The notes under the pieces were generated by a model that worked only from the letters and a program-made list of their open reading frames with translations, had not been told where the DNA came from and ran no database searches. Position numbers and translations under genes: made by a program. 64,000 nucleotides of DNA from a virus, in IMG/VR virus record IMGVR_UViG_3300025111_000052, positions 62,001 to 126,000 of that record, one strand, 5' to 3'. Numbering within the stretch: position 1 is the first letter of the stretch; the number at the start of each line of letters is the position of its first letter. Below are positions 1 through 64,000 of the stretch, one piece after another.

Positions 1-2
1 TA

Positions 3-806
3 ATAACGGCAGATATGTCAGGAGCTGAGTTACGTATTATAGGCAATATGTCCCAAGACCCTGTATTTGTTTCTTGTTATTTGGAAGGAATCGATTTACA
101 CACCAAATCAGCTGCCGGTGTTTTTAATGTAGAATATGATAAGGTGTCTAAGGAACAACGTAAAGCTTCAAAAGCAATAACTTTCGGTTTAGCATATGGT
201 CTTTCTAAGTTTGGTTTGGCTCGTAGATTAAAGATATCAGAAAAGAAGGCAGAGCGGTTGATGCTTAATTACTTTACGATGTTTCCTAAAATTAAGCAGT
301 GGTTAGAGGATTTATCCAATGAAGCTGTAAGAAAAGGATACAGTGAAACTATTATAGGACGTAGACGCTTCTATGACATACCTAAATATGATTCACCAGA
401 TAGAAAGTTCATAATTAATGGCGTTAAAAGGCAGGCTAAAAACGCACCCATTCAAGGTTCGAATGCTGATACCATTAAACAGGCCATGATTTTTCTTGTA
501 GAGCGCTTAGAAGTATTGCCCTATTATGTTAAGTTGCTTTTAACTGTGCATGATGAATTAATTGTTGAATGCGACTATGAACACAGATATGAAGTAGCAA
601 AGATAGTTGAACAAGCAATAAAGGATGGTTTTAATATGTACTTTAAAATTATTCCAATGGAAACGGATGCTCTTATATCTGCTTGCTGGATGAAGGGTAC
701 ATGTGATAAAGACAAAGGCGGCTGTGGTGGCCAAGAATTTAAATTTGCTGATGGTGGTAAATACGGACAACGTTTGGTTTGTTCTAATTGTGATAAGGAA
801 CAGTAG
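3..806 (+). CDS. PolA-family DNA polymerase, C-terminal part (5' end outside window)
   Basis: Family A DNA polymerase, the replicative or repair polymerase of the phage; only the last 267 residues of the palm and fingers lie in the window. The frame is open to the left edge and the motif A Asp (codon 12-14, followed by MSGAELR) precedes the first ATG at 15, so that ATG is not the true start. Motif B (R...K..FG.AYG, about 162-215) and motif C (VHDE, 546-557) are present, so the polymerase active site is complete. A short Cys-containing tail (CDKDKGGC and CSNC) may form a zinc ribbon. The gene ends in TAG, and the next ORF at 810 continues in the same frame. Function is secure; role in replication is inferred. 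Confidence 0.95.
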   Translation: MTADMSGAELRIIGNMSQDPVFVSCYLEGIDLHTKSAAGVFNVEYDKVSKEQRKASKAITFGLAYGLSKFGLARRLKISEKKAERLMLNYFTMFPKIKQWLEDLSNEAVRKGYSETIIGRRRFYDIPKYDSPDRKFIINGVKRQAKNAPIQGSNADTIKQAMIFLVERLEVLPYYVKLLLTVHDELIVECDYEHRYEVAKIVEQAIKDGFNMYFKIIPMETDALISACWMKGTCDKDKGGCGGQEFKFADGGKYGQRLVCSNCDKEQ

Positions 807-809
807 TGT

Positions 810-1031
810 ATGTTTAATAAAAAACGTATAACATTATCTGATATAAACACACTTTGTTGTAATAAACCAATAGTTAAAGGAAATAATATATTACCGGTTT
901 TTATTGTTACTGGTAAGTATTTAAATAATACAACAATATATAAGGTAATAGACTTATCTACTGGCATCGGTCACGATGTTTTAGAAGATGAATTAATTAA
1001 TAACACGGAGGTATATAATGGCAGCTTGTAA
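810..1031 (+). CDS. hypothetical protein, 73 aa
   Basis: Unrecognised small protein. It starts 3 bases after the polymerase TAG stop, in the same frame, and overlaps the start of the dUTPase by 14 bases. An AAGGA at 795-799 about 10 bases upstream could be its ribosome site, so independent translation is plausible, but amber readthrough from the polymerase would also produce it as a C-terminal extension. No motif seen. Confidence 0.6.
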   Translation: MFNKKRITLSDINTLCCNKPIVKGNNILPVFIVTGKYLNNTTIYKVIDLSTGIGHDVLEDELINNTEVYNGSL

Positions 1032-1506
1032 ATGTAATGATAAAGAATTAGTGATTAAAGTTAAATACCATGTAAAAGATTTAATACCCATAACTAAAAT
1101 TGATATAGGGGATTGGATTGACTTACGTGCGGCCGAAGATATAACACTTGAACAAGGGGATTTAAAACTAATCTCCCTTGGTGTTAGTATGAAACTTCCT
1201 GCGGGCTACGAAGCTAATATAGTGCCTAGAAGTTCCACCGCCGCTAAATTTGGCATACTGCAAGCAAACCACTACGGTATTGTTGATAATACCTATTCAG
1301 GTGATAAAGATATTTGGCGTTTTATGGCTTACGCTATAAGAGATACTACCATAAAAATGAATGATAGAATTTGTCAATTTAGGCTAAGCAAGATTCAACC
1401 TAAATTGGTATTTGAGATTGTAGATGCGCTAGAAGATGGTGAAAGAGGTGGTTTTGGGTCTACTGGCACAAACGTTTTTGATACTACTCTTTTTGAGGAG
1501 CAATAA
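1018..1506 (+). CDS. dut: dUTP diphosphatase
   Basis: Trimeric-type dUTPase that hydrolyses dUTP to dUMP, keeping uracil out of phage DNA and feeding dTMP synthesis. The family motifs are visible in order: PRSS (residues 70-73), GIVDNTYSGD (87-96, the uracil and catalytic Asp motif), RICQF (117-121) and the Gly-rich C-terminal GERGGFGSTG (141-150) that closes over the active site. Length 162 aa is slightly above the usual 140-155. A strong GGAGG lies 8 bases before the ATG. It is followed at once by the ribonucleotide reductase, forming a dNTP-supply operon. Confidence 0.95.
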   Translation: MAACKCNDKELVIKVKYHVKDLIPITKIDIGDWIDLRAAEDITLEQGDLKLISLGVSMKLPAGYEANIVPRSSTAAKFGILQANHYGIVDNTYSGDKDIWRFMAYAIRDTTIKMNDRICQFRLSKIQPKLVFEIVDALEDGERGGFGSTGTNVFDTTLFEEQ

Positions 1507-1511
1507 TACTT

Positions 1512-4028
1512 ATGTACAAACCAACTGTGCAATTCGATGAAGTAAAAAATATTTCTGTTGAAGAATACTTTGCCAATAACTCTTATTCTGTTGACATTTT
1601 TAATGCTAAGTATGCAATGTATAAAGAGGATGGCACAAAAGAAACGCCCGCTGAGGTTTTTTTTCGTATTGCTAATAGTTTGGCAAATATGGAAAAGAAT
1701 TTAGTTAAAGCCTCCTATTATAAAGATGTTTGGTTCTCCTTGATGTGGGAAGGGTGGTTTCGTCCTGGTGGTAGTGTTATGTCTAGCATTGGTTCTAATA
1801 GAAAGAGTTCAATGTGTAATTGTACTACAATTCCTTTGTATGAAGATACCCTAGAATCAATAGCTCAATGCGAATATGATGTTATGAAATGTGCCGCTTA
1901 CAGACAAGGTATAGGCATCGACTTTTCTAACCTACGACCTCGTGGTAGCAAACTTAATAATGCTGCCTGTGAATCAACTGGCGTGGTATCGTGGATGGAT
2001 AAAATAAACAGGGTCGGTGATTATGTGGGACAACAGGGACGTAAACCAGCTCTTTTGGAGTCACTAATTGTTAGCCATCCAGACATCGAAGAATTTATTT
2101 CTTGTAAAGATGATCTTAAAAAAATAAATAATGCTAATATATCTGTACAGATTACTAATGATTTCATGGCTGCTGTTAAAGCAGATAAAGAATGGGAATT
2201 ACGTTTTGAAGTAAAAGGTACCGGTGAAGTAGTAACTAAAACAGTCAATGCTAAAAAATTATTTAGTGACATAGCAACACGCGCTTGGAAAACAGCCGAA
2301 CCTGGTATACAGTATAGAAATCTTTTACAAAATAGTATTATGTATAAAGCCATTTATGATCACATAGGAGATGAAAGATTTTTACCTCATTCTTCGAACG
2401 CATGTTCGGAAAAATTTATGGCCCCTTATTCTGTTTGTAACCTTTCTTCTTGTAACATGGAGAATTTTTCCATCATCGAAGAGGGTTATACAAAAGAATT
2501 GGAAGTAATAGTGCCTTTAATGGTACGTATGGCAGATAATGTTATTGACTATGAGCTATGTAATAATTTAAGTCCAGTACCACAACAACGCTGGATTGTA
2601 GAGCAACTACGTGAAATTGGTATGGGTATAACAAATTTACATGGCTGGCTATTAAAACAAAATTTAGCGTACGACTCAGAAGAGGCAATAGTAGCAGTAG
2701 AAAAGTTTATGAAGTGTTACGCGCACCAAGTTTTTAAAGCTTCTATGGAATTAGGTGAAGAGAAAGGAGATGCTGCTGCGTTTAGGCTCATTGAGGATAA
2801 AAATCTTTATATGAATACAACGTATTTTAATAATATGGTTAATGAGTTTTTTGATGGGGACGCCACTAAGGTAAGACATATGCGCAATATGGCTCATATG
2901 AGTATAGCCCCCGCTGGTTCACTTTCCAGCACATTTCCATCACCTTGTATATCTTCTGGTATTGAACCTGTAATGGGATTGTATTATTGGCGACGTACCA
3001 GGGCTATTGATAAAGGAAATTATACACACTACTTTATGATGCCAGATAGATTGAGAGAGTACGTCATGTCCAAAATGGACCCAGAATCTAATGATTACGA
3101 AAGGTTTGTTTCTTTTGGCGGCGCCACATTGGATGAAGATGGCAAATACGGGTTGGCAATTATAGATATAATTAAAAAATACGTGCCAGAGGGCTTCTTT
3201 AAACCAGCACATGAGATAGATCCACAACGTAAAATAAAACTTATGTCCGCGGTGTATAAGTGGCTTGACGCTTCTATTAGTTGTACATATAATTTACCAA
3301 GTTCTGCTACTGTGGCAGATGTAGAAAACATTTATATGTCTGCTTATGATAACGGAGTTAGGGCTGTTTCTGTTTATGTTGATGGTTCAAGGGAAGGTAT
3401 TCTTCTTTTTGAAGATCCAATAACAAATAAGAATAAATTTGATAGTAAGCCAACTCAATCACTGTGCTCCCCAGAAAACAGGCCCACTCGTATAATGCCT
3501 GTTTGTGCCCCCAAAAGGCCAGACTCTTTGGAATGCAGTATACATCACTGTTCTGTTAAAGGTATTCCATGGCTTGTTATTATAGGTCTCATGGATGGTG
3601 ACCCTTATGAAATTTTTGCCGGCGAGGTAGAAGAAGGGCTATATGTACCTAAAACATGTAAAGCTGGTAAAATAGTTAAGAAGGGGGGTGGTAAGTACTC
3701 CTTAGAAATAACTATTAGGCAAGCAGAAGTGGAGTATAAAGACTTAGCTCATGTTTTAATGACGTCGAATCAAAGAGCTTTGACACGTCTTCTTAGTTTG
3801 GCATTAAGACACGGTACCCCGTTAGAATTTATTCAACAACAGTTACGTAAAGCCAATGGCGAAATAACTGATTTTAGCGCAGTAGTGGCAAGAGTACTGG
3901 GTTCATATATAAAACAATATAAATATGAAAAGAGTTCTAATGTATGTCCAGAATGCGGAGAAGTAGCTTTAATTAGATCAGAAAGTTGTATTAAATGTAC
4001 TAATTGCGCCTATTCTCGTTGTGACTAA
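1512..4028 (+). CDS. nrdJ: adenosylcobalamin-dependent ribonucleotide reductase (class II)
   Basis: Reduces ribonucleotides to deoxyribonucleotides using a B12-derived radical, independent of oxygen. Visible hallmarks are the N-terminal reducible Cys (C102/C104 in SMCNCTT), the active-site NxCxE motif (NACSE, residues 296-300), a second Cys cluster (NLSSCNM, about 314), the phosphate-binding region near CISSGIEP, and a C-terminal Cys-rich tail (CPECG...CIKCTNC). The length of 838 aa fits a class II enzyme with a C-terminal zinc/redox tail; no intein is present, though phage reductases often carry one. It lies 5 bases after dut. Requirement for host cobalamin is expected from the family. Confidence 0.93.
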   Translation: MYKPTVQFDEVKNISVEEYFANNSYSVDIFNAKYAMYKEDGTKETPAEVFFRIANSLANMEKNLVKASYYKDVWFSLMWEGWFRPGGSVMSSIGSNRKSSMCNCTTIPLYEDTLESIAQCEYDVMKCAAYRQGIGIDFSNLRPRGSKLNNAACESTGVVSWMDKINRVGDYVGQQGRKPALLESLIVSHPDIEEFISCKDDLKKINNANISVQITNDFMAAVKADKEWELRFEVKGTGEVVTKTVNAKKLFSDIATRAWKTAEPGIQYRNLLQNSIMYKAIYDHIGDERFLPHSSNACSEKFMAPYSVCNLSSCNMENFSIIEEGYTKELEVIVPLMVRMADNVIDYELCNNLSPVPQQRWIVEQLREIGMGITNLHGWLLKQNLAYDSEEAIVAVEKFMKCYAHQVFKASMELGEEKGDAAAFRLIEDKNLYMNTTYFNNMVNEFFDGDATKVRHMRNMAHMSIAPAGSLSSTFPSPCISSGIEPVMGLYYWRRTRAIDKGNYTHYFMMPDRLREYVMSKMDPESNDYERFVSFGGATLDEDGKYGLAIIDIIKKYVPEGFFKPAHEIDPQRKIKLMSAVYKWLDASISCTYNLPSSATVADVENIYMSAYDNGVRAVSVYVDGSREGILLFEDPITNKNKFDSKPTQSLCSPENRPTRIMPVCAPKRPDSLECSIHHCSVKGIPWLVIIGLMDGDPYEIFAGEVEEGLYVPKTCKAGKIVKKGGGKYSLEITIRQAEVEYKDLAHVLMTSNQRALTRLLSLALRHGTPLEFIQQQLRKANGEITDFSAVVARVLGSYIKQYKYEKSSNVCPECGEVALIRSESCIKCTNCAYSRCD

Positions 4029-4048
4029 TTATACAATATAATTAATTG

Positions 4049-4077
4049 TTGACAAGCAGGGTATTATGTGATATTAT
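4049..4077 (+). promoter_or_regulatory. sigma70-type promoter in an inverted repeat
   Basis: TTGACA at 4049-4054 and TATTAT at 4072-4077 are separated by exactly 17 bases. A perfect 12-bp inverted repeat (CAGGGTATTATG at 4057-4068 and its complement at 4084-4095) brackets the -10 box, so the -10 lies in the 15-base loop and the right arm begins near the predicted start of transcription. It separates the nrdJ operon from the gene at 4136. Confidence 0.8.
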
Positions 4078-4135
4078 ATAAAGCATAATACCCTGTTTAA
4101 TACTGTTTAACTAACATTTACTAAGGAATATAAGT

Positions 4136-4348
4136 ATGGTAGATACAACAACGGTCGAGGGCTATAAACAATACTGCGAAGAGTTTCATGTAAAACGTTT
4201 AAGCACTGCTAGTTTAATAGGAAATAAAATGAAGTTATCCCTTGCTTCTATAAGTGACGTGAATAACCCAGGTACTTTATCTTTAACGGAATACGAATTG
4301 GTAATAGCCATAGAAGCAATGAACTTTTATTTGAAGTATACAAAATGA
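4136..4348 (+). CDS. hypothetical protein, 70 aa
   Basis: Unrecognised small protein, first gene after the promoter at 4049. AAGGA lies about 10 bases upstream. Its stop overlaps the start of the cupin gene (ATGA), so the two are probably translationally coupled. No motif recognised. Confidence 0.7.
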   Translation: MVDTTTVEGYKQYCEEFHVKRLSTASLIGNKMKLSLASISDVNNPGTLSLTEYELVIAIEAMNFYLKYTK

Positions 4349-4722
4349 GTATGGCCATTAATAACATAGATTGTGCTGACAGCCTAAAACAATTCTGGGG
4401 TACTTCCACTCTATTAAAAGAACAGAATACTTTTAAAGTTGAGCTGCTTTCCATAGATGTAGGTAAAAAACTACCCTTACAAATGCATTACCATAGCTTA
4501 GAGTATTGGGTTGTACTTAGCGGCACCGCCTCAGTAACTTGTGGTGATAATAATACGTTACTTTTTGAAAATCAAAGTATTTATATACCTATGACAGAAT
4601 GGCATAGCTTAGAAAATCCTGGTAAAATACCATTGGAAATTATAAAAATACAAAAAGGCAGTTATTTAGGTAAAGAAGATACTATTCATTTTAATGACTT
4701 TACTAAGGAAACCATAATATGA
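4345..4722 (+). CDS. cupin-domain protein, mannose-6-phosphate isomerase type
   Basis: Single cupin beta-barrel of 125 aa resembling the C-terminal domain of bifunctional mannose-6-phosphate isomerase / GDP-mannose pyrophosphorylase. The metal-binding cupin motif is visible (LQMHYHSLEYWVVLSGTA, about residues 48-65, followed by the second motif with WHSLENPG). It could isomerise a hexose phosphate or act as a small sugar- or nucleotide-binding cupin; no nucleotidyltransferase half is present. It overlaps both neighbours by ATGA junctions and lies in an operon with a HAD phosphatase. Confidence 0.8.
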   Translation: MSMAINNIDCADSLKQFWGTSTLLKEQNTFKVELLSIDVGKKLPLQMHYHSLEYWVVLSGTASVTCGDNNTLLFENQSIYIPMTEWHSLENPGKIPLEIIKIQKGSYLGKEDTIHFNDFTKETII

Positions 4723-5306
4723 ACATTGGCATAGACGTTGATGAAGTTGTGTGTGATTTATTATCATCAATACTGGATTCCATACATTTAAAGTGGGGAG
4801 TTAAAAACACAATTTCTACTTTTGCGGAGTATAATTTTTTTTCAAATAACTATACAGAGTGTGATGAAACAAATAAAAGTATAGCAGAAGATATTATAGC
4901 TTGGGTTAATGATACCGCTTATTTATATAATGCACCACCCTACTATGGGGTATCGGAAACGATAAAAAAATTATTTGCGTTTGGACATGATGTGCATTTC
5001 ATAACAGCACGTCCTGAGGCTGCCCTACTTGCTACGCAAAAATGGTTTGATACTCATGCTATACCTTATACTTCATTACACGCCCTAGGGCATGGTAGTA
5101 ATAAAGGACTTTTGGGTAGACAGTTAGGTTTGAACGTTTATATAGATGACCATGCAGTAAATATAGAATCCATGTTAGAGCACACCAAAGCAGTAAATTT
5201 TTTAATTGACAGGCCATATAATAAATGGTATATTAATAGTAAAGTTATAAGAATAAGTAAATTACAAGATATATTTAAATACATAGATAAAGAAATAGCA
5301 GCTTAG
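4719..5306 (+). CDS. HAD-family 5'(3')-deoxyribonucleotidase-like phosphatase
   Basis: HAD-superfamily phosphatase of 195 aa. Motif I is the N-terminal IDVDEVVCD (nucleophile Asp and general acid Asp), motif II is the Thr in FITARPE, and motif IV is YIDDH near residue 142-147. The layout matches NT5C-type nucleotidases that dephosphorylate (deoxy)nucleoside monophosphates, which would fit the nucleotide-metabolism context, but substrate is not shown. Start overlaps the cupin stop (ATGA). Confidence 0.8.
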   Translation: MNIGIDVDEVVCDLLSSILDSIHLKWGVKNTISTFAEYNFFSNNYTECDETNKSIAEDIIAWVNDTAYLYNAPPYYGVSETIKKLFAFGHDVHFITARPEAALLATQKWFDTHAIPYTSLHALGHGSNKGLLGRQLGLNVYIDDHAVNIESMLEHTKAVNFLIDRPYNKWYINSKVIRISKLQDIFKYIDKEIAA

Positions 5307-5330
5307 TTATAGCACAATAAGGAGGAAAAT

Positions 5331-5483
5331 ATGGCAGACGACGATGTGGATGAGTTTATTGAAGGACTAGTAGATATAGATATGGACACAGATAAGTTTT
5401 TTAATGACATTGATGAATTAAGTGCCTATTTAAAACTTAAAGAAGAAGACGACGACGACGAAGACGATGAATTAGGTTTATAA
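5331..5483 (+). CDS. small highly acidic protein, 50 aa
   Basis: The ORF follows a strong AAGGAGG 7 bases before its ATG and encodes a 50-residue protein with a very acidic tail (EEDDDDEDDEL). Such acidic peptides occur in phages as DNA mimics or assembly factors, but nothing here identifies a role. It sits between the HAD phosphatase and a Cys-rich protein, both on the same strand. Confidence 0.7.
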   Translation: MADDDVDEFIEGLVDIDMDTDKFFNDIDELSAYLKLKEEDDDDEDDELGL

Positions 5484-5493
5484 GGAGATTTAA

Positions 5494-5871
5494 ATGCAAA
5501 AAAGTAATACTAAAAAAATTAAATGTAATACTTGTAAAAATCTTAATGAGGCTGGCACAAGATGTCTAATTAAAAAAGATAAAGTTAAAAGTAATAAACA
5601 CCGATTTTGTTTACATTACCAGTTAGATATAACTAAGGTGGTTATTAAGCCAAGACCTGTTAGTACCTATGCACCTATTTGGGTAATAGATGGTGCCATC
5701 CGCAGAAAAAGATTGAAGGCATTGACCAAACTACATGAACAACAAGTGGCTTCTTCTGCTGTGGGCGAAACTACTAAAAACACCTACCTTGTAGAAGAGC
5801 CTATTGTGGCACCCGACTGTCTGGCTAATATTAGATCTACTGCGGTGGACCCAGATGAAGTCATTTCCTGA
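5494..5871 (+). CDS. hypothetical Cys-rich protein, 125 aa
   Basis: Unrecognised. The N-terminal 45 residues are basic with four Cys and nearby His (CNTCKNL, RCLIKK, FCLHY), suggesting a small zinc-binding module; the rest has no motif. AAGGAG lies 8 bases upstream. Its last 17 bases overlap the RNase HII start. Confidence 0.7.
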   Translation: MQKSNTKKIKCNTCKNLNEAGTRCLIKKDKVKSNKHRFCLHYQLDITKVVIKPRPVSTYAPIWVIDGAIRRKRLKALTKLHEQQVASSAVGETTKNTYLVEEPIVAPDCLANIRSTAVDPDEVIS

Positions 5872-6475
5872 TTACACTTACGAAGCTGAGGCGTTAAGTC
5901 TCAGCTTCACCCACCCTGTTGGTATAGACGAGGTTGGGAGAGGCTGTGGCGCCGGACCAGTAGTGGCTGCTGCTGTTTATATACCTCCTAATACTATGGC
6001 CCAGTTCATTGGTAGAGTCACCGACTCTAAACAACTAACGGAGGCTAAGCGAGTAGAGTTAGCCAGGGAATTAAGCACTACTTGCGATATAGGTGTAGGT
6101 GTTATAGATCAAAAAATAATAGATGACGTTAATATACTGGAAGCCACCAAATTAGCAATGAAAGTGGCGTTATATGATTTAGATATCCCTTACGATTATA
6201 TTTTTATAGACGGTCCTATAAAGCTTAAAAGTATAGCAGCTACACAGTGCCCAATTATTAAAGGAGACTCTAAGGTACTATCCATAGCCGCGGCAAGTAT
6301 TGTGGCTAAAGTAGTAAGAGATCATCTCATGTATGAGTATGATAAAAATTTCCCTTTGTATAAGTGGAGAAAGAACAAAGGGTACTTGACAAAAGATCAT
6401 AGAGAGGCTATAATCACCTACGGACCCTGTGAGTACCATAGAAAATCTTTTAAAGGGGTCAAAGAATATGCCTAA
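5855..6475 (+). CDS. rnhB: ribonuclease HII
   Basis: Cleaves RNA of RNA-DNA hybrids, used to remove primers or misincorporated ribonucleotides. Motifs of the family are clear: GIDEVGRGCGAGPV (first two acidic catalytic residues), DSKQLTEAKR, IDGP and SKVLSIAAASIVAKVVRD. The ATG at 5855 (MKSFPDY) is preferred because GGTGG lies 6 bases upstream and it gives a normal 206-residue length; in-frame non-ATG codons further upstream would run deep into the preceding gene. It overlaps the upstream gene by 17 bases. Confidence 0.93.
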   Translation: MKSFPDYTYEAEALSLSFTHPVGIDEVGRGCGAGPVVAAAVYIPPNTMAQFIGRVTDSKQLTEAKRVELARELSTTCDIGVGVIDQKIIDDVNILEATKLAMKVALYDLDIPYDYIFIDGPIKLKSIAATQCPIIKGDSKVLSIAAASIVAKVVRDHLMYEYDKNFPLYKWRKNKGYLTKDHREAIITYGPCEYHRKSFKGVKEYA

Positions 6476-6499
6476 TAGCAAAAGCATAGGTGGATTAAA

Positions 6500-6727
6500 A
6501 TGGATGCTATAAATTTATCAGTTAAAGAATTTAAAGAGCTAAAAGAAAAGGCGGAAATGGACATAGCCGTTGCGGTTACTAAAATATTTGAAGATTTTAA
6601 ATCAGCCACTAGTTCATACTTTACTAATCAATCAATCTATATTGATATGGTATACGTAAGTGAAATTGGACATAAAAAACATGAAGGCATCGTTAATGGT
6701 GCTTCTATAAGTATGGATATTTTTTAG
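6500..6727 (+). CDS. hypothetical protein, 75 aa
   Basis: Unrecognised, with a predicted N-terminal helix (KEFKELKEKAEMDIAVAV). AGGTGG lies upstream. The spacing to the next gene is 11 bases. Confidence 0.65.
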   Translation: MDAINLSVKEFKELKEKAEMDIAVAVTKIFEDFKSATSSYFTNQSIYIDMVYVSEIGHKKHEGIVNGASISMDIF

Positions 6728-6738
6728 GAGTAACTTAC

Positions 6739-7194
6739 ATGGTAAAAACAATAAAAAAAGATAGATCTCCTGTTACTCCTTCTGTTAAGAGTGTTGCTAA
6801 AAAACTTATACAGGAAAATGAATATAAAAAACAACAAAAAATTGTGAAAGAAAAACAAGACAAACTTTTGGCAGAACAAGCATTAGAACGTAAAGCCTCT
6901 GAAGAGCTTATACAGGTTTTTGAAAAAAGCTTTTTTAGTATTAATTCCTCTAATACAAAAGTAGCTAAAGTGATAGCTGATATGAACGATTATTACGTGC
7001 TTACTTACAGTTGGGGTTTAATACCTTATGCACATAGTAGTGGATTTCAAAACTATTTATCAAAGCTAAAGAAAAAATTTGATATAGAAATACGTATTAG
7101 TCGTGTAAAGCCTGACGATTATTGGTCAGGCTCTGGTGATGACTTGGTTTATTACGCCAAGCCTACAGAACTTAGAATAACTTTTGGTATTTAG
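6739..7194 (+). CDS. hypothetical protein with N-terminal coiled coil, 151 aa
   Basis: The first 70 residues are Lys/Glu/Gln-rich and likely helical or coiled coil; the C-terminal half is globular with aromatic residues. Function unknown. A clear AGGAG precedes the ATG. The gene ends in TAG, and the HNH gene at 7213 is in the same frame with no other stop in between. Confidence 0.7.
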   Translation: MVKTIKKDRSPVTPSVKSVAKKLIQENEYKKQQKIVKEKQDKLLAEQALERKASEELIQVFEKSFFSINSSNTKVAKVIADMNDYYVLTYSWGLIPYAHSSGFQNYLSKLKKKFDIEIRISRVKPDDYWSGSGDDLVYYAKPTELRITFGI

Positions 7195-7212
7195 TTTAAT
7201 GGTGTAATTAAT

Positions 7213-7518
7213 ATGGTAAAGAAACCGCATAAAAAGGCTAAAAAAATAGTTAAACCTGGAAAAGTTATTAAACAACTAAAAAATGTTGACAGGCTTTCAA
7301 AAGAAGAGTATCATAAAGCCCTTAAACATCCTAAGTGGCAGAAGAAACGTTTAAAGGTTTTTCAAAGAGATAACTGGCGTTGTACAAGATGTAAGGACCC
7401 TGAAACAGAACTGCATGTACATCATTTACAGTACACTAAAAGGTATCCTTGGAATGAACCTATGGCTAATTTGACTACATTGTGTGGTAATTGTCATAAA
7501 AAAACACACAACAAATAA
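7213..7518 (+). CDS. HNH endonuclease, 101 aa
   Basis: Small HNH nuclease. The HNH core is visible: CTRCKDPETELHVHHL (zinc Cys pair and catalytic His) and LTTLCGNCHKKTH (second Cys pair and His). The N-terminus is very basic. Small stand-alone HNH proteins in phages act either as homing endonucleases or in terminase-linked packaging; no terminase is visible in this window, so homing is more likely. The Shine-Dalgarno is weak (GGTGTAATTAAT before ATG). Confidence 0.88.
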   Translation: MVKKPHKKAKKIVKPGKVIKQLKNVDRLSKEEYHKALKHPKWQKKRLKVFQRDNWRCTRCKDPETELHVHHLQYTKRYPWNEPMANLTTLCGNCHKKTHNK

Positions 7519-7533
7519 ATCGGAGGATTACAT

Positions 7534-7872
7534 ATGAAGAAATACCGACAGATAGACTGGAAAAATAATCCGTTGCTTAGAATAATATTATACACAACTT
7601 TACGAAAAGAATTAGGTGTGTATAATGTGAATGTGGTACGTAAAGGTAAAAAGCTTGTAGCATCAGATAAAGGTGAAAAGTATGCCAGACTACTTGAAAA
7701 ACTGGCTAAAATTTTTGAGCTGTTGTTAGGCTACGAGTGTTCCAAAGGCGCTATTGACAACCAAGTTGCTTGGGCAGTATCTAAACAAATAGAAAACACT
7801 TTACATAGAAGCCATGTAAAAGTAAAAACGGTAAATAAAACAATTGCTAAAATGGTAGGATTCTTGGCGTGA
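7534..7872 (+). CDS. hypothetical protein, 112 aa
   Basis: Unrecognised basic protein; strong GGAGG 7 bases before the ATG. Helical Lys-rich segments suggest nucleic-acid binding, which is only a guess. Its TGA overlaps a GTG that could start a 30-codon ORF. Confidence 0.7.
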   Translation: MKKYRQIDWKNNPLLRIILYTTLRKELGVYNVNVVRKGKKLVASDKGEKYARLLEKLAKIFELLLGYECSKGAIDNQVAWAVSKQIENTLHRSHVKVKTVNKTIAKMVGFLA

Positions 7873-7961
7873 CCAATTTTGACGATGACGAGGTTATAAC
7901 AAGTGACAGAGTATTTAAAACATATGCATATGAACATAATGGTGTCTGGCCGTGCTCTTAG
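7869..7961 (+). CDS. possible 30-aa peptide (GTG start)
   Basis: GTG at 7869 overlaps the stop of the previous gene (GTGA) and opens 30 codons with an acidic N-terminus (MTNFDDDEVI) ending in TAG. No separate ribosome site; translation would depend on coupling. The stretch 7962-8122 holds no convincing gene: it contains a weak 38-codon ORF (7939-8055) and a hairpin at 8065-8092 with unusually high GC for this genome. Confidence 0.3.
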   Translation: MTNFDDDEVITSDRVFKTYAYEHNGVWPCS

Positions 7962-8122
7962 AGAAGCTGGTAGGCAACTGTTGTTGGCTATTTTACACGT
8001 TAGTCATGGGGTAATTCCATGCCGTTTCACTAGCCATCATTTTTGGCGTATTTAATATTTAAGCCTACATGTCTGTGCAAGCGAGCACTAGACCCGCCGC
8101 GGAACTTTATAGGAGAAAATCA

Positions 8123-8392
8123 ATGGAAGCTGTATGGTGTAAAAAGGAGTTTCTTACCCCAGAGAATGAACCCTCTACTAGTACTGTGGTTTCATGGGCT
8201 GGGAAAATTAAATGGAGTTCAAGACAAGACTCAGAAGAAGATCTTTATTTTATTGAAATATCAAGTTGTCATGAGAGGGCGAGATTACATAGGACTTATG
8301 AAATGTCTATGGCTGAGTGGGTTGATCAGGTAACCAAGCTACGAGATCACCTAAATGATTATTTAGAATTTTTATCAGAGGACTGTGTATGA
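8123..8392 (+). CDS. hypothetical protein, 89 aa
   Basis: Unrecognised acidic protein (MEAVWCKKEFL...). The ATG at 8123 is chosen because TAGGAGA lies 9 bases upstream; the longer in-frame ATG at 8069 has no ribosome site. A longer ORF in another frame covers the same DNA, but lacks a ribosome site. Its stop overlaps the next start (ATGA). Confidence 0.7.
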   Translation: MEAVWCKKEFLTPENEPSTSTVVSWAGKIKWSSRQDSEEDLYFIEISSCHERARLHRTYEMSMAEWVDQVTKLRDHLNDYLEFLSEDCV

Positions 8393-8622
8393 ATAAAACA
8401 GTCGTTGCATATTTTGTTAATCTCTGTCGGTTAATTCCTCGTATTAGCTATGTAAATTTTAGGAAAACCTATCCGGCCGCCAGTGAGGGCTGTTGGAATC
8501 AATGGATAAATGTGCAAAGATTTTGGAGTGGCCGGATAATACATTTTAAGATAAGACACCACGCACTGATTTTTGATTTTCGTAGCAATTTTATATTAGA
8601 CATGATGTCTTTTGGAGGATAA
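8389..8622 (+). CDS. hypothetical basic protein, 77 aa
   Basis: Unrecognised, rich in aromatic and basic residues. Start overlaps the previous stop (ATGA), indicating coupled translation. No domain recognised. Confidence 0.55.
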   Translation: MNKTVVAYFVNLCRLIPRISYVNFRKTYPAASEGCWNQWINVQRFWSGRIIHFKIRHHALIFDFRSNFILDMMSFGG

Positions 8623-8626
8623 CAAT

Positions 8627-9019
8627 ATGATAAGTGCTGCAGAAGCTAAAAAAATTGCTGAGAACAAGCTTAAATTAGACACACGTAATCGCCGTATCAA
8701 AGCAGAAAAAGAACAAAAAGAAATAGACAGGAGACGTGCTTCTGTTATAGCGGAAGCACTTAAAATATTAAATGCAACCACCGACTCCATTATAGCCAAG
8801 GCAGCAAATGCGGGTGAAAACGTTGTAAAAATACAGCCTATGGAAGATTACAAAATATCTGGTTGTCTAAATGACAAAGCTTTTATCCCATTTATTAATA
8901 GATTGAAGGCTGCTGGGTACAAGGTAAAAATAGTAGATACAAAGGATGTTTGTAGATCAGGATCTGATTGTTTTGACGGCATGGAACTTTATTATACTTA
9001 TTTTGAAGTGAGTTGGTGA
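8627..9019 (+). CDS. hypothetical protein with N-terminal helix, 130 aa
   Basis: The first 60 residues are a long charged helix (AEAKKIAENK...), the rest is globular. Function unknown. The ATG at 8627 is chosen because TTGGAGG ends 8 bases before it; a TTG inside that ribosome site is in frame but cannot be the start. Confidence 0.7.
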   Translation: MISAAEAKKIAENKLKLDTRNRRIKAEKEQKEIDRRRASVIAEALKILNATTDSIIAKAANAGENVVKIQPMEDYKISGCLNDKAFIPFINRLKAAGYKVKIVDTKDVCRSGSDCFDGMELYYTYFEVSW

Positions 9020-9070
9020 ATAAAATAAATACTTAAAATAAGAGTAACAGAAATAAAAATTAGTTTTACT

Positions 9071-9098
9071 ATTAGATAGATAGATAGATAGATAGATA
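9071..9098 (+). repeat. TAGA tetranucleotide microsatellite, left arm
   Basis: About six tandem TAGA/GATA units precede the gene at 9124. The first 13 bases (ATTAGATAGATAG, 9071-9083) are the exact reverse complement of 9562-9574, just after the same gene, so the gene is bracketed by inverted copies of a slippage-prone repeat. Confidence 0.8.
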
Positions 9099-9123
9099 AA
9101 CAGATAGAAAGGAGATTAAAGAT

Positions 9124-9540
9124 ATGATACTAAAAGTAGCCGATTATTCACGTGTTACAACTGCTAATGGCGCACCATTACGTGCCTACACAGCAACAAT
9201 AAACACTAACTTACCCTTAGTAGACGATGTAGCTTGGTGGTTGTATGACAACATAGCCAGAGTAAAAATAATGTATTATGCAAATAACGCCGCCGCATAT
9301 TTAAATTATCCAGCCCCTGACGCAGTATTTACAAGTGTACATGCAGGTACTAAATGCAATTGTCCAGGAGAAACAATTAATGGTATGTCTGTGGGTTGTA
9401 CGGAATGTACTGTAACGGCAGTAATTAGTTGTTGGCGTAACAATGATTCTGAATTTATAGTTATGCTGGATTCAAGGGCATATTTATTAAATGATAATGG
9501 AAAAACAATAGAGAATATAGTTTGTAATTATATAAAATAA
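9124..9540 (+). CDS. hypothetical protein with Cys cluster, 138 aa
   Basis: Unrecognised. The middle holds CNCPGE and GCTECTV (four Cys in about 17 residues), a likely metal site. Strong AAAGGAGA upstream. The gene is flanked by inverted TAGA-type repeats. Confidence 0.7.
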   Translation: MILKVADYSRVTTANGAPLRAYTATINTNLPLVDDVAWWLYDNIARVKIMYYANNAAAYLNYPAPDAVFTSVHAGTKCNCPGETINGMSVGCTECTVTAVISCWRNNDSEFIVMLDSRAYLLNDNGKTIENIVCNYIK

Positions 9541-9561
9541 ACATTAATTAGTAACGTCCCT

Positions 9562-9574
9562 CTATCTATCTAAT
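9562..9574 (+). repeat. TCTA repeat, right arm of inverted pair
   Basis: CTATCTATCTAAT is the exact reverse complement of 9071-9083. It lies between the stop of the Cys-cluster gene and the ribosome site of the nucleotidyltransferase. Confidence 0.8.
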
Positions 9575-9592
9575 AATAAGGATCGTAAAGAA

Positions 9593-10357
9593 ATGTTAAC
9601 ACCAGAATTAAGTAAAGAATTATTCCCAGATAACACCATCATAGAAGCATATCGTGGAAGTATCGCCCACGGAATGTATATACCCAACACAGATCCAAAC
9701 TCCATTGACGATATAGATCTTATGGGTGTATACATGGCACCTAAGGAATACTACATAGGTTTAGGGTTAGAAAGAAAACATGAAAGGGCAATAGAATGTT
9801 TTAAAGATAAATATGATGTTGTATCTTATGAATTTAGAAAATTTGTAAATTTGCTATTAAAGTCTAATCCTAATGTATTAGGCATGCTATGGTTGAAATC
9901 TGAGCACTACTTAAATAAAGCACCTGCTGGACAACTATTAATAGATAATAAAAAACTATTTATATCAAAAGAGGCCTACAACTCTTTTGTTGGCTATGCT
10001 TATGGTCAACTTAAACATATGGAAAGTAATATTAAATTGGGTTATATGGGTAGCAAAAGAAAAGAGTTAGTTAATAAGTATGGATTTGACCCAAAAAATG
10101 CCAGCCACTGTATAAGATTACTTAGGATGGGTGATGAATACCTTAATTCTGGTGAATTAAATATACATAGAGAAGATTTTGAAGAACTTCTTGAAATAAA
10201 AACAGGTAAATGGTCTTTAATACAAGTAAAAGCTGAGGCTGAAAGGTTATTTAAAAAGATAGAATGTAGTTTTAAGCATAGTAAACTACCAGTAAAACCC
10301 GATTATATTAAAGTGGAAAAGCTGGTTATGTCTGTGCTACAAGCGCATTTAAACTAA
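9593..10357 (+). CDS. predicted nucleotidyltransferase (YcgL-like), 254 aa
   Basis: Pol-beta-fold nucleotidyltransferase. The signature is GSIAHGM (residues 22-28) followed by DDIDLMGV (two catalytic Asp), matching the predicted nucleotidyltransferase family that includes Bacillus YcgL. The C-terminal 150 residues are helical. Members transfer a nucleotide to protein, RNA or small molecules; some are toxin-like (MNT). No partner antitoxin with HEPN motif is obvious next door. AAGGA upstream. Confidence 0.8.
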   Translation: MLTPELSKELFPDNTIIEAYRGSIAHGMYIPNTDPNSIDDIDLMGVYMAPKEYYIGLGLERKHERAIECFKDKYDVVSYEFRKFVNLLLKSNPNVLGMLWLKSEHYLNKAPAGQLLIDNKKLFISKEAYNSFVGYAYGQLKHMESNIKLGYMGSKRKELVNKYGFDPKNASHCIRLLRMGDEYLNSGELNIHREDFEELLEIKTGKWSLIQVKAEAERLFKKIECSFKHSKLPVKPDYIKVEKLVMSVLQAHLN

Positions 10358-10367
10358 GGGGTATATA

Positions 10368-10625
10368 ATGAATAGACTGTATTCTGAAAAAGAGATGCTT
10401 TCTGAGATAATAGACTTTATTGAAAGCCTCGGCGGCAAAGTATATGAAGTAGACATGAATAGGCATATAATAGATATGGAAATAAATCCAGATTTAGAGG
10501 AAACTGTTTTATTATATTTAGAAGATATCTTGTCTCTTTACACATATAAAAGAGAAGAGTTAAAGAAAAATAACCCGTTTTTTGGTGTAGAGGATATGCT
10601 AGAAAATTTAAAAGAGGATGAATAA
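10368..10625 (+). CDS. hypothetical acidic protein, 85 aa
   Basis: Unrecognised, strongly acidic and mostly helical. GGGGT precedes the ATG. Its end contains the ribosome site (AGAGGATG) of the dCMP deaminase gene. Confidence 0.65.
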   Translation: MNRLYSEKEMLSEIIDFIESLGGKVYEVDMNRHIIDMEINPDLEETVLLYLEDILSLYTYKREELKKNNPFFGVEDMLENLKEDE

Positions 10626-10626
10626 T

Positions 10627-11484
10627 ATGTCAAATATAAATGATGCTGATTTTAGAGCAGCCATTAAAGCTAATTTTGGTAATGACAATAAAAAAATAGA
10701 AGAAGCTTACGACAATATAGAATTATACGTAAATTCTGATAGTACTGTTGCAGCAGAGGTATTACAAATATACAATGCTATAAGCACAGCATACACCTTG
10801 GGTTATTCTTACGCAGCTTTTTTAGACATGTTAGACTCTGTTGTTGCTCGTAAATGTATTGATGACGCAGGGGTAGCCGCTTTGGTTAGTAAGTGGTTAA
10901 CCCATTGTGGTGAATTAAATAATAACACCCCAGTTGTTTCCCATGATTATGTATCTTCATATGAGACACCAGTTAAAAGTTGGGATGAATACTTTTATGG
11001 TATAGCCGCACAAGCAGCTAGAAATTCCAAATGTTTTTCTAGACGCATTGGTGCAGTGTTAGTTAGAGATAATAGTATTTTAGGCACGGGATATAATAGT
11101 CCTCCAAGAGGGGTACCTCCTTGTGATACTAGATGGGTACTAGATAAATCATTTAATAGACCGGAACGTAATTCTAAATACTTGTTAGGTAAATGTCCCA
11201 GAAAGGTGCTTGGTTACAAATCAGGAGAAGGCATGGATCTCTGTGTGGCCAGTCATGCTGAGGAATCAGCAATAGTTAATTGTGCTCGTATGGGCATAGC
11301 TACAAAAGATGCTTCTCTTTACTTAACATGCGGACAGCCGTGTGGTAAATGTGCGGTTAAAATAATAAACGCTGGAATTAAAGAAGTGGTTGTTTCAAGT
11401 TTGGCGTATTACGATAATACAGCACAATATTTATTTGATCATAGTACTATTTCAATCCGCCTTTATGATTTTATGGAAAAATAA
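10627..11484 (+). CDS. dCMP deaminase with N-terminal extension
   Basis: Zinc-dependent deoxycytidylate deaminase converting dCMP to dUMP for dTMP synthesis. The C-terminal 170 residues hold the SHAEE motif (zinc His and catalytic Glu) and PCGKC (zinc Cys pair), with the Cys/His insertion typical of ComEB/T4 Cd enzymes. The first about 100 residues are an unrecognised extension. ATG 10627 is preferred over ATG 10618 because GAGG at 10614-10617 is correctly spaced for the former. Confidence 0.9.
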   Translation: MSNINDADFRAAIKANFGNDNKKIEEAYDNIELYVNSDSTVAAEVLQIYNAISTAYTLGYSYAAFLDMLDSVVARKCIDDAGVAALVSKWLTHCGELNNNTPVVSHDYVSSYETPVKSWDEYFYGIAAQAARNSKCFSRRIGAVLVRDNSILGTGYNSPPRGVPPCDTRWVLDKSFNRPERNSKYLLGKCPRKVLGYKSGEGMDLCVASHAEESAIVNCARMGIATKDASLYLTCGQPCGKCAVKIINAGIKEVVVSSLAYYDNTAQYLFDHSTISIRLYDFMEK

Positions 11485-11547
11485 AAGTAATTCAAAAGTA
11501 TATAATTGATTTCTTGTACTATATAATAAGTAAGAATTAAATAATCT

Positions 11548-11571
11548 AACCTTTCTTTATATATAGAAGGG
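11548..11571 (+). promoter_or_regulatory. possible late-type promoter motif
   Basis: TAACCTTTCTTT followed by ATATATAGA lies about 30 bases upstream of the abundant-type gene at 11602. Nearly the same string (TAACCTATCTATATATAGA) is found at 44989-45007 upstream of the first tail-region gene. A TATAAT also lies at 11522-11527 without a good -35. Role as a phage-specific promoter or processing site is inferred. Confidence 0.4.
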
Positions 11572-11601
11572 AAACTAACAATACTTTTGGAGGATATTAC
11601 C

Positions 11602-12096
11602 ATGGCAGACACATTTAATTTTGATTTTTTTCAAGTAGCAGCTACAGGCCCCACAGAAACTGATGTTGTAACACCGGGCGGTGTAGGTGCTCAGATGTAC
11701 CGACAGTTTGGTGTCAAAATGTCTAATTTCGGTGCTTTAAACTATGGCTTAAGAAATTCAGATGACTATACTAAGACCGTACTTTCATACCAAGCCAAAG
11801 ATGAGCTCATGAACCCTGTTGTTCCTTCTTTTGCTCAGGATGGTGAGTACAACATGAATCCTTTTGTTTGGGGCTCTACTGTAAAGCGTGTACGTAATGA
11901 TGAGTTTACTATAATGGGTCTTGGTAGTAGACGTCCCATGGGTGCTAATGCCCCTTCAATGGACGTTATGGATACCAGGGAGGCTGATGCCTCTGGGTTT
12001 GCTGCGCCACGTATTTATCCGTCAGAAGGTTGGCATTATTTTGGTGCACGTAACGCTGGCCCTGCTGGCTATGTGGCTCCTGGCACACGTGTATAA
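11602..12096 (+). CDS. probable virion or abundant protein, 164 aa
   Basis: Not matched to a known family. It is Gly/Ala/Asn-rich, near neutral, without Lys-rich tracts, unlike the early proteins around it. It stands alone between a distinctive upstream motif and a strong terminator, which suggests heavily expressed single-gene transcription such as for a decoration or capsid-associated protein. ATG 11602 is chosen over an in-frame TTG at 11587 because GGAGGA lies 7 bases before it. Confidence 0.7.
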   Translation: MADTFNFDFFQVAATGPTETDVVTPGGVGAQMYRQFGVKMSNFGALNYGLRNSDDYTKTVLSYQAKDELMNPVVPSFAQDGEYNMNPFVWGSTVKRVRNDEFTIMGLGSRRPMGANAPSMDVMDTREADASGFAAPRIYPSEGWHYFGARNAGPAGYVAPGTRV

Positions 12097-12110
12097 TAAT
12101 TAGTAATTAT

Positions 12111-12140
12111 CTATGGGGCCATTAAGGCCCCACAGTATTT
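12111..12140 (+). terminator. intrinsic terminator
   Basis: GGGGCC-ATTAA-GGCCCC hairpin (core 12114-12132, outer pairs extending it) followed by TATTTTT. It ends the transcript of the 164-aa protein. Confidence 0.85.
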
Positions 12141-12168
12141 TTCAAAGTAAACACATTTAAGGTGCTTA

Positions 12169-12369
12169 ATGACTTTTTGTAGCTGCGAGGACGGCAGAAG
12201 CATTGCTGAAAAAAATCCCTTAGTTTTTCAATGGGTAGAACCATATGGTTGGGTTCTTTCCTGGAAAGAGCTAGTTAATGAGATTAGTCATACACGTGTC
12301 TATACCTATGGCATAAATATAAATTATTGCCCAATCTGTGGTAAAAAATTAGAAGCCAAAATAAATTAA
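12169..12369 (+). CDS. zinc-ribbon-like small protein, 66 aa
   Basis: Cys pairs at both ends (CSCED near the N-terminus and CPICGKKL near the C-terminus) suggest a two-knuckle zinc site. Function unknown; AAGGTG upstream. Confidence 0.65.
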   Translation: MTFCSCEDGRSIAEKNPLVFQWVEPYGWVLSWKELVNEISHTRVYTYGININYCPICGKKLEAKIN

Positions 12370-12372
12370 TTG

Positions 12373-12401
12373 TTGATTAATAAACCATTATGGTTTATAC
12401 T
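12373..12401 (+). promoter_or_regulatory. sigma70-type promoter with palindromic spacer
   Basis: TTGATT (12373-12378) and TATACT (12396-12401) with a 17-bp spacer. The spacer holds a 7-bp palindrome (TAAACCA-TTA-TGGTTTA, 12381-12397), a possible operator. It would drive the 38-codon gene and the metallopeptidase operon. Confidence 0.65.
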
Positions 12402-12448
12402 GATTAGAAATTATATATGAGTAAATCATCTATAAGGAGAAAAAGTAA

Positions 12449-12565
12449 ATGCAAGAAGTTAGTACAGCAAAAGAACAAAGTGTGGTAAGTGGTAACAATA
12501 AACCAACTAGCAAGGATATAGCAGCCTTAAAAGAGCACTACGATAAAAAATATGGCAGGAAATAA
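12449..12565 (+). CDS. small hydrophilic protein, 38 aa
   Basis: ATG follows AAGGAGA by 9 bases and a promoter by about 50. The peptide (MQEVSTAKEQ...) is polar with a basic helical tail. No function known. Confidence 0.55.
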   Translation: MQEVSTAKEQSVVSGNNKPTSKDIAALKEHYDKKYGRK

Positions 12566-12625
12566 CTTATTTTATAGTATTAAAGGCTAAACTTGTTTTA
12601 AATTTTAAAAGGATTAAAGGAAAAT

Positions 12626-13108
12626 ATGAGCAGATATATTGAATGTGATGAAAATTTAGTTGAGGTTTTTCTTAATGTTGTTGAAGAGCGTTTTCCAAAT
12701 TTGGCTAATTTAAATTTTAGGTTGATATATGACACAAAGAAACGTGTAAGCAGAGGTAAAATTTGTTTGGCCAGCATCGAGCTTGCTTCCCCTAAAATCA
12801 GGTTTTTTACACAAGATGATAAAGCATTGGAAGGTTATGATTACATTATAATTGTTGACCACAAAGCGTGGGGGTTAGCGTCAGAAGCAGACAAAAAACG
12901 TCTTATTTCACATGAAATGCGTCATGTATTCATCGATGAAAAAGGCACACCTAAAATAGTGGATCATGAAATAAGCGACTTTTACATCGAACTCGAATTA
13001 AATGCGGATGATCCTGAATGGGGACGTAATCTGACAGCCTTAGTAAGTCTTGTTTATGATCAAGATAAAGATGCCGCAAAAGATAAGAAACAATTGGTGG
13101 AGAACTAA
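12626..13108 (+). CDS. putative phage metallopeptidase (HExxH), 160 aa
   Basis: Zincin-type protein: SHEMRHVFIDE supplies the HExxH zinc motif, with a further acidic stretch (DHEISDFYIE) downstream that could give the third ligand. Matches the pattern of the putative phage metallopeptidase family often found near DNA-metabolism genes. Substrate unknown. AAAGGAAAA precedes the ATG. Confidence 0.8.
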   Translation: MSRYIECDENLVEVFLNVVEERFPNLANLNFRLIYDTKKRVSRGKICLASIELASPKIRFFTQDDKALEGYDYIIIVDHKAWGLASEADKKRLISHEMRHVFIDEKGTPKIVDHEISDFYIELELNADDPEWGRNLTALVSLVYDQDKDAAKDKKQLVEN

Positions 13109-13112
13109 CTAT

Positions 13113-13370
13113 ATGGAAACTACTAATGATCTGTTGGATAAAGAAGTAACAACTGGTTGGTCTGATTATGTCAGATCTGAAATAGCAGCATTATTGGATA
13201 TTTATCTACCTGTGGCCAAGAATGGCAACGTTGGTATACGTTATAAAAAACCTGTTATAGCAACAGATGAAAGTGGCATTCCGGTAGCCTTTGATAATAC
13301 AAAAGCGGAAGCGGTAAGTATAAATTTGGTGTTCGAGTTTGATAGAGTCCTTGATATACCCAAAGAATAA
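13113..13370 (+). CDS. hypothetical protein, 85 aa
   Basis: Unrecognised. ATG 13113 is chosen because GGTGGAG lies about 13 bases upstream and longer in-frame starts lie inside the metallopeptidase gene. Probably in one operon with it. Confidence 0.65.
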   Translation: METTNDLLDKEVTTGWSDYVRSEIAALLDIYLPVAKNGNVGIRYKKPVIATDESGIPVAFDNTKAEAVSINLVFEFDRVLDIPKE

Positions 13371-13432
13371 TTATGTATTAATAGGCTAAAACATGTTTTT
13401 GTACTACAACCGTATACATGGGAGTTGCCAAA

Positions 13433-14059
13433 ATGGATGGACTACTTTATTTCAGAGATGGCGAACTTGTGGCGGCACATAATACTGCCAGAGTTTACAG
13501 TATGAATAATGAGCTATACTTAGAGCTTGGTGATGGCCATACTCTTTGGGCATTAGAAAGTGAAGTTAATGATTACATAGAGCAATTATGGAGCTTTCCA
13601 AAAGGAAATTGTTTGGAAATCGGTCTAGGTCTTGGTATAGCCTCCAGATGTATTTTAACCAAACCCGAAGTTATATCTTTAACTACTATTGAAAAGAATG
13701 CAGACGTCATAAATGTACAAAGAAAAATACAGTGTTTGTTAGATGACGGTTCCAGAGATAATAAGTGGCTTCGTTATGATGAAAGTAAGCATAGAATATT
13801 AAACAGCGATGGGCTTACTTATATGTACCAAACAAGCAGGAAGTACGATTTTATATTCATTGACTTTTATTCACATATAGATGAAGAAACTCTGCCCGCC
13901 ATAGAAGATATGGTGCTGGCAGCTAAAAGAGTTTTAGCCAAAGACGGCACAATTTTGTGCTGGTTTGATAAATATACCCCAATAGAATACGCAAATAGAT
14001 TTTTTGCTTTATTCAATGAGTATATACAAAATGATAAACTAGTTTGTTTATCTAGATAA
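13433..14059 (+). CDS. class I SAM methyltransferase, spermidine-synthase-like
   Basis: Rossmann-fold methyltransferase or aminopropyltransferase of about 208 aa. Motif I is CLEIGLGLGIASR; an acidic residue follows (TIEKNADV), and FIFIDFYSH resembles motif IV. The fold is closest to spermidine synthase-type proteins but the N-terminal beta domain is reduced. Substrate unknown. ATG 13433 is preferred because GGGAG at 13420-13424 is well spaced; ATG 13418 would add five residues. Confidence 0.75.
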   Translation: MDGLLYFRDGELVAAHNTARVYSMNNELYLELGDGHTLWALESEVNDYIEQLWSFPKGNCLEIGLGLGIASRCILTKPEVISLTTIEKNADVINVQRKIQCLLDDGSRDNKWLRYDESKHRILNSDGLTYMYQTSRKYDFIFIDFYSHIDEETLPAIEDMVLAAKRVLAKDGTILCWFDKYTPIEYANRFFALFNEYIQNDKLVCLSR

Positions 14060-14070
14060 GGAGAACTATT

Positions 14071-15545
14071 ATGAGTGAATTTTTAGATGCATTAGATCAA
14101 CTATTAAAAAGAGCACGGACTGCCCTTGGTAAAGAAGACGCCGCTAAATTAACTACCAAGGAAAGAAAAAAGTTAAAGAAATCAACCTTTTGCGGTCCTG
14201 GAAAAAGTTTTCCAGTTAATGATTGTGCCCATTTTTCTTATTAAGGTATGGTGGGCACGTTAATAAACCTGGCTCATATCAGGGAACCCCTACCAATTAA
14301 GTTGAGGGCAATCCTGAGGGAAGTCGTAATTGACCCCGCAGAGACTGAGACGAAAGTCGAGATACACAACGAGTGTATAATACGCCGGGAAGTTTGAGGA
14401 TTGTATGAACAAAGAATGTCCAATATGTAAAAATTACTTTATAAGTAAACGTAAACAAACTACTTGTAGTAAAAACTGCGCCTCCCAATGGCGAAGTATT
14501 ACTATGAAGGGTTTAAAACATAAGTCTTTTAATAAAGAAGAAATTATATGCCCCATTTGTAGTAATTTATTTACCCCAAAACGTAGAGAGATACGAACAT
14601 GCTCCACGGAATGCGGGCATAGACTACAAGGACGCCAAATTTCTAGTACAAGTAATTATAAATATAACGTAAATATACCTATACATACTTGTGCTCAGTG
14701 TGGTAAAGACTTTAGACTTGATTCTATAAGTACAGCATTACGTGAAGGGCGGGGGCAGTTTTGTTCTAAACTCTGCCACAACAAAAGTATGCTAAAAGAA
14801 AAGACACTGTTTACTTGTAAAGGTTGTGGAATTATTTTTGCTAGGGGGCCTTCAAGAGCTAAACGAGATCCTAATTACTACTGCTCAAAAAGATGTTACC
14901 TGCGGTACGGGGTTAGGGGCTCATACAAAATAAAAGATATGGTACTGTGGCTTAAAGATATAGGAATTAGTATAGAACTGGAAAAAACTTTTGATTGGCT
15001 AAGAAACCCAGAAACCAGACATAATCTATTTCTTGATATCTTTTTGCCCGACCACTCCATAGCATTAGAGTATGACGGAAAGCAGCATTTTTACCCATGT
15101 TTGGGTTATGATACTCAAAAAGATGTTGAGCGCCGACAGACACTTGACACTATAAAAAACAAATTATGTGCAAGTAATGGAGTAACTATGATAAGGTTTA
15201 GATATGACGAGAACCTAAGTCAAGAATATTTTTTAGATAAACTCAAACTTGTGGTATAGTCCGATCCTTCCAGTAATGGGAGTAAACAGTCTGTATACCG
15301 CAGCATTAAGATTATTAAACAGAAGCAAATTTTCTGATAGCACAAAGAAGAATATTCATGCGTGTATAACCAGAAGAGGTAAAACAATGGGATGCATTAA
15401 GAAAGAAAAATCAGATATTGGCTTGACTGAAGCGGAAATAAATGATATAATCAGTTTAGAGATTTTTAATGAGACACGGGCTTTGGTAGAACAGTCCATT
15501 AAAACCCCTGGGTTGGAATTAGTACTCGCTAAGAAATGTGTTTAA
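14071..15545 (+). CDS. conserved phage protein split by a group I intron (exons 14071-14232 and 15294-15545)
   Basis: Two exons give a 137-residue protein when the intron 14233-15293 is removed. Exon 1 ends ...FPVNDCAH and exon 2 begins YTAALRLLNR; the joined segment gives a continuous reading frame and a sensible helical module (FPVNDCAHYTAALRLLNR) with a downstream ACITRRGKTMGC. Without splicing, exon 1 reads into a stop 4 codons later. A similar GPGK-FPV-DCAH segment is known from small phage proteins of unknown role. AAGGAG lies upstream of the ATG. Confidence 0.85.
14233..15293 (+). mobile_element. group I intron
   Basis: P1 pairs exon bases 14224-14231 (TGTGCCCA) with 14252-14259 and places the last exon base T14232 opposite G14251, the required U-G pair at the 5' splice site. 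Conserved core elements follow: P/Q-like region near 14301-14320, R element AGAGACTGAGACG (14340-14352), S element GGTATAGTCC (15253-15262), P7 pairing GACU (14343-14346) with AGUC (15258-15261), a P9 hairpin (15267-15282), and a terminal G at 15293. It carries a homing endonuclease ORF in a peripheral loop. Confidence 0.85.
14405..15259 (+). CDS. intron-encoded homing endonuclease, zinc fingers plus Vsr/EDxHD-like domain
   Basis: 284-residue protein that would spread the intron. The N-terminal 185 residues hold four Cys-pair modules (CPICKNYF...CSKNC, CPICSNLF...CSTEC, CAQCGKDF...CSKLC, CKGCGIIF...CSKRC), typical DNA-reading zinc knuckles. The C-terminal domain has LDIFLPDHSIALEYDGKQH, the PD-(D/E)XK-related Vsr/EDxHD catalytic pattern. 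GAGG precedes the ATG. The stop codon lies inside the intron S element, as is usual for phage intron ORFs. Confidence 0.88.
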   Translation: MNKECPICKNYFISKRKQTTCSKNCASQWRSITMKGLKHKSFNKEEIICPICSNLFTPKRREIRTCSTECGHRLQGRQISSTSNYKYNVNIPIHTCAQCGKDFRLDSISTALREGRGQFCSKLCHNKSMLKEKTLFTCKGCGIIFARGPSRAKRDPNYYCSKRCYLRYGVRGSYKIKDMVLWLKDIGISIELEKTFDWLRNPETRHNLFLDIFLPDHSIALEYDGKQHFYPCLGYDTQKDVERRQTLDTIKNKLCASNGVTMIRFRYDENLSQEYFLDKLKLVV

Positions 15546-15567
15546 CTAAAATTGAGGATTTAACTGA

Positions 15568-16140
15568 ATGGATTTAATCACCTTATATTATATGGCAGCA
15601 GAATGTACTGCTTGTTCACTACACGAAGGACGTCTGCTTCCCGTTTTTGATAAAGGGAATCCTACTGCTAAACTTCTTATATGTGGTATGGTGCCAGCAG
15701 ACGAAGAGAACAAAGTCGGTATACCTTTTGTTGGTAGAGCCGGTAAACTACTTGATGTAATTTTAGCTAGAACATCTTTAACTTATGAAGATGTATACAT
15801 CACTAATTTAGTTAAATGTTACTTAGCTGCTGGCCAACCGCTCCAAAAAGATTGGATAGACGCCTGTTTACCCTATATAATAACACAGGTAAATTTAATT
15901 AAACCAAAAGTAATATTATTGTTAGGTAAAGACGCTGCCGGAGCTATGTTAAATTTGGATGCGAAGCAAACACTAAGTGCAATGCAGGGACGCTTGTATG
16001 AATATGCTAAGGACATTTATGCTATACCTACATATCATCCGTCCTATCTGCTAAGGACAGGAGGGGAAAAAAGTCCTAAATTTAAGGATGTACTTAAACA
16101 TTTTGAGTATGCAAAAGAATTAATTTCTAAAACAACTTAG
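15568..16140 (+). CDS. uracil-DNA glycosylase, family 4
   Basis: Removes uracil from DNA. Family 4 signs: N-terminal Cys pair of the Fe-S cluster (CTACSLHEGR), the catalytic region (MVPADEENKVGIPFVGRAGK in place of the usual GExPGxxED..GxPFVGxAG), NLVKC, and the C-terminal TYHPSYLLR loop. Length 190 aa is normal. Together with dUTPase it suggests the phage excludes uracil from its DNA. The two remaining cluster Cys are in NLVKCY and DACLPY. Confidence 0.9.
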   Translation: MDLITLYYMAAECTACSLHEGRLLPVFDKGNPTAKLLICGMVPADEENKVGIPFVGRAGKLLDVILARTSLTYEDVYITNLVKCYLAAGQPLQKDWIDACLPYIITQVNLIKPKVILLLGKDAAGAMLNLDAKQTLSAMQGRLYEYAKDIYAIPTYHPSYLLRTGGEKSPKFKDVLKHFEYAKELISKTT

Positions 16141-16157
16141 TTGTATGAGGTGGGCAT

Positions 16158-16325
16158 ATGCTACTTGATTTACTTTGTATAGTTTTTGTATTATTTACTA
16201 TCTATATTGTTATAGGTGTGGGTTTTGGTTTAGCTACTACTTGGTTTGCTGGTGAACGTATTACTTTAAAAGAGCTGCTTAAATTTTCTTTCCTATGGAT
16301 AAAATTTTTTATTAGAAAAGGGTAA
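16158..16325 (+). CDS. small membrane protein, 55 aa
   Basis: ATG 16158 follows GAGGTGG. The peptide is hydrophobic from residue 2 to about 30 (one long or two short transmembrane segments) and ends in a basic amphipathic tail (LKFSFLWIKFFIRKG). Could be a holin-like or inner-membrane modulator; nothing decides this. Confidence 0.6.
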   Translation: MLLDLLCIVFVLFTIYIVIGVGFGLATTWFAGERITLKELLKFSFLWIKFFIRKG

Positions 16326-16361
16326 TAAAGAAATTAATAAAAAACCCTAAAATCAATTTAC

Positions 16362-16435
16362 GCTGTGTTAGTCAAGTGGTTTAAGACACCGACCTTTCTA
16401 GTCGGCATTCGCAGGTTCGACTCCTGTACACAGCG
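16362..16435 (+). tRNA. tRNA-Glu (TTC)
   Basis: Complete cloverleaf: acceptor GCTGTGT/ACACAGC (7 perfect pairs), D loop with GG, anticodon stem CCGAC/GTCGG with loop CTTTCTA (anticodon TTC), T arm GCAGG/CCTGT with loop TTCGACT, discriminator G. CCA is not encoded. Position 37 is U instead of a purine, which is unusual. Confidence 0.88.
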
Positions 16436-16436
16436 C

Positions 16437-16522
16437 AAACGGTAGTAGTGCAGATTACACTTACTTCATTCTGACCATTAATCAGAACTCAAAAACAGTT
16501 TAATCACTTTTCTCTGCCGTTT
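16437..16522 (+). ncRNA. structured tRNA-sized RNA of unknown class
   Basis: A 9-bp closing stem (AAACGGTAG 16437-16445 with CTGCCGTTT 16514-16522, one G-U pair) encloses hairpins AGTG/CACT (16447-16461) and TTCTGA/TCAGAA with a 7-base loop CCATTAA (16469-16487). It begins 2 bases after tRNA-Glu. Seven further T follow the stem, so the closing stem may also act as a terminator. No T loop, so it is not an ordinary tRNA. Compare 21257-21341. Confidence 0.55.
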
Positions 16523-16552
16523 TTTTTATTAAGCATTTGTTAGGAGGAAACT

Positions 16553-17323
16553 ATGAATAAAGATGCGCTGGGTGACAGGATGAAATTGTTAGAGCGTTAT
16601 GAGTCAGGCAGACAATTTACTCCTTTACTACCTATATGTGTAAGATTGGATGGTAAATGTTTTAGTACACTTACAAAAGGCCTTAAAAGGCCTTATGATG
16701 AACGTTTAAGTCATTTAATGATAAATGTCACTGGGGCGTTAGTTTCAATGTCAAACGCAATAATAGGTTACACCCAAAGTGATGAAATAAGCCTTATTTT
16801 ATATAGCGATAGTTATAATAAACAAGTTTATTTTGATGGAAAAATACAGAAGATTGTTTCTGTATTGGCTTCAGCGGCATCAGTTATGTTTTCTTCTTAT
16901 CTTAAAGAAGTTATTCCTGAAAAAGGTGAAGATGCTGGTCTATTTGATTGTCGTGCTTGGGTGGTTCCTACTAAAATGGAGGCAGTCAACACACTTGTAT
17001 GGCGTGAATTAGATGCAATTAAAAACAGTGTCTCTATGGCAGCAAGATTCCATTATGCACACAAAGAACTGCACTCTAAAAATAGGGAAGAGATGTTAGA
17101 CATGCTTATGAGAAAAGGTGTAAATTGGAACGATTACCCTACACACTTTAAACGTGGTACTTATGTTAAAAGACAGCTGATTAAAAAGGCTACAAGGTTA
17201 AATGATATATTTGTAAATCGCCACATTGTAGCTGAATATCTTATTCCCCCATTATCAAAACTTTCTAATAAAGAAGAAGTTATTTTTGAAGGGGCAGCAC
17301 CAGCTACATTAGAAGTAGTATAA
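16553..17323 (+). CDS. Thg1-like 3'-5' RNA polymerase / tRNA-His guanylyltransferase family
   Basis: Family enzymes add nucleotides in the reverse (3'-5') direction to the 5' end of tRNA, either G-1 of tRNA-His or repair of truncated 5' ends. The catalytic signature is visible: VRLDGKCFSTLTKGLKRPYD (first metal Asp, about residues 30-49) and GYTQSDEISL (second acidic pair, about 75-84). Length 256 aa matches bacterial or archaeal Thg1-like proteins. Strong AGGAGG upstream. It sits directly after a tRNA gene, within the tRNA region, which supports a tRNA-repair role. Confidence 0.9.
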   Translation: MNKDALGDRMKLLERYESGRQFTPLLPICVRLDGKCFSTLTKGLKRPYDERLSHLMINVTGALVSMSNAIIGYTQSDEISLILYSDSYNKQVYFDGKIQKIVSVLASAASVMFSSYLKEVIPEKGEDAGLFDCRAWVVPTKMEAVNTLVWRELDAIKNSVSMAARFHYAHKELHSKNREEMLDMLMRKGVNWNDYPTHFKRGTYVKRQLIKKATRLNDIFVNRHIVAEYLIPPLSKLSNKEEVIFEGAAPATLEVV

Positions 17324-17343
17324 TTTTGAAAGCGGGGTTAATT

Positions 17344-18291
17344 ATGGAAGTTTATAGAACAAAAGATAACCAGGTGGCTAAATATATACACAACGATGGT
17401 TCAGAGACTGCCATAAAAACTGTAAGTTCTTGTAATAACACAGTAGGTGTAACTACAACAGCTAGAAATAAATACTCCGTGTTTGTTTCTGTATCAGCAG
17501 GGTGTGCAATGCGTTGTGCTTTTTGTTATCTGACAGTGAAAAAGTGTGGTTATACAAAATTATCCGCTAAACAAATAGAGCAGAATGTTAAAGATGCAAT
17601 AGCAGCAGAAGTAGCACACAAACCTGAGCTTAAAGACAAATACATAAAATTTTCATGGATGGGTATGGGTGATGCATTACCATACGGGGATATTGTATAT
17701 CAAGTTTCTATAAATGTACTTAATTGGGTTTTTGCTAACGGTTATGCAAAAGGCTTGGATGGGGTGGATTTATCCACTGTATACCCTAATGTAAAAAATA
17801 TTTATTTTAATAAATTTATAGAATTAAATACAGCCTTAGAATTATATGATATTAATCCAGAACATATTGATGGTAGAAGTCCTTTTAGACTATTTTACTC
17901 ATTACATTCTGCTTTTCAAAAAACACGCAGTGGTTTAATTCCAGGTACTCTACCTATAATAGAAGCTGTATCTGCTTTAAATATTCTTTCTGCGTTAGAA
18001 GGCATTGATGTATTATACCATCAAGTTTTTTTACAGTCATGCAATGACTCCTTGGAAGAGATTAAGGAACTTATTTCTTTTATGGATAGTCCAAGTAATT
18101 ACAACAAAGAATTACGCATCTTACGTTTTAATACTTGTGATGGATCTGCTTTTAAAGAAACAACAAATTTTAATACAATAGTAAAAACACTTTCAGATAA
18201 TATCAGTAAATTAAAATATCAAGTATCCACCGGATCGGAAGTAAAGGCTGCATGCGGACAATTTTTACTTAAAAAGTTTAAAAGTAATTGA
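17344..18291 (+). CDS. RlmN/Cfr-like radical SAM methyltransferase homologue
   Basis: Radical SAM protein of 315 aa with CAMRCAFCY giving the CxxxCxxC Fe-S site, a WMGMGDAL motif, SLHS and a C-terminal AACGQF, the position of the methyl-accepting Cys in RlmN and Cfr. These enzymes methylate A2503 of 23S rRNA and some tRNAs. The residue seven positions before the first cluster Cys, a Cys in RlmN (C118 in E. coli), is Phe here (FVSVSAGC), so chemistry may differ. ATG 17344 is preceded by GCGGGG. Promoter of the next gene overlaps its stop codon. Confidence 0.85.
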   Translation: MEVYRTKDNQVAKYIHNDGSETAIKTVSSCNNTVGVTTTARNKYSVFVSVSAGCAMRCAFCYLTVKKCGYTKLSAKQIEQNVKDAIAAEVAHKPELKDKYIKFSWMGMGDALPYGDIVYQVSINVLNWVFANGYAKGLDGVDLSTVYPNVKNIYFNKFIELNTALELYDINPEHIDGRSPFRLFYSLHSAFQKTRSGLIPGTLPIIEAVSALNILSALEGIDVLYHQVFLQSCNDSLEEIKELISFMDSPSNYNKELRILRFNTCDGSAFKETTNFNTIVKTLSDNISKLKYQVSTGSEVKAACGQFLLKKFKSN

Positions 18292-18316
18292 CAATCTTTA
18301 TTTAATGTCTTATACT
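18288..18316 (+). promoter_or_regulatory. sigma70-type promoter for the cytochrome gene
   Basis: TTGACA (18288-18293) and TATACT (18311-18316), spacer 17. The leader of about 105 bases contains hairpins TACTTAA/TTAAGTA (18318-18337), CCTACGCA/TGTGTAGG (18345-18380) and AGTGA/TCACT near 18393-18407, so expression may be controlled in the leader. Confidence 0.85.
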
Positions 18317-18427
18317 TTACTTAATTACAGTTAAGTATTTTATACCTACGCATAGCAAGCTAACCATTGTTGTGTGTAGGCCTAACACAAACAGTGATTA
18401 AATCACTACAAAACGATGGAGGAATGT

Positions 18428-19270
18428 ATGAATAAATTGTTAAGTATTATAACAATCTTACTCTGTTTTAGTTTTATGGTAGCGGGTACATCTATTGCTA
18501 AGGATGATGAGCATAAACGCGATAGAGAGTCTTACAAACAAGAAAAGAAAGTTAAAGATAAAGAGTGTCCTTCGTGCGAGGAATGTAAAGATAGAGAGTG
18601 TCCTTCGTGCGAGGAATGTAAAGATCAAGTTTGTCCAGAATGTCCAGACCCGGTTTGTCCAGAATGTCCGGACACTGTTACTAAGTTTTTACCGTCACCC
18701 GGCAACGCACATGGAGTAAATCATGGCGAGAGAGTAAAGCGTGAAGGTGTTGGTGTATGCAGAGACTGTCATAATGGGAAGGACTCAGTGGTTGCATTCG
18801 ACAAGTTTATCTGCGCTCAATACGATTTCGTATTTAACGGTAGAAAGGTAGCCGACGGAAATGGGGGTTTTGTTAAAGACCCTATGAGTGGTGATGAAAT
18901 TGTATCTGGGGGCGGGATCGCTGTACTGCTAAAAGGGGATATTATAACATGTAAAATGTGCCACTATCCACATGCCACACCTGGTTTTAGGAAAGAAACA
19001 TACCTTATACATCAGGGCTGCTTGGACTGCCATGTTACAGTGGGCTCAGGTGAGGTAAAAGATGGGGTTGACGGGGACACAGGCACCACCCCTACCCCTA
19101 CCCCTACCCCTACTCCTGGTACAGGTACCGTTGACCCTACTGGTTTTATTATGACTCCGTGGCAAAACTTATGTAGCACCTGTCACAGTAGGAAAACTTG
19201 GAATAGTGGGCTTCATGATACCCATGCAAAACGTAATATTGCTTGTACTAAGTGTCATACATTAAAATAG
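18428..19270 (+). CDS. exported pentahaem c-type cytochrome
   Basis: 280-residue secreted protein: a signal peptide (MNKLLSIITILLCFSFMVAG, cleavage near TSIA-KDD), a Cys-rich repeat region (CPSCEECKD twice, then VCPECPDP twice) encoded by direct DNA repeats (33-base period at 18563-18625, then about 25 bases), and a haem region with five CxxCH sites: CRDCH, CKMCH, CLDCH, CSTCH, CTKCH. A Thr-Pro linker (cctacc repeats, about 19084-19115) separates haems 3 and 4. Additional His residues could be distal ligands. It would act in the periplasm or outside and needs host haem-lyase machinery. ATG 18428 follows GGAGG. It has its own promoter and terminator. Confidence 0.92.
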   Translation: MNKLLSIITILLCFSFMVAGTSIAKDDEHKRDRESYKQEKKVKDKECPSCEECKDRECPSCEECKDQVCPECPDPVCPECPDTVTKFLPSPGNAHGVNHGERVKREGVGVCRDCHNGKDSVVAFDKFICAQYDFVFNGRKVADGNGGFVKDPMSGDEIVSGGGIAVLLKGDIITCKMCHYPHATPGFRKETYLIHQGCLDCHVTVGSGEVKDGVDGDTGTTPTPTPTPTPGTGTVDPTGFIMTPWQNLCSTCHSRKTWNSGLHDTHAKRNIACTKCHTLK

Positions 19271-19290
19271 TATTAGCATAGATTAAAATA

Positions 19291-19336
19291 AATAATAAGA
19301 TGACCGTGGTGGTTAGACTGTGGTCATCTTATTATT
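19291..19336 (+). terminator. intrinsic terminator of the cytochrome cassette
   Basis: A perfect 15-bp stem (AATAATAAGATGACC with its complement at 19322-19336) and a 16-base loop, A/T-rich on both sides, ends the cytochrome transcript before tRNA-Ser. Confidence 0.8.
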
Positions 19337-19345
19337 TATTAAATA

Positions 19346-19428
19346 GGAAAAGTGGCCGAGTGGCTGAAGGCGGCGGTCTTGAAAACCGTTGAGCGAAAGT
19401 TCCGTAGGTTCGAATCCTACCTTTTCCG
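19346..19428 (+). tRNA. tRNA-Ser (TGA)
   Basis: Acceptor GGAAAAG/CTTTTCC, anticodon loop CTTGAAA (TGA), long variable arm, T loop TTCGAAT, discriminator G. CCA not encoded. Class II tRNA as expected for Ser. Confidence 0.95.
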
Positions 19429-19444
19429 CAATTTTATTGACTAT

Positions 19445-19538
<94 letters not shown>

Positions 19539-19610
19539 ATCTAATATTTTACACTGGAAATAAATTAACATTATGAAATATAAAATATTATATTATTACG
19601 TACAAGATAT

Positions 19611-19642
19611 CCTTTAAGTTTATTAATTTAACTTAAAGGAGA
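19611..19642 (+). promoter_or_regulatory. hairpin sequestering the ribosome site
   Basis: CCTTTAAGTT (19611-19620) pairs perfectly with AACTTAAAGG (19630-19639), burying most of the AAAGGAG ribosome site of the gene at 19649. It may act as a translational switch or RNA thermometer. Confidence 0.55.
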
Positions 19643-19648
19643 ATCTAA

Positions 19649-20284
19649 ATGCACACAATTAATAAAGATGAAAGAGTTTATTTGGTTGATAGGGATAACA
19701 ACTATGAGGAGTTCAAATCTTACACAGACTTTTTATTAGCTAGATACCGCAAACGCCAATGGCGTGATCCTAACAGAAAAACATTACGTGAATATTTTCG
19801 CCCAAAAAGTATTGCTAAGGAGTTATCACAAAATATTGGCAACAACTGGAATGACACTTATATTTATTTTGAGCCTATAAAGACAGGAAGTTGGATAGGT
19901 AAAGATATAAGAAGCACCGTTGATTTCCTACTTCTGGATGCTAATTTTAGAGTAATAAATACAGAACAAATAGAAAAAGATCTTGACAACTACGTGCCTA
20001 AAAAGTATACTAAACGTAACAGGTTTAAAGAGTATGAGTGGTTAGGTTTCCGTAATGGGCCTGTCCCTTATACAGGCAAAAGAAAATGGCATTTTAGCCA
20101 CTATTATAGACGCCCTAAAACAACACAAGAACGGCGTTTAAGTTGTGGACATGCTCCCTATGTACGTGCTTGTAGGAATTTAATGAATTTAGCTAATTCG
20201 TGGGATGATACATATAGAAGTGACTTTCATTCTACTTGTTGGAAAGATTGTACAAAAAAGAAAAAACAGTGGATGAGGTATTAA
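19649..20284 (+). CDS. hypothetical basic protein, 211 aa
   Basis: Unrecognised; strongly basic with many Arg, Tyr and Trp, and C-terminal Cys residues (SCGH, CRN, CWKDC) that may bind zinc. Likely binds nucleic acid. Its ribosome site is inside a hairpin. The next gene starts 3 bases after its stop. Confidence 0.7.
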   Translation: MHTINKDERVYLVDRDNNYEEFKSYTDFLLARYRKRQWRDPNRKTLREYFRPKSIAKELSQNIGNNWNDTYIYFEPIKTGSWIGKDIRSTVDFLLLDANFRVINTEQIEKDLDNYVPKKYTKRNRFKEYEWLGFRNGPVPYTGKRKWHFSHYYRRPKTTQERRLSCGHAPYVRACRNLMNLANSWDDTYRSDFHSTCWKDCTKKKKQWMRY

Positions 20285-20287
20285 GCT

Positions 20288-20791
20288 ATGTATTTTTTTA
20301 GCGGGGATTGTCATTACGGTCATTTCAATATCATTAGGTACTGTGCGAGGCCTTTTAGTACAGCGCAAGAAATGAATGATGAAATTATACGTAGACACAA
20401 TGAAGTAGTTAAGGATGGAGATGTGGTTATCCACGTCGGTGATTTTAGCTTTCAGCCACGTGAGAAATATGTGCGACAACTTAATGGTAGCCACGTCTTT
20501 ATTCGCGGTAATCACGACCATAAAAAGGATAAATTCTATGGTGATATTTGGGAACGTACTATTGAAGGACAGAAGATAGTTTGTTCTCATTATAGTTTAC
20601 GAGTATGGAATGCGAGTCACTATAATAGTTGGAATCTTTACGGGCACAGTCATGGCAAACTACCTCCTATTGGTAAGAGTTGGGATGTTGGTGTAGATAA
20701 CAATAATTTTTATCCCGTATCTTTTACCAAGCTTACGGAGATAATGGCTAATAGACCGGACAACTCTAATTTAATACCAAAAAGATTTTAG
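20288..20791 (+). CDS. calcineurin-like metallophosphoesterase, 167 aa
   Basis: Contains the metal-site motifs of the family: SGDCHYGH (D-x-H), VGDFSF (GD), GNHD, and GHSHG near the C-terminus. Small phage and bacterial members of this group are phosphodiesterases or phosphatases of unknown substrate; nucleic-acid or cyclic-nucleotide ends are possibilities. Start is 3 bases from the previous stop, coupled. Confidence 0.88.
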   Translation: MYFFSGDCHYGHFNIIRYCARPFSTAQEMNDEIIRRHNEVVKDGDVVIHVGDFSFQPREKYVRQLNGSHVFIRGNHDHKKDKFYGDIWERTIEGQKIVCSHYSLRVWNASHYNSWNLYGHSHGKLPPIGKSWDVGVDNNNFYPVSFTKLTEIMANRPDNSNLIPKRF

Positions 20792-20792
20792 G

Positions 20793-20821
20793 TTGACAAT
20801 GATTACAGCGTATGGTATACT
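20793..20821 (+). promoter_or_regulatory. sigma70-type promoter in an inverted repeat
   Basis: TTGACA (20793-20798), 17 bases, TATACT (20816-20821). A 7-bp inverted repeat TGGTATA/TATACCA (20813-20819 and 20830-20836) surrounds the -10 region. Drives the gene at 20870. Confidence 0.8.
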
Positions 20822-20869
20822 AATAAACATATACCACAATAAAGTAATATGTTTATTAAGGAGTATAAA

Positions 20870-21136
20870 ATGAATGATATACTATTAAAAAGCAACATAT
20901 TAGTAGTAGCAAAAATTCTACGTAAAACTAAGGCCCGTTTATTTAAAGATCTGAAAATTGGAGATAAAATAACATTTTCTGTCCCAATTAAACACGCGGG
21001 CTCTAATAGAGGTACTACGTATTCTACGTATATAGAAACAAAAAATGTAGCTACTGGGGAGGTAGTTTTAAATTCTTTTAATCAACTGCCTCCATTATTA
21101 GAAACTTTAATATTAGAAGAAGCTATTGACAGTTAA
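20870..21136 (+). CDS. hypothetical protein, 88 aa
   Basis: Unrecognised mixed alpha/beta protein (LKIGDKITFSVPIK suggests a small beta barrel). ATG 20870 is chosen because TAAGGAG lies 8 bases before it; an in-frame ATG at 20849 lacks a ribosome site. The promoter of the next tRNA overlaps its stop. Confidence 0.7.
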   Translation: MNDILLKSNILVVAKILRKTKARLFKDLKIGDKITFSVPIKHAGSNRGTTYSTYIETKNVATGEVVLNSFNQLPPLLETLILEEAIDS

Positions 21137-21154
21137 ATAATTTTATGCTATAAT
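21126..21154 (+). promoter_or_regulatory. consensus sigma70 promoter for tRNA-Tyr
   Basis: Perfect TTGACA (21126-21131), 17 bases, TATAAT (21149-21154). An 8-bp inverted repeat TTTTATGC/GCATAAAA (21141-21148 and 21160-21167) brackets the -10. It would transcribe tRNA-Tyr, the structured RNA at 21257 and probably the genes after it. Confidence 0.88.
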
Positions 21155-21168
21155 ACTAAGCATAAAAG

Positions 21169-21250
21169 GGAGAGTTATACCGTAGATGGCAGCGGGTCTG
21201 ACTGTAAATCAGATGCGGAAGCTCGGGTGGTTCGACTCCATCACTCTCCA
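21169..21250 (+). tRNA. tRNA-Tyr (GTA)
   Basis: Acceptor GGAGAGT/ACTCTCC, anticodon stem TCTGA/TCAGA with loop CTGTAAA (GTA), long variable arm, T loop TTCGACT, discriminator A. CCA not encoded. Confidence 0.93.
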
Positions 21251-21256
21251 CAACAA

Positions 21257-21341
21257 CCCTCTTCCTTAGCGGGATAAACATCCCGGTTCTGACTAGTCAT
21301 CAGAGCAACATCGAGTGACTTCGATAGACTTTGGAAGAGGG
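21257..21341 (+). ncRNA. structured tRNA-like RNA of unknown class, 85 nt
   Basis: A perfect 9-bp closing stem (CCCTCTTCC/GGAAGAGGG) encloses three hairpins: CGGGAT-AAAC-ATCCCG (21270-21285), GTTCTGA/TCAGAGC with a 7-base loop CTAGTCA (21286-21306), and ATCGA/TCGAT (21310-21325). This is a four-way junction of tRNA size, but there is no T loop or D-loop GG. It follows tRNA-Tyr by 6 bases and shares size, 9-bp closing stem and the TTCTGA-N7-TCAGA hairpin with 16437-16522. Confidence 0.65.
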
Positions 21342-21361
21342 GACGCTTTAAAGGAGACAAG

Positions 21362-21574
21362 ATGCTTAAAAACTGGTTTATGCGTTTATGTGAAGAACGA
21401 GATGAAGCATTAATGAAACAAACTTACGGTGATAAGCCTGGAGAATATCGCCCTAAAACATTAGAAGAAATTAAATTAGAACATCCTAACGAGTCAGAAG
21501 AAGTGATAGGCTATTTATACGAGTTCGAATTAGAATGTTGGGGTTTAAAAGAGCCAGATCTAATTAAAGTTTGA
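21362..21574 (+). CDS. hypothetical acidic protein, 70 aa
   Basis: Unrecognised; AAAGGAG 8 bases before the ATG. Follows the structured RNA by 20 bases and probably shares its transcript. Confidence 0.65.
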   Translation: MLKNWFMRLCEERDEALMKQTYGDKPGEYRPKTLEEIKLEHPNESEEVIGYLYEFELECWGLKEPDLIKV

Positions 21575-21591
21575 TAATAAGGAGCTATGGA

Positions 21592-21822
21592 ATGTATGCT
21601 TATAAATTGGTTTTACTTAATGGTTTAGAAGTAGATTTACTAGGCACTACATGTACTTATTTGTCTATTTCACGTGATTCGGGCAGATCCAGGAATCAAA
21701 ATTGTGACCCATTAGAAGTAATAGCTGACCATAATAATGATAACACTTTTATAGAAGTAGGTAAAATGTTAATACCAGTTAGATCAATATTATTTGTTGA
21801 AAGTTACACAGTAGAGTACTAA
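21592..21822 (+). CDS. hypothetical protein, 76 aa
   Basis: Unrecognised beta-rich small protein. ATG 21592 is chosen because AAGGAG (21579-21584) is 7 bases before it; an upstream in-frame TTG overlaps the previous gene. Confidence 0.6.
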   Translation: MYAYKLVLLNGLEVDLLGTTCTYLSISRDSGRSRNQNCDPLEVIADHNNDNTFIEVGKMLIPVRSILFVESYTVEY

Positions 21823-21838
21823 ACAATTGAGGTAAATT

Positions 21839-22264
21839 ATGGCCATACCCACAAAAGAAACATTGTTTGAGCAAGCAGAACTTAAAAATATAGTAATGCT
21901 GTTGTTTGACACTTTATCTTACAGTAACCAGGCTGCTATTATAGAAGCATTAGTTCCACACTGGTCACACAAGTTGTTTGATAATTACCCAGATAGTGTA
22001 GCTTTTAGAAAATTACCTACACTGCTTTTTGAAAATACTGAAACCAAGTATGAATACTATAATGGTGGTAGCTGGGGTATAGAGGGTAATTATCCCGTGG
22101 AGTATTGTGGATGTAAACTATGTGGTAAAACTTGTCGTTGCGACGATACTTACAAGCATATAAAAGAATGTAAAAAGCACAACGAGTTGTTAAACAATTT
22201 AAACAGCTTGGATGAGTATGTATTTTATTTAAATACTATGGGTATTAAACTAACTATAAAATAA
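21839..22264 (+). CDS. hypothetical protein with Cys/His cluster, 141 aa
   Basis: N-terminal helical part, then YCGCKLCGKTCRC and HIKECKKHNE, a dense Cys/His cluster that looks like a zinc site. Function unknown. Promoter for the next operon follows the stop. Confidence 0.65.
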   Translation: MAIPTKETLFEQAELKNIVMLLFDTLSYSNQAAIIEALVPHWSHKLFDNYPDSVAFRKLPTLLFENTETKYEYYNGGSWGIEGNYPVEYCGCKLCGKTCRCDDTYKHIKECKKHNELLNNLNSLDEYVFYLNTMGIKLTIK

Positions 22265-22267
22265 GTA

Positions 22268-22296
22268 GTGACAACTCAGTTAATACATGTTATACT
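22268..22296 (+). promoter_or_regulatory. sigma70-type promoter
   Basis: GTGACA (22268-22273), 17 bases, TATACT (22291-22296). A short imperfect inverted repeat (CATGTTA/TAACAAG) encloses the -10. It drives the genes at 22364 and 22640 and perhaps the following tRNAs. Confidence 0.75.
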
Positions 22297-22363
22297 ATTA
22301 ACAAGTTTAGTAGTTAAGGATAAGAATTATTAAAAACTAAATAGGAGCGAGGAAATTACAGAC

Positions 22364-22636
22364 ATGGCTAGAATAGAAGAAACTCTAAACACATTAGACT
22401 CAGCAGCTATTAGTAACCATAGAATTTTTTTTAGTAGAATTAAAGAAGTTGAACAAGAACTTGGGATTGGCCGAGATTACGCAGCGGCAATAATTTATTT
22501 ACGAAGTAAACCTTATTGGACACAATCGTTAGAAGACGATTTAATCACAATGAGTAATAATGATGAAGTACTACCAAATATGTTAGTTTATGGTAAACAA
22601 ATTAATAATACCAACAGTACTATTATAGAGGATTAA
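22364..22636 (+). CDS. hypothetical protein, 90 aa
   Basis: Unrecognised helical acidic protein. GAGGAAA lies upstream of the ATG. Coupled by a 3-base gap to the next gene. Confidence 0.6.
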   Translation: MARIEETLNTLDSAAISNHRIFFSRIKEVEQELGIGRDYAAAIIYLRSKPYWTQSLEDDLITMSNNDEVLPNMLVYGKQINNTNSTIIED

Positions 22637-22639
22637 TAC

Positions 22640-22942
22640 ATGTTCGCACCCGACTTTTTAGATTTTCACCCTGAATGTTCAGATCCTAATTGTATTAATA
22701 ATAATGAAGACTCTTCTTATGTTTGCCCTACTTGTCAAGCAGCATGGAAGGAACACATGAACGGTTTATCTGACGAAGATTTGTATGAGTTTTATAATTT
22801 TAACCAACAATATTTACAAGACGAGGAAGTAACCAGTGAAATAGTAAAACAACTTGGTCTTGATATTGAATCACCCTCAGAGTATCTTCAAAAAATAAAC
22901 TTTGAGTTTTTTAATCATTTATTTTTTACAAGAAATAAATAA
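22640..22942 (+). CDS. hypothetical protein with CxxC, 100 aa
   Basis: Contains ECSDPNC and VCPTC, likely one zinc site near the N-terminus, followed by an acidic helical part. GAGGATTAATAC precedes the ATG. Function unknown. Confidence 0.6.
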   Translation: MFAPDFLDFHPECSDPNCINNNEDSSYVCPTCQAAWKEHMNGLSDEDLYEFYNFNQQYLQDEEVTSEIVKQLGLDIESPSEYLQKINFEFFNHLFFTRNK

Positions 22943-22952
22943 TAAAATGTGT

Positions 22953-23027
22953 CGCGGCATCGAGAAAAGGCTTCTCACAGGGTTCATATCCCTGGTTATG
23001 TAGGTTCGAGTCCTACTGCCGCTACCA
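22953..23027 (+). tRNA. initiator-type tRNA-Met (CAT)
   Basis: Anticodon CAT in loop TTCATAT. Three initiator features are visible: position 1-72 is unpaired (C1 against U72), the anticodon stem ends in three G-C pairs (GGG/CCC), and the D stem has A11-U24. D stem GAGA/TCTC, T arm GTAGG/CCTAC with loop TTCGAGT, discriminator A, CCA encoded (23025-23027). Confidence 0.88.
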
Positions 23028-23043
23028 ATTTTAACTAACTTTA

Positions 23044-23064
23044 ATATATATATATATATATATA
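23044..23064 (+). repeat. AT dinucleotide repeat
   Basis: About ten TA units immediately before tRNA-Thr. Low complexity; could ease strand opening or be a slippage site. Confidence 0.8.
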
Positions 23065-23065
23065 G

Positions 23066-23151
23066 GCCTAGATCGCTAAGGGGTATAGCAGCAGTTTTGT
23101 AAGCTGTCGTGGTAAAACACATCGGGGGTTCGAATCCCTCTCTAGGCTCCA
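23066..23151 (+). tRNA. tRNA-Thr (TGT) with long variable arm
   Basis: Acceptor GCCTAGA/TCTAGGC, D stem GCTA/TAGC, anticodon loop TTTGTAA (TGT), T loop TTCGAAT, discriminator T, CCA encoded. The variable region is about 16 nt with a GTG/CAC mini-stem, unexpected for Thr, which is a class I tRNA. Two G-U pairs occur in the anticodon stem. Confidence 0.8.
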
Positions 23152-23210
23152 CTTATTATTATGTTTATACAAATACAATAATTTTTTATTTAAGTGTCAG
23201 GAATTATTAT

Positions 23211-23870
23211 ATGTTTTATGTTGTATATAAAATAACAAACATCATTAATAATAAAATTTATATAGGTTGCCATAGAACTGCGCATGTTGATGACACATAT
23301 ATGGGTTCAGGGCGGCATCTTATAGCCGCTCAACGAAAATACGGTATACAAAATTTTAAAAAAGACATCCTGGCCGTATTTGATAATCACGAGGACATGT
23401 CGGAGCTTGAAGAAATCTTAGTAAACAAAGACTTTGTTAAACACCCATTTACATATAATTTAATTGAGGGCGGCTATAAAAATATAGCTACCATAAATGA
23501 ATTCAAATTAAATTTATATGGGAAAAATGGCCAAAAAGGTTATGGGCAAGAAAATTTAGTGTGTGGTAATAAATTAAAGACACTTTTAATAGCTTCTGGC
23601 AGATGGGAAAAGTATAAAGATAAAATTAGTAAATCCCATACCGGTAAGCATAAAGGGACTAAAAACGCTTTTTACGGTAAAAAGCATACACAAGAAACTA
23701 AGAATATAATTGGTAGAAAAAACTCAATAAAGCAAGCAGGACAACTTAATTCTCGCTATGGTACCGTGTGGATTTACTGCCCTTACACTCATGAAAGTAG
23801 GTCCATAAACAAAGAAGAACTTAATACGTTGGAAAATTTGGGTTGGGTTAGAGGACGAAAAATTAAATAG
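23211..23870 (+). CDS. GIY-YIG homing endonuclease, free-standing
   Basis: 219-residue nuclease. N-terminal GIY-YIG domain: FYVVYKITN and KIYIGCHRT, with the catalytic Arg/Glu region after it. The C-terminal part has NUMOD3-like repeats (SHTGKHKG, KKHTQETK) used in DNA binding. ATG 23211 is chosen because AGGA lies upstream and longer in-frame starts begin inside tRNA-Thr. Likely a selfish element inserted after the tRNA genes. Confidence 0.9.
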   Translation: MFYVVYKITNIINNKIYIGCHRTAHVDDTYMGSGRHLIAAQRKYGIQNFKKDILAVFDNHEDMSELEEILVNKDFVKHPFTYNLIEGGYKNIATINEFKLNLYGKNGQKGYGQENLVCGNKLKTLLIASGRWEKYKDKISKSHTGKHKGTKNAFYGKKHTQETKNIIGRKNSIKQAGQLNSRYGTVWIYCPYTHESRSINKEELNTLENLGWVRGRKIK

Positions 23871-23902
23871 GTATAGACTTTACTTAACTACAAGGTAGAT
23901 AA

Positions 23903-24064
23903 ATGATTATAGATAAAGAAATTTCGTATTGTAAGCACACTATTTTTATGTTAAAAGACTGGTCCGCCTTTCAAATAGCTATGCGCACCTGTCTTACAAA
24001 AGGGAGGATGCACAATGCTTACAACCCCAATAATGCAAAAAACATCCTTAATGACGGTAGATGA
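23903..24064 (+). CDS. possible small protein, 53 aa
   Basis: ORF MIIDKEISYCKH... with only a weak AAGGT upstream. Overlaps the better supported ORF at 24015. Unrecognised. Confidence 0.4.
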   Translation: MIIDKEISYCKHTIFMLKDWSAFQIAMRTCLTKGRMHNAYNPNNAKNILNDGR

Positions 24065-24182
24065 ACTTAAAGAGATTGAAAAGAAAAATAAAAAGAAGCT
24101 TACGAAAGTTTTTTCGAAAGGCCCCAAAGAAGCCTGTCCAACTGCTACAAACAAAGGAACTATCTTAGATATAAGGATTTAA
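24015..24182 (+). CDS. small basic protein, 55 aa
   Basis: ATG 24015 follows GGGAGG by 7 bases. Basic helical peptide (ELKEIEKKNKKK). Its stop is one base before the start of the transglutaminase-like gene, so the two are probably coupled. Function unknown. Confidence 0.6.
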   Translation: MLTTPIMQKTSLMTVDELKEIEKKNKKKLTKVFSKGPKEACPTATNKGTILDIRI

Positions 24183-24183
24183 T

Positions 24184-25974
24184 ATGTCTTCAATCAGTAG
24201 CGTATCTAATTTTATATCTGAGTTACTACCTCAAATCAATAATTGGAAATCCGCCACCATTTGGGATAGTTTTAAAACAGAACCCAACTCAGCAAGTGCC
24301 TTTATACAAGACCTGATGAACACAAAATCAGCTCTTGATGTGGCACTTTTGCGTTTTAATGGTGCGGTTAGTGGTAAAGCCGCCGGCCAAGATTTGGACT
24401 ACAATAAATACTTTGAATATCCCAATACCAGATTATTTAAACTCGCTGCAGAAATAACCAAAGGCACTACAACAGATACTGAAAAAATGTATGCTGTTGA
24501 ACAATGGGTAAATAGCAATATTACTTATCAAACTGATGACATGAACTACGGCCCCGATGAGTACTGGGCTTACCCAACAGAGACGCTTTTACATAAGGAC
24601 GGGGATTGTACTGCTAACTATGAGGAAATTTGGACAAAGGATGGCCTCAAAGAAGTAGGCGCTTTACAAGTAGGGGACATAGTTCTATCTTATGACTTTA
24701 ACAAAAAAAGTTATTGTTATAAACCTGTGCTTAAAATATGGGAGAAGGGAAATCTACCTATTTTTAGGGTGAAATTTACTAATGGTACCTGGATAGACGT
24801 GACAGAGGACCACCCTTTCTGGACTAGGCGTGTACAAAAGTATTCTGACTATGAGAAAACTAAGCTATGTGATATAGACCTTAGCAGGTGGTGGAAACGT
24901 AAAATACCTTGTGTTAAAAAACTACCATATGTAATTAAAGACATTGACTGGCTTACCGAAGATTTATGTTTTGTTATAGGGCATTTTTTAGCTGAAGGTG
25001 ATACAGACCGTAGTCACGTTAGAACAAGTGGTTATGATGTACCCACAAGTATAGTACCTATTTTGGATAAATATAACATACCATATAGTATTACTACTAA
25101 TAACAGTGGTGTGCCCTACCTTAATTTTTTGAGCTCAAAGTTGAAGCAGTATTTAAGGCTTTGTAAAGTCAATAGTTTTGATATTAATATACCGGAAGAA
25201 CTATTTTACTTGCCAGCGAATAAACTATATGCTATAATAAATGGACACTTTCTTGGGGATGGTCATTACTCAAAATATGCTGAAAACTCTAACAAAGAAA
25301 AGACCTATTCAACTAGCTCGTACAAGTTAGCTTACGACCTACAGAGACTGCACATGCAGTTGGGCATACCTATTCATATGTGGTTACAAAAAGACCATAA
25401 AGGGGTGGGCAACAAACCCATATGGCGACTTAGTTATAACTCTAATAGCTATTTTGCAAAGGACTACGGGTACGACGGTATAAGCGAAGTGTCCATACAC
25501 AGTGTTAAACCTATGGGCAGCACCAATACTCGTGACTTTATGGTGGCTGATACTCATACGTTCGTAAGTAAGTTTGGTCATATATGCCATAATTGTGAGG
25601 ATATGGCTTTCCTTATAACAAGTTTGGCATTACATTCCGGTGTAGACCCCTCACGTTTAAGAATGTATGGTGGTTTAGTTAAAGCCGGCACAGGGGCTAT
25701 GTCAAGTAGCTCCATAGCGGGACATGGTTGGGGAGCATTCAAACGGGACGATGGTGAATGGGTGCCGATAGAGGGTTCATACTACGCCACTGACTTAGCA
25801 ATAGATGAAAGAGTACCACTTAAAGATAATTACAACTATGTAGAAGATTTCTGGTATGTCACAAAAGATGGTGTGGTAGATGCCACATGGCGTAATTACA
25901 TAAGAAATCCAGATCTGGGTGCTACGATGACTGCAGAACACTACAAAGGTTGGAGTATTAATACAAGGGTGTAA
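24184..25974 (+). CDS. transglutaminase-like cysteine protein interrupted by an intein
   Basis: The precursor is 596 residues; removal of residues 142-470 gives a 267-residue protein. The extein joins HKDGD to CEDMAFL, recreating the GDCED motif of transglutaminase-like cysteine proteases, with later HGWGAF (catalytic His) and WVPIEGSY (third acidic site region). So the Cys that completes splicing is also the enzyme nucleophile. Phage members of this fold are often virion or lysis-associated peptidases or cross-linking enzymes; this is inferred. Confidence 0.88.
   Translation: MSSISSVSNFISELLPQINNWKSATIWDSFKTEPNSASAFIQDLMNTKSALDVALLRFNGAVSGKAAGQDLDYNKYFEYPNTRLFKLAAEITKGTTTDTEKMYAVEQWVNSNITYQTDDMNYGPDEYWAYPTETLLHKDGDCTANYEEIWTKDGLKEVGALQVGDIVLSYDFNKKSYCYKPVLKIWEKGNLPIFRVKFTNGTWIDVTEDHPFWTRRVQKYSDYEKTKLCDIDLSRWWKRKIPCVKKLPYVIKDIDWLTEDLCFVIGHFLAEGDTDRSHVRTSGYDVPTSIVPILDKYNIPYSITTNNSGVPYLNFLSSKLKQYLRLCKVNSFDINIPEELFYLPANKLYAIINGHFLGDGHYSKYAENSNKEKTYSTSSYKLAYDLQRLHMQLGIPIHMWLQKDHKGVGNKPIWRLSYNSNSYFAKDYGYDGISEVSIHSVKPMGSTNTRDFMVADTHTFVSKFGHICHNCEDMAFLITSLALHSGVDPSRLRMYGGLVKAGTGAMSSSSIAGHGWGAFKRDDGEWVPIEGSYYATDLAIDERVPLKDNYNYVEDFWYVTKDGVVDATWRNYIRNPDLGATMTAEHYKGWSINTRV
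24607..25593 (+). mobile_element. intein with LAGLIDADG endonuclease (329 aa)
   Basis: Begins with Cys (CTANYEEIWT) and ends with HN before extein Cys. Block B-like histidine motif (TEDHPFW) and two LAGLIDADG-type helices (FVIGHFLAEGDTD and INGHFLGDGHYSK) are present, so it is a full intein able to home. Same reading frame as the extein throughout. Confidence 0.9.
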
Positions 25975-25983
25975 TAAAAGTTG

Positions 25984-26012
25984 TTGACATTGTATTGTAC
26001 ATGTGCTGTACT
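25984..26012 (+). promoter_or_regulatory. sigma70-type promoter
   Basis: TTGACA (25984-25989), 17 bases, TGTACT (26007-26012). Drives the 224-aa gene and the methyltransferase after it. Confidence 0.7.
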
Positions 26013-26063
26013 ACCCATAATTAAGGCAATGAATTATTAATTTTAGACAGGAGGTTTTTTAAC

Positions 26064-26738
26064 ATGACTGGAGAATTAGCGATAGCAAAAGAAGTTTCTA
26101 CACAGGACCTTGTGGCCAATTTTGAGCGCGGGTTAGAAGGTATGTTTGAATTTTTTGAAAATTATTCAGGGCAAAATGCGCAACGAAGTGATACAAAATT
26201 ATATAAAGTTTATCAAGCTTGTAGATATATGTACTTAGCTAAGGGTAAGCGCCGTGTGCATACTGAGGGCACCTCCTCTAAGGCAGACTTAACCTTTAAG
26301 CACGTGTTTAACTACGGTGGATTTGTAAGTCAAGATACAATCACTGTTGATGCCACTTATATGAATAAAGAAGATTACTATAATGATCTTTTAGACATAG
26401 CTCCTATCCATGGTTTAGAAATTAGAGCAGCAACACAAAGCCTCGCTAAAAATAGTGCAAATATGGCTAGAGATATATTAGGTAGGCATGTACAATATAA
26501 TAAACTTATGGAATACAGAACAGGTGTGGTCGGAAACTACTTTACTTTTATGGCTTTTCTGGATCTCAATGATCCAGAACACGTGCACTCTAGAGCTAGA
26601 TATTTGTCGCTGTTAAGTAAAGGTGTAAATGTAGTACTTGTTCCTTATAGACAACTTGACTCTTCTGTTTATATCGATACAACAAGTGTTTACGTGCCCA
26701 GATCAGTGTCATTAACTACATATATTGAATCACTTTAA
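26064..26738 (+). CDS. hypothetical protein, 224 aa
   Basis: Unrecognised globular protein without clear motifs. Strong AGGAGG upstream; first gene of a promoter-led operon and followed 5 bases later by a DNA methyltransferase. Confidence 0.75.
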   Translation: MTGELAIAKEVSTQDLVANFERGLEGMFEFFENYSGQNAQRSDTKLYKVYQACRYMYLAKGKRRVHTEGTSSKADLTFKHVFNYGGFVSQDTITVDATYMNKEDYYNDLLDIAPIHGLEIRAATQSLAKNSANMARDILGRHVQYNKLMEYRTGVVGNYFTFMAFLDLNDPEHVHSRARYLSLLSKGVNVVLVPYRQLDSSVYIDTTSVYVPRSVSLTTYIESL

Positions 26739-26743
26739 CTGGT

Positions 26744-28165
26744 ATGGATTTTTACAAAGATATATTAAGAACTGATGAGTTTAGAAAGTTATCCGGGGCA
26801 CATTTCACGCCAGAAAATATTGTAGAAGAAATGTGCTCCACCGCTTTGAACTTATTAGACACAAAAAAGTGCCCAAGTATTTTAGACTTGGCGGCAGGCA
26901 CTGGTGTGTTTGCTTATTATTTTATTGGTATGTTGTCAGCAAAATACGGGATGCCTCTTGATGAAGCAGCTAATTTGGTAACACTTGTTGAGAAGGACAC
27001 TACTTTTGTTATCGAGGCTAGAAATATTTTTTCAAATCTATCTATACACCCAACAATACTTGAAAGCGATGCCCTATTTACAAAAAAACTATTAAAAAAT
27101 ACATATGACATTGTAATTGGTAATCCGCCCTATATAAGACTACAAAATTTAGATGACTCATATAGGCCTTTACTAAAAAATAATTATACCGTCTGTGCTA
27201 ATGGCGCAACTGATATATACTATGCTTTTATACAAAGGGCTTTAGAGTTAGTAAAACCAGGTGGTGTGGTTGCATTAATAACACCATCATCATATCTTAG
27301 ATCTAAGGCCGGCCGTAATTTAAGAAATAATATAACTAATTATGTGTTTTATGTAAAAGACCATGGTTCTACTAAACAGTTTTCATGCGGCGCGTATACT
27401 GCCATACTTTATATGGTAAAAAATAAAGATTTGTTTAGCATAGATAAGACATTTACCTATAATTTATATGGTAATGACTATGCCATAGACAGAAACATGT
27501 TTGTAGACAATGGTATAGTAATACAAAACACTAAAAACGCAGTATTAGGGGATGTATGTAAAATTACAGGCGGTATTGCCACTTTACGAGACAACATATT
27601 TGTTTTAAAACCAGATAAAGTAGATAATACTTATATTTATGTAGATAATTTTAAAATTGAAAAAACAGCAGTAAAAAAACTTGTAAAATTATCAGTAGTA
27701 AAAACAGAAGCAGACATAATAAACACAGAGTATCAAATTATATTTCCTTACCTACCTGATTTAACTTGTTTGGATGAGAATAAATTTGCTACAAGATTTC
27801 CTGAAACATATAAATATCTTTTATACCATAAGGAGGAACTTTTAAAAAGGGACAAGGGTAAAAGTAAGGGATATAAATGGTTTGAATTTGGCAGAAAACA
27901 AGGCTTGCGCAATTTTGGAGGGCGGTGTATAGTTACATCTGCTCTAAACGATAAACCTAACTTTATTCTAACCTCTGAATTAGATAATAGCCTTGTTAGA
28001 TCAGGTTTAGTTCTTAGTGAGTTTACTGTGGACGCTGAATTATTACTTAATAAATTAAATAGCACTGATATGTATGAATACATGAAGTATAATGGGCAAG
28101 TATACGCCGGTGATTGGCGCGGGTATACAGCAACAACATTAAAAAAATTTCCAATAGACCTATAA
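26744..28165 (+). CDS. N6-adenine DNA methyltransferase, TaqI/Eco57I type
   Basis: Gamma-class methyltransferase: SAM motif LDLAAGTGVFAYYF (about residues 45-58) precedes catalytic NPPY (GNPPYIRLQN, about 126-135); the C-terminal half is a target-recognition-like region. 473 aa is a usual length for stand-alone M.TaqI-like enzymes. No nuclease domain is fused. Likely modifies phage DNA to escape restriction. Confidence 0.9.
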   Translation: MDFYKDILRTDEFRKLSGAHFTPENIVEEMCSTALNLLDTKKCPSILDLAAGTGVFAYYFIGMLSAKYGMPLDEAANLVTLVEKDTTFVIEARNIFSNLSIHPTILESDALFTKKLLKNTYDIVIGNPPYIRLQNLDDSYRPLLKNNYTVCANGATDIYYAFIQRALELVKPGGVVALITPSSYLRSKAGRNLRNNITNYVFYVKDHGSTKQFSCGAYTAILYMVKNKDLFSIDKTFTYNLYGNDYAIDRNMFVDNGIVIQNTKNAVLGDVCKITGGIATLRDNIFVLKPDKVDNTYIYVDNFKIEKTAVKKLVKLSVVKTEADIINTEYQIIFPYLPDLTCLDENKFATRFPETYKYLLYHKEELLKRDKGKSKGYKWFEFGRKQGLRNFGGRCIVTSALNDKPNFILTSELDNSLVRSGLVLSEFTVDAELLLNKLNSTDMYEYMKYNGQVYAGDWRGYTATTLKKFPIDL

Positions 28166-28180
28166 TATAGGAGGACAACT

Positions 28181-28195
28181 ATGATTTGGACGTAG
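28181..28195 (+). other. 4-codon minigene after a strong ribosome site
   Basis: AGGAGGACAACT precedes ATG ATT TGG ACG TAG. The stop is amber, and the stretch to 28272 holds only a 10-bp A/T-rich inverted repeat (TTAATTTGAT/ATCAAATTAA) ending just before the next ribosome site. Could be a leader peptide, a remnant of a longer gene, or a site of amber readthrough. Confidence 0.35.
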
Positions 28196-28272
28196 GCCAG
28201 AGCACCACCGTGACTTTTAATTTGATATTAAACTAATTAATTTATTATTAATCAAATTAAAGGAGAATAATT

Positions 28273-28581
28273 ATGTCACGGAAAACAAAACTGCCGCTAC
28301 TTAAAGCAGAACTTAAACAATTGGCAAGCTCAATACGATCAACCAGGTTAAGCTACAAAGAAGCACAACGTGCTAATATATATAATAAATACACATTAGA
28401 GCTGTGCTATTTAAACAAACTTAAAGAAAAGTTTAGATATAAACATATTGTATATTGCTTATTACATGGTACTCCTATGGAAAAAATAGAGGTACCAGGA
28501 TCACCTAATTACAATCCGCCGTATAGTAATTTATTGGAGGAGGTGATGAAGCAATATGAAAAAGATGTATGTGCTTGTTAG
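28273..28581 (+). CDS. hypothetical basic protein, 102 aa
   Basis: Unrecognised Lys-rich helical protein. AAAGGAG upstream. Its end contains GGAGGAGGTGATG, the ribosome site of the overlapping Pth2 gene. Confidence 0.65.
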   Translation: MSRKTKLPLLKAELKQLASSIRSTRLSYKEAQRANIYNKYTLELCYLNKLKEKFRYKHIVYCLLHGTPMEKIEVPGSPNYNPPYSNLLEEVMKQYEKDVCAC

Positions 28582-28846
28582 AAAAGATTTAACTAAAATA
28601 CAACAGGCCATACAAGCAGGCCACGCCTTAGCTGAATATTTACTTAATTATAAAACCTCTTGGACCAACGGCACTTTAATATATCTGCAAGTCAAGAATG
28701 AAGATATACTTAAATACTGGGGTGATAAGTTAGATTTGATTGGCGTGGCCTGGAAGAGTTTTAGGGAGCCTGATATGAACTATGAATTAACTGCCATAGC
28801 AGCAGTAGCCGAAGATAAAGTTTTTAAAAAGTTACAACTATTATGA
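28556..28846 (+). CDS. peptidyl-tRNA hydrolase 2 family protein
   Basis: 96-residue Pth2/PTRHD1-like protein: VLVRKDLTKIQQAIQAGHAL matches the N-terminal core of Pth2 with the conserved Lys and the QxxHA motif. Pth2 frees peptides from peptidyl-tRNA after stalled or aborted translation. This type is usual in archaea and eukaryotes and rare in bacteria. Coupled to both neighbours by overlaps. Confidence 0.8.
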   Translation: MKKMYVLVRKDLTKIQQAIQAGHALAEYLLNYKTSWTNGTLIYLQVKNEDILKYWGDKLDLIGVAWKSFREPDMNYELTAIAAVAEDKVFKKLQLL

Positions 28847-29439
28847 TTGATCCAAACAACATAACAAACTATAATCAAACTACGGCTCAACTACAAGAGA
28901 GCCTACTATTCTGGGTATGTGCTGCTGGAAAGAACGGTAAGACAGCAGCACGTTGCCTAGAAACATTGCTCAATAAAATAACACATAATGATGAAACCCC
29001 ATTTAATGCTATACTTACTTATGCTGCTAACAATGTAGGTACCCCGCTCCACGGTATAGATAACCTATTACGATCTTGTGGCATAGGTTGTTATAACAAT
29101 AAAGCCAAAACTTTTATAGCTCTGGCTTGTTGTGGGTTGGATTTAAAAAAGTGCGCCGTAGAAGACTTAGAAAAAATACACGGCATAGGAATGAAAACAG
29201 CCAGGTGTTTTATTATACATAGTAGAAAGAACGCAAACTGCGCTGGGTTAGATACCCATATACTTAAATTTATGCGCCTTATGGGGTTTGATGCACCAAA
29301 AGCAACACCTACCAAAAGAAAATACTTGCAATTAGAACAAGAATTTGTTAAACTAGCATATAAATACAATAAAACGGTCGCCGAACTTGATTTAGAAATC
29401 TGGAACCATTATAGTGCTATCAAAAATATTACAGCATAA
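28843..29439 (+). CDS. HhH-GPD family DNA glycosylase-like protein
   Basis: 198 aa with a helix-hairpin-helix (LEKIHGIGMKTARCF) followed by the catalytic Asp motif (GLDTHILKFM), as in endonuclease III and related glycosylases. The Lys of bifunctional enzymes is not clear and the C-terminal Fe-S Cys set is absent. Likely a base-excision glycosylase of monofunctional type. Overlaps the Pth2 stop (ATGA). Confidence 0.8.
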   Translation: MIDPNNITNYNQTTAQLQESLLFWVCAAGKNGKTAARCLETLLNKITHNDETPFNAILTYAANNVGTPLHGIDNLLRSCGIGCYNNKAKTFIALACCGLDLKKCAVEDLEKIHGIGMKTARCFIIHSRKNANCAGLDTHILKFMRLMGFDAPKATPTKRKYLQLEQEFVKLAYKYNKTVAELDLEIWNHYSAIKNITA

Positions 29440-29440
29440 A

Positions 29441-29511
29441 GTCCCGTTGGCAGACAGGCGTTGCGGCGAACTCTAAACTCGCTTAAAGGGGTTCAATTCC
29501 TCTACGGGACA
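29441..29511 (+). tRNA. suppressor-type tRNA (CTA anticodon, reads UAG)
   Basis: Acceptor GTCCCGT/ACGGGAC, D stem GCAG/TTGC with GG in the loop, anticodon stem GCGAA/CTCGC (last pair A-C mismatched) with loop CTCTAAA giving anticodon CTA, T arm AGGGG/CCTCT with loop TTCAATT, discriminator A. CCA not encoded. Every tRNA part is present; the CTA anticodon would decode amber codons. Amino-acid identity is not decided. Confidence 0.82.
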
Positions 29512-29532
29512 AAAAATATTGGAGGTAATAAT

Positions 29533-29697
29533 ATGTCAGATGAGTGTAAATGTAGTGATGAATGTGCTTGTCATATCTCAGGTGAATACGGTGGTATTGA
29601 AAACTCAGTAGGAGAAGCTGGCAAAGTACCATACATTAAAGAATGCAAGTGCGACAAAAAATGCAAGTCAGTTATAAAAGTTGTTGACGAAAACTGA
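29533..29697 (+). CDS. small Cys-rich protein, 54 aa
   Basis: ATG 29533 follows TTGGAGG. Two Cys clusters (CKCSDECACH and CKCDKKCK) suggest metal binding, like a metallothionein or small iron/zinc carrier. No homology recognised. A promoter overlaps its stop. Confidence 0.7.
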   Translation: MSDECKCSDECACHISGEYGGIENSVGEAGKVPYIKECKCDKKCKSVIKVVDEN

Positions 29698-29712
29698 TTA
29701 ATGTTATATACT
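29684..29712 (+). promoter_or_regulatory. sigma70-type promoter
   Basis: TTGACG (29684-29689), 17 bases, TATACT (29707-29712). An imperfect inverted repeat (ATGTTATA/TATAAGCAT) is centred on the -10. Drives the Rad52-like and ClpA-like genes. Confidence 0.75.
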
Positions 29713-29761
29713 ATAAGCATGTGAGTAATAAAAGCAGTTATACGATAAAGGAGATTTTGTA

Positions 29762-30802
29762 ATGGTAGATGATAATGTATTAAAACAATTGTACGAGCGT
29801 TTTGAGCTTAGAACACGTAAAGGTGTTGGTAACCAACAATTTAAATATATACCTAGCACTGATGTCATTGATAGAATGAATAAAGTATTTAAAGGTCGTT
29901 GGAGTACTAGGGTTTTATCGAGTGAGATAGTTGAAGATTCTATTGTTGTGCGTGTTACGGTGGAAGTAGCACCTAATGACAGAGAACGTTTTTGTCATGA
30001 AGGTTATGGTAGTTCGGCCGTAGCCAGATTTAGTAGTGGCCCCAAAGAGGGCAAGATTATTGATATCGGCAACTCATATAAAAGTGCGTTATCCACAGCA
30101 ATTAGAAACGCCTGCACACGTTATGGTGTAGGGCTTTATTTAGAAGGTGATCATTGGACAGATGAGGAATATAATTCTGCTGATGATGGAGACGCCACAA
30201 TTATGCCGCCTAGTTTAGAAAGATATAAAGAAAGTGGCGATATACCTCCAACTTTTGCGCCACCTAGTTTATCAAGGACAGAGGAAGAAGAAGAGGCACC
30301 AGTTACAGAAAGCACTTTTACTATGCCACCCACGACAGTTTTTTCTTCTGGGCCAGAGACAGCTCCACCCGTTAAACAAGAAATGGCTCCACCCGTGGTA
30401 CAATTATCTTTATCAGAACGTAAGAATAAAAAGCCGACTGCTCCACCTAATACGTTTCCCACGCCGCCGGTTGATTTAAAAGAAGAACAAGTGCCTGATC
30501 AAGTTAAAAAAGTTATGGATGTGATGCCTAAGATACCGTCACCCACCAGTGATAGTTCTAATATACCCCAAATGAGCACTAAACCTTCTTATGGTGGTCC
30601 GGTAGGGGGCATTACGGATGTTCAGTTAGCCGCTTTGGATGCGCTTCTAAACTTACGTGGAGTTAAATATGAAGACTTGGCGTTGGCAGCTTTTGAAGCC
30701 AACACTATGGATACTAATAATATCCCAGCTATGAATCAACTTACTTATAAACAAGCTGTTGCTGTTATAAGTTATGGAAATCATTTATACCGTAAACAGT
30801 AA
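29762..30802 (+). CDS. Rad52/22-family single-strand annealing protein
   Basis: The N-terminal about 140 residues match the Rad52-type annealing fold (YIPSTDVIDRMNKVF..W, VEDSIVVRVTVEV, GNSYKSALSTAIRNACTRYG). A long Pro-rich linker (about 145-265) leads to a C-terminal helical tail. It would anneal single strands in phage recombination and replication. 346 aa fits phage members with extended tails. AAAGGAG upstream. Confidence 0.9.
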   Translation: MVDDNVLKQLYERFELRTRKGVGNQQFKYIPSTDVIDRMNKVFKGRWSTRVLSSEIVEDSIVVRVTVEVAPNDRERFCHEGYGSSAVARFSSGPKEGKIIDIGNSYKSALSTAIRNACTRYGVGLYLEGDHWTDEEYNSADDGDATIMPPSLERYKESGDIPPTFAPPSLSRTEEEEEAPVTESTFTMPPTTVFSSGPETAPPVKQEMAPPVVQLSLSERKNKKPTAPPNTFPTPPVDLKEEQVPDQVKKVMDVMPKIPSPTSDSSNIPQMSTKPSYGGPVGGITDVQLAALDALLNLRGVKYEDLALAAFEANTMDTNNIPAMNQLTYKQAVAVISYGNHLYRKQ

Positions 30803-30815
30803 AGGAGACAACTAG

Positions 30816-32753
30816 ATGTCTAAAAACGACTACCAAGTGTTTAGAGTTAAAATCAAAAAGGCAAATGATTTTGAAATTCTTGTGCTTCAACTACCAGAAG
30901 GGGAAATTGAAGATAAATTAGCCTATTTAACTAAGGAGAAAGGCCAGATTTCAAAAGGGATGTATGAAGACTATGTTATTGCTACCTGTGTGGCTAATAT
31001 AAACCAACTACTATTTCAATTGGCAGGGGATAACTTTGAAACAGAAGATCTACTGGTTGTTAGATCAGAGGTTATGTCCGCCATTATAGAGCATAATCCT
31101 AAGTTGAACCCAGAAAATTTAGTGATAAATAGAAACCATGTCATAAAGCTTAAAATTAAAAACATGCCGGAAGACATTAAGGTACTCACAGATACTAAAT
31201 TTTGGGATCAACCACCAGTAGTTGACTCTTTTAAGAGACCGACAACAACAGAAGTAACTAATACTAATAGTACTAAAAACAATACAGATTTAAATAAACT
31301 TTCATACGCTATTGTACAAAAATGGTGGAAACGTATTGGGCAGTATATCCAGATTAAACGTTTTTCTTCGGAAGATGCTGAGGCTATTTTAAAGAACAGA
31401 TATTTTCATAATAGGACAAGCTTTTCTACCTTTGTTGTTTCTTTTTGTGTAGATGGCTTTGAAGAATTGTTCGCATTGTTAGATGACATGGGTATACCAA
31501 AACGGGTAGCACCTCCGCTACTGATGCACGAACTTTATGAGTTATGTAAGTCATGTAATACATTTCTAACTTATGAAAATGCACACGCGCTTTCAGATGA
31601 ACCAGAAGAAGAGGACGATTCTTGTGGTGGCTCTTGTGGTAGCAAAAAAAAGACAGCCACCTCTGGTTCCATGGGGCAGTACGCTAATGGTAACAAAAAG
31701 AAGAAGAAATCTTTTAGAGATTTACCTAAGGAAGACTTATTAAATCTCGCAGATAATATGAAAATCATGCTGGTTGGTCAGGATGAGGCTGTGGATCAAT
31801 TATCCGAGGCTATTCAACGTGCCAGTGTGGGCCTTAAAGCGCCAAATAAGCCTATTGGTTCCTTTTTATTTGCTGGTAGAACTGGCGTAGGTAAAACACA
31901 GGCCACCAAAGTTTTAGCTGATGAGCTTATTAAAGGAAGAGATAATTTAATAAACATTGACTGTTCTGAGTATTCCGCAGATCATGAGTATGCTAAACTA
32001 ATTGGCTCTCCAAGTGGTTACGTTGGACATGAGGCTGGCGGTTTTCTCACCAATGCTGTTATGAAAAGCCCTTTTAGTGTCATTGTATTTGATGAGGTTG
32101 AAAAAGCTTCTAGGAAAGTACATGAACTACTCCTTCAAATTCTTGAAGAAGGAAGGCTGACTGATGGCAAGGGTAAAACAGTTGATTTTAATCAGACCAT
32201 TGTTATTATGACCTCTAATGTTGGTGTGGATGAAGTAGAACGCATCAGAAAAACAATTGGTTTTGGTAGTGTGGCTGAGATTACTGAGAATAAAAAAGAA
32301 GCTGCTTTGGACAAAGCTTTAAAGCATAAGTTTAAACCGGAGTTTCTTAACCGTATTGATGCTATTATACACTTCAAGTCTTTAAATAAGAAAGACTTTA
32401 TGCGTATCATAGATATTGAGTTGTATAAACTAAATGATAATTTACGAGCTAACGACACTGACTATAAAGAACTTTGGCTCGAATTCGACGACAAAGTAAA
32501 AGAATTTGTTTACGAAAAAGGCATAGACCCGGATTACGGTGCTAGACCTTTAAAACGTACCATAGAACGTGAAGTGGCTACACCGTTAGCTAAAAAATTG
32601 TTAGCGGATGATAATATACAAAAGAACGTTACTATTAAGGTAAGCAATAAAAAGGGTAAAGTATCCTTTGCTGTGGTTGAAAAAGAGATGGAGCAAATAA
32701 TCGCTTGTAACGATGGCTGCTCTTGTACTGAACCATGTTCTGATGATTGCTAA
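30816..32753 (+). CDS. ClpA/ClpB-like AAA+ unfoldase with one ATPase ring and novel N-terminus
   Basis: 645 aa. Residues about 1-290 are an unrecognised N-terminal region with a linker (CGGSCGSKKK). The AAA+ module holds Walker A GRTGVGKT (about 354-361), Walker B VIVFDEVEKA, sensor MTSNVG and the C-terminal D2-small domain (PDYGARPLKRTIE). IGF at residues 481-483 sits where ClpA/ClpX carry the IGL/IGF loop that docks ClpP. A Cys-rich tail (CNDGCSCTEPCSDDC) ends it. Probably redirects host ClpP or unfolds phage or host proteins. Confidence 0.88.
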   Translation: MSKNDYQVFRVKIKKANDFEILVLQLPEGEIEDKLAYLTKEKGQISKGMYEDYVIATCVANINQLLFQLAGDNFETEDLLVVRSEVMSAIIEHNPKLNPENLVINRNHVIKLKIKNMPEDIKVLTDTKFWDQPPVVDSFKRPTTTEVTNTNSTKNNTDLNKLSYAIVQKWWKRIGQYIQIKRFSSEDAEAILKNRYFHNRTSFSTFVVSFCVDGFEELFALLDDMGIPKRVAPPLLMHELYELCKSCNTFLTYENAHALSDEPEEEDDSCGGSCGSKKKTATSGSMGQYANGNKKKKKSFRDLPKEDLLNLADNMKIMLVGQDEAVDQLSEAIQRASVGLKAPNKPIGSFLFAGRTGVGKTQATKVLADELIKGRDNLINIDCSEYSADHEYAKLIGSPSGYVGHEAGGFLTNAVMKSPFSVIVFDEVEKASRKVHELLLQILEEGRLTDGKGKTVDFNQTIVIMTSNVGVDEVERIRKTIGFGSVAEITENKKEAALDKALKHKFKPEFLNRIDAIIHFKSLNKKDFMRIIDIELYKLNDNLRANDTDYKELWLEFDDKVKEFVYEKGIDPDYGARPLKRTIEREVATPLAKKLLADDNIQKNVTIKVSNKKGKVSFAVVEKEMEQIIACNDGCSCTEPCSDDC

Positions 32754-32770
32754 TAATCTATAAATGGATG

Positions 32771-32787
32771 GGGGCTTTATAAGCCCC
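32771..32787 (+). terminator. possible weak terminator hairpin
   Basis: GGGGCTT-TAT-AAGCCCC directly after the unfoldase stop. No T run follows, so it may instead be a transcript-stabilising hairpin. Confidence 0.4.
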
Positions 32788-32809
32788 TATCTAATTGCAG
32801 GTAAATTTT

Positions 32810-33304
32810 ATGAATATTGACGCATTAGCCACAGAAGTTGAAATTATACTAAAAGCACTATTTTTAACATATAGATTAGATTTTACAACAAACAAATCGT
32901 CTTTTTACATCGCTATTCCAATGTTTGGTGTAGTTATTAACGGTATTTATAGTGTAAACTATAAACTAACCGATGATAGTATAGATACTAGATTTAATGG
33001 ATATCGAATAGTTTATGTAACCACCGAAGATTTACTGCATGAGTGGAAAATATCTTTAATATGGGCTCTTATGCGCAGCGGTTACCTCAGATATATTAGA
33101 AGTAGATACAGCAATCAATTTAAAACGTTGATTATTGAGCAAGATTTCGCTAGACGTATAATTAAAGAACGTCTTAGAATTTGGGCAGATAAACCTAAGT
33201 ATGTTTGGTTAGCAAACGAAAATAAAGAAGCGCTGGGTATGTCAGCCGCTTATATATTATCGGTAGATCCAGCATTTTATGATATGATGCCAGAGGAAGA
33301 ATAA
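32810..33304 (+). CDS. hypothetical protein, 164 aa
   Basis: Unrecognised alpha/beta protein. ATG 32810 follows CAGG weakly; an in-frame TTG at 32795 is less likely. The next gene begins at the base after its stop. Confidence 0.65.
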   Translation: MNIDALATEVEIILKALFLTYRLDFTTNKSSFYIAIPMFGVVINGIYSVNYKLTDDSIDTRFNGYRIVYVTTEDLLHEWKISLIWALMRSGYLRYIRSRYSNQFKTLIIEQDFARRIIKERLRIWADKPKYVWLANENKEALGMSAAYILSVDPAFYDMMPEEE

Positions 33305-33493
33305 ATGTATAAAGAAAATGGTAGAAAAAAAGCAGCAGATAAAAAAGAAGTGGCTAATTTAAGATTATTTAATTACGTATGTAAAAATTGTGGCGCAAAA
33401 AAAGTACTTGATACAAAAGTTTTTGGCAGCCAATTACTCTGCGATTGTGGTGGTGAATTAGCCACAGTAGCATTAGGCCTAGATTTAAACTAA
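33305..33493 (+). CDS. zinc-ribbon protein, 62 aa
   Basis: YVCKNCGAKK and LLCDCGGEL give two CxxC/CxC knuckles, a typical zinc ribbon. Function unknown; stop-start adjacency to both neighbours' operon. Confidence 0.7.
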   Translation: MYKENGRKKAADKKEVANLRLFNYVCKNCGAKKVLDTKVFGSQLLCDCGGELATVALGLDLN

Positions 33494-33506
33494 GGAGATT
33501 TTAATT

Positions 33507-34283
33507 ATGAGTATGCAACAAGCACAAGGAAAAGGAAATAGTTTTGTATTAGTTAACTCAGCATTAGGAATGGAAGCAACCCACAATAAGGTGTACAAAG
33601 AACCTAAAAATAATATTAGAATAACCATTAGCAATAACCCCCTTAAATTAGCCGTAGCCAGGGTGTGTGCTGAATGGCTGTCTGCCGCTGACAGATCATG
33701 GACTTTTAATGGCAGTGTAGATAAAAATTCTGAGAGGCTTAGAAAGTATATCTCTTCTATGTTCCCAGAATTTACATGGCAGGTTATGCCATCTCAGTGT
33801 GCTTTTGATATCGTGTCTTTGGACGCTAAGGTAGCTATTGAAATTAAGTCGGTTAAAGGCAACAGTAAAAAATTGTTATCAAATGCCTCTATCTATCCTG
33901 AGCACGTTAAAGCAGTAGATATACTGCCTCGCAGAATGAAAGTGGGCGTGGCAGAGGACCTCATTTTAGATGTATTGGTGGTATGCGTAAGACGTACACA
34001 AGATGACATTGTTTATGACTATGCCATTGTTGATGGTAGCTTTTGGGGTTTTGAAGACAGTGATTTTACGGCCTGTAATGAAATGTTCGCTAATTTAAAT
34101 AGTGAGGAATTTATGGGGGATCTACTGGCACTGTATGTTGAACGCTATCCAGAATCTACACATTTTATTACAAAGCTTCAAAATGGAAGTTACGGCAACT
34201 CCTTTTCTTGTAATTTAAGAAAGCTTATTCAGATTGCTAATCCGGTAGGCCGCTCTTTGGATATGTCTGGGGTATGGATGTAG
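33507..34283 (+). CDS. putative PD-(D/E)XK nuclease-like protein, 258 aa
   Basis: The segment CAFDIVSLDAKVAIEIKSVK (about residues 98-117) has the D...(E)xK spacing of PD-(D/E)XK nucleases, with a Gln-rich N-terminus. The rest is unrecognised. Could be a recombination nuclease or inactive homologue. Followed 1 base later by the intein-bearing kinase gene. Confidence 0.55.
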   Translation: MSMQQAQGKGNSFVLVNSALGMEATHNKVYKEPKNNIRITISNNPLKLAVARVCAEWLSAADRSWTFNGSVDKNSERLRKYISSMFPEFTWQVMPSQCAFDIVSLDAKVAIEIKSVKGNSKKLLSNASIYPEHVKAVDILPRRMKVGVAEDLILDVLVVCVRRTQDDIVYDYAIVDGSFWGFEDSDFTACNEMFANLNSEEFMGDLLALYVERYPESTHFITKLQNGSYGNSFSCNLRKLIQIANPVGRSLDMSGVWM

Positions 34284-34284
34284 T

Positions 34285-35859
34285 ATGAAGAAAATTATAG
34301 CTATTAGCGGCACGCATGGTTGTTTTGGTAAAGGCACCTTAGTTAGAATGTATGATGGTACCATAAAACCAGTCGAACTTATAGTAGTTGGTGATGTTTT
34401 AATGGGGGATGACTCTACCCCAAGAAGAGTGTTGGAACTTAAAGACGGTAGGGAAGATCTTTATGAATTTGAATATATTGATGGAATAAAACATATTTAT
34501 AATGCAAGTCACGAGTTAGTATTACAATACTCACAATCTCGTAAAAGTGGGGCTACAAAAAGATCACTAAAAAAGCAACAATTAGGTGATATACGTATAA
34601 TAACAGTAAAAAATTATTTAAAATTAGGTAAACAAAAACAAAGAATTCTTTGTAAGTTTAATGCTGTTATTAAAAGAGCAGTAAGTAGTACCTTAGCAAT
34701 ACCGCCATATATACTGGGTGTTTGGCTTGGTGATGGGCATTCAGCAGGAACAAGATTAACTAATACAGATGAAATTATATTAAATACATTTAAGTGTTTC
34801 GCTGAAAGCAGAAATTTGTTTTTTAAACACGTTGGTAATACTAAGTATACTTATGGAATAACTAATGTTAGAGGTAAAGGGAATAGTTTTTTAGTTGATT
34901 TACAGAAATATAATTTAATTAATAATAAACATATACCCTTAGATTATTTTAATGCAAGTATAGAACAACGTTTATCCATTATAGCCGGTATACTGGATGC
35001 CGATGGACACTTAGATCAACGTAGTAAAGGTAGATATGAAGTAAAATTAAAGTCTAAACAACTAGCCTATGATTTATTTTATATTTCTAGAAGTTGCGGT
35101 ATACACACAACAATAAAAAAAGTAAAATGTGTTTGCACAAATAATGGTAAAGAGGGATATTATTATAGGGTAAATTTAACAAGAGGTATAGATATAATAC
35201 CATGTAAACTTGCACATAAAAAGGCGGTACAGGTAAAAAATCCTCAAAGAACAACATCAAGAGTGGGCATACGTAATGTAACCCCTCTTGGTATTGGCAC
35301 TTATTATGGATTTACTCTTGACGGTAATAATTTATTTCTCCATGCAGATGGTACAGTATTAAAAAACTCTGGAAAAAGCACCATAGCGTATAGTCTTTGT
35401 ACTAAAATGAAGTTGTCTGGTAAAAATGCCATAGTACTTGATGAGTTAGCTCGGAAATGCCCCTTTATTATAAATAAGGGGGCAGGTTCCCATACTCCAA
35501 GATGGTTAACATGTAAACAAATAACTGAGGAATTAGAATTACAAGATAAGGTTGATTTTGTTATTGCTGATAGGTCTGTAATGGACGCTTATTGTTACGA
35601 TCTTACTATACATGGCAGCAATTCTACAATGTCGGCCTATGAAGGTGTAATAAAGGACCATATACTAAATTTATATAAGACTATTTATATACCAAATATG
35701 GATATGTTTAACTTTCAGTTAGCTGATGGTGTACGTGATTTGGACCCTAAATTTAGAAGTGATGTAAATACTAATATACTAAATACATATAATAAACTAA
35801 ATATACCTTATAAAATAATTCATAATATAGATGATATATACAATGACTTGGGGTTATAA
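34285..35859 (+). CDS. P-loop nucleoside/nucleotide kinase-like ATPase interrupted by an intein
   Basis: Precursor 524 aa; removing residues 13-361 gives 175 aa. The extein joins ISGTHG to SGKST, so the intein splits the Walker A motif GTHGSGKST and the enzyme is inactive until splicing. The mature protein has DELARKCPF, a T..Q..E helix and ADRSVMD, the pattern of small AAA_28/NadR-kinase-like proteins, which phosphorylate nucleosides or ribosylnicotinamide. Substrate is not decided; a link with the NAD genes of the right end is only a possibility. Confidence 0.82.
   Translation: MKKIIAISGTHGCFGKGTLVRMYDGTIKPVELIVVGDVLMGDDSTPRRVLELKDGREDLYEFEYIDGIKHIYNASHELVLQYSQSRKSGATKRSLKKQQLGDIRIITVKNYLKLGKQKQRILCKFNAVIKRAVSSTLAIPPYILGVWLGDGHSAGTRLTNTDEIILNTFKCFAESRNLFFKHVGNTKYTYGITNVRGKGNSFLVDLQKYNLINNKHIPLDYFNASIEQRLSIIAGILDADGHLDQRSKGRYEVKLKSKQLAYDLFYISRSCGIHTTIKKVKCVCTNNGKEGYYYRVNLTRGIDIIPCKLAHKKAVQVKNPQRTTSRVGIRNVTPLGIGTYYGFTLDGNNLFLHADGTVLKNSGKSTIAYSLCTKMKLSGKNAIVLDELARKCPFIINKGAGSHTPRWLTCKQITEELELQDKVDFVIADRSVMDAYCYDLTIHGSNSTMSAYEGVIKDHILNLYKTIYIPNMDMFNFQLADGVRDLDPKFRSDVNTNILNTYNKLNIPYKIIHNIDDIYNDLGL
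34321..35367 (+). mobile_element. intein with LAGLIDADG endonuclease (349 aa)
   Basis: Starts CFGKGTLVRMYDG, ends ADGTVLKN before extein Ser. Two LAGLIDADG-type motifs (ILGVWLGDGHSAG and IAGILDADGHLDQ) and block B-like NASHELV are present. Inserted between G12 and the Ser of the P-loop, a favoured intein site. Confidence 0.9.
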
Positions 35860-35862
35860 ATA

Positions 35863-36552
35863 ATGCGCCATTTTATTAAAAGCACAATATTAATTTTATT
35901 TCTATGTTTACTCAGTATAAGTAATACTTCGTATGCGGCAGATCTAACTTTTGCTTGGGCACCGAATACTGAAACTAACTTAAAAGGGTATAAAATTTAT
36001 TACGGTTCAGCAACCCGTAGTTATACAATGGGCATAGATGTCGGATTACCAGCGACCAAAGATGGCAGGGTAACATACACAGTAGTAGGTGTACCAGACG
36101 GTGTTACCCTATACTTTGCTGCAACCGCTTATGATACCGATGGTTTTGAAAGTGACTATTCCAAAGAAGTCGTTGTGGCAACTGCTCAGGTTGACCCTGT
36201 TATAGAGCCACCCGTGCTTGATGGGGCATTAGACCCTAATACTATATTAATAAATTATCCTGATGCTCAACTTTTGGGTGGGAACTTATACGTAGGTACC
36301 ACGGACAAGGATATTGTTGTATCTTGGCCTGTGGTATCTGGTGCGATTTCTTACACATTCAGGCTATATGATATTAATAAAAAGGTTTACCGTATAATAT
36401 CTACAATAAATACAAATGTAATAATTATAAAGTTACCTGTTACAGGTTTATATAGGGTGGATTTAAAAGCAGACAATATGGTAGCTTGGGTGTCTGCCCC
36501 AAAACTAATTTCGGGCTGGGTAGCCGGCGCCGGACCAATAATAATACAATAA
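35863..36552 (+). CDS. exported fibronectin type III protein, 229 aa
   Basis: Signal peptide (MRHFIKSTILILFLCLLSIS, cleavage near SYAA-DLTF) followed by a fibronectin III-type domain (FAWAPNTETNLKGYKIYYGS to FAATAYDTDGFESDYSKEV) and a second beta-sandwich-like half. It would be exported to the periplasm or surface. Role unknown; could bind host surface polymers or be a superinfection or cargo protein. Confidence 0.75.
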   Translation: MRHFIKSTILILFLCLLSISNTSYAADLTFAWAPNTETNLKGYKIYYGSATRSYTMGIDVGLPATKDGRVTYTVVGVPDGVTLYFAATAYDTDGFESDYSKEVVVATAQVDPVIEPPVLDGALDPNTILINYPDAQLLGGNLYVGTTDKDIVVSWPVVSGAISYTFRLYDINKKVYRIISTINTNVIIIKLPVTGLYRVDLKADNMVAWVSAPKLISGWVAGAGPIIIQ

Positions 36553-36570
36553 ATTTAGGAGGAAATTAAA

Positions 36571-36879
36571 ATGGCAAAAATTGTAAGTAAAACTCTAAGG
36601 TTTCCTGGTTCAAGTAGTGCTGATGTGACTGGGTATAAGCTTTATTTTGTAGATGCGACAATGGAATTAACCTATGATTCTCCTTCAATTGATCTTGGTA
36701 TGGCCATGGAAGTAGATTTATCTACAATAGCCACAGGAAAAGAGGGTGTTTTTAATTTAGGTGTAACTGCATACGATGGTGGGGGCAATGAAAGTGACAT
36801 GAGTGTTGCAACTGCGGTCCCTTTAGATTTTATTGCTCCAAATGCCCCCGGCGTGTTGGAGATAGTACAAGTTGGTTAA
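36571..36879 (+). CDS. fibronectin III-like domain protein, 102 aa
   Basis: One beta-sandwich domain (VTGYKLYFVDATM to GVTAYDGGGNESDMS) similar in pattern to the domain of the preceding exported protein but without a signal peptide. AGGAGG upstream. Possibly a virion decoration or adhesin module. Confidence 0.7.
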   Translation: MAKIVSKTLRFPGSSSADVTGYKLYFVDATMELTYDSPSIDLGMAMEVDLSTIATGKEGVFNLGVTAYDGGGNESDMSVATAVPLDFIAPNAPGVLEIVQVG

Positions 36880-36925
36880 ACAAAATGTTGTGTTTATTAA
36901 AAAGAGTTTTTAAACTCTGTAAAAA

Positions 36926-36970
36926 TTGATAGCTACTTAAAGGGCTGATGTTATTAAAGCATCAGCCCTT
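36926..36970 (+). promoter_or_regulatory. promoter within a strong hairpin upstream of the histidine kinase
   Basis: TTGATA (36926-36931), 17 bases, TGTTAT (36949-36954). A perfect 11-bp inverted repeat (AAGGGCTGATG at 36940-36950 and its complement at 36960-36970) encloses the -10; an earlier small hairpin AGAGTTT/AAACTCT lies at 36903-36918. For transcripts from upstream the hairpin may act as a terminator. Confidence 0.55.
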
Positions 36971-36988
36971 TATTATAGAGGTGGCAAT

Positions 36989-39900
36989 ATGACCCTAAAA
37001 GCAGTATTATTTAGCATCATACTAGTTTTATTAACACAAGCTACTTCTGCTAACGATTTAGTAGTAGGTGTGTTTGAAAATAAACCTATAACTTACTATG
37101 ACGAAGATAAAGCACAAGGCCTGTATGTAGATGTTTTGGATAATATAGCAGCTATGGAGGGTTGGAATATAACTTACAAAAGCTGTAATTTTTCAGAGTG
37201 CTTGGATGAACTAAAAACAGGTAAAATAGACCTATTACCAGCTATTGCAAAAACAGATTCTCTTGAAGAAACTCTTAGTTTCTCATCTATACCTTTATTT
37301 ACTTTTTGGGGTGTTGTTTATACACACACTAACACAAGTATAAATACTTTTACGGAGTTGAATAATAAGCGTGTAGGGGTTATAAAAGACACAGTAATTG
37401 CAAATTCTTTTTACGACTATTGCAATAGTGTTGGTATTAAACCTACTTTGTTATATTACCAAAGTTATGCTGAATTATTTAATAGTATAAGTAGTAATGA
37501 GACCACATTTATTGTGGCCAACAATATCCATGATGCTGCCGCGTTAAAAACATATAATATAAAAAGAACGGGTTTATTTTTTTCTCCCTCCACCGCACTA
37601 TTTGCTACACGTAAAGATCAACATTTAAACATACTATCCACTATTGACAATTATATGAAGGATTGGATAATAGATGAAGGATCACCGTACAGTGTTGCAT
37701 TGCATAAATGGTTTTCAAAACTACCTATACAACAAAAATATCCTAAATACGGTGTAAAAGAAGTAATACCTTACTTAGTGTTGTTTGTGGCAATAGTAGC
37801 CATATTGTTATTGTTTACAACTAAATTTGGTGGTAAACTTAATACAACCGCGTATTCCATAGTATTCTTTATTTGGACCGCACTTATAGCCAGCTCCTTA
37901 GGTTATAACCACACTAGAATACATAATATTATAGAACACACAGCTTTGCTTGAAGCACAAAACATTTTTGAAAAGGATTTATTGCTTAGATCCTGGATTA
38001 CTAACTATGGGGGGCTACCCAACTCTAATATGACAACTCATAAAAAAGAAACACATGCAAATGTGAAAGAGTGTCTTAATGGTAGTACTAGTAATCCTTT
38101 ATTCAATCCCAGCGTCGTAATGAGGTACTCATATACTACGCTAAAAAACTTTGATGAGGCTGGAGTAACATTAGATACCCACAAAGCAGCCAGCTCCGCC
38201 CGCATTCTGGGTTTTAATACAAAAGATCAGCCAGAACTTTGGGAAAACAAATTATTAGAGTCTATAAAAGAAGGTAAAAAAATAGAAAGCTACTATGTGG
38301 ATGATAACACTTTTAGGTATATACACACTATTTACGCAGTGGAGGGCTGTAAAGTATGCCACAAACAATTTAAGGATGGGGAATTAGTAGGCGCACTAAG
38401 TGTAAGCCTTCCAATGGATCATATGCATGACTTGGCAGATTCTAAAATGATAGTAGATTTATATTGCCATGCAGCAGTGTATATAATAGGTTTGTTTGGT
38501 ATTTTTCTTGCGTTACGATCAAATGAATTACGTCAACAAGACTTACAAAAAGCCTCAATACGCCTTATAGAAAATGAGAAAAAATATAAAGATTTGTTTA
38601 TGAACGCACCGTTGGCCTATCAATCCTTAGGCATACACGGTGAATTACTTGATGTTAATAATGCTTGGCTAGAATTATTAGGGTATAAAAAAGAAGAAGT
38701 ACAAAAACGTAATATATTAGATTTTGTTGATAAAAGATATCATACCTATATAAATGAGCAACTACCTAAATTAAAAAAAGTTGGTTATCTTTCTGGTATA
38801 GAATATATTTTAAATAAAGCTGATGGTACTCCAGTCTGGGTTAGTGTCAGTGGTAGGGTTGGTTATGATAACAATGGTAATTTTAAACAAACACATTGTG
38901 TTATTACAGACATATCTGAGCGCAAACAGGCGGAGGAAGAAACCAAGTTACTAAGCCAGCGTAAAGAAATACTTTTAGAACTTAGTCAGATGGAAGAAAG
39001 AGATGAGGCAAGTATATTTGCTTTTGTGGCCGAAAGTATTTCAAAACTTTGTGACAGTTCTATAAGCTATGTTAGTCTGGTTAATAGTGATGAAGATAAA
39101 ATAACCCAAGTAGCGTACAATGGCAAAGCTATGAGTGAATGCTCTAGGTCAGATAAATTAAATGTTACTTATAACTTAGATAAGTGTGGTGTATGGGCAG
39201 ATTGTTTGAGAACAAGAGAAGCCATTTTTATAAATGATTATCCTAATTATATAAATAAACGTGGTTTACCAGAGGGGCATGTGCCTATAACTAATCATAT
39301 GAACGTACCCGTATTTGATGGTAACAATATTGTAGCTATTTTTGGTGTAGGTAATAAAAATCATGGTGACTACAACAATAAAGACGTTGACCACTTGCTC
39401 AGCCTTGCCGATAATGTTTGGCGTATAATACAACGAAAACGTAATATAATAAAAACATTACGATTAGAAAAACAATTACGTGAAGCACAAAAAATGGAGG
39501 CCATAGGCACCTTATCTGGTGGGTTATCACATGATTTTAATAACATACTACAAATTATTTTAGGCTACTCTGATTTAATTATGCTGGAAATAAATAATGA
39601 GAAAACACCAAAAAAAGAGTATATACAAGCAATAGTAGAGGCTGCTAATAAAGGAGCCCGCTTAACAGGGCAGCTCAGATACTTTTCTGAAAAGGAAAGA
39701 AGTTTTAAAGAACCAATTAGCTTAAACAGATCAGTAGAAAGTACGGTAGAGCTTATGAAAAGAACTATACCTAAGATGATAAACATTGACTACTCCTTAG
39801 AAAAAGACCTATACCCTATTATGGCTGATGTTGGACAAATAGAGCAGGTTATAATGAATCTTGCTATAAATGCTGTACATGCTATGCCAGATGGTGGTGA

Positions 39901-40606
39901 TTTAAATATAATAACATGTAATACGCATATAGGTGCTGGGCATACAGAATTTAAAGAAGGCACCTATGTAGTACTTACGGTTAGTGATACTGGGTGTGGT
40001 ATACCACAAGAAAACATAAGCAAGATTTTTAATCCCTTTTTTACTACGAAAAAACAAACGACAGGTGGTTCAGGTTTAGGTTTATATGTGGTTTATGGTA
40101 TTGTAAAAAACCATTCAGGTTATATAACGTGTGATAGCGTAGTTGATCAAGGAACTACCTTTTGTATTTATTTACCGGCGGATAGAACCGCTGTTATCAA
40201 ACCGCCCACAGCGGTAATCACAGTAACAGATTATACTGAGGGCAATGAAACCATACTTGTGGTAGATGATGAAGAGTTTTTAACTGATTTAACTGAAAAT
40301 TACTTGACAACACAAGGCTATAATGTTATATTAGCTAAAAACGGTGAAGAAGCACTGGATATCTATAAGAAAACCTTTAAAATAGATTTAGTTATATTGG
40401 ATCTTAATATGCCTGGTATGGGTGGTATAGCTTGTTTGAAAAAACTATTGGAGTATGATCCTAAAGCCAAGGTAATAATTGCCAGTGGTTACTCAGATGC
40501 AGGACCTATTGGGGAAACAAAAACTATGGGGGCTTTAGGTTATTTAAATAAACCCTTCACATTAACTGATTTAGCGGTATTAATAAGACATGTATTAGAT
40601 AGGTGA
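36989..40606 (+). CDS. hybrid sensor histidine kinase with solute-binding, haem-binding, PAS and GAF modules and receiver
   Basis: 1205 aa. Order: signal/TM start; periplasmic SBP_bac_3-type domain (about 20-245); TM helices about 257-278 and 287-305; a second extracytoplasmic Tll0287/DUF3365-like domain with CKVCH at 454-458 (c-type haem site); TM about 490-510; PAS (about 525-650); GAF (about 665-825); HisKA with His848 in GLSHDFNN; HATPase with N box, DTGCGIP and GGSGLGLYVV; receiver with VVDDEE and phospho-Asp1138 (VILDLNMPG). A complete, apparently functional bacterial signalling protein, very unusual in a phage. GAGGTGG precedes the ATG. Confidence 0.93.
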   Translation: MTLKAVLFSIILVLLTQATSANDLVVGVFENKPITYYDEDKAQGLYVDVLDNIAAMEGWNITYKSCNFSECLDELKTGKIDLLPAIAKTDSLEETLSFSSIPLFTFWGVVYTHTNTSINTFTELNNKRVGVIKDTVIANSFYDYCNSVGIKPTLLYYQSYAELFNSISSNETTFIVANNIHDAAALKTYNIKRTGLFFSPSTALFATRKDQHLNILSTIDNYMKDWIIDEGSPYSVALHKWFSKLPIQQKYPKYGVKEVIPYLVLFVAIVAILLLFTTKFGGKLNTTAYSIVFFIWTALIASSLGYNHTRIHNIIEHTALLEAQNIFEKDLLLRSWITNYGGLPNSNMTTHKKETHANVKECLNGSTSNPLFNPSVVMRYSYTTLKNFDEAGVTLDTHKAASSARILGFNTKDQPELWENKLLESIKEGKKIESYYVDDNTFRYIHTIYAVEGCKVCHKQFKDGELVGALSVSLPMDHMHDLADSKMIVDLYCHAAVYIIGLFGIFLALRSNELRQQDLQKASIRLIENEKKYKDLFMNAPLAYQSLGIHGELLDVNNAWLELLGYKKEEVQKRNILDFVDKRYHTYINEQLPKLKKVGYLSGIEYILNKADGTPVWVSVSGRVGYDNNGNFKQTHCVITDISERKQAEEETKLLSQRKEILLELSQMEERDEASIFAFVAESISKLCDSSISYVSLVNSDEDKITQVAYNGKAMSECSRSDKLNVTYNLDKCGVWADCLRTREAIFINDYPNYINKRGLPEGHVPITNHMNVPVFDGNNIVAIFGVGNKNHGDYNNKDVDHLLSLADNVWRIIQRKRNIIKTLRLEKQLREAQKMEAIGTLSGGLSHDFNNILQIILGYSDLIMLEINNEKTPKKEYIQAIVEAANKGARLTGQLRYFSEKERSFKEPISLNRSVESTVELMKRTIPKMINIDYSLEKDLYPIMADVGQIEQVIMNLAINAVHAMPDGGDLNIITCNTHIGAGHTEFKEGTYVVLTVSDTGCGIPQENISKIFNPFFTTKKQTTGGSGLGLYVVYGIVKNHSGYITCDSVVDQGTTFCIYLPADRTAVIKPPTAVITVTDYTEGNETILVVDDEEFLTDLTENYLTTQGYNVILAKNGEEALDIYKKTFKIDLVILDLNMPGMGGIACLKKLLEYDPKAKVIIASGYSDAGPIGETKTMGALGYLNKPFTLTDLAVLIRHVLDR

Positions 40607-40612
40607 TTTATA

Positions 40613-41587
40613 ATGATTTATGATATTTTTGATTGTAAAGTTAGACCTGAAAAAGGGCGTCCCAGATCCAATATATATACAGGAACAGGATCAAATTTTG
40701 AAGTGCGCGCAGGTAAATGTGAAGACTTATTGCAAGCACTTCAAGACGATTCTATCCATGCTATAATCACAGACCCTCCATATGGGGTTAAAATGGATAC
40801 TTGGGACAACGATATGCCGTCTGTAGAAGTATGGAACTTATGCTATGATAAATTAAAACCAGGTGGCCACTTAGCTATTTTTTGTCAGCCGTCAATGCTC
40901 CCTATTTTATATGCTAGGATGAGTCAAACACAGTTTGAATTTAGAGATCAATTAATTTGGGCATTTGCAGGTACACATATTAAAGGTATAAAAACAGAAG
41001 ACGGTTCATATGGTAGTAAGATACGTAATGTCTATAACCCTATACTTATATATAGAAAAAAGCTTGTTGGGTCAGAATTAAATAATTGGTCCTTATACAG
41101 AACCAATCTACTTAATTTGGAGGATACTCGTCAAGTGTATAAAGGAGACCATTCTTCAATAGTCAGAAAATTTGAGGAAACTGGTAAGGGGCATATGCAA
41201 TCAGAGACTAAAAGTAATACATTTAGTAAATTAAATAGGACTGAATGGGTGCCTAATAGTAGGGGGGCACTACCAACCAATATACAGTATTGTCCTAGAG
41301 CGGCCAAAGAAGAGAAAACTGTAAACAATACTATAAACAACCCACATGTATCTGTTAAGCCCTTAGGTATTCTTTCGTGGCTTGTAAAACTTCTAACTAA
41401 CTCATCCAATCAACTGGTTGCTGATATCTATTGCGGTACTGGTAGTTTAGGGGTTGTTTGTAGAAAACTAAATAGGCCTTTTTTAGGTATTGAGATGGAT
41501 CTAGAAACTGTGGAGATAGCAAAGTATAGAATTAAACATACATTTGACTTAGATGATAAGTATTTTAATAATATAAAACCTATATAA
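40613..41587 (+). CDS. site-specific DNA methyltransferase (DPPY type)
   Basis: Beta-class amino-methyltransferase: catalytic ITDPPYGVKMD near residue 60 precedes the SAM motif VADIYCGTGSLGVV (about 270), the order of N6-adenine/N4-cytosine enzymes of this class. 324 aa. Likely protects phage DNA. Starts 6 bases after the kinase stop. Confidence 0.9.
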   Translation: MIYDIFDCKVRPEKGRPRSNIYTGTGSNFEVRAGKCEDLLQALQDDSIHAIITDPPYGVKMDTWDNDMPSVEVWNLCYDKLKPGGHLAIFCQPSMLPILYARMSQTQFEFRDQLIWAFAGTHIKGIKTEDGSYGSKIRNVYNPILIYRKKLVGSELNNWSLYRTNLLNLEDTRQVYKGDHSSIVRKFEETGKGHMQSETKSNTFSKLNRTEWVPNSRGALPTNIQYCPRAAKEEKTVNNTINNPHVSVKPLGILSWLVKLLTNSSNQLVADIYCGTGSLGVVCRKLNRPFLGIEMDLETVEIAKYRIKHTFDLDDKYFNNIKPI

Positions 41588-41595
41588 TGCAATGT

Positions 41596-41683
41596 CGCCT
41601 AGTAACACTGAAGTAATAAATTCGTTTCATGCTACCGGCTATACATTTTAATAACATTATGTATAGGATGTAATACTAGGGCT
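41596..41683 (+). other. non-coding stretch with nested inverted repeats
   Basis: The 167-base gap between two methyltransferase genes has no credible ORF. CCTAGTA (41598-41604) pairs with TACTAGG (41674-41680), and inside it TATACAT (41640-41646) pairs with ATGTATA (41659-41665). It may be a structured RNA or a regulatory leader of the Dam gene. Confidence 0.3.
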
Positions 41684-41763
41684 AATAGTGATAGAGATTG
41701 GCACACGGCTTGGTACAGAGCTATTTTAACTAATAAATACGGGTATAAATATAGGTGATTAGT

Positions 41764-42606
41764 ATGGCTAAGTCCCCATTAAGGTGGGCTGGCGGGAAAG
41801 GTAAGTTATTAAAAGATTTAACTAGCTATATGCCCACCGCTTATAATAGATACATAGAGAATTTTGCGGGAGGGGCGTCATTCTTTTTTCACTTACGTCC
41901 CAAAAACGCTATACTTATAGATTGCAACAGCGACCTAATAAATTTTTATAAGGTGCTTAAAAATAATACTCAGGAACTAATAGAAGCGTTGAAACAACAC
42001 GTAAATGATGAGGCTTATTATTACACAGTCAGAGATCAAAAAGGCATGGATCAGTACAGCGATGAAGTAGATATAGACAAAGCAGCAAGATTTCTATTTC
42101 TTAATAAAACATGTTTTAATGGTTTGTTTAGAGTAAACTCTAAGGGTCTTTTTAATGTCCCCTTTGGTTTTAGAAATAACCCGACCATAGATGATGTGTT
42201 TTTATTAGAAGAGTGTGCTGAGAGTCTTGCCGATACCCACATCGAACGTGCGCATTACAGCAAAATACTTGATTATGTCAAGAAAGATGACTTTGTATAT
42301 AGTGATCCTCCTTACGATATATTAGATGGTAATTCTTTTACAGGTTATAATAAAGATGATTTTAATCAAAAGGATCAACAGCTTGTAAAAAACTTGTGTG
42401 ATGAATTAAACAGACGTGGCGTAAAATGGATGCTGTCTAATGCAAATACCGCATTCATACAAGATTTATATAAAGAGTACGTTATTAATGTAATAGAAGT
42501 CCACAGGTATATTAATAGCGATGCTGCTGGAAGAGGTAAAGTAGAAGAAGTTATAGTAACCAACTACCCAATAAAAAAACTTACTGTGGATTTATTTGGA
42601 GGATAA
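41764..42606 (+). CDS. Dam-type adenine DNA methyltransferase
   Basis: Alpha-class (D12) N6-adenine methyltransferase: LRWAGGKGKLL (SAM site, residues 8-18), IENFAGGASFFF, and catalytic SDPPYDIL. 280 aa as usual for Dam, probably GATC-specific by family but specificity is not shown. ATG 41764 is chosen because AGGTGA lies 5 bases upstream; a GTG three codons earlier is within that site. Confidence 0.92.
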   Translation: MAKSPLRWAGGKGKLLKDLTSYMPTAYNRYIENFAGGASFFFHLRPKNAILIDCNSDLINFYKVLKNNTQELIEALKQHVNDEAYYYTVRDQKGMDQYSDEVDIDKAARFLFLNKTCFNGLFRVNSKGLFNVPFGFRNNPTIDDVFLLEECAESLADTHIERAHYSKILDYVKKDDFVYSDPPYDILDGNSFTGYNKDDFNQKDQQLVKNLCDELNRRGVKWMLSNANTAFIQDLYKEYVINVIEVHRYINSDAAGRGKVEEVIVTNYPIKKLTVDLFGG

Positions 42607-43091
42607 TGATGTATCAATGGAGTAAACAATTAGAGGTTGGGAATAAGGGTGAACAGCTTATTAAAGATACGTACCCAAATGATTTCGATTGGTTTGTTAA
42701 AAGTCGTGCTTCAGACTTGGTATATATAAAAAATAGTACCCCTACCGAAGTTAAAACAGATACATATAGTATAAATAAAACGCCTAATTTTTTTATAGAA
42801 CGTTATAGTAAAAAACATAATCTATCTCCTGGGGGACCTTGGCAGGCATGGGAAAAGGGAAGTAGGCTATTTATATATTTTTTTATTAACGATAATAAAC
42901 TATTTGTTTTTAAAAATTTACAAGCACTCATAGTACTTGTAGAAGACTACACCAAAGAAAGGAATATCCCACTAATAGAGGTGCCTAATAACAACTATAT
43001 AACATTAGGATATAAAATACCAAGAAAGATTTTGAGTAATTTATATGAAGAGGTAACCTTAGGGGAGCCAATAAAAAGCTTGGAGGTTTAA
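42606..43091 (+). CDS. putative PD-(D/E)XK nuclease, 161 aa
   Basis: GNKGEQLIKDTY followed by SDLVYIKNSTPTEVKTD gives a helix-E, D and (E)xK arrangement typical of PD-(D/E)XK endonucleases. It overlaps the last base of the Dam gene, so methylase and nuclease are co-translated; this could be a restriction-modification pair or a resolvase. TTGGAGG upstream. Confidence 0.65.
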   Translation: MMYQWSKQLEVGNKGEQLIKDTYPNDFDWFVKSRASDLVYIKNSTPTEVKTDTYSINKTPNFFIERYSKKHNLSPGGPWQAWEKGSRLFIYFFINDNKLFVFKNLQALIVLVEDYTKERNIPLIEVPNNNYITLGYKIPRKILSNLYEEVTLGEPIKSLEV

Positions 43092-43093
43092 TT

Positions 43094-43480
43094 ATGTGCT
43101 TATTTTGTAATCAAGAATTTTTTGAAAAGCAGGGCGTGTTGGAATTAATAACTGCTTACGCTGTGGATGACTCGTATGCTGTAACAAAGGGGCACAAACT
43201 AATCATACCTTTTGTGCATAAAAAAACTTATTGGGATTTAAGTCGTGAGGAGTTGGATGATATATACAGCATTTGTACTATATTAAAAGAAGAAATGGTA
43301 AGAGAAGATCCCACTATAACTGGTTTTAATGTTGGCTGGAATTGCGGTGAGTCTGCTGGACAGACGATAATGCATGCGCATTGTCACCTAATTCCAAGAC
43401 GTGACGGGGATGTAGAAGATCCTATCGGCGGGGTTAGGAATGTAATACCAGGTAAAGGTAATTATAAAAAACAACTTTAA
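43094..43480 (+). CDS. HIT-family nucleotide hydrolase
   Basis: Histidine triad protein: IMHAHCHLIPRR gives the HxHxH active site, and the N-terminal CLFC pair resembles zinc-binding HinT-type members. 128 aa. Hydrolyses nucleoside phosphoramidates or AMP-linked compounds by family. TTGGAGG upstream, 2 bases after the nuclease gene. Confidence 0.9.
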   Translation: MCLFCNQEFFEKQGVLELITAYAVDDSYAVTKGHKLIIPFVHKKTYWDLSREELDDIYSICTILKEEMVREDPTITGFNVGWNCGESAGQTIMHAHCHLIPRRDGDVEDPIGGVRNVIPGKGNYKKQL

Positions 43481-43490
43481 GGAGATAAAA

Positions 43491-43781
43491 ATGACTACTA
43501 TTAATAGGATGGACATAAAAGAATTTAGAGAATTTGGCTTTTTACAGGAAGCCAATAGATTATTTTTTCATCCTTTGGGTTTGGCCTTGGAGATTATGAT
43601 TGATGATGAAACAGGTGAAGAATGCTTAGGAGGTATTTGGGATTACCGAGATGACCCTGAGGGTATGGCCTTTGGAGACGGTACGATACAACAAAATAAA
43701 ATTGATAATGTAGAAAAACTACGTTTATCTAAGGTAGCTTCCAGAAAACAACTTTTTGGTAATGATATTCAAGGAGTTTAA
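43491..43781 (+). CDS. hypothetical protein, 96 aa
   Basis: Unrecognised; the pattern (LGLALEI...GGIWDYRDDPEGMAFG) resembles small conserved phage proteins without assigned function. AAGGAG upstream. Confidence 0.65.
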   Translation: MTTINRMDIKEFREFGFLQEANRLFFHPLGLALEIMIDDETGEECLGGIWDYRDDPEGMAFGDGTIQQNKIDNVEKLRLSKVASRKQLFGNDIQGV

Positions 43782-43783
43782 TA

Positions 43784-44530
43784 ATGAACGACGAGAGTAG
43801 TAATAATACAGCTATCTCAACACAAGAAATAGAATTAGCTGAATTACTTGATTCTTCTTACCCTTTGGCTAAATGGTTTAAATCTAAGTGCCCTGGCACA
43901 TTTAAACATAGCCAATCAGTGGCTTCTATGGCAGAAGCGGTAAGTGCGGAATTAGGACTTGATATTCAATTTATGAAGGTGTGTGCTGTTTATCATGATA
44001 TTGGTAAATGTGTTAATCCAAACATGTTTTCAGAAAACCAATTAGACAATGAAAATCCACATGATAGTTTAGACTCATGGATAAGTACTCAGATTATAAC
44101 AAGGCATGTTGCTGACTCAGTAAATATACTGCTTGGTGACCATAAATTTCCAAGAAGTGTTATAGAAGTTATAAGTCAACATCATGGTAACGATATAGCT
44201 ATTTATTTTTATTCAAGGGCAGGTAAAGATGCTGATCCAGATTCTTTTAGATATCCTTGCAGTAAACCTAAGTCAATAGAGGCTGCTGTGTTACTTATAT
44301 GTGATAGAGTAGAGGCCACTAGTAGGTCCCTAGTTCAATCTGGTAATTTTGATCCTGCCGCCGTATTAGAACAAACCATAAATGGTTTGCTTGATAACGG
44401 ACAGTTTGATGATGTAAACACCAAACTAGGTAACTTAAAGAAAATAAGGGCCGCTCTGGCCAAAGAACTTGAAGGTGTTTATCAAAAGCGTGTGGATTAC
44501 GCCTCAGCCATAGAGGAGATTAAAGACTAA
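43784..44530 (+). CDS. HD-domain phosphohydrolase resembling the PgpH c-di-AMP phosphodiesterase domain
   Basis: 248 aa, soluble. Metal and active-site residues in order: H42 (FKHSQSV), H71-D72 (YHDIGK), NPHD at 91-94, H108 (ITRHV), H133-H134 (SQHHG), D174 (CDRVEA). Spacing and accompanying motifs (ENQ..NPHD, SFRYP, AAVLL) match the cytoplasmic HD domain of 7TMR-HD proteins such as PgpH, which hydrolyse cyclic di-AMP. Here the seven-helix membrane part is missing. Substrate could be c-di-AMP or another cyclic (oligo)nucleotide. Confidence 0.82.
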   Translation: MNDESSNNTAISTQEIELAELLDSSYPLAKWFKSKCPGTFKHSQSVASMAEAVSAELGLDIQFMKVCAVYHDIGKCVNPNMFSENQLDNENPHDSLDSWISTQIITRHVADSVNILLGDHKFPRSVIEVISQHHGNDIAIYFYSRAGKDADPDSFRYPCSKPKSIEAAVLLICDRVEATSRSLVQSGNFDPAAVLEQTINGLLDNGQFDDVNTKLGNLKKIRAALAKELEGVYQKRVDYASAIEEIKD

Positions 44531-44531
44531 T

Positions 44532-44930
44532 ATGCCAGATTTAGCAACAATTATTGTTTGTGTGTTTGTAATTATAGTAAGCTTAAAAAATTTTTTAGAC
44601 GCCAAAAAAGAAGTAAAAGATTGGCGTAATAAATACGACATCCTATTGGGACAAAAGAAAAGTTCTGAGGTGCGTCTAGGCAAAATAGGAGAAAACTTAG
44701 CCCCTTTTACTGATGCTTGGCCATATGCCCCTGAAGATTTTATTTTTATTGGGAGGGAGATAGATGGTATACTTATTAACGATAATGAAATTGTTTTTAT
44801 TGAAATCAAAACAGGTAAATCTAAGCTAAGTAAGTCACAAAAAAATGTAAGGGACTTAGTAAAAGCAGGCAAGGTTTATTTTGAAACATTTAGAGTAGAC
44901 GATACCGGCTGTGTGCTCACAAGAGTTTAG
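44532..44930 (+). CDS. Holliday-junction-resolvase-related nuclease with N-terminal membrane helix
   Basis: 132 aa. An N-terminal hydrophobic helix (LATIIVCVFVIIVSL) precedes a domain with EVRLGKIGENLAPF, FIFIGREIDGIL and IVFIEIKTGKSKLS; the D...ExK pair is the nuclease core of the resolvase-related family. The same layout, membrane helix plus nuclease core, is known in small bacterial homologues. Last gene of this operon. Confidence 0.8.
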   Translation: MPDLATIIVCVFVIIVSLKNFLDAKKEVKDWRNKYDILLGQKKSSEVRLGKIGENLAPFTDAWPYAPEDFIFIGREIDGILINDNEIVFIEIKTGKSKLSKSQKNVRDLVKAGKVYFETFRVDDTGCVLTRV

Positions 44931-44933
44931 CAT

Positions 44934-44976
44934 AAACCCTGCTTAATTTAATTATTAAGTGGGGTTTTTTATTGCA
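44934..44976 (+). terminator. intrinsic terminator
   Basis: AAACCCTGCTTAAT pairs with ATTAAGTGGGGTTT (two weak pairs inside) and is followed by a T run. It ends the rightward 37-45 kb transcript before the tail region. Confidence 0.85.
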
Positions 44977-44988
44977 TTAGTAATTAAG

Positions 44989-45010
44989 TAACCTATCTAT
45001 ATATAGAGTA
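44989..45010 (+). promoter_or_regulatory. possible late-type promoter motif, second copy
   Basis: TAACCTATCTATATATAGA matches the motif at 11548-11571. The rest of the 45011-45153 leader has an inverted repeat around 45025-45055 and a hairpin GACAT/ATGTC (45061-45079). Confidence 0.4.
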
Positions 45011-45153
45011 ATAAAGTTAAGTCTAATATTCCTACTAATATTAGGTTTATCTTTATTTATCGACATCCGGGCACGATGTCATGGAGTTAATGTTTTTCTA
45101 GTTACAAGTTTTTAGTTTTTTAACGCGTTAATAATTTAATAAGGAGATTAATA

Positions 45154-47145
45154 ATGTCACGCAGCCTAATGGAACAGTTTGACAAAATTAGAGGTACTCG
45201 TACATTTTATGATGCAATGCTTCAGCAGTACGCTGAGCAGTGTGGTCGTGATTATGCTACAGCCACCTTTACAGTTACATCAGGTTCGCCTACAATTGCG
45301 GATGTATCTTCTTTTACAGGAAATGAGGTAGGTAACTACTTGGTTATTGACTCCGGCGATGCGGCCGGTGTTTATGAGATTACTGCGGTATCTGGTACCA
45401 ACGCCACAGTAAGCCCAACCCCAAGTGCTACGGTAGCCAGTGTTTCCGGTAGAAGACACAATCATGAAAATTTAGAGGATGACTTGAACTATCTTCGTAG
45501 AATGATGAATTTGGTTGTTGGCGAAGATAATTGGAATGACACTCCTAACACAGACCTTCGGAATATGGCTTTTTTAATTCCCAAGAGGCCTAATTATGTT
45601 GGAGAAACCTCACAGTATGCTATAAGACCAGGTACAGCTACTTTTACCATAGATGATATAGATCAAACGGCAAAAGTTAGTAGTGGTGCACCTAGTGAAG
45701 AGTATACTGATAATACGGCCACAGTAACAGCTGGAACTACAGTAAGATTTACTGACGATAATACCATGGTTATTAGTATAGCAGGGGGTTTTTACCCAGC
45801 AGATACTGGTACCCTTCAAGTAGTTAAAGACGGCACTATTGTTGGTACATTGGATCTAGCTGCAGCTTTTGCGGCCGATGGTTGTGTTTTAGAAGAAACC
45901 GAAGCAGATGTGGGATCGAATCCTAATCACACAGCTACAAATGTCGGTACAAATATAATTAACCTTACAAACAGACGTTGTATGAACACTACTGTTGATG
46001 GCTACGCTGGTTTTTGGCCTCCCTATCAAATAGCCAGTATGAGTGCGACACTCACACTAGCCGTTGGTTATGTAGGACAAATAGTAATTCAACACACCGT
46101 CGGCGGGTCGGCTTCTTATACTTATGCCAGTTTTTGGGTTGATACTACTGACCAGGGCATAGCTGCCCCGGCACCAACAGTAACAGAAAATACACCATCA
46201 AATAAGTATTTAAGTGGTGTACCCTATTACAATACCGGATCAACATTTAATATCAGTGTTACAGATACTGAGGATTTATTTGATAGAGGATATGTTTCAA
46301 GTCCTCTTAGACTTAATCTTAGTGAATTTAATGCGGCAAACCAGACACCCACACTTACCAATTTGGGTTTAACGGAGCCTTTGGCTATAACGGATACAAT
46401 AGGTACTTATAACTCTTCAATAACGGTAGGAGCAGGTAATTTTAGAGATTTAGATGCACGTGCTACCGCCACCTATTGGAATGTATTTGCTAGTGCCACA
46501 TCAGCTAGTTCTGCTGCTGGCACATTTAGAGTAGATACTTACGGAGTTACAAGTACAAACACTATCGAGTATTTTGATGATGAAGACAAACGTTATGTTG
46601 GTACAGAAGATTTTACTGACATCACTTTGGGCGATACTCCATCAACAGACAGTGCTTGGGTAGAAGCCACAGATAGAAGTGCCGGTGGACATTTAGAGAC
46701 TTATAATGGTACATTAGACTATCCATCCATTAACCATTCTCTATTCTTGCCAGCCGGACCTAACTACTCTGCGGTATCTGGTGATTGTTATTATTACAGA
46801 ATTTTTATTGCTACTGGTGCTTTCAATCAAGGCACAATTACATTCTCTGGTTGGTCTAACGCATTGACTACAATCCAGGGAGCTGATGTAGAAGTTCATC
46901 TGCGTCTACCCAATTGTTCTGACTATGGTAATGGAAATACTGCAGTTTGGCAGGATTTAGCTGTTGATCAGCAGACATACGCCGGCAATGGTTGTTTAGG
47001 TGCAGGTTCTTCTGGAAGTACTGTGGCCTTTAGCTTTGGTACCACGAGTTCTTCCAGTTTTGGTAATAGGATCGTTATGCGTATTAAATTTGCTAATGGT
47101 AATCCTACGGCATTGACTCAGATTACTTTTAATCCTACATTATAA
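45154..47145 (+). CDS. probable tail or adhesin structural protein, 663 aa
   Basis: Large beta-rich protein: after a helical N-terminus (MSRSLMEQFDKIRGTRTF) it is Thr/Ser/Gly-rich with repeated small beta domains, lacking catalytic motifs. Two bases of codon and composition style match the following virion genes. Position at the head of the tail-fibre cluster and the leader motif suggest a late structural gene. Not matched to a named family. Confidence 0.75.
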   Translation: MSRSLMEQFDKIRGTRTFYDAMLQQYAEQCGRDYATATFTVTSGSPTIADVSSFTGNEVGNYLVIDSGDAAGVYEITAVSGTNATVSPTPSATVASVSGRRHNHENLEDDLNYLRRMMNLVVGEDNWNDTPNTDLRNMAFLIPKRPNYVGETSQYAIRPGTATFTIDDIDQTAKVSSGAPSEEYTDNTATVTAGTTVRFTDDNTMVISIAGGFYPADTGTLQVVKDGTIVGTLDLAAAFAADGCVLEETEADVGSNPNHTATNVGTNIINLTNRRCMNTTVDGYAGFWPPYQIASMSATLTLAVGYVGQIVIQHTVGGSASYTYASFWVDTTDQGIAAPAPTVTENTPSNKYLSGVPYYNTGSTFNISVTDTEDLFDRGYVSSPLRLNLSEFNAANQTPTLTNLGLTEPLAITDTIGTYNSSITVGAGNFRDLDARATATYWNVFASATSASSAAGTFRVDTYGVTSTNTIEYFDDEDKRYVGTEDFTDITLGDTPSTDSAWVEATDRSAGGHLETYNGTLDYPSINHSLFLPAGPNYSAVSGDCYYYRIFIATGAFNQGTITFSGWSNALTTIQGADVEVHLRLPNCSDYGNGNTAVWQDLAVDQQTYAGNGCLGAGSSGSTVAFSFGTTSSSSFGNRIVMRIKFANGNPTALTQITFNPTL

Positions 47146-47157
47146 AGGAGATTAATT

Positions 47158-48420
47158 ATGGCTTTTTCAGATACTTATAGAGAAAGTATTCAAAGCAAGC
47201 ATCTGAGTAATGTAGGGTTCACGTCAACCGCCAAAGGTGCGTCTAACGAATCATTTGCTTTAAAGAACCCTCATCAGATACTCGCTAATCAAATTCCAGC
47301 CATAGATGTGGTTGCTACTTACGGTCCGTTGGTAGCTAGCGGCATCACAGCTGGTTTAGTTGAAAAACACACAATAAAACTTACAGCAGATCCTACTGTA
47401 AATGGTAATAAGGCTTGGATAGGTTACGAAAGTGACTGTATTGAAACAGGCCATTCAGCAAGAGGCGCTATCCGTATAGATATGTGGATGCGTTACGCGG
47501 AAACTCAGTACAAACTTCGCGTGTTTGCTGATAATGGTGCTGGTACAGCTCCTAATTATGCCTCTGAAATTTTAGCATCAGAGACTGCTTTTAACTGGGA
47601 GTACGATGCGTCAGCTGGTACAGTTTACTTTGATGCTGATCCAACTGGTTTAGGTTACACAGGCCCTCTTTGGGGCGAGATTTATAAATACACAGGTGAA
47701 TTTTTATCGGATAAGATTGACACCACGGTTTCTGGTGGTGGTAAATCTTTTCTATACATGACTGATGGCGTCAATACCGCTGAAGCATCAAGCTCTGGGG
47801 ATACATTAACTTTCCAAGCATCTGGTGGTCTTAACGTTACAGTTGATAGTGTCGGTAAAATAGTTACAATCAGTGGTGCTGCAAATATTCAGCACGCTAG
47901 TGCTGATATGGTTTATAATGGTGGTGTGTGGGAGTATGATGGTAACTTTACTACTGTACCCGCCGATCTTGAAGTGTACTACAATGGTGTCAAATTTAAA
48001 AACTCGGCAGACTATTACACAGCTGCTGTGGCCGCGGGCGTACTACAAGTTACACCTGCTTTTGATACATACACAGATGATTGGGTCAATATAGAATGGA
48101 ATTCATCTTATGCCGCATCTGGCGGTCTTAAAGTTTGGGTTGAAAAACTAGCTAACTATACGGCTTTACCTTATGATAGAATAGTGGTAAATACCCAAGC
48201 AGTTTCTGCCTATACCATTTCATTGCCACCAAACCCAGTGTTTGGTGTACCTGTATCTATTTTTGATGGAGGCGGTAATTGTGGTACAGTAAATGTAACA
48301 ATTAGCAGGAATGGTAAATTAATTATGGGGCTTGATCAGGATTTAATAATAGATGTAGATGATGCTTCGTTTGAGTTAATTTACTATAATGATACTTACG
48401 GTTGGAGAATTATAGAGTAA
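47158..48420 (+). CDS. probable tail fibre or appendage protein, 420 aa
   Basis: Beta-rich late protein with a C-terminal segment (VVNTQAVSAYTISLPPNP, ...GNCGTVNVTISRNGKLI) typical of phage tail appendage tips. AAGGAG upstream. Followed by a terminator. Confidence 0.75.
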   Translation: MAFSDTYRESIQSKHLSNVGFTSTAKGASNESFALKNPHQILANQIPAIDVVATYGPLVASGITAGLVEKHTIKLTADPTVNGNKAWIGYESDCIETGHSARGAIRIDMWMRYAETQYKLRVFADNGAGTAPNYASEILASETAFNWEYDASAGTVYFDADPTGLGYTGPLWGEIYKYTGEFLSDKIDTTVSGGGKSFLYMTDGVNTAEASSSGDTLTFQASGGLNVTVDSVGKIVTISGAANIQHASADMVYNGGVWEYDGNFTTVPADLEVYYNGVKFKNSADYYTAAVAAGVLQVTPAFDTYTDDWVNIEWNSSYAASGGLKVWVEKLANYTALPYDRIVVNTQAVSAYTISLPPNPVFGVPVSIFDGGGNCGTVNVTISRNGKLIMGLDQDLIIDVDDASFELIYYNDTYGWRIIE

Positions 48421-48441
48421 TACATGATTGAATAAGCGATG

Positions 48442-48474
48442 AATAAGGGCAACATTTTGTTGCCCTTATTTTCT
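48442..48474 (+). terminator. intrinsic terminator
   Basis: AATAAGGGCAACA-TTT-TGTTGCCCTTATT, 13 perfect pairs, then TTCT. Ends the 45-48 kb structural transcript. Confidence 0.9.
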
Positions 48475-48509
48475 ATTTTAGTTCAAATGTATTTAAGGAG
48501 ATATAACTA

Positions 48510-48530
48510 ATGCTTGGCTATTCATCATGA
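48510..48530 (+). CDS. 6-codon upstream ORF (MLGYSS)
   Basis: ATG 48510 lies 9 bases after AAGGAG, the only strong ribosome site before the aminopeptidase gene. It ends TGA at 48528-48530, overlapping the aminopeptidase ATG at 48527 (ATGA). It may serve as a translated leader coupling into the main gene. Confidence 0.45.
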   Translation: MLGYSS

Positions 48531-49279
48531 TGATATTAAAAACACCCTCACAGATAGAAAAAATAAAAACCAGCTGTAAAATAGTAGCTACTTTTCTTAG
48601 TAATTTGAAAGTTTTAGCCGTTCCTGGTGTAACTACTCAATATTTAGAACAAGTAGCCAATGAGTTAGCTGTATCCCATAAAGCCATAGCAGGCTTTAAA
48701 AATTATAAAGGTTACCCGTATGCGATATGTGCTTCCATTAATAATCAAGTAGTACATGGTTTTCCTTCTAATACTACATTACGTGATGGTGATGTACTTA
48801 GTATAGATTTTGGTATATGTAAAGATTATTTTTATGGTGACGCCGCTATTACACTGCCAATAGGAAATGTAACGAAGCAAAATCAACAGCTAATAGATAC
48901 AACCAAAGAATGTTTATATAAAGGTATTGAAAAAGCTGTCAGCGGTAATCGTATAGGGGATATATCAAATGCCATACAAACACACGCCGAAAGCAATGGT
49001 TATTCAGTTGTACGCGAATTTGTTGGTCATGCTGTGGGCAAAGATTTGCATGAAAGACCTCAAATACCAAACTATGGTAAAAAAAATAAGGGTGCTATAT
49101 TAAAAGCAGGTATGGTATTAGCCATAGAGCCCATGCTTATAGAAGGCCCTGATTGTAGGGTGTTTAGAGAAGCCAATGGTTGGACAATATCTACCGCTTC
49201 AGGAAAATACTCTGCTCACTTTGAGCATACGATTGAGGTAACAAGAGATAAACCTAATATCCTAAGTATAGTACAATAA
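48527..49279 (+). CDS. map: methionine aminopeptidase, type I
   Basis: Removes the initiator Met from new proteins. The metal-binding residues are in DGDVLSIDFGI (two Asp), VGHAVGKDLHERP (His), IEPML (Glu) and the C-terminal AHFEHTIEV (Glu). 250 aa, normal for type I. Start overlaps a 6-codon upstream ORF. Located among late genes, it may mature abundant virion proteins. Confidence 0.93.
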   Translation: MMILKTPSQIEKIKTSCKIVATFLSNLKVLAVPGVTTQYLEQVANELAVSHKAIAGFKNYKGYPYAICASINNQVVHGFPSNTTLRDGDVLSIDFGICKDYFYGDAAITLPIGNVTKQNQQLIDTTKECLYKGIEKAVSGNRIGDISNAIQTHAESNGYSVVREFVGHAVGKDLHERPQIPNYGKKNKGAILKAGMVLAIEPMLIEGPDCRVFREANGWTISTASGKYSAHFEHTIEVTRDKPNILSIVQ

Positions 49280-49290
49280 GGAGGATGTAA

Positions 49291-49761
49291 ATGTCAAATT
49301 ATTCTGATTACGTAAGTACAGGTGGTGGAGCTGGTGGAGAAATATCTGTATCAGACATTACCACTGATGCCGCTTATTATCCAATGTTTACGAGCACAAT
49401 ATCCGGTACTATGAGTGCCGCAGGGGTGTCTTCAAATAAATTATCTTATAATCCTTACACAGGTAATTTTATTTCCGTAGGTTTTGTAACATCTTCCGAT
49501 GAAAGACTAAAAACAAACATACAGCCAATATATGGTGCTTTAGATATGTTAAATAATTTAGAAGGCTGTTCATTTGATTGGATCTCTACCGGTAAAAAAT
49601 CTTATGGTTTTATAGCACAAGAGGTGGAGATTACAATGCCCGAGCTTGTGGTTACCGATAAACATAACATGAAAGCTGTCAACTATATTGCTACAATAGG
49701 TATATTGGTAGAGGCCATAAAAGAGCTTAGAGAGAGGCTAGAAATATTGGAGGATAAATAA
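49291..49761 (+). CDS. S74 intramolecular-chaperone domain protein
   Basis: 156 aa. C-terminal S74 (ICA) domain: TSSDERLKTNIQP, SFDWI, YGFIAQEVE, NYIATIGILVEAIKEL. It trimerises tail fibres and can self-cleave at the Ser of the SSD(E) site. The N-terminus is a short Gly-rich linker, so this may be the tip or the chaperone for fibre proteins encoded next to it. Confidence 0.88.
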   Translation: MSNYSDYVSTGGGAGGEISVSDITTDAAYYPMFTSTISGTMSAAGVSSNKLSYNPYTGNFISVGFVTSSDERLKTNIQPIYGALDMLNNLEGCSFDWISTGKKSYGFIAQEVEITMPELVVTDKHNMKAVNYIATIGILVEAIKELRERLEILEDK

Positions 49762-50892
49762 ATGGGATTCAGAACATTAGAAGGTGAGTTAGACAACCTC
49801 TTCTTCACTGATTATGAGCTGATAGATAGATTTGTAGGACATACTTTATTTTCTTGGGGTTACAATAACTTTGGGCAAATGGGTGATTCTTCCACTATTT
49901 CTAAATCATCCCCAATTCAGATAGGGGCACTTACTAATTGGAAACAAGTAAGTTCTATTGGTAATGTCTCTGCTGGTATCAAAACTGACGGTACGTTATG
50001 GATGTGGGGCTACAATAATAACGGACAGCTAGGTGATGGAACAATTGCGCCTAAATCATCCCCGATACAGGTAGGTAGTTTAACAGATTGGTTGTCTATA
50101 AAAGTTGGTTCTATAAATGCACTAGCTATAAAAACTGATGGTACCTTATGGTCTTGGGGTGCTAATAGCTACGGTCAGTTGGGCGATGGAACAATTGCCC
50201 CTAAATCATCTCCAATACAAGTAGGCAGTTTAACAGATTGGAAAGATGTAATTACATACGATTCACACGTTTTGGCTATAAAGACCGACGGTACTTTATG
50301 GTCTTGGGGTAGAAATACTTATGGGCAGCTTGGTGATGATACTGTGGTAGGAAAGTCATCTCCTATACAAATTGGAACTTTAACCGATTGGAAAGAGGTT
50401 GCTTGTAGTAGTTTATCTTCCCATGCCATAAAGACCGATGGTACTTTGTGGGCTTGGGGATATGCTTATGTAGGTGTATTAGGAGATGGTACTACTACAC
50501 GTAAATCCTCCCCGGTACAGATAGGAGCACTCACGGATTGGAAAAATCTTTCAGCTGGTTGGTTACACGTTTTAGCCATTAAGACAGATGGCACTCTTTG
50601 GGGATGGGGGTTAAACTACTACGGTCAAATAGGCGACGGTACTATTGTTGATAAATCATCCCCTGTTCAGGTAGGGGGTTTAACTGATTGGAAACAGACC
50701 TCCGCTTGGTCATCCAATTCTTTTGCTACTAAGACCGATGGCACTTTGTGGTCTTGGGGCCCTAATAACTACGGCCAGTTGGGAGATGGCACAATTGTAC
50801 ATAAGTCCTCTCCTATACAAGTAGGCTCATTAACAAATTGGAAACAGGTGGCTGGTGGAGCAACACCTCTTGTTGTTACATACGGAAACTAA
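49762..50892 (+). CDS. RCC1-repeat beta-propeller protein A
   Basis: 376 aa made of about seven 50-residue RCC1-type blades, each reading LWSWGxNxYGQLGDGT, KSSPIQVGxLTDWK and AIKTDGT. This predicts a seven-bladed propeller. An N-terminal 30-residue tag (FRTLEGELDNLFFTDYELID) may attach it to the virion. DNA repeats of about 150 bases run through it. First of three tandem paralogues; likely host-surface binding. Confidence 0.88.
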   Translation: MGFRTLEGELDNLFFTDYELIDRFVGHTLFSWGYNNFGQMGDSSTISKSSPIQIGALTNWKQVSSIGNVSAGIKTDGTLWMWGYNNNGQLGDGTIAPKSSPIQVGSLTDWLSIKVGSINALAIKTDGTLWSWGANSYGQLGDGTIAPKSSPIQVGSLTDWKDVITYDSHVLAIKTDGTLWSWGRNTYGQLGDDTVVGKSSPIQIGTLTDWKEVACSSLSSHAIKTDGTLWAWGYAYVGVLGDGTTTRKSSPVQIGALTDWKNLSAGWLHVLAIKTDGTLWGWGLNYYGQIGDGTIVDKSSPVQVGGLTDWKQTSAWSSNSFATKTDGTLWSWGPNNYGQLGDGTIVHKSSPIQVGSLTNWKQVAGGATPLVVTYGN

Positions 50893-50905
50893 ATGGAGGA
50901 TATAA

Positions 50906-51538
50906 ATGAAAGTATTAGTATCTAATAATAAAGTGATATTAGGGCCTACCTGGTGGAACCAGAATATGTTTCAATCTGTTTTAACAGATGAGCTAGGTTT
51001 AAATTTTACACTTCCAACTATTACGGAAGATTCAGCAGCATACTCAGTTAGTGATACTGTAAAGATACTTCCTGTTGAATTTACTGCTGTAAATTATGAC
51101 CACAGGATTCAGCAACTAGCCGGGCCTAATTGGACGATACAAGCGGATAAGGCTATCGCCAGCTACACCGTTGTAGATAGACCTATTGAAGCTGTACGTA
51201 ATGAACTTAAAGCAAAAGTGGCTAATCTTCGTTGGCAGAAAGAGGTTAGCGGTACAAAAATCACACTTCAAGACCAAGAAATAGGAGTTGCAACTGATAG
51301 GGAGACACGCAATATGTACTCACAGGCATTACTACTTGGTGTTGCTGGTGTTAATTGGAAGTTTGGTAATACATGGCTTGTATTATCTCTTGCAGATCTA
51401 CAAGTTCTGGTATCTGCTGTATTAGCACATATACAAGCGCAATTTGAATGGGAATCTGGCATAGTTACATCAATAAATAACGCGGTTGATTTAAATACTC
51501 TTACTGCAATAGATGATTCTCTTGATGTACTACTATAA
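50906..51538 (+). CDS. DUF4376-domain tail protein, 210 aa
   Basis: C-terminal half has RWQKEVSGTK and a helical segment seen in DUF4376 proteins, which are linked with phage tail fibres or fibre assembly. N-terminal half is beta-rich. Located between RCC1 proteins A and B. GGAGG upstream. Confidence 0.8.
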   Translation: MKVLVSNNKVILGPTWWNQNMFQSVLTDELGLNFTLPTITEDSAAYSVSDTVKILPVEFTAVNYDHRIQQLAGPNWTIQADKAIASYTVVDRPIEAVRNELKAKVANLRWQKEVSGTKITLQDQEIGVATDRETRNMYSQALLLGVAGVNWKFGNTWLVLSLADLQVLVSAVLAHIQAQFEWESGIVTSINNAVDLNTLTAIDDSLDVLL

Positions 51539-51553
51539 TACCGAGGTGTAAAG

Positions 51554-52732
51554 ATGACAATAACGACCAACTATAAAAGAGCAGATGGTTCTGACTGCGG
51601 TAACTTTGTCACAAAAGATTATTTGTTACGTGTTTACCCACAATTAGTACCGTCCTCAAAAAGGGCTAGTATATGGACTTGGGGACAAAATGCTAGTGGG
51701 CAATTAGGTGACAGTACTTTAATTGGTAAATCTTCACCAATACAACTCGGTTCCTTGGTAGATTGGAAAAACATTGCTGGTGGGTGGCAGCAAATGATAG
51801 CCACTAAGAATGACAACACTTTGTGGACTTGGGGCAACAATGTATACGGACAGTTGGGTGATGGTACAACCACAAGATCCATATCTCCGCAACAAATTGG
51901 GGCTCTTACGGATTGGGCAAGTGTTGCTTCTGGGCATATTTTTATGTTAGCTTTAAAAACTGATGGCACCATATGGTCTATCGGCGGATCTAATACTGTC
52001 GGACAACTTGCAGATGGTACAACTATTTCTAAATCATCCCCAATTCAGATAGGGGCGCTTACTAATTGGATATCGATAGCCAGTGGGGGTGGGCATGGCG
52101 CAGCTATAAATTCGAGCGGCGCACTCTGGATGTGGGGAAGTAATACAGACGGCCAGTTAGCGGATGGGACTTTGGATAGTAAATCCTCTCCAATTCAGGT
52201 AGGGAGTTTAACTGATTGGAAGCAAGTTTCTTGTGGCCAATTATATACCCTTGCTTTAAAATTGGATGGTACCTTATGGTCCTGGGGCTATAATAATGGT
52301 GGCCAACTTGGAGATGCTACTAGTGTGGGTAAATCATCACCGGTACAGATAGGCTCCTCGACCGACTGGGCTAGCTGTGAGGCGGGGCAATATCATGCAG
52401 CAGCCATAAAAACCGATGGTACCTTGTGGACTTGGGGTGCTAATAACTACGGACAGCTGGGTTTGGGTTCTGTGCTTACAGCAAACTACTCTTCACCAGT
52501 ACAAGTAGGCTCCCTTAGTAATTGGAAAAAAGTATCTTGTGGATATAGTTATACCACAGCTTTAAAAACGGACGGCACTATTTGGACTTGGGGCTTTAAT
52601 ACCGATGGGCAACTTGGGGACAACACAAATGTACATAAGTCATCTCCAATCCAAGTCGGGGGTCTAAATAATTGGAAAAACATTTTCGGATGTAATACCA
52701 GCGTAATAGCTATAACAGATTTAAATTATTAG
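51554..52732 (+). CDS. RCC1-repeat beta-propeller protein B
   Basis: 392 aa, about seven RCC1 blades with the same repeat signature as protein A. The tract 52022-52070 is identical to 49894-49942 in gene A but for one base, pointing to recent recombination. Short N-terminal attachment tag differs from A and C. Likely adhesin. Confidence 0.88.
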   Translation: MTITTNYKRADGSDCGNFVTKDYLLRVYPQLVPSSKRASIWTWGQNASGQLGDSTLIGKSSPIQLGSLVDWKNIAGGWQQMIATKNDNTLWTWGNNVYGQLGDGTTTRSISPQQIGALTDWASVASGHIFMLALKTDGTIWSIGGSNTVGQLADGTTISKSSPIQIGALTNWISIASGGGHGAAINSSGALWMWGSNTDGQLADGTLDSKSSPIQVGSLTDWKQVSCGQLYTLALKLDGTLWSWGYNNGGQLGDATSVGKSSPVQIGSSTDWASCEAGQYHAAAIKTDGTLWTWGANNYGQLGLGSVLTANYSSPVQVGSLSNWKKVSCGYSYTTALKTDGTIWTWGFNTDGQLGDNTNVHKSSPIQVGGLNNWKNIFGCNTSVIAITDLNY

Positions 52733-52740
52733 GAGATAAA

Positions 52741-53886
52741 ATGTCAAATCCAACAGGCTATAAATTTACTTATAATGATCAGGTAGTAGATTTTAATGAC
52801 TTGTTCACCCGGAGAGATTTATTTGACTTTGGTAATTTATTTACATCCGGTGATAACGAATTCGGCGCCATAGGCGATAGCACACAAGTACACAAATCAT
52901 CTCCAATTCAAGTGGGTGGTTTTAATAATTGGAAACTAATTGCAGGCGGTTACAGACAATTTTCTGCAATTAAAGCTGATGGTACCTTGTGGTCATGGGG
53001 TAGAAACCATTACGGTCAATTAGGGGATAGCACTTTGGTAGATAAATCATCCCCAATACAAGTAGGAAATCTTACTGATTGGCATACACTGGCTAGCGGG
53101 CGTGTCCATCTAGCGGCTATAAAAGAAGATAACTCACTATGGGCTTGGGGTTATAATGGTTATGGCCAACTTGGTAACAATAGCATAGTTAATACATCAT
53201 CTCCAATACAAGTAGGATCTCTCACTAATTGGCAGCATATTTCCTGTGGTACATACCATACTGCGGCCCTTAAAACAGATGGAACTATTTGGACTTGGGG
53301 TTTTAATGATAGCGGTCAATTAGGTGATGGGACGGTTGTGTCTAAATCATCCCCAATTCAAGTTGGCTCTGACACAGATTGGGCATTGATAAATTGTGGG
53401 TACTACGCTACCATGGCAATTAAAAATGATGGTTCCCTTTGGCTATGGGGTGATAACGCCTTAGGACAGCTTGGAGATGGTACAACAACACCAACAAGTT
53501 CACCTGTGCAACTTGGGTCACTTACTGATTGGAAATCGGTATTGGGTGGTTTCAATTTTACGGTTGCAATTAAAACTGATGGTAGCTTGTGGTCTTGGGG
53601 ACGAAATCTTCGTGGTAATTTAGGTATCGGTACTTTTGAGGATAAATCATCTCCTATACAAGTGGGCGCTATGACAGACTGGAAAACGGTGGCCTTAGGT
53701 TATAGCCATGTATTAGCAATTAGAACTGATGGTACACTATGGGGCTGGGGTTATAATACGACTGGAACACTAGCTTTGGGTGACATAGTAGATAAGCCTA
53801 CTCCCACCCAAATTAGTTCTAGAACAAACTGGAAGAGCATAGGTTGTGCTAACTTCACATCAGGTTTTATTACATATGCAAATTAA
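52741..53886 (+). CDS. RCC1-repeat beta-propeller protein C
   Basis: 381 aa with about seven RCC1 blades and an N-terminal tag (YNDQVVDFNDLFTRRDLFDF). Third tandem copy, last gene before the converging terminator. Likely surface-binding, variant of A and B. Confidence 0.88.
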   Translation: MSNPTGYKFTYNDQVVDFNDLFTRRDLFDFGNLFTSGDNEFGAIGDSTQVHKSSPIQVGGFNNWKLIAGGYRQFSAIKADGTLWSWGRNHYGQLGDSTLVDKSSPIQVGNLTDWHTLASGRVHLAAIKEDNSLWAWGYNGYGQLGNNSIVNTSSPIQVGSLTNWQHISCGTYHTAALKTDGTIWTWGFNDSGQLGDGTVVSKSSPIQVGSDTDWALINCGYYATMAIKNDGSLWLWGDNALGQLGDGTTTPTSSPVQLGSLTDWKSVLGGFNFTVAIKTDGSLWSWGRNLRGNLGIGTFEDKSSPIQVGAMTDWKTVALGYSHVLAIRTDGTLWGWGYNTTGTLALGDIVDKPTPTQISSRTNWKSIGCANFTSGFITYAN

Positions 53887-53888
53887 GT

Positions 53889-53918
53889 ATAGAGAAGCAT
53901 CGTTTGATGCTTCTCTAT
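53889..53918. terminator. bidirectional terminator
   Basis: ATAGAGAAGCATC-GTTT-GATGCTTCTCTAT, 13 perfect pairs, A/T-rich on both sides, between convergent genes. It would stop the adhesin transcript from the left and the glycosyltransferase transcript from the right. Confidence 0.9.
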
Positions 53919-53929
53919 ATCATTTTATA

Positions 53930-55264
53930 TTATCCCTTCATTAGCAATTCTTTTAATTTATTCAAAGGCCCATCCCAACTTCTCAACTCATGTTGTCTTA
54001 ATAAAGTAAGATTATCTCCATACCACTTACTTTTATACTCATTAGATGAGCACCAAGTGTAGTAGGCTGTACACGGTATTAAACCATACGTTTTTTTATC
54101 CATTGCTGCAGCAGCATGTAGTATAGAAGTGCATGACGATATTACAATATCTAAGTTGTTTATTACAGCCAACGTATCCTCAAAGGACACTAACTCGTCT
54201 GACAGATTATCCAGATCATAGTGCTCCTGTATTTGTTCCACGCCTTCGTCGCGTTGTAAAGAATATAAATCAAAATTAAAGGGGAACACTACCTCATACA
54301 ACTTATCTAAGGGTACACTTCTATGTAAATCGTGTTCATACTCAGGATTACCACTCCACCTTATACCTACTTTAAGATTATTGGTTTTGTTCATCCAATC
54401 CCATTTCTTTTGGTGGGCTACTGATGGATATAAATACTTACCTTTCCACAAATCTTTTGGTTGTAGGTCTAAGTAGATTGGTAAAGACATGCTGTAAGTC
54501 CATAGAGCGTCCTTAGGGACGTTTTCTAATGAATTGATGGTAGTGTACCCATGCCTATTAAAAATGGCTGACAGGTCCTTTCTAGTAGTATACCATAGAG
54601 GTACCATACCATAGTCTACAAGCTTGTCACAGAAACGTATGTTTATAATTTCGTCTCCTATACCACCTTCAGCCACTATAACTATGGTTCTTCCGGGCTG
54701 TATACCACCTTCCCAAAATTCTAGCGGTAGTTTTATATTTTTCCAAATATTTAACTTCTTGCCTTCTAATAAGAAGCCTCTTAGCCCTTCTTGAAACTTA
54801 TCATTATATAGATCATAAGTTCCCAGGTTAAACTTAACTCTGGTGGCTAACTGCTCATCTAAACCCGGTCTTGTGTTTAACCCTCTAAGTATAGATTCAG
54901 ATTCTTTTTGTCGGTTCATTAAGAACAAACTAAAAGCTTTTTCTAAAAGAAGTTCTGGGTCTTCTGGTGTCAGGGCCTCATTAAGCTTCAAATAAAATAA
55001 GGCTTTGACTGGCATGTTGGCGTGATTACATACCTTAGCTAGGTTAGCCCGTACAACGTAAAGCATTTCGTTGCCGGCGGCCACAGAAAGGGCCTTCTCC
55101 GCCCACTTAATAGACTCTTTATAACGTTTAATATCACAGTAACCTTTTGCTATTGAATCATACTCTTCTACTGAATGAGCATACTTACCAAAGGTCATTA
55201 GAAGCTCCGCAGCCACCCTGTTCTCGTTACGTTCTTTAAGGAATAATATAGTTTCATTTAGCAT
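53930..55264 (-). CDS. TPR-containing glycosyltransferase-like protein, 444 aa
   Basis: N-terminal about 170 residues are TPR-type helical repeats (IAKGYCDIKRYKESIKWAEKAL); the C-terminal part resembles GT9/GT41-type GT-B transferases (VGIRWSGNPEYEHDLHRSVP, VISSCTSILHAAAAM for the donor site). It may glycosylate virion proteins such as the adhesins, or host glycans. Overlaps the upstream methyltransferase by 7 bases; shares its promoter. Confidence 0.8.
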   Translation of the reverse strand: MLNETILFLKERNENRVAAELLMTFGKYAHSVEEYDSIAKGYCDIKRYKESIKWAEKALSVAAGNEMLYVVRANLAKVCNHANMPVKALFYLKLNEALTPEDPELLLEKAFSLFLMNRQKESESILRGLNTRPGLDEQLATRVKFNLGTYDLYNDKFQEGLRGFLLEGKKLNIWKNIKLPLEFWEGGIQPGRTIVIVAEGGIGDEIINIRFCDKLVDYGMVPLWYTTRKDLSAIFNRHGYTTINSLENVPKDALWTYSMSLPIYLDLQPKDLWKGKYLYPSVAHQKKWDWMNKTNNLKVGIRWSGNPEYEHDLHRSVPLDKLYEVVFPFNFDLYSLQRDEGVEQIQEHYDLDNLSDELVSFEDTLAVINNLDIVISSCTSILHAAAAMDKKTYGLIPCTAYYTWCSSNEYKSKWYGDNLTLLRQHELRSWDGPLNKLKELLMKG

Positions 55265-55809
55265 TTTACCACCACCAATTTCATATGAGTTTCAATTACC
55301 ACATTAACACATTCTCTTGTAAGTCTAACATTTTGTTCAAATGAATTACTTGCTAATATATCTTTATAGAATAAATCAGGTATAAAGTTATATTGTACTA
55401 TTTCAAAGTCTACATTAAATCTAATACCTAAACAAGAAGAGCTACCACCTCGTTCTATTTCCAGCGCATTATATTTTTTACTGAACAGCCTCATGCCTTC
55501 AACGGTAATCGGTCTTTTATGTGTTGGATCGTTAATAAATACTTCGTGGAAATGGTGTGGTACTTGTATATCTATAATAGCTCCATGCTCACATACTCTA
55601 TATAATTCTTGTAAACAATGAAAGAAACCATTTCCAAGATGTTCTAATATGTGATATGCTCTTACCTCACTTACAGTATTTTCTTTAAAAGGTAGTATGT
55701 CCCTTTCTAAATCTATGACATAGTCTGGTTTACAATTAGGATCTATATCTATGTTTATATAATTATCGTACTCTTTGTAACCGCCACCTAAATTAAGTTT
55801 CAAGCCCAT
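55258..55809 (-). CDS. SAM-dependent methyltransferase, sugar or glycan type
   Basis: 183 aa. LNLGGGYKEY (SAM motif I), NIDIDPN, and AYHILEHLGNGFFH are typical of the class of methyltransferases found in polysaccharide clusters. The start at 55809 (MGLKLN) is chosen because GAGG precedes it and the promoter -10 lies at 55850-55855, which rules out the longer start at 55863. Forms an operon with the glycosyltransferase. Confidence 0.82.
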   Translation of the reverse strand: MGLKLNLGGGYKEYDNYINIDIDPNCKPDYVIDLERDILPFKENTVSEVRAYHILEHLGNGFFHCLQELYRVCEHGAIIDIQVPHHFHEVFINDPTHKRPITVEGMRLFSKKYNALEIERGGSSSCLGIRFNVDFEIVQYNFIPDLFYKDILASNSFEQNVRLTRECVNVVIETHMKLVVVKC

Positions 55810-55849
55810 AATAACCTCATTGTTAGAATTTATATTTAGTAACTTTGCT

Positions 55850-55878
55850 AATATAACATGCACACATTACTATGTCAA
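55850..55878 (-). promoter_or_regulatory. leftward sigma70-type promoter
   Basis: On the minus strand TTGACA (55878-55873) and TATATT (55855-55850) with a 17-bp spacer. Drives the methyltransferase-glycosyltransferase pair. Confidence 0.8.
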
Positions 55879-55893
55879 GTATTTTGGGGTACA

Positions 55894-55956
55894 CTTTTTA
55901 TCGCGGTTCATAAGATACTTTTGGCGGCGAATAAAAAAAATTAAAGTAAAAAATTA
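55894..55956 (+). repeat. imperfect long direct repeat, copy 1
   Basis: About 63 bases matched by 56030-56094: shared blocks CTCGGTTCATA or GCGGTTCATA, a T tract, GGC, then ATAAAAAAAATT and AATTA. Located in the 320-base gene-free divergent region; candidate control or origin element. Confidence 0.65.
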
Positions 55957-56029
55957 ACTGTCCTCATTATACTATATATGAATAAATACAACAATATAAA
56001 AGTAGTTAGTGAGGTGGCACCATGAACCA

Positions 56030-56094
56030 TTTTTAACTCGGTTCATAGACCAGTTTTTACGGGCAGATAAAAAAAATTTATAGTTACTAATTAA
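56030..56094 (+). repeat. imperfect long direct repeat, copy 2
   Basis: Second copy of the element at 55894-55956, 136 bases to the right. In addition TGAACC (56023-56028) and GGTTCA (56040-56045) form an inverted pair around the start of this copy. It lies just before the gene at 56130. Confidence 0.65.
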
Positions 56095-56129
56095 AAAGAA
56101 TTCATTAAAAAGATAGGGGGACTATTATT

Positions 56130-56354
56130 ATGAACTCTGAAAGTGTAGTAAACCTAGTACAAACACAACAAGTTGTTGCCTTTTGGTTAGAAAAAGTTTT
56201 AGGGACTAATTGGAAAACTATTACAGGAGGCTTCTTGATTATCGGAAGTGTAGTCATTGACTTGATGGGTAGCCATACGGCGGCCAAGGCGGTGATGGAT
56301 GCGGGGCTAGGCTTAGGTGTGGTAGGAATTGGTCACAAGCTTCAAAGGCTCTAG
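56130..56354 (+). CDS. small membrane protein, holin candidate, 74 aa
   Basis: Two hydrophobic segments (TITGGFLIIGSVVIDLM and AGLGLGVVGIG) separated by a short loop, with a charged C-terminus (HKLQRL). Size and topology fit a holin or similar membrane protein, but no lysin gene lies nearby in this window. GGGGGA upstream. Only gene of the short rightward transcript. Confidence 0.55.
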   Translation: MNSESVVNLVQTQQVVAFWLEKVLGTNWKTITGGFLIIGSVVIDLMGSHTAAKAVMDAGLGLGVVGIGHKLQRL

Positions 56355-56401
56355 TAAGCTAGTGAATGCCCTGCGAAAAACCGGGCGTCTAGGATGGGTG
56401 T

Positions 56402-56430
56402 ACTAGGGAGTTTGCGGCTCCCTAGTTATT
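56402..56430. terminator. intrinsic terminator between convergent genes
   Basis: ACTAGGGAG-TTTGCGG-CTCCCTAGT followed by TATTTTC on the plus strand. It closes the holin-candidate transcript and meets the leftward operon. Confidence 0.85.
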
Positions 56431-56455
56431 TTCAGATAGGACAATTATTTTTATT

Positions 56456-56671
56456 TTACTCTTTACAAAGCCAACCGCAGTAACCTTTATTAGTGTCCTT
56501 GCGTATAGAAGGCTGTGGTTGCTGTGGCGGGTGTTTACATGTGTTAGACCGTGACGGGAATTCATATTCATAATATATTTGCCACGCCATGCACTCTTCT
56601 GCCACACAAAGCAACGTAACATCTTTACAACATCGTAACTTTTTTGCCTCTTCGGCTGTCAGCGTTGTCAT
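56456..56671 (-). CDS. hypothetical Cys-rich protein, 71 aa
   Basis: MTTLTAEEAKKLRCCKDV then CVAEECMAW and a C-terminal CGWLCKE. The CMAW pattern is common in small conserved phage proteins of unknown role. ATG 56671 is chosen over a GTG 4 codons earlier. Its start lies just after the stop of the 43-aa ORF upstream. Confidence 0.6.
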   Translation of the reverse strand: MTTLTAEEAKKLRCCKDVTLLCVAEECMAWQIYYEYEFPSRSNTCKHPPQQPQPSIRKDTNKGYCGWLCKE

Positions 56672-56673
56672 AA

Positions 56674-56805
56674 TTAACCACACTTATCCAACATAGCAGT
56701 TAATGTTTCAAAAAGTGCAATGTCTACCATGATTGCACCTATAAATAGGTACTTGTAACCTGTTCTATATTTGGCGTTGATCCAGGCTATTGCTACTGTA
56801 CACAT
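56674..56805 (-). CDS. small protein, 43 aa
   Basis: ATG 56805 follows AAGGAG by 7 bases. The peptide has one hydrophobic stretch (YLFIGAIMVDIALF), possibly membrane-bound. Stop is 2 bases before the next start. Unrecognised. Confidence 0.6.
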   Translation of the reverse strand: MCTVAIAWINAKYRTGYKYLFIGAIMVDIALFETLTAMLDKCG

Positions 56806-56845
56806 GTTCTAGCTCCTTTCAAGAACCTCTTGAATATATTTAACC

Positions 56846-57058
56846 TCAACCTTTCTTTTGTTTTATATCACAGCTTTTATTGGAATAAGAATCACTATAC
56901 CAACCACCACCTTTAAGATGGAATGATGAAAGTGATGGTACCTTTCTTCCAATACCTTGGCATCTTAAACAAACAGCCATAGAGCTGTCTTCTTTTATAC
57001 CTCTTGTTTTCTCGAATCTTTTGCCACAAGACTCACATATATACTCATAAATTGGCAT
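56846..57058 (-). CDS. FmdB-family zinc-ribbon protein, 70 aa
   Basis: MPIYEYICESCGKRFEK with CxxC and a second CLRC pair, plus the KGGGWYSDSY tail that is diagnostic for FmdB-like putative regulators. Overlaps the HAD gene by 14 bases. Confidence 0.88.
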   Translation of the reverse strand: MPIYEYICESCGKRFEKTRGIKEDSSMAVCLRCQGIGRKVPSLSSFHLKGGGWYSDSYSNKSCDIKQKKG

Positions 57059-57704
57059 ACTTCTTTATCTCCTCCAAAGTGTCCGCTACATTATTATGTA
57101 AAATACCAATGCCACCTTTTGCACTCCATTGCTTAATCGTTAACTCATTATCATCTATAAGTATTGTGTTCAACCCGGCATATTTTTGTTTAGAGTCAAC
57201 TGGGCATATAATAGCCTCCCAACAAAACCTGCTACCTAAATTGACATCTATCCAATCAGCTTTTCCTATAATAGCGTCAAGTTGCAATTGAGGTACTGTG
57301 GGGTATGCGGTTAATATTTTTGTATGGAACTTTTTTAATATTGTCCACAGCTTTTCTGCTTCTGGCAACCACTCTAAATTTCTCCAAAAGTTTGGGCCTA
57401 GCTTACGTATATCTTCCCAGTATTCATTTCTATTGGCAGCCCAAACAGCATGTGAGGTAAGTTGTTTACCTGTCGCTATACTGGCACCTTTAAGAAAGTT
57501 ACATAAAACACCGTCTAAATCAACGTACCAAACGTACCAAGTATCGTTCATAACGACTCTATCAGACAACGGCCCTACTGTATATTTTCCAGGCCTTTCA
57601 AGTATTTCGTATGTAACTTTTCTCTTCGGCTGATCTAATGCATCTGGATTACCAGTAAATTTTATACCTAACTTTTCAGCCGGACTTCCTTTTCTTGGCC
57701 TCAT
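57045..57704 (-). CDS. HAD-family phosphatase, 5'-nucleotidase-like, 219 aa
   Basis: After an about 60-residue N-terminal extension, VWYVDLDGVLCNF is HAD motif I and TILIDDNELTIKQW is motif IV; ILTAYPT supplies motif II Thr. Resembles phage HAD nucleotidases or polynucleotide phosphatases. Its location one gene away from an RNA ligase makes an RNA-end 3'-phosphatase role possible. Confidence 0.78.
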   Translation of the reverse strand: MRPRKGSPAEKLGIKFTGNPDALDQPKRKVTYEILERPGKYTVGPLSDRVVMNDTWYVWYVDLDGVLCNFLKGASIATGKQLTSHAVWAANRNEYWEDIRKLGPNFWRNLEWLPEAEKLWTILKKFHTKILTAYPTVPQLQLDAIIGKADWIDVNLGSRFCWEAIICPVDSKQKYAGLNTILIDDNELTIKQWSAKGGIGILHNNVADTLEEIKKYANL

Positions 57705-57719
57705 ATTAATGTTTCTTTC

Positions 57720-57923
57720 CTATTTTAATAGTTTATTTGGTATTACTTCATCAAAACGTTTTTGTAGCGTCGCCGCGGCATGTAGTCGTAGCTTCTGCTC
57801 CTCATCAAAAGAGCGGTATACTTCTTCGCTGGGGCAGTGTTCACCAAGTACACTGAGTGGTACCTCATGTAAGTCACCATATAGTAGTGTGTACACAAAC
57901 ACATTAAGCTTTTTGCTGGACAT
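57720..57923 (-). CDS. hypothetical protein, 67 aa
   Basis: Unrecognised helical protein. GAGG lies upstream, inside the end of the RNA ligase gene. Confidence 0.65.
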   Translation of the reverse strand: MSSKKLNVFVYTLLYGDLHEVPLSVLGEHCPSEEVYRSFDEEQKLRLHAAATLQKRFDEVIPNKLLK

Positions 57924-57935
57924 GCTAGCAGTGCC

Positions 57936-58571
57936 TCACAGTTTAAGTTTGTTCTTAACTACTGATTGATTCAACCAGTGTCCGTCGGTCTGTACATGAT
58001 TTTTCCTTACATACTTAGCAACATGCGTACCAAATTCATCATATGGAAAAGAGTCGGCAGTACGTATGACGTAACCTTCATGCTCATTTGCGTAAGGTTT
58101 AAATAAATCCTGTAAGAGTGTTTCAAGGTTATCGTTTACTGTGCCCCTCCAAATAACAGGTACTGTAATTAAACCCATGTGCTTACAAACATCAACGGTT
58201 ATATCCCAAGGTAAACATATATTTTTATCATTCCACACAGAGTATACCTGGAAATAGCTCAATAACGCATTGTAAGGTATGCTGTGGCATGCGTAGAGGT
58301 TCTCACCACATACCCTATGGCCATCGGGTATTAAGCCGCTAATGGCACTATGAAGGGCTTTTAACCAGTGCCTGGATGGATGGTCCTTAGAATCAATAGA
58401 TCTGGCATGCATGTGATTATTATATAAAGTTGTCGCCTCCCCGTCCATTTTCAATGACATGACTATTTCTTTTCCAAGAAAATGGGAGGCGTCTTTTAAT
58501 ACTTTGTCATCATTTGTTTTGCCAGGACTCCAAGGAAGGTGTAGAGTTCTTGGGTACTTGTAATATTTCAT
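57936..58571 (-). CDS. RNA ligase
   Basis: Covalent nucleotidyltransferase fold: motif I KMDGE (Lys41 would be adenylylated), motif III-like GENLYA, motif IV EGYVIR and motif V KYVRKNHV. 211 aa, a minimal ligase without the C-terminal domain of T4 Rnl1. Seals nicked RNA, as in tRNA repair. ATG 58571 is preferred over GTG 58580; AAGGT lies upstream. Confidence 0.9.
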   Translation of the reverse strand: MKYYKYPRTLHLPWSPGKTNDDKVLKDASHFLGKEIVMSLKMDGEATTLYNNHMHARSIDSKDHPSRHWLKALHSAISGLIPDGHRVCGENLYACHSIPYNALLSYFQVYSVWNDKNICLPWDITVDVCKHMGLITVPVIWRGTVNDNLETLLQDLFKPYANEHEGYVIRTADSFPYDEFGTHVAKYVRKNHVQTDGHWLNQSVVKNKLKL

Positions 58572-58580
58572 GGCGCTCAC

Positions 58581-58736
58581 TTACCTTGTTTTACTTTGAT
58601 ACGTAATACATTTACCATTAACAAGCTTTATACGACCATCGCCTTCCCTGTCTTCTGGAGGATCGCAGGCGCCGTGTTTGTTATATTTACAGCTGCGCTT
58701 ATCACAGTCTATATAGGTGTAGTTAATTCCCAGCAT
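58581..58736 (-). CDS. small Cys-rich protein, 51 aa
   Basis: MLGINYTYIDCDKRSCKY...GACDPP...KCITYQ: Cys spacing like small DUF1540-type zinc proteins. GGGGG lies upstream. Not in the usual size range for gene callers but has a good ribosome site and fits the tight spacing between the flanking genes. Confidence 0.65.
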   Translation of the reverse strand: MLGINYTYIDCDKRSCKYNKHGACDPPEDREGDGRIKLVNGKCITYQSKTR

Positions 58737-58748
58737 TGCTTAAGCCCC

Positions 58749-59189
58749 CTATTTCCTAAAACGTCTTCGTACCCTCAACCTGGCGAGTGTGGCACTTCTA
58801 TATGCCTGTTGTCCCATTAAGAAGCACTCATCCGTATAGATAAGCTCTTTAAGATCAGCAGGGCACGCATTGTAATTCTTCAACACTGTTATAGCACGTT
58901 TTACTTTGGCCGGCAGTGGTATATGATTAAGCATTTTCAATTCATATACAAAACTTTCAGGTGTTAAATCTACAAAAGCTCTTTTATCCACCTCGAACCA
59001 AGCAAAGTTGTTTACTCTATCATAGTACCAACCGTCTCTTCCAACCATTGGCCTGATCTCATGGACATAACCGGAATAGTTTTCAACACACTCAGTTAAT
59101 GTGATTTCTTCCCCCAACAGCCTTCTATAAAAATAAAAGAAGCTTGGTAAGGGTAGGACTTTTAGTTTAATATCTTTAAATGTTGTCAT
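58749..59189 (-). CDS. hypothetical protein, 146 aa
   Basis: Unrecognised, aromatic-rich with a basic C-terminus (RLRVRRRFRK). GGGGG upstream. Part of the leftward operon. Confidence 0.7.
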   Translation of the reverse strand: MTTFKDIKLKVLPLPSFFYFYRRLLGEEITLTECVENYSGYVHEIRPMVGRDGWYYDRVNNFAWFEVDKRAFVDLTPESFVYELKMLNHIPLPAKVKRAITVLKNYNACPADLKELIYTDECFLMGQQAYRSATLARLRVRRRFRK

Positions 59190-59218
59190 AAATAAACCCC
59201 CACCCTTTACAAGTCACA

Positions 59219-59383
59219 TTAATAATCAGCTCCATCAATCCACCAGGTATTTTTACAGTCTAAACACCTGTGTTCAAAGTCGCCGCGGTCATTCTCTCTG
59301 CACTGTGTTCTGCCGCCCTTACACTTGGGGCACACGCAGTCTTTACAATTAGTCCAGTTAGGTTTTTTATTTTTGTCACTCAT
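59219..59383 (-). CDS. small zinc-ribbon protein, 54 aa
   Basis: NCKDCVCPKCKGGRTQC...HRCLDCKNTWW has two pairs of CxxC, a clear zinc ribbon. The ATG overlaps the end of the 416-aa gene by 8 bases, indicating coupling. Confidence 0.7.
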   Translation of the reverse strand: MSDKNKKPNWTNCKDCVCPKCKGGRTQCRENDRGDFEHRCLDCKNTWWIDGADY

Positions 59384-60626
59384 TTTCTTCTTTTTGCCTC
59401 TCCTCTAAAAGTTTAACTGTTTGCCTTGCAAGACGCAATGACGCTTCTGTATTACCAGACTGTTCACCATTCATACCAGGAAAGAAGAATCTGTTGGTGG
59501 AATACATCTCCCAATAAAAGCTACAATAATTCATGAAGTATTCCTTTATACTGTCATCCTTTATTGCCGCGCGATAGACTGGGGCAAAGTACGGCCAATT
59601 GTTAAAGAATCTATGAAAATAGTTTTCAGTAACAACCGCCTTTATAGGATCTACAAAGAATGGTTGAGATATTTTAAGTGTGCTTCCAGGTTGATTCGGT
59701 ACAAAGTCTTCCACCTTTTCCAGTATTGCACATAACATGTTATGCTCTGTAAGCTGTTTCTCAACAGACGGCACAGTATGTGTAAAGTAGTCCTCCTCAC
59801 CGTTATCATAGGCTATTATCTTTTGTTGTAATTCGTCAAAGCTTAGGTTAAACAGCTCTTTTTCACGCCCTGGCATGTTTATCATATAATCCCAGATGTC
59901 ACTATGTATAAACATACCAGACATACTTTTAAGCAACTTAACTTTTTCCTGGTCTTCTTTATTAACGTAAATAAAGTAGTCAGTAAGCGCTAAGAATGCT
60001 TTGGGTAGGGCCGACTTTGCGTCGTAATGACTGCCCGTATAAACCACACTTCCAGTATGATCGTATACTTCAAAGCCTATACCCATAATACGATGTCCAT
60101 TATTAGGGTAAATAGGTCGTTGATCATAGCCAGCTATGAGTTTAACCAGGTAAGGAAAGTCCTCATAAATATAATCATACCAGGCTTCTCCCGGTATGTC
60201 AAGTCGTTTAAAACCCACTTGTTCCAGGTATTTACCATCAAAATGAACTCGATAATCTCTAACTACACCACGAGTTCCATTGGTGGCAAAATGTTTAAAT
60301 AAATCGCCGAAATAATCATGAGGCTCTCTACCACAAGTAATGCAATCAACAAAGGATTCTATGGGCATACCCATATATGCTTCAATGGCCTCGGTGTTTG
60401 CATCCTTTTCTATGTGTTCTATCGAACCATAATCATTATATTTACCAAAGATTGGTAAACAAAAAGGAGTTAATAATGAGTCGGGCTCAATGAGCATCTG
60501 GTTGGGTATTGGTAGTTTACCATCTTTGGCTAAATGCCGCTTTATTACCAACGGAATAAATGCTATACGTTGGCCAGCATTAATACTTACATTACTAATT
60601 GAGCAAGCTACATTGAAAGAGCCCAT
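59376..60626 (-). CDS. conserved hypothetical protein, 416 aa
   Basis: Not assigned to an enzyme family. The N-terminus MGSFNVACSISNVSINAG and IAFIPLV pattern recurs in phage and bacterial proteins of unknown function. No NAD-binding, PRPP or ATP motif is visible. It lies directly downstream of nadE in the NAD operon with AAGGAG upstream. Confidence 0.75.
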   Translation of the reverse strand: MGSFNVACSISNVSINAGQRIAFIPLVIKRHLAKDGKLPIPNQMLIEPDSLLTPFCLPIFGKYNDYGSIEHIEKDANTEAIEAYMGMPIESFVDCITCGREPHDYFGDLFKHFATNGTRGVVRDYRVHFDGKYLEQVGFKRLDIPGEAWYDYIYEDFPYLVKLIAGYDQRPIYPNNGHRIMGIGFEVYDHTGSVVYTGSHYDAKSALPKAFLALTDYFIYVNKEDQEKVKLLKSMSGMFIHSDIWDYMINMPGREKELFNLSFDELQQKIIAYDNGEEDYFTHTVPSVEKQLTEHNMLCAILEKVEDFVPNQPGSTLKISQPFFVDPIKAVVTENYFHRFFNNWPYFAPVYRAAIKDDSIKEYFMNYCSFYWEMYSTNRFFFPGMNGEQSGNTEASLRLARQTVKLLEERQKEENE

Positions 60627-60657
60627 AGTAACTCCTTTTAGTCAGTGTTTTGTCTTA

Positions 60658-61488
60658 TTACATTATTCCCAAAATCTTATTTCGTGTAAGATTTATTGGG
60701 TTATTCCTTTTGTAATGCGTATTTTTGTAGCGAAGCACAACCGGACTATCATCCTCTTCCACACCATCTGTGATGTATTTGAGTAGGACGTTGTCGATGT
60801 CTGTGTAGCGACGAAGGCCGAGTTGATCGAAATCACTGTCGGTTACACCCAGACCATCAGTCGGTACCGCTGTTATACACGCGTTAAGTGCTTCTGCTTT
60901 ATCCACGGCGTCGTTCATGGCATACTTTTTACAGAGCCAAGCCGCCAGCCCGTACACTTCAGTTTTCCACAGATTCTGTATCATGCCATAGTCGCCAACA
61001 TCACCATGCATTGTCCAAAAGCCAAGCAGCAGCTCCGTATAATTATCTGTTGACAAAACAAGACCGTTATTAAGATGGGCCAAATCATACAGTAGTATCA
61101 TGCGAGTTCTTGCTTTTACATTACCACGGCGAATCCTCTCTGCTTTTGTAGTGATATCATGCCTGGCCGGATTTGATATGGATTTATACAGATTATTGTA
61201 GACATCATCCAAGGATACTGTCTCAAAGTCATCACAAAAGCATTTACCAATGGCGGAAGCGCGTGCTATTTCATCCGGTTTATTTGTTACAATAGGCATA
61301 CTTCTGCCTATAAGGGTAATACCCGTCTCGTCACAAATAACGCGTGCCAAGGCAGCCACTAAGGCACTATCTATACCACCTGAAATACCAATCACCAAAG
61401 ATTCCAGACGGCTCCTTCGCACGTACTCCATACCCTCGGCCAAAATGTTGTTATACATTTTATTGTACTCTGCACTAATACTAAGCAT
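60658..61488 (-). CDS. nadE: NAD+ synthetase, ammonia-dependent
   Basis: Makes NAD+ from nicotinate adenine dinucleotide. The N-type ATP pyrophosphatase loop SGGIDS (36-41) is present, followed by STDNYTELLLGFWTMHGD, and the C-terminal VTDSDFDQLGL. 276 aa, without a glutaminase domain. Start overlaps the end of nadD by 8 bases, so coupled translation is likely. Confidence 0.94.
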   Translation of the reverse strand: MLSISAEYNKMYNNILAEGMEYVRRSRLESLVIGISGGIDSALVAALARVICDETGITLIGRSMPIVTNKPDEIARASAIGKCFCDDFETVSLDDVYNNLYKSISNPARHDITTKAERIRRGNVKARTRMILLYDLAHLNNGLVLSTDNYTELLLGFWTMHGDVGDYGMIQNLWKTEVYGLAAWLCKKYAMNDAVDKAEALNACITAVPTDGLGVTDSDFDQLGLRRYTDIDNVLLKYITDGVEEDDSPVVLRYKNTHYKRNNPINLTRNKILGIM

Positions 61489-62089
61489 TTATTTTCAAAG
61501 CCCCCTTATAAAGGTTATTATCTTTAATATATTGCATTACAGATTGTGTCACATTGTATGATATACCCTCTCTGGCAATTTCCTTACGTACCTCAGTAGA
61601 AGACACGTTGCCTATGCCGGAGGTACATTTAACAAATTTATGTTTTCCGATAGTATACCAACTGCCCTCTACATACGGGCTACCTGGACGCTCCATAACT
61701 ACAAATGAGTACTGACTTATCAAACGTTCCCACTCATGCCAAGTTTCAATCTCTGCGGCTTGATCTGTTCCGATACAAAAGAAAAAATCCGCATCGATAT
61801 ATGAGGCCAAGCGATCTAAAACAACAACTGTTGGTTCTATCAACTTGTTGGCTATCTCGTAGGAACAAACATTTATACGTTTATCAGAAATGTCATTACA
61901 TGTTAACTTTAACATGTTTAAACGGTGATTGGCGTCCTGCATATTTTTATCATTCCAGGAATGATAGCTCGGCAAGAACCATATCTTATCAAAATTTGCT
62001 ACCCCGAGCATCATCTTTGCTACCAATATATGTCCTAATGTTACAGGATCAAATGCCCCACCAAATAAGGCTACTTGTTTTCTAGCCAT
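61481..62089 (-). CDS. nadD: nicotinate/nicotinamide mononucleotide adenylyltransferase
   Basis: Converts NaMN and ATP to NaAD. Class motifs: FGGAFDPVTLGH (9-20, HxGH-type ATP site) and ISSTEVR-like SSTEVRKEI near residue 170. 202 aa, usual size. AAGGAG upstream; overlaps the end of pncB by 19 bases. Confidence 0.94.
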   Translation of the reverse strand: MARKQVALFGGAFDPVTLGHILVAKMMLGVANFDKIWFLPSYHSWNDKNMQDANHRLNMLKLTCNDISDKRINVCSYEIANKLIEPTVVVLDRLASYIDADFFFCIGTDQAAEIETWHEWERLISQYSFVVMERPGSPYVEGSWYTIGKHKFVKCTSGIGNVSSTEVRKEIAREGISYNVTQSVMQYIKDNNLYKGALKINA

Positions 62090-63390
62090 TCTTTGTACTC
62101 CTTTTCTTTTCGGCTTACAATGTAGCTTATGTATTCCTCATACTCTTTACTCTCGCACATCCCTTTTCCAGGAGAGTCACTCACTTTTGCTACCGGGCCG
62201 TGGTTAAACTCAACGAGTTTAATTACAATTTGTAATGCTTCGACATCTGTATCATTTGTAAGGTTGGTGCCAATAGCAATGGCTACATTTATTTTGTTGT
62301 AAAAAGTGGCGTAAAGATTGAGGGCTTTATCCACATCTAAGCCGTCACTAAAAACAGCAGTCTTACTCTTTGCGTCAATATTCCGCTTATTATAAAGCTG
62401 CAACAATTTGTCACACCAAATATAAGGGTTACCGCTGTCATGGCGAACCCCAGAGTATTGATCAGCAAAGTGCCTAAAATCGGATAGGAAGGCTTCAAAG
62501 CCAAATATATCACTTAAAGCAATTAATAATTTATCCCCATACTCCTCTCGCCAAGCAGTCAGCAAGTCTATCTGGCTATCATAGGCAGAAGTAATTTGTT
62601 GATACATTTGAAACATTTGATGTGCCATAGTACCGATCATAGGCAAACCATATTTCATGGCCAAATAACAGTTAGAGGTACCTTTTAAAACATCAGGTAT
62701 TTCCTTGTGAAGTGTGGCCACTACCTTCTCATGCCAATCAAATGCAGCCCTCCTTCTTGTTCCAAAATCAATGATATTGAAACCGGGTAGATTGGTTTTA
62801 CGTATCTTCTCTATTTTAGCGAGCAACTTTTTCCTAGCCACATTTAAACTATTTGCATGTCTCTCACTATTTTTTATTGTAAATAAATACGCTGGTTTAA
62901 AGTTGGCTTGATTGTCAATATATTTGTCCAGTGTGATATCATAAAAACGATAATACAGCTCGCTATTTAAAGCAAGCACCGGTGTTTCATACCAGATTAC
63001 CTGTTCTATTGGGCCTTCTATCTCAATATATAAAGCACCACCTACAAGTGTAGCTTTTATATGAGATCTATCCAAAGTAAGTGTTCTAAGAAAATCTAAG
63101 AAGTACTCTTTAAATTTTCCTGTCCCCCGTAAAAATCGAATTTCCGTTTCATTAAATCGTAATTTACAGAAAGAGTCTATTTGACTATTCATCATTGCTA
63201 CGAATGAGTGTTTTTGATCATAACTAATGTCAGCAGGAAAACCGTTACCATTACGGCATTTGTATTTATATTTAGCAATGGTACCTTTAAATCTGCTTAG
63301 TATGAATTGGCACATATAAAATGTATACGCGTCATTATCCAATAAACTGTTTATTAATGGTCTCATGTGAAAGTCTGCCGTTGATTTCAT
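62071..63390 (-). CDS. pncB: nicotinate phosphoribosyltransferase
   Basis: Forms nicotinate mononucleotide from nicotinate and PRPP. N-terminal SLLDNDAYTFYMCQF, GTSNCYLAMKYGLPMIGTMAH and YSGVRHDSGNP match PncB. 439 aa. ATG 63390 is preceded by GGGAG. First NAD-pathway gene of a strictly ordered pncB-nadD-nadE set; overlaps the radical SAM gene upstream by 4 bases. Confidence 0.93.
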   Translation of the reverse strand: MKSTADFHMRPLINSLLDNDAYTFYMCQFILSRFKGTIAKYKYKCRNGNGFPADISYDQKHSFVAMMNSQIDSFCKLRFNETEIRFLRGTGKFKEYFLDFLRTLTLDRSHIKATLVGGALYIEIEGPIEQVIWYETPVLALNSELYYRFYDITLDKYIDNQANFKPAYLFTIKNSERHANSLNVARKKLLAKIEKIRKTNLPGFNIIDFGTRRRAAFDWHEKVVATLHKEIPDVLKGTSNCYLAMKYGLPMIGTMAHQMFQMYQQITSAYDSQIDLLTAWREEYGDKLLIALSDIFGFEAFLSDFRHFADQYSGVRHDSGNPYIWCDKLLQLYNKRNIDAKSKTAVFSDGLDVDKALNLYATFYNKINVAIAIGTNLTNDTDVEALQIVIKLVEFNHGPVAKVSDSPGKGMCESKEYEEYISYIVSRKEKEYKEWLENK

Positions 63391-64000
63391 ATTATTCTAG
63401 CTCCCTTATATCTCCAATCATAGGTTATTTTTCCATCAGGAAAATAAATTAATTGCCTCAATTCATCCTCGTTTGGGTTTAAAGTTAAACAAGTATTGAA
63501 ACACACATTTTGTCCGGAGACATCGTATACTTTACCACCATGAGTAAGATTCATTAAGAAGGTATTTTTTATTTTACTTAGTGTTTTAGCAACAATGTCT
63601 TCCCAATTAGGGCCGATGGTGTGGGATAATGCCCAGTTTAAAACTTTTTTATTGGCCGTTGCTTCATAAACTACCATAGGTCTTATGGTTAGTTGTGCAA
63701 CTTTATTATCCTTAGCAAATTTAATCATACGGGCGATTTCCATCGGTGAATCTATATAATTTTTCAGCGCGATTACACTTAGTCTAACACTAAATCCGTA
63801 ATTATGCAACTTGTTTATTAACAATTGTAAGTTGATATAATCCCTATTACCAGTGTATATTTCCTTATTTCGGGAGTCATTATAATGTACGATGGATAAG
63901 GATATTGTTGTAAGGCCAAGACCGTACCAACTTTTTAAAAACTTATTATATTTATCATCGGGGAGTATCAAACCGTTGGTTTGTAATTCAAGGATTGGAA
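63387..64000 (-). CDS. radical SAM-like protein, C-terminal part (5' end outside window)
   Basis: The frame runs to the window edge; the visible start (ELQTNGLILPDD) corresponds to the beta-strand 2 region of radical SAM TIM barrels, followed by TTISLSIVHYND and later RPMVVYEAT. The Fe-S Cys motif would lie beyond the window. The C-terminus contains FNTCLTLNP. Upstream of pncB in the same operon; role in NAD metabolism unknown. Confidence 0.75.
   Translation of the reverse strand, partial: PILELQTNGLILPDDKYNKFLKSWYGLGLTTISLSIVHYNDSRNKEIYTGNRDYINLQLLINKLHNYGFSVRLSVIALKNYIDSPMEIARMIKFAKDNKVAQLTIRPMVVYEATANKKVLNWALSHTIGPNWEDIVAKTLSKIKNTFLMNLTHGGKVYDVSGQNVCFNTCLTLNPNEDELRQLIYFPDGKITYDWRYKGARII

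Follow-up and report, generated by a model that had tools for sequence, protein, structure and literature searches.

A predicted secreted pentahaem c-type cytochrome is encoded by a tailed phage in the 64,000-nucleotide stretch of DNA analysed here (hereafter the window), which corresponds to bases 62001-126000 of a 152,034-base IMG/VR virus record (labelled G000). Metal-respiring bacteria use electron-carrying proteins of this kind. Related phages keep the gene intact, with purifying selection acting on it, and, judged from the gene content of its carriers, it is a host-metabolism-type gene on a verified phage genome. On balance, and with modest confidence, we consider that its product would be a periplasmic electron carrier, matured by the host, which keeps respiration going during infection; the gene would then count among the auxiliary metabolic genes that act on host respiration.

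Cytochrome gene and predicted product

The positions of the features are given in Table 1. The five CxxCH sites reported by an earlier reading of these letters without database searches (hereafter the sequence-only reading) were confirmed, starting at residues 111, 175, 198, 249 and 273. When the protein was shuffled with its composition kept (n = 200,000), the maximum was three CxxCH sites, which was reached in four shuffles, and the remaining open reading frames of the G000 record have at most one CxxCH each. The ATG assigned by the open-reading-frame tool (18416) was corrected to the likely start codon, the ATG at 18428, which follows the GGAGG sequence. Outside the CxxCH sites, six histidines are present in the haem part (95, 99, 182, 195, 263 and 266), enough to provide the sixth ligands for five haems, and this count of candidate ligands would fit all-bis-His electron-transfer haems. 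In the alignment, all six, together with all five CxxCH sites, are kept in the homologues L012 (contig G005) and L052 (contig G009). Export is plausible, since a signal peptide could be read at the N-terminus, as the sequence-only reading had proposed, and the homologues of G009 and G010 also begin with one.

Table 1. Features of the cytochrome locus and the hybrid kinase gene (positions in the window)
Feature	Position	Strand	Remarks
Sigma-70-type promoter, TTGACA-17-TATACT	18288..18316	+	-35 element shares bases with the stop codon of the RlmN/Cfr-like gene upstream
Untranslated leader, about 105 nt	18323..18427	+	14-bp hairpin at 18345-18380; ribosome-binding site GGAGG at 18419-18423; from sequence and fold
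Gene for secreted pentahaem c-type cytochrome	18428..19270	+	280 aa, stop codon TAG; product predicted from sequence
Signal peptide, residues 1-24, without lipobox	18428..18499	+	Read from sequence: MNKLLSIITILLCFSFMVAGTSIA, followed by KDD
Cys-rich repeat tether, residues 46-82	18563..18673	+	CPSCEEC and CPECPDPV units, no His; from sequence
Module A, three haem sites (residues 111, 175 and 198)	18686..19051	+	Doubled-CxxCH type; PF09699 match and alignment
Pro-Thr repeat linker joining modules A and B	19082..19126	+	Near-identical phage contigs differ in repeat number (280 versus 282 aa)
Module B, two haem sites (residues 249 and 273)	19145..19267	+	His 263 and 266; likeness to cellular octahaem-type C-terminal modules
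24-pair hairpin 3' of the cytochrome gene	19287..19340	+	Terminator-like; loop GGTTAGAC kept; z -9.05
Hybrid histidine kinase	36989..40606	+	One CxxCH in a Tll0287-like periplasmic sensor domain (27.3 bits, cut-off 24.1)

The haem part passed the cut-offs of Paired_CXXCH_1 (PF09699; 23.1 bits versus 20.6) and Cytochrome_C7 (PF14522; 27.3 versus 24.8), and the full-length protein scored 18.0 with the latter, under the cut-off. Given four sequences for the haem part, AlphaFold reached a pLDDT of 35 and no usable fold, and the sequence searches of the PDB with the window protein and with a four-row profile gave chance-level matches only. At 0.434, the GC content of the gene exceeds the phage mean of 0.366 but is not extreme, 7 of the 134 genes being higher. 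The location between an RlmN-like gene and tRNA-Ser agrees with the sequence-only reading: the tRNA-Ser follows the terminal hairpin, and upstream lie a gene for a Thg1-like tRNA-His guanylyltransferase (16553-17323) and then the RlmN/Cfr-like radical SAM gene (17326-18291). A tRNA with a CTA anticodon, called tRNA-Pyl, was also noticed at 29441-29511. General amber recoding was rejected despite this tRNA; TAG ends 21 of the 134 genes, the cytochrome gene included.

Modular layout and cellular relatives

The haem sites are laid out as 3+2, with a gap of 60 residues from haem 1 to haem 2, and a trihaem c7/PpcA domain of about 70 residues is absent from the window protein. The invariant residues of module A in the family alignment are His 95, 99, 182 and 195 and the lone Cys129. 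The Cys-rich repeat segment without His in front of the haem domain had been correctly described in the sequence-only reading, which suggested that it may tether the protein or bind another metal. Its number of Cys is 10, 7, 4 and 4 across four relatives (from the alignments and the G010 sequence) and its length varies too; such variation points to a variable tether rather than a metal site.

A pattern scan of 84,980 species genomes with the haem part gave no relative. When profiles were run against 141 and 395 genomes (the order and the phylum, respectively, to which a Geobacteraceae MAG belongs), only large cytochromes matched, and those in part. The best were cellular proteins with 12-15 haems; the one tested has an octahaem core of the tetrathionate-reductase family (TIGR04315, E 7e-69, under the curated cut-off; PDB 1sp3, E 4e-44). 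The C-terminal two-haem modules of cellular octahaem-type cytochromes are 39-46% identical to module B (51-58% for the G009 copy). In sequence, module B resembles the C-terminal two-haem tail of octahaem cytochromes of Desulfobacterota-type bacteria and, as it aligns with these tails, was probably taken from such a cytochrome. Note that the octahaem catalytic core (TIGR04315 family) is absent from the window protein and that only the C-terminal two-haem extension is shared.

Transcription signals

The consensus promoter seen in the sequence-only reading is present, and both hexamers are invariant in L012, where the spacer is 16 bases, but it is not private to the gene. Promoter-like sites with at least 11 of 12 matches number 30 in G000 (about 10 in shuffles) and 41 in G005 (about 11 in shuffles); several are near the cytochrome gene, and many are at corresponding positions before genes in G000 and G005. 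Since the same type recurs across the genome, it is a common phage promoter. The G000 record also has an 1138-aa gene (L007:3269-6685; 48% identical in G010) whose product combines Rpb2 domain 6 and Rpb1 domain 2 of RNA polymerase in a single chain and is probably a phage-encoded single-chain RNA polymerase. With this gene present, the sigma-70-like promoters may mark the genes read by the host polymerase.

As for the structured leader, the length given in the sequence-only reading holds, but its fold (z -2.9 in the window) is not conserved, z being -0.1 in L012; a conserved leader RNA was thus rejected. The terminator, described there as having 15 bp, is a hairpin of 24 pairs, and its fold is kept in L012 (z -5.7) by compensating changes with a different stem sequence; it was not called by the terminator scan because it has no clean U-tract. 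Regarding the own promoter and terminator expected of a moron, therefore, the promoter is conserved but of the common type of this phage, and the hairpin is conserved without a clean U-tract. The moron-like cassette proposed in the sequence-only reading agrees with the patchy presence and variable location of the gene (see below), but its expression apart from the phage programme is not supported, the promoter type recurring genome-wide.

Phage carriers, selection and distribution

Besides G000, five IMG/VR contigs carry the window cytochrome, of which four are near-identical throughout the overlap and the fifth is G005 (234 kb), which shares about 111 kb of synteny with G000 (77-90% DNA identity) and has the genes for the terminase large subunit, portal and major head protein. 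The cytochromes of G000 and G005 are 94% identical in amino acids (dN about 0.030, dS about 0.40, dN/dS about 0.075), and the indels between them are confined to the Cys-rich tether and the Pro-Thr linker, with the haem sites and candidate ligands unchanged. The gene is intact in the related phages, where the sequence-only reading had named decay as an observation that would speak against it. The search with the major head protein gave 75 clade contigs in IMG/VR, the deposited phages (Bacillus phage G and Tunturi_5) being only 22-24% identical; by this sequence comparison, G000 belongs to a jumbo-phage clade that is uncultured as far as the collections searched go. The INPHARED phages searched with the window cytochrome gave no match.

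Other genes noticed in the window include an NAD salvage run (60658-63390: NAD synthase, NadD-like nucleotidyltransferase and nicotinate/nicotinamide phosphoribosyltransferase), intein-like insertions with homing-endonuclease domains at 24184-25974 and 34285-35859 (in transglutaminase-like and AAA/kinase-like proteins), and three neighbouring RCC1-repeat genes (49762-53886), which likely encode repeat-built fibre or adhesin-like proteins.

The IMG/VR scan with the pattern CxxCHxPH-15 aa-CxxCH gave six stretches, all of the window-cytochrome family, including L052 of G009 (52-kb contig), which has five haem sites and is 70% identical to the window cytochrome over the haem part. The wider scan was performed with the TGT codon only, so that its 97 stretches (80 listed) are a lower bound; among the 80 of the 97 was L096 of G010 (228 kb), a trihaem homologue consisting of module A only, 41% identical to the window cytochrome and scoring 23.1 bits with PF09699. 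The IMG/VR loci L077 and L103, with a four-haem doubled-CxxCH protein on contigs that may be phage or host DNA, were left out of the phage set, and the PF09699 match in the 238-kb relative G046 was rejected as an HNH-like protein with a single CxxCH. Counted together, the homologues come from four phage lineages. The median protein identity is 43% for G009 and G010 versus G000, and 70% for G009 versus G010. The pentahaem proteins of G000 and G009 are thus more alike than the rest of their genomes, which suggests that they have been either exchanged or strongly constrained. A small FN3/Ig-like gene adjoins the cytochrome gene in both G009 and G010, and DUF1353 and lipoprotein genes are near; a caspase-like peptidase gene (PF00656; L052:5981-6862) also adjoins that of G009.

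The family profile gave no match in 39 further clade contigs, which are fragments but include contigs of 238, 189, 150 and 144 kb. As no cytochrome was seen in most other sizeable clade contigs, the clade does not need it, and the patchy distribution with varied local context is an accessory (moron-like) pattern. Multihaem cytochrome genes on tailed phages are very rare in IMG/VR, in line with the sequence-only reading, in which such a gene was called very unusual.

Independent trihaem pair in a distant phage

Two tandem trihaem genes were found in G011 (163 kb), an only distantly related phage that has a terminase gene (E 3e-51). They lie at L174:5490-6660 (G011 125490-126660), directly upstream of a GH108 endolysin gene, and a second contig, G012, is identical to G011 across this region. 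Against solved structures, the first trihaem protein matched cytochrome c7 (1ehj, E 2e-9) and PpcA (E 3e-5), and it scored 58.5 bits with NF043011, under the cut-off of 120. PpcA is a periplasmic electron shuttle of Geobacter. By sequence, the G011 genes are an independent parallel of c7/PpcA-like type.

Possible function

The sequences show the gene, its motifs and export signal, the ligand histidines, the selection and the phage origin; haem attachment, cellular location, partners, benefit and host are what we infer from these data, as follows. The cytochrome would be a soluble protein that Sec moves into the periplasm of the infected cell, or further out, and the host's own machinery would attach the five haems; the cytochrome-assembly protein PF01578 was not found in the phages searched, so maturation must be the host's. 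The mature protein would consist of module A and module B joined by the flexible linker, with the variable Cys-rich arm in front, and may pass electrons from one redox partner of the host to another, as a carrier or wire. In an anaerobic, probably metal- or oxyanion-respiring host, electron flow and proton-motive force would thereby be kept up while the phage replicates.

The hybrid histidine kinase (1205 aa) has solute-binding, CxxCH Tll0287-like, PAS, GAF, kinase and receiver domains and is 69% identical in G005. The genome scan gave its best cellular matches in MAGs of Geobacteraceae and Deltaproteobacteria, at 36-37% across the kinase half. Known examples of periplasmic c-haem sensor domains are those of the Geobacter chemoreceptors GSU0582 and GSU0935 (PMC3460858). 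The kinase is a possible functional companion of the cytochrome, though not a required one, and is a second sign of the phage dealing with the periplasmic redox state; yet G010 has the cytochrome, and the kinase is absent from it.

Among the alternatives, an assembly artefact or host contamination, in which a bacterial cytochrome gene was joined to a phage contig, is extremely improbable. The GC content of the gene exceeds the phage mean, and metagenome assemblies can be chimaeric, but the gene keeps its position in the four other near-identical contigs and also in G005, which is syntenic but diverged, and homologues occur in G009 and G010 with none close in the species genomes scanned; a chimaeric contig was in practice rejected by the conserved synteny in independent contigs. 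The export and the accessory, patchy occurrence of the cytochrome would also be expected if it served superinfection exclusion as a receptor decoy, i.e., a secreted mimic occupying a host surface cytochrome complex that is the phage receptor and thus blocking further infection. The variable Cys-rich and Pro-Thr arms would be suited to docking, the likeness of module B to the tail of host-type cytochromes is as expected of a mimic, and the G009 and G010 cytochromes lie among lipoprotein and DUF1353 genes. A surface or envelope role would also fit the neighbourhood in G009, G010 and G011, where other genes for secreted proteins, lipoproteins or lysis are close to the cytochromes. A decoy, however, has no need to retain all five haem sites and every candidate ligand while its haem part diverges by 30%, and the G011 genes encode plain small c7 proteins without such arms; we regard this explanation as unlikely.

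Handling of haem, metal or oxidants, with the protein buffering haem or scavenging peroxide or other reactive species at infection or lysis and having no respiratory role, appears quite unlikely to us. Multihaem proteins can show peroxidase-like side activities, the lone Cys129, which is invariant, could have redox activity, as could the Cys-rich arm, and the G011 pair adjoins an endolysin gene, whereas no catalytic domain was recognised in the cytochrome and the number of candidate His ligands fits electron-transfer haems that are all bis-His. It is very unlikely that the cytochrome serves redox or haem sensing by handing electrons or a ligand signal to the hybrid kinase, by which the host would be reprogrammed: the two co-occur in G000, G005 and the near-identical contigs, and the Tll0287-like domain with CxxCH is above the Pfam cut-off, but G010 has the cytochrome without such a kinase, and the kinases of G028 and G029, both of which are without the cytochrome, are homologous only outside the haem domain. 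The electron-carrier reading is therefore preferred.

Relation to known systems and implications

The members of the cytochrome c7/PpcA family (Desulfuromonas c7 and Geobacter PpcA-E; PDB 1ehj and 1os6) are likewise small secreted bis-His multihaem electron carriers, whereas the window protein has five haem sites, two modules and long arms, with no three-haem c7 domain as such. In the octahaem tetrathionate-reductase family (TIGR04315; PDB 1sp3 represents the core), the C-terminal two-haem extension shares the CxxCH and His spacing with module B, and one cellular octahaem-type copy has Pro-Thr-rich linkers between repeats as in the phage protein; the phage protein, in contrast, is without the catalytic core.

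Plastocyanin and ferredoxin of cyanophages are phage auxiliary electron-transfer genes. Phage auxiliary genes for electron transfer or tetrapyrroles, e.g., viral AlaS (PMC11480375), likewise support host redox metabolism in infection. None of these, however, is a secreted multihaem c-type cytochrome. A multihaem cytochrome was also claimed for a microvirus (PMC10190252), but that evidence, an I-TASSER template match with the CxxCH motif unmentioned in the text, is not comparable. The nearest mobile-element precedent in the literature searched is the Borg elements, whose multihaem cytochromes were proposed to augment host electron transfer (PMC9605863). Borgs are alike in being mobile elements of an anaerobe that carry multihaem cytochromes; they differ in being archaeal extrachromosomal elements of methane-oxidising archaea, not shown to be phages, whereas the window type is carried by tailed phages, in which genes for terminase, portal and head are present, and its proteins are small. 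The literature searched yielded no tailed phage reported to encode a multihaem cytochrome with CxxCH motifs, a weak negative because few subscription-journal papers or bioRxiv preprints were covered.

The three- and five-haem versions in relatives, together with two more genes in the distantly related G011, suggest that some phages plug into the respiratory wiring of their hosts. We propose, as a tentative generalisation that may well prove too broad, that certain jumbo phages infecting anaerobic bacteria rich in cytochromes bring electron conduits of their own (the secreted three-/five-haem family and, independently, PpcA-like trihaem pairs), one lineage with a haem redox-sensor kinase, to keep or redirect respiration, including extracellular respiration. 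Together, the gene family, in both its trihaem and pentahaem forms, and the independent c7-type case offer a well-defined set that can be tested. Should the cytochrome really carry electrons during infection, phages would have a direct hand in anaerobic and extracellular respiration, the driver of bioelectrochemical systems and of the cycling of iron, manganese and sulphur.

Follow-up and report, generated by a model that had tools for sequence, protein, structure and literature searches.

A hybrid sensor histidine kinase with predicted periplasmic solute-binding and c-type haem domains encoded by a large uncultured phage, and its candidate REC-HD-GYP partner

The RpfC/RpfG system consists of a hybrid sensor kinase and a response regulator of the REC-HD-GYP type. 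In the NO-responsive H-NOX/kinase/HD-GYP networks of Shewanella, a kinase linked to haem sensing acts on receiver-linked cyclic-di-GMP enzymes. Accounts of phages usually have them hijack or inhibit host two-component systems rather than bring their own. Here, we describe a hybrid sensor kinase gene carried by a large uncultured bacterial virus, together with a phage-encoded REC-HD-GYP regulator that is a candidate partner. The DNA stretch analyzed (64,000 nucleotides, referred to as the window) corresponds to bases 62001-126000 of the 152,034-base virus record IMGVR_UViG_3300025111_000052 (G000). This record is probably incomplete, and no terminase gene was found in it in a search with one terminase family.

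Domain plan of the kinase and its sensors

Positions 36989-40606 on the plus strand of the window form a single intact open reading frame (ORF) of 1,205 amino acids (aa). From the N- to the C-terminus, the encoded protein contains an SBP_bac_3 domain, two hydrophobic helices, a Tll0287-like domain with a CKVCH motif, a third hydrophobic helix, and PAS, GAF, HisKA (H848), HATPase and REC (D1138) domains. The features of the locus are as follows.

36939-36971, plus strand: 12-bp RNA hairpin immediately preceding the ribosome-binding site (fold z = -5.0)
36989-40606, plus strand: hybrid sensor histidine kinase gene (ORF; Pfam; identical copies L002/L004; 69% syntenic orthologue L003; dN/dS 0.14)
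36989-37054, plus strand: signal peptide or first hydrophobic helix, aa 1-22 (read from the sequence)
37058-37609, plus strand: SBP_bac_3 periplasmic binding domain, Pfam aa 24-207 (43.9 bits; cut-off 26.4)
37760-37909, plus strand: two hydrophobic helices, about aa 258-280 and 288-307, putatively transmembrane (read from the sequence)
37907-38458, plus strand: Tll0287-like/sCache_heme domain, aa 307-490 (Pfam 23.0 bits; bacterial profile alignment; 5b82 profile match)
38348-38362, plus strand: CKVCH c-type haem attachment motif, aa 454-458 (CxxCH invariant in L003 and aligned to the CxxCH of the family)
38465-38518, plus strand: third hydrophobic helix, aa 493-510, putatively transmembrane (aligns with the hydrophobic helix after bacterial Tll0287 domains)
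38636-38920, plus strand: PAS domain (PAS_9), aa 550-644 (Pfam 47.8 bits; cut-off 27)
38999-39433, plus strand: GAF domain (GAF_2), aa 671-815 (Pfam 80.9 bits; cut-off 28.6; dN/dS 0.05)
39509-39697, plus strand: HisKA dimerisation/phosphoacceptor domain, aa 841-903 (Pfam 26.6 bits, just below the cut-off of 26.9)
39530-39532, plus strand: H848 in SHDFNN (invariant across six aligned kinase cores)
39827-40183, plus strand: HATPase_c with N and G boxes, aa 947-1065 (Pfam 84 bits; cut-off 26.4; residues invariant)
40253-40582, plus strand: receiver domain (Response_reg), aa 1089-1198 (Pfam 84.9 bits; cut-off 30.2)
40400-40402, plus strand: D1138, receiver phosphoacceptor, within the receiver domain

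A previous sequence-only reading of this locus had described a complete hybrid histidine kinase possessing all its functional residues. This is borne out by the intact ORF, by the Pfam matches and by the invariance of H848, the N and G boxes, D1138 and C454/C457/H458 in an orthologue that is 69% identical; such agreement is far beyond chance. The domains that it named for a search were recovered: SBP_bac_3, PAS, GAF, HATPase_c and REC score above their cut-offs, and HisKA and the Tll0287-like domain just below. The phosphoacceptor His, with H848 and HDFNN invariant, the N and G boxes and the Asp of a C-terminal REC domain, which define a HisKA hybrid kinase, are all present. The score against the CckA equivalog model (NCBIfam NF046020) is 321 bits, versus a curated cut-off of 1000; hence, the kinase has a CckA-like core but is not CckA. 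The SBP and Tll0287 domains are predicted to be periplasmic and the remainder of the protein cytoplasmic. Altogether, the gene encodes a hybrid sensor kinase that is very probably functional. An AlphaFold model of the sensor region, built from a two-row alignment, had a mean pLDDT of 37 and was unusable.

The SBP_bac_3 domain is also detected in the orthologue (33.7 bits), and its fold probably extends to about aa 245. Its relatives in the PDB are GlnPQ and AncQR, and it resembles amino-acid binders of the GlnPQ type. The carboxylate-binding Arg of the TxER motif (usually TDER) is missing, however; the corresponding residues are TDSL in the window kinase and TAAL in the orthologue. The ligand is therefore probably not an ordinary amino acid. 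Since this Arg is missing and the domain is the fastest-evolving folded domain of the protein, it may bind an unusual ligand or none.

The Tll0287-like domain scores 23.0 bits (aa 401-475) versus a Pfam gathering cut-off of 24.1, and in the orthologue it is not among the Pfam matches listed at E 0.01. A single-sequence search of this stretch against the PDB gave a chance match only. The phage domain is retrieved by a profile built from bacterial members, and vice versa, with CxxCH aligned on CxxCH and including the following GELVGALSVSLPM strand. In a multiple alignment, the likeness begins at the first helix and continues as far as the hydrophobic segment that follows, and the second of the two helices at aa 258-307 is aligned to the first membrane helix of Tll0287 proteins from bacteria. 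A profile including the phage sequence, in which three of the four rows are bacterial, matches the Tll0287 crystal structure 5b82 (E 1.3e-15). Moreover, CKVCH (454-458) lies in an insertion before the last strand, where PF11845 places its CXXCH. Because the profile, alignment and 5b82 analyses agree, we consider the identification good despite the Pfam score. The phage domain shares with sCache_heme (DUF3365/Tll0287, PF11845) the CxxCH, the helix-Cache-helix layout and the flanking motifs, but about 20 residues after CxxCH are missing, the part before CxxCH contains an additional insertion, and the whole domain is preceded by an SBP domain.

The Tll0287 family is reported to consist of Cache domains that carry c-type haem; one member tested, fused to a signalling module, bound NO and gave no stable complex with O2 (2026 preprint, PMC12889525). 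By this precedent, NO is the best guess for the ligand of the phage haem domain, and the ligand may differ because the roughly 20 residues after CxxCH are missing. The "redox state" of the earlier proposal is better worded as c-type haem and, by the recent precedent, NO (PMC12889525). Desulfuromonadia-type genomes commonly carry the domain (131 of 146). A pattern-limited search revealed no other virus contig with a Tll0287-like haem domain, and CxxCH is absent from all other viral kinase ORFs examined.

The hairpin upstream of the gene stops 17 bases short of the start codon and has the highest stability among 60 upstream regions of the record; the orthologue has a hairpin of unrelated sequence at the same place. 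A promoter had been placed within this hairpin. The hairpin itself is real, but promoter-like sites in the region occur at chance level (57 versus 54.9 expected) and none lies in the hairpin, where the scan detected no promoter and no consensus terminator. The hairpin may terminate the preceding gene or act as a leader element. The record also contains a tRNA with a CTA anticodon, which hints at stop-codon recoding. Recoding of TAG was not adopted, since opening TAG adds little ORF length and 15 of the 71 ORFs end in TAG.

Maintenance of the locus and bacterial relatives

An identical kinase is present in two further virus contigs, G002 and G003 (copies L002/L004), in which the locus is unchanged. 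A fourth contig, G001 (234 kb), carries a terminase gene and the full-length orthologue (L003) at the same place, and about 120 kb of G000 are collinear with it. The sequence-only reading had named an assembly join at the borders of the gene as what would speak against it. Such a join is refuted: in G001, at 69% identity, both the frame and the neighbouring genes are kept. That the record is an assembly chimera or contains host contamination has nothing in its favour beyond its being a metagenomic contig, and we regard this as practically negligible, given that the same locus occurs in four assemblies, that the collinearity extends to a terminase-carrying contig, and that the syntenic orthologue already refutes it.

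Between G000 and G001, the kinase genes have a dS of 1.44 and have diverged as much as their neighbours. The overall dN/dS is 0.14, with values of 0.05-0.09 in GAF, HisKA, HATPase and REC, 0.28 in SBP and 0.18 in the Tll0287-like domain; the signal peptide stretch (aa 1-22) is the least conserved part of the protein, with 36% identity to the orthologue. Judged from these substitution rates, the gene is maintained under purifying selection, with the sensor changing faster than the transmitter. The fast evolution of the sensor domains, and the existence of bacterial kinases with nearly the same architecture, would also be compatible with a captured bacterial gene that has no function in the phage and is drifting. 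We consider this very improbable, because the gene is intact in two phages at a dS of about 1.4 and a dN/dS of 0.14 with all catalytic residues kept, and because its long stem in the kinase tree shows that the capture is not recent.

The two bacterial kinases, from genomes in a sampling centred on the class of the Geobacteraceae MAG G004, resemble the phage kinase in overall plan, in the CckA-like HDFNN core (core identity about 36-43%) and in the C-terminal REC domain. L072, from the Desulfuromonadia-type genome G150 (class of G004), has the order SBP-PAS-GAF-GAF-HisKA-HATPase-REC, and L071, from the deltaproteobacterial MAG G005, the order SBP-PAS-PAS-PocR-HisKA-HATPase-REC. Unlike the phage kinase, both lack the Tll0287 haem domain. 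The phage sensor region had no match at E <= 1e-40 in 574 genomes (277 of the class and 297 of the phylum), a strict threshold below which weaker kin are possible. A tree of the kinase core, proposed earlier as a way to find the donor, did not point to a specific one: the two phage cores share a long stem of 0.66 changes per site, no bacterial core is closely related to them, and their nearest neighbour is weakly supported. Taken together, the domain analyses, the three further assemblies, synteny and selection uphold the view of a phage-borne kinase whose architecture suits it to detect a periplasmic solute and a haem-type signal.

A phage REC-HD-GYP regulator and its recurrence with the kinase

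Besides the kinase's own, no receiver was found in the 152 kb of G000. The earlier statement that no cognate output regulator is visible is therefore true of the window's partial record, but a regulator is present in G001 and on another contig, G566. In G001, a single kinase is accompanied by a single canonical free response regulator, an RpfG-like REC-HD-GYP protein of 358 aa (190494-191570, minus strand). Next to it is encoded a 283-aa protein that has a hydrophobic helix and a receiver scoring below threshold. In the regulator, HDIGK, HHERLDGSGYP and the receiver Asp and Lys are intact, and the closest structures are the 3'3'-cGAMP-specific phosphodiesterase 5z7c and the metal-dependent phosphohydrolase 4mcw. 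The kinase and regulator genes are about 170 kb apart. G566 carries orthologues of the regulator (94%) and of its 283-aa neighbour (89%), as well as terminase, portal and major head protein genes. With a median amino-acid identity to G001 of 83.8%, it is about as distant from G001 as is G000 (85.9%), and its sample number is close to those of G002 and G003. For these reasons, we infer that G566 probably derives from the same phage as the window; G566 and G000 have no overlap.

A scan of IMG/VR with the kinase core gave 106 confirmed relatives, 80 of which are listed. The corresponding scan with REC-HD-GYP gave 43 matches, 10 of them full length, or 8 when one of an identical pair and G566 are set aside. 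Among the kinase matches listed, at least five of these eight non-redundant contigs also carry a kinase of the window type (3300037692_000137, 3300040781_000188, 3300028920_000044, 3300037086_000360 and 3300019850_000189). A check for terminase covered 3300037692_000137, 3300028920_000044, 3300037086_000360 and 3300019850_000189, and found one on all of these but 3300037086_000360. In 3300040781_000188 and 3300028920_000044, the kinase sensors are periplasmic SBP_bac_3 and ABC_sub_bind domains, the kinase cores fall into the clade of the window core (96% SH-aLRT), and the regulators are those closest to the one of G001. These two contigs are related to each other, and hence not independent, and have few genes in common with G000 and G001. 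Because large contigs favour any pair of genes, the overlap, a raw count with respect to contig size, is suggestive rather than conclusive. Kinases of other phages in IMG/VR, and the sasA-annotated kinase of Microcystis phage MaAM05, are likewise found on virus contigs, many with a terminase, but most of the ten examined have PAS-only sensors, unlike the window kinase. INPHARED phages gave matches to the kinase core only, and many of these records are unannotated or apparently bacterial.

The receiver had been suggested to feed a host regulator. As an auxiliary host-takeover gene, the kinase would feed host Hpt proteins or response regulators, and the phage HD-GYP protein would answer to host kinases. 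Several observations are in line with this. No Hpt domain (PF01627) was found in G000, G001, G002 or G566, so that a relay needs a host Hpt protein or direct transfer from H848; the bacterial type with similar kinases has more than 100 matches per genome and thus many potential partners; and the window's own record lacks the regulator, which in G001 is not adjacent to the kinase. However, the kinase and REC-HD-GYP recur together in phages, and G001 has exactly one of each. The phage regulator in G001 and G566 and its pairing with kinases in other phages weaken the suggestion, and we consider it somewhat unlikely.

A possible pathway and its place among known systems

A phage-borne pathway leading from periplasmic solute and haem sensing through the phage REC-HD-GYP protein to cyclic-dinucleotide hydrolysis would best accommodate these results. 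The SBP_bac_3 and c-type-haem Cache domains in the periplasm, and PAS and GAF in the cytoplasm, would control autophosphorylation of H848. The phosphate would pass to D1138 and then, directly or via a host Hpt protein, to the phage regulator, which when phosphorylated would hydrolyse c-di-GMP or 3'3'-cGAMP in the infected cell. In this way, a signalling nucleotide of the host, related to its motility/biofilm state or to defence, would come to depend on what the cell senses. We infer which protein receives the phosphate, what the sensors bind, which nucleotide is cleaved and how the phage benefits, and hold the pathway as tentative, slightly short of evenly balanced. The phage might gain by host dispersal or motility, by a switch linked to redox or NO, or by clearing a defence nucleotide.

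Clearing such a nucleotide could also be the main role of the regulator, as a counter-defence phosphodiesterase, for example against cyclic-nucleotide defence, with the kinase timing its switch-on. Its nearest solved relative is a 3'3'-cGAMP phosphodiesterase, and a role as counter-nucleotide defences has been proposed for the HD-GYP enzymes of jumbo phages (PMC7824862). A periplasmic solute and haem sensor is nevertheless an odd switch for an enzyme needed at once, and the receiver fusion suggests graded control. We therefore regard a primarily counter-defence role as improbable.

The sensing pathway may extend beyond the present phage. Some large phages may possess a dedicated, self-contained system: their kinase, with a periplasmic sensor that can be exchanged (SBP_bac_3, ABC_sub_bind, or SBP plus c-type haem), would phosphorylate a phage REC-HD-GYP protein and so lower a cyclic dinucleotide, tuning host behaviour or defence to NO or solute levels outside the cell. 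This generalization is possible rather than probable. It raises a testable question: do phages monitor conditions outside the infected cell and adjust a host second messenger to them? If so, periplasmic haem/NO sensing, cyclic-dinucleotide control and infection strategy would be linked.

The kinase alone is not new in kind, since phage-borne hybrid kinases recur and its domain plan is bacterial. What deserves attention is the c-type-haem sensor combination together with a recurrent candidate partner, the phage REC-HD-GYP protein, an indication that some viruses may supply an entire sense-and-respond circuit themselves. With RpfC/RpfG, the phage system shares a hybrid kinase and a REC-HD-GYP protein with intact motifs, the latter in G001 and G566 and not in the window's record; it differs in lacking Hpt, in its input domains, in the distance of about 170 kb between the two genes in G001 and in being phage-encoded. 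By analogy, it also resembles the Shewanella H-NOX network, as both would combine haem-based sensing, a kinase and a receiver-linked enzyme of the cyclic-di-GMP type. The haem domain of the phage protein is a different one, however, predicted to be periplasmic and of the c-type, and it forms part of the same polypeptide as the kinase.

Intein-bearing genes

Inteins with LAGLIDADG elements were found in the following genes of the window:

34150-35860, nucleotide-kinase-like gene split by an intein that contains a LAGLIDADG endonuclease
24184-25974, transglutaminase-like protein carrying an intein/LAGLIDADG insertion

The first tract is almost the same in the phage record (G000) and in the related 234-kb phage contig G001 (dS 0.03), whereas both of its flanks are ~70-85% identical. 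This near-identity against diverged flanks marks a recent homing-type exchange. The transglutaminase-like protein with its intein is 96% identical to that of G001.

Regions and a tRNA gene compared with G001

G001 lacks counterparts of the following regions of G000:

window 49762-53886, three related ORFs
G000 128-152 kb (stretches L013 and L014), higher-GC region (41% GC)

One of the three ORFs (51554-52732) encodes RCC1 repeats. The higher-GC region encodes COOH.NH2 ligases, ATP-grasp, glutamine amidotransferase and RuvB-like proteins, together with TROVE, CCA-adding-like and RNA-polymerase-like proteins.

29441-29511, tRNA gene with a CTA anticodon, called Pyl by ARAGORN

This tRNA could act as an amber suppressor; TAG appears to keep its role as a stop codon. 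No copy was found in L003, the stretch of G001 with the kinase orthologue.

Genes near the kinase or the REC-HD-GYP gene, and kinases of related phages

43784-44530, HD-domain protein scoring 43.6 bits, separated from the upstream kinase gene by a few genes
L020 859-1710 (G001 189629-190480) and L163 6013-6861, 283-aa protein beside the REC-HD-GYP gene
L253 6143-11215 and L256 10378-14703, orthologous hybrid kinases of related phages

The HD-domain protein is conserved (dN/dS 0.04) and shows weak similarity to the HD-GYP regulator. The 283-aa protein, whose L020 and L163 copies are 89% conserved, contains a hydrophobic helix and a receiver domain that scores sub-threshold.

The L253 and L256 kinases, which have a single-domain receiver gene immediately ahead of them, are orthologous but differ in their periplasmic domains (ABC_sub_bind versus SBP_bac_3), a case of sensors being swapped between phages.
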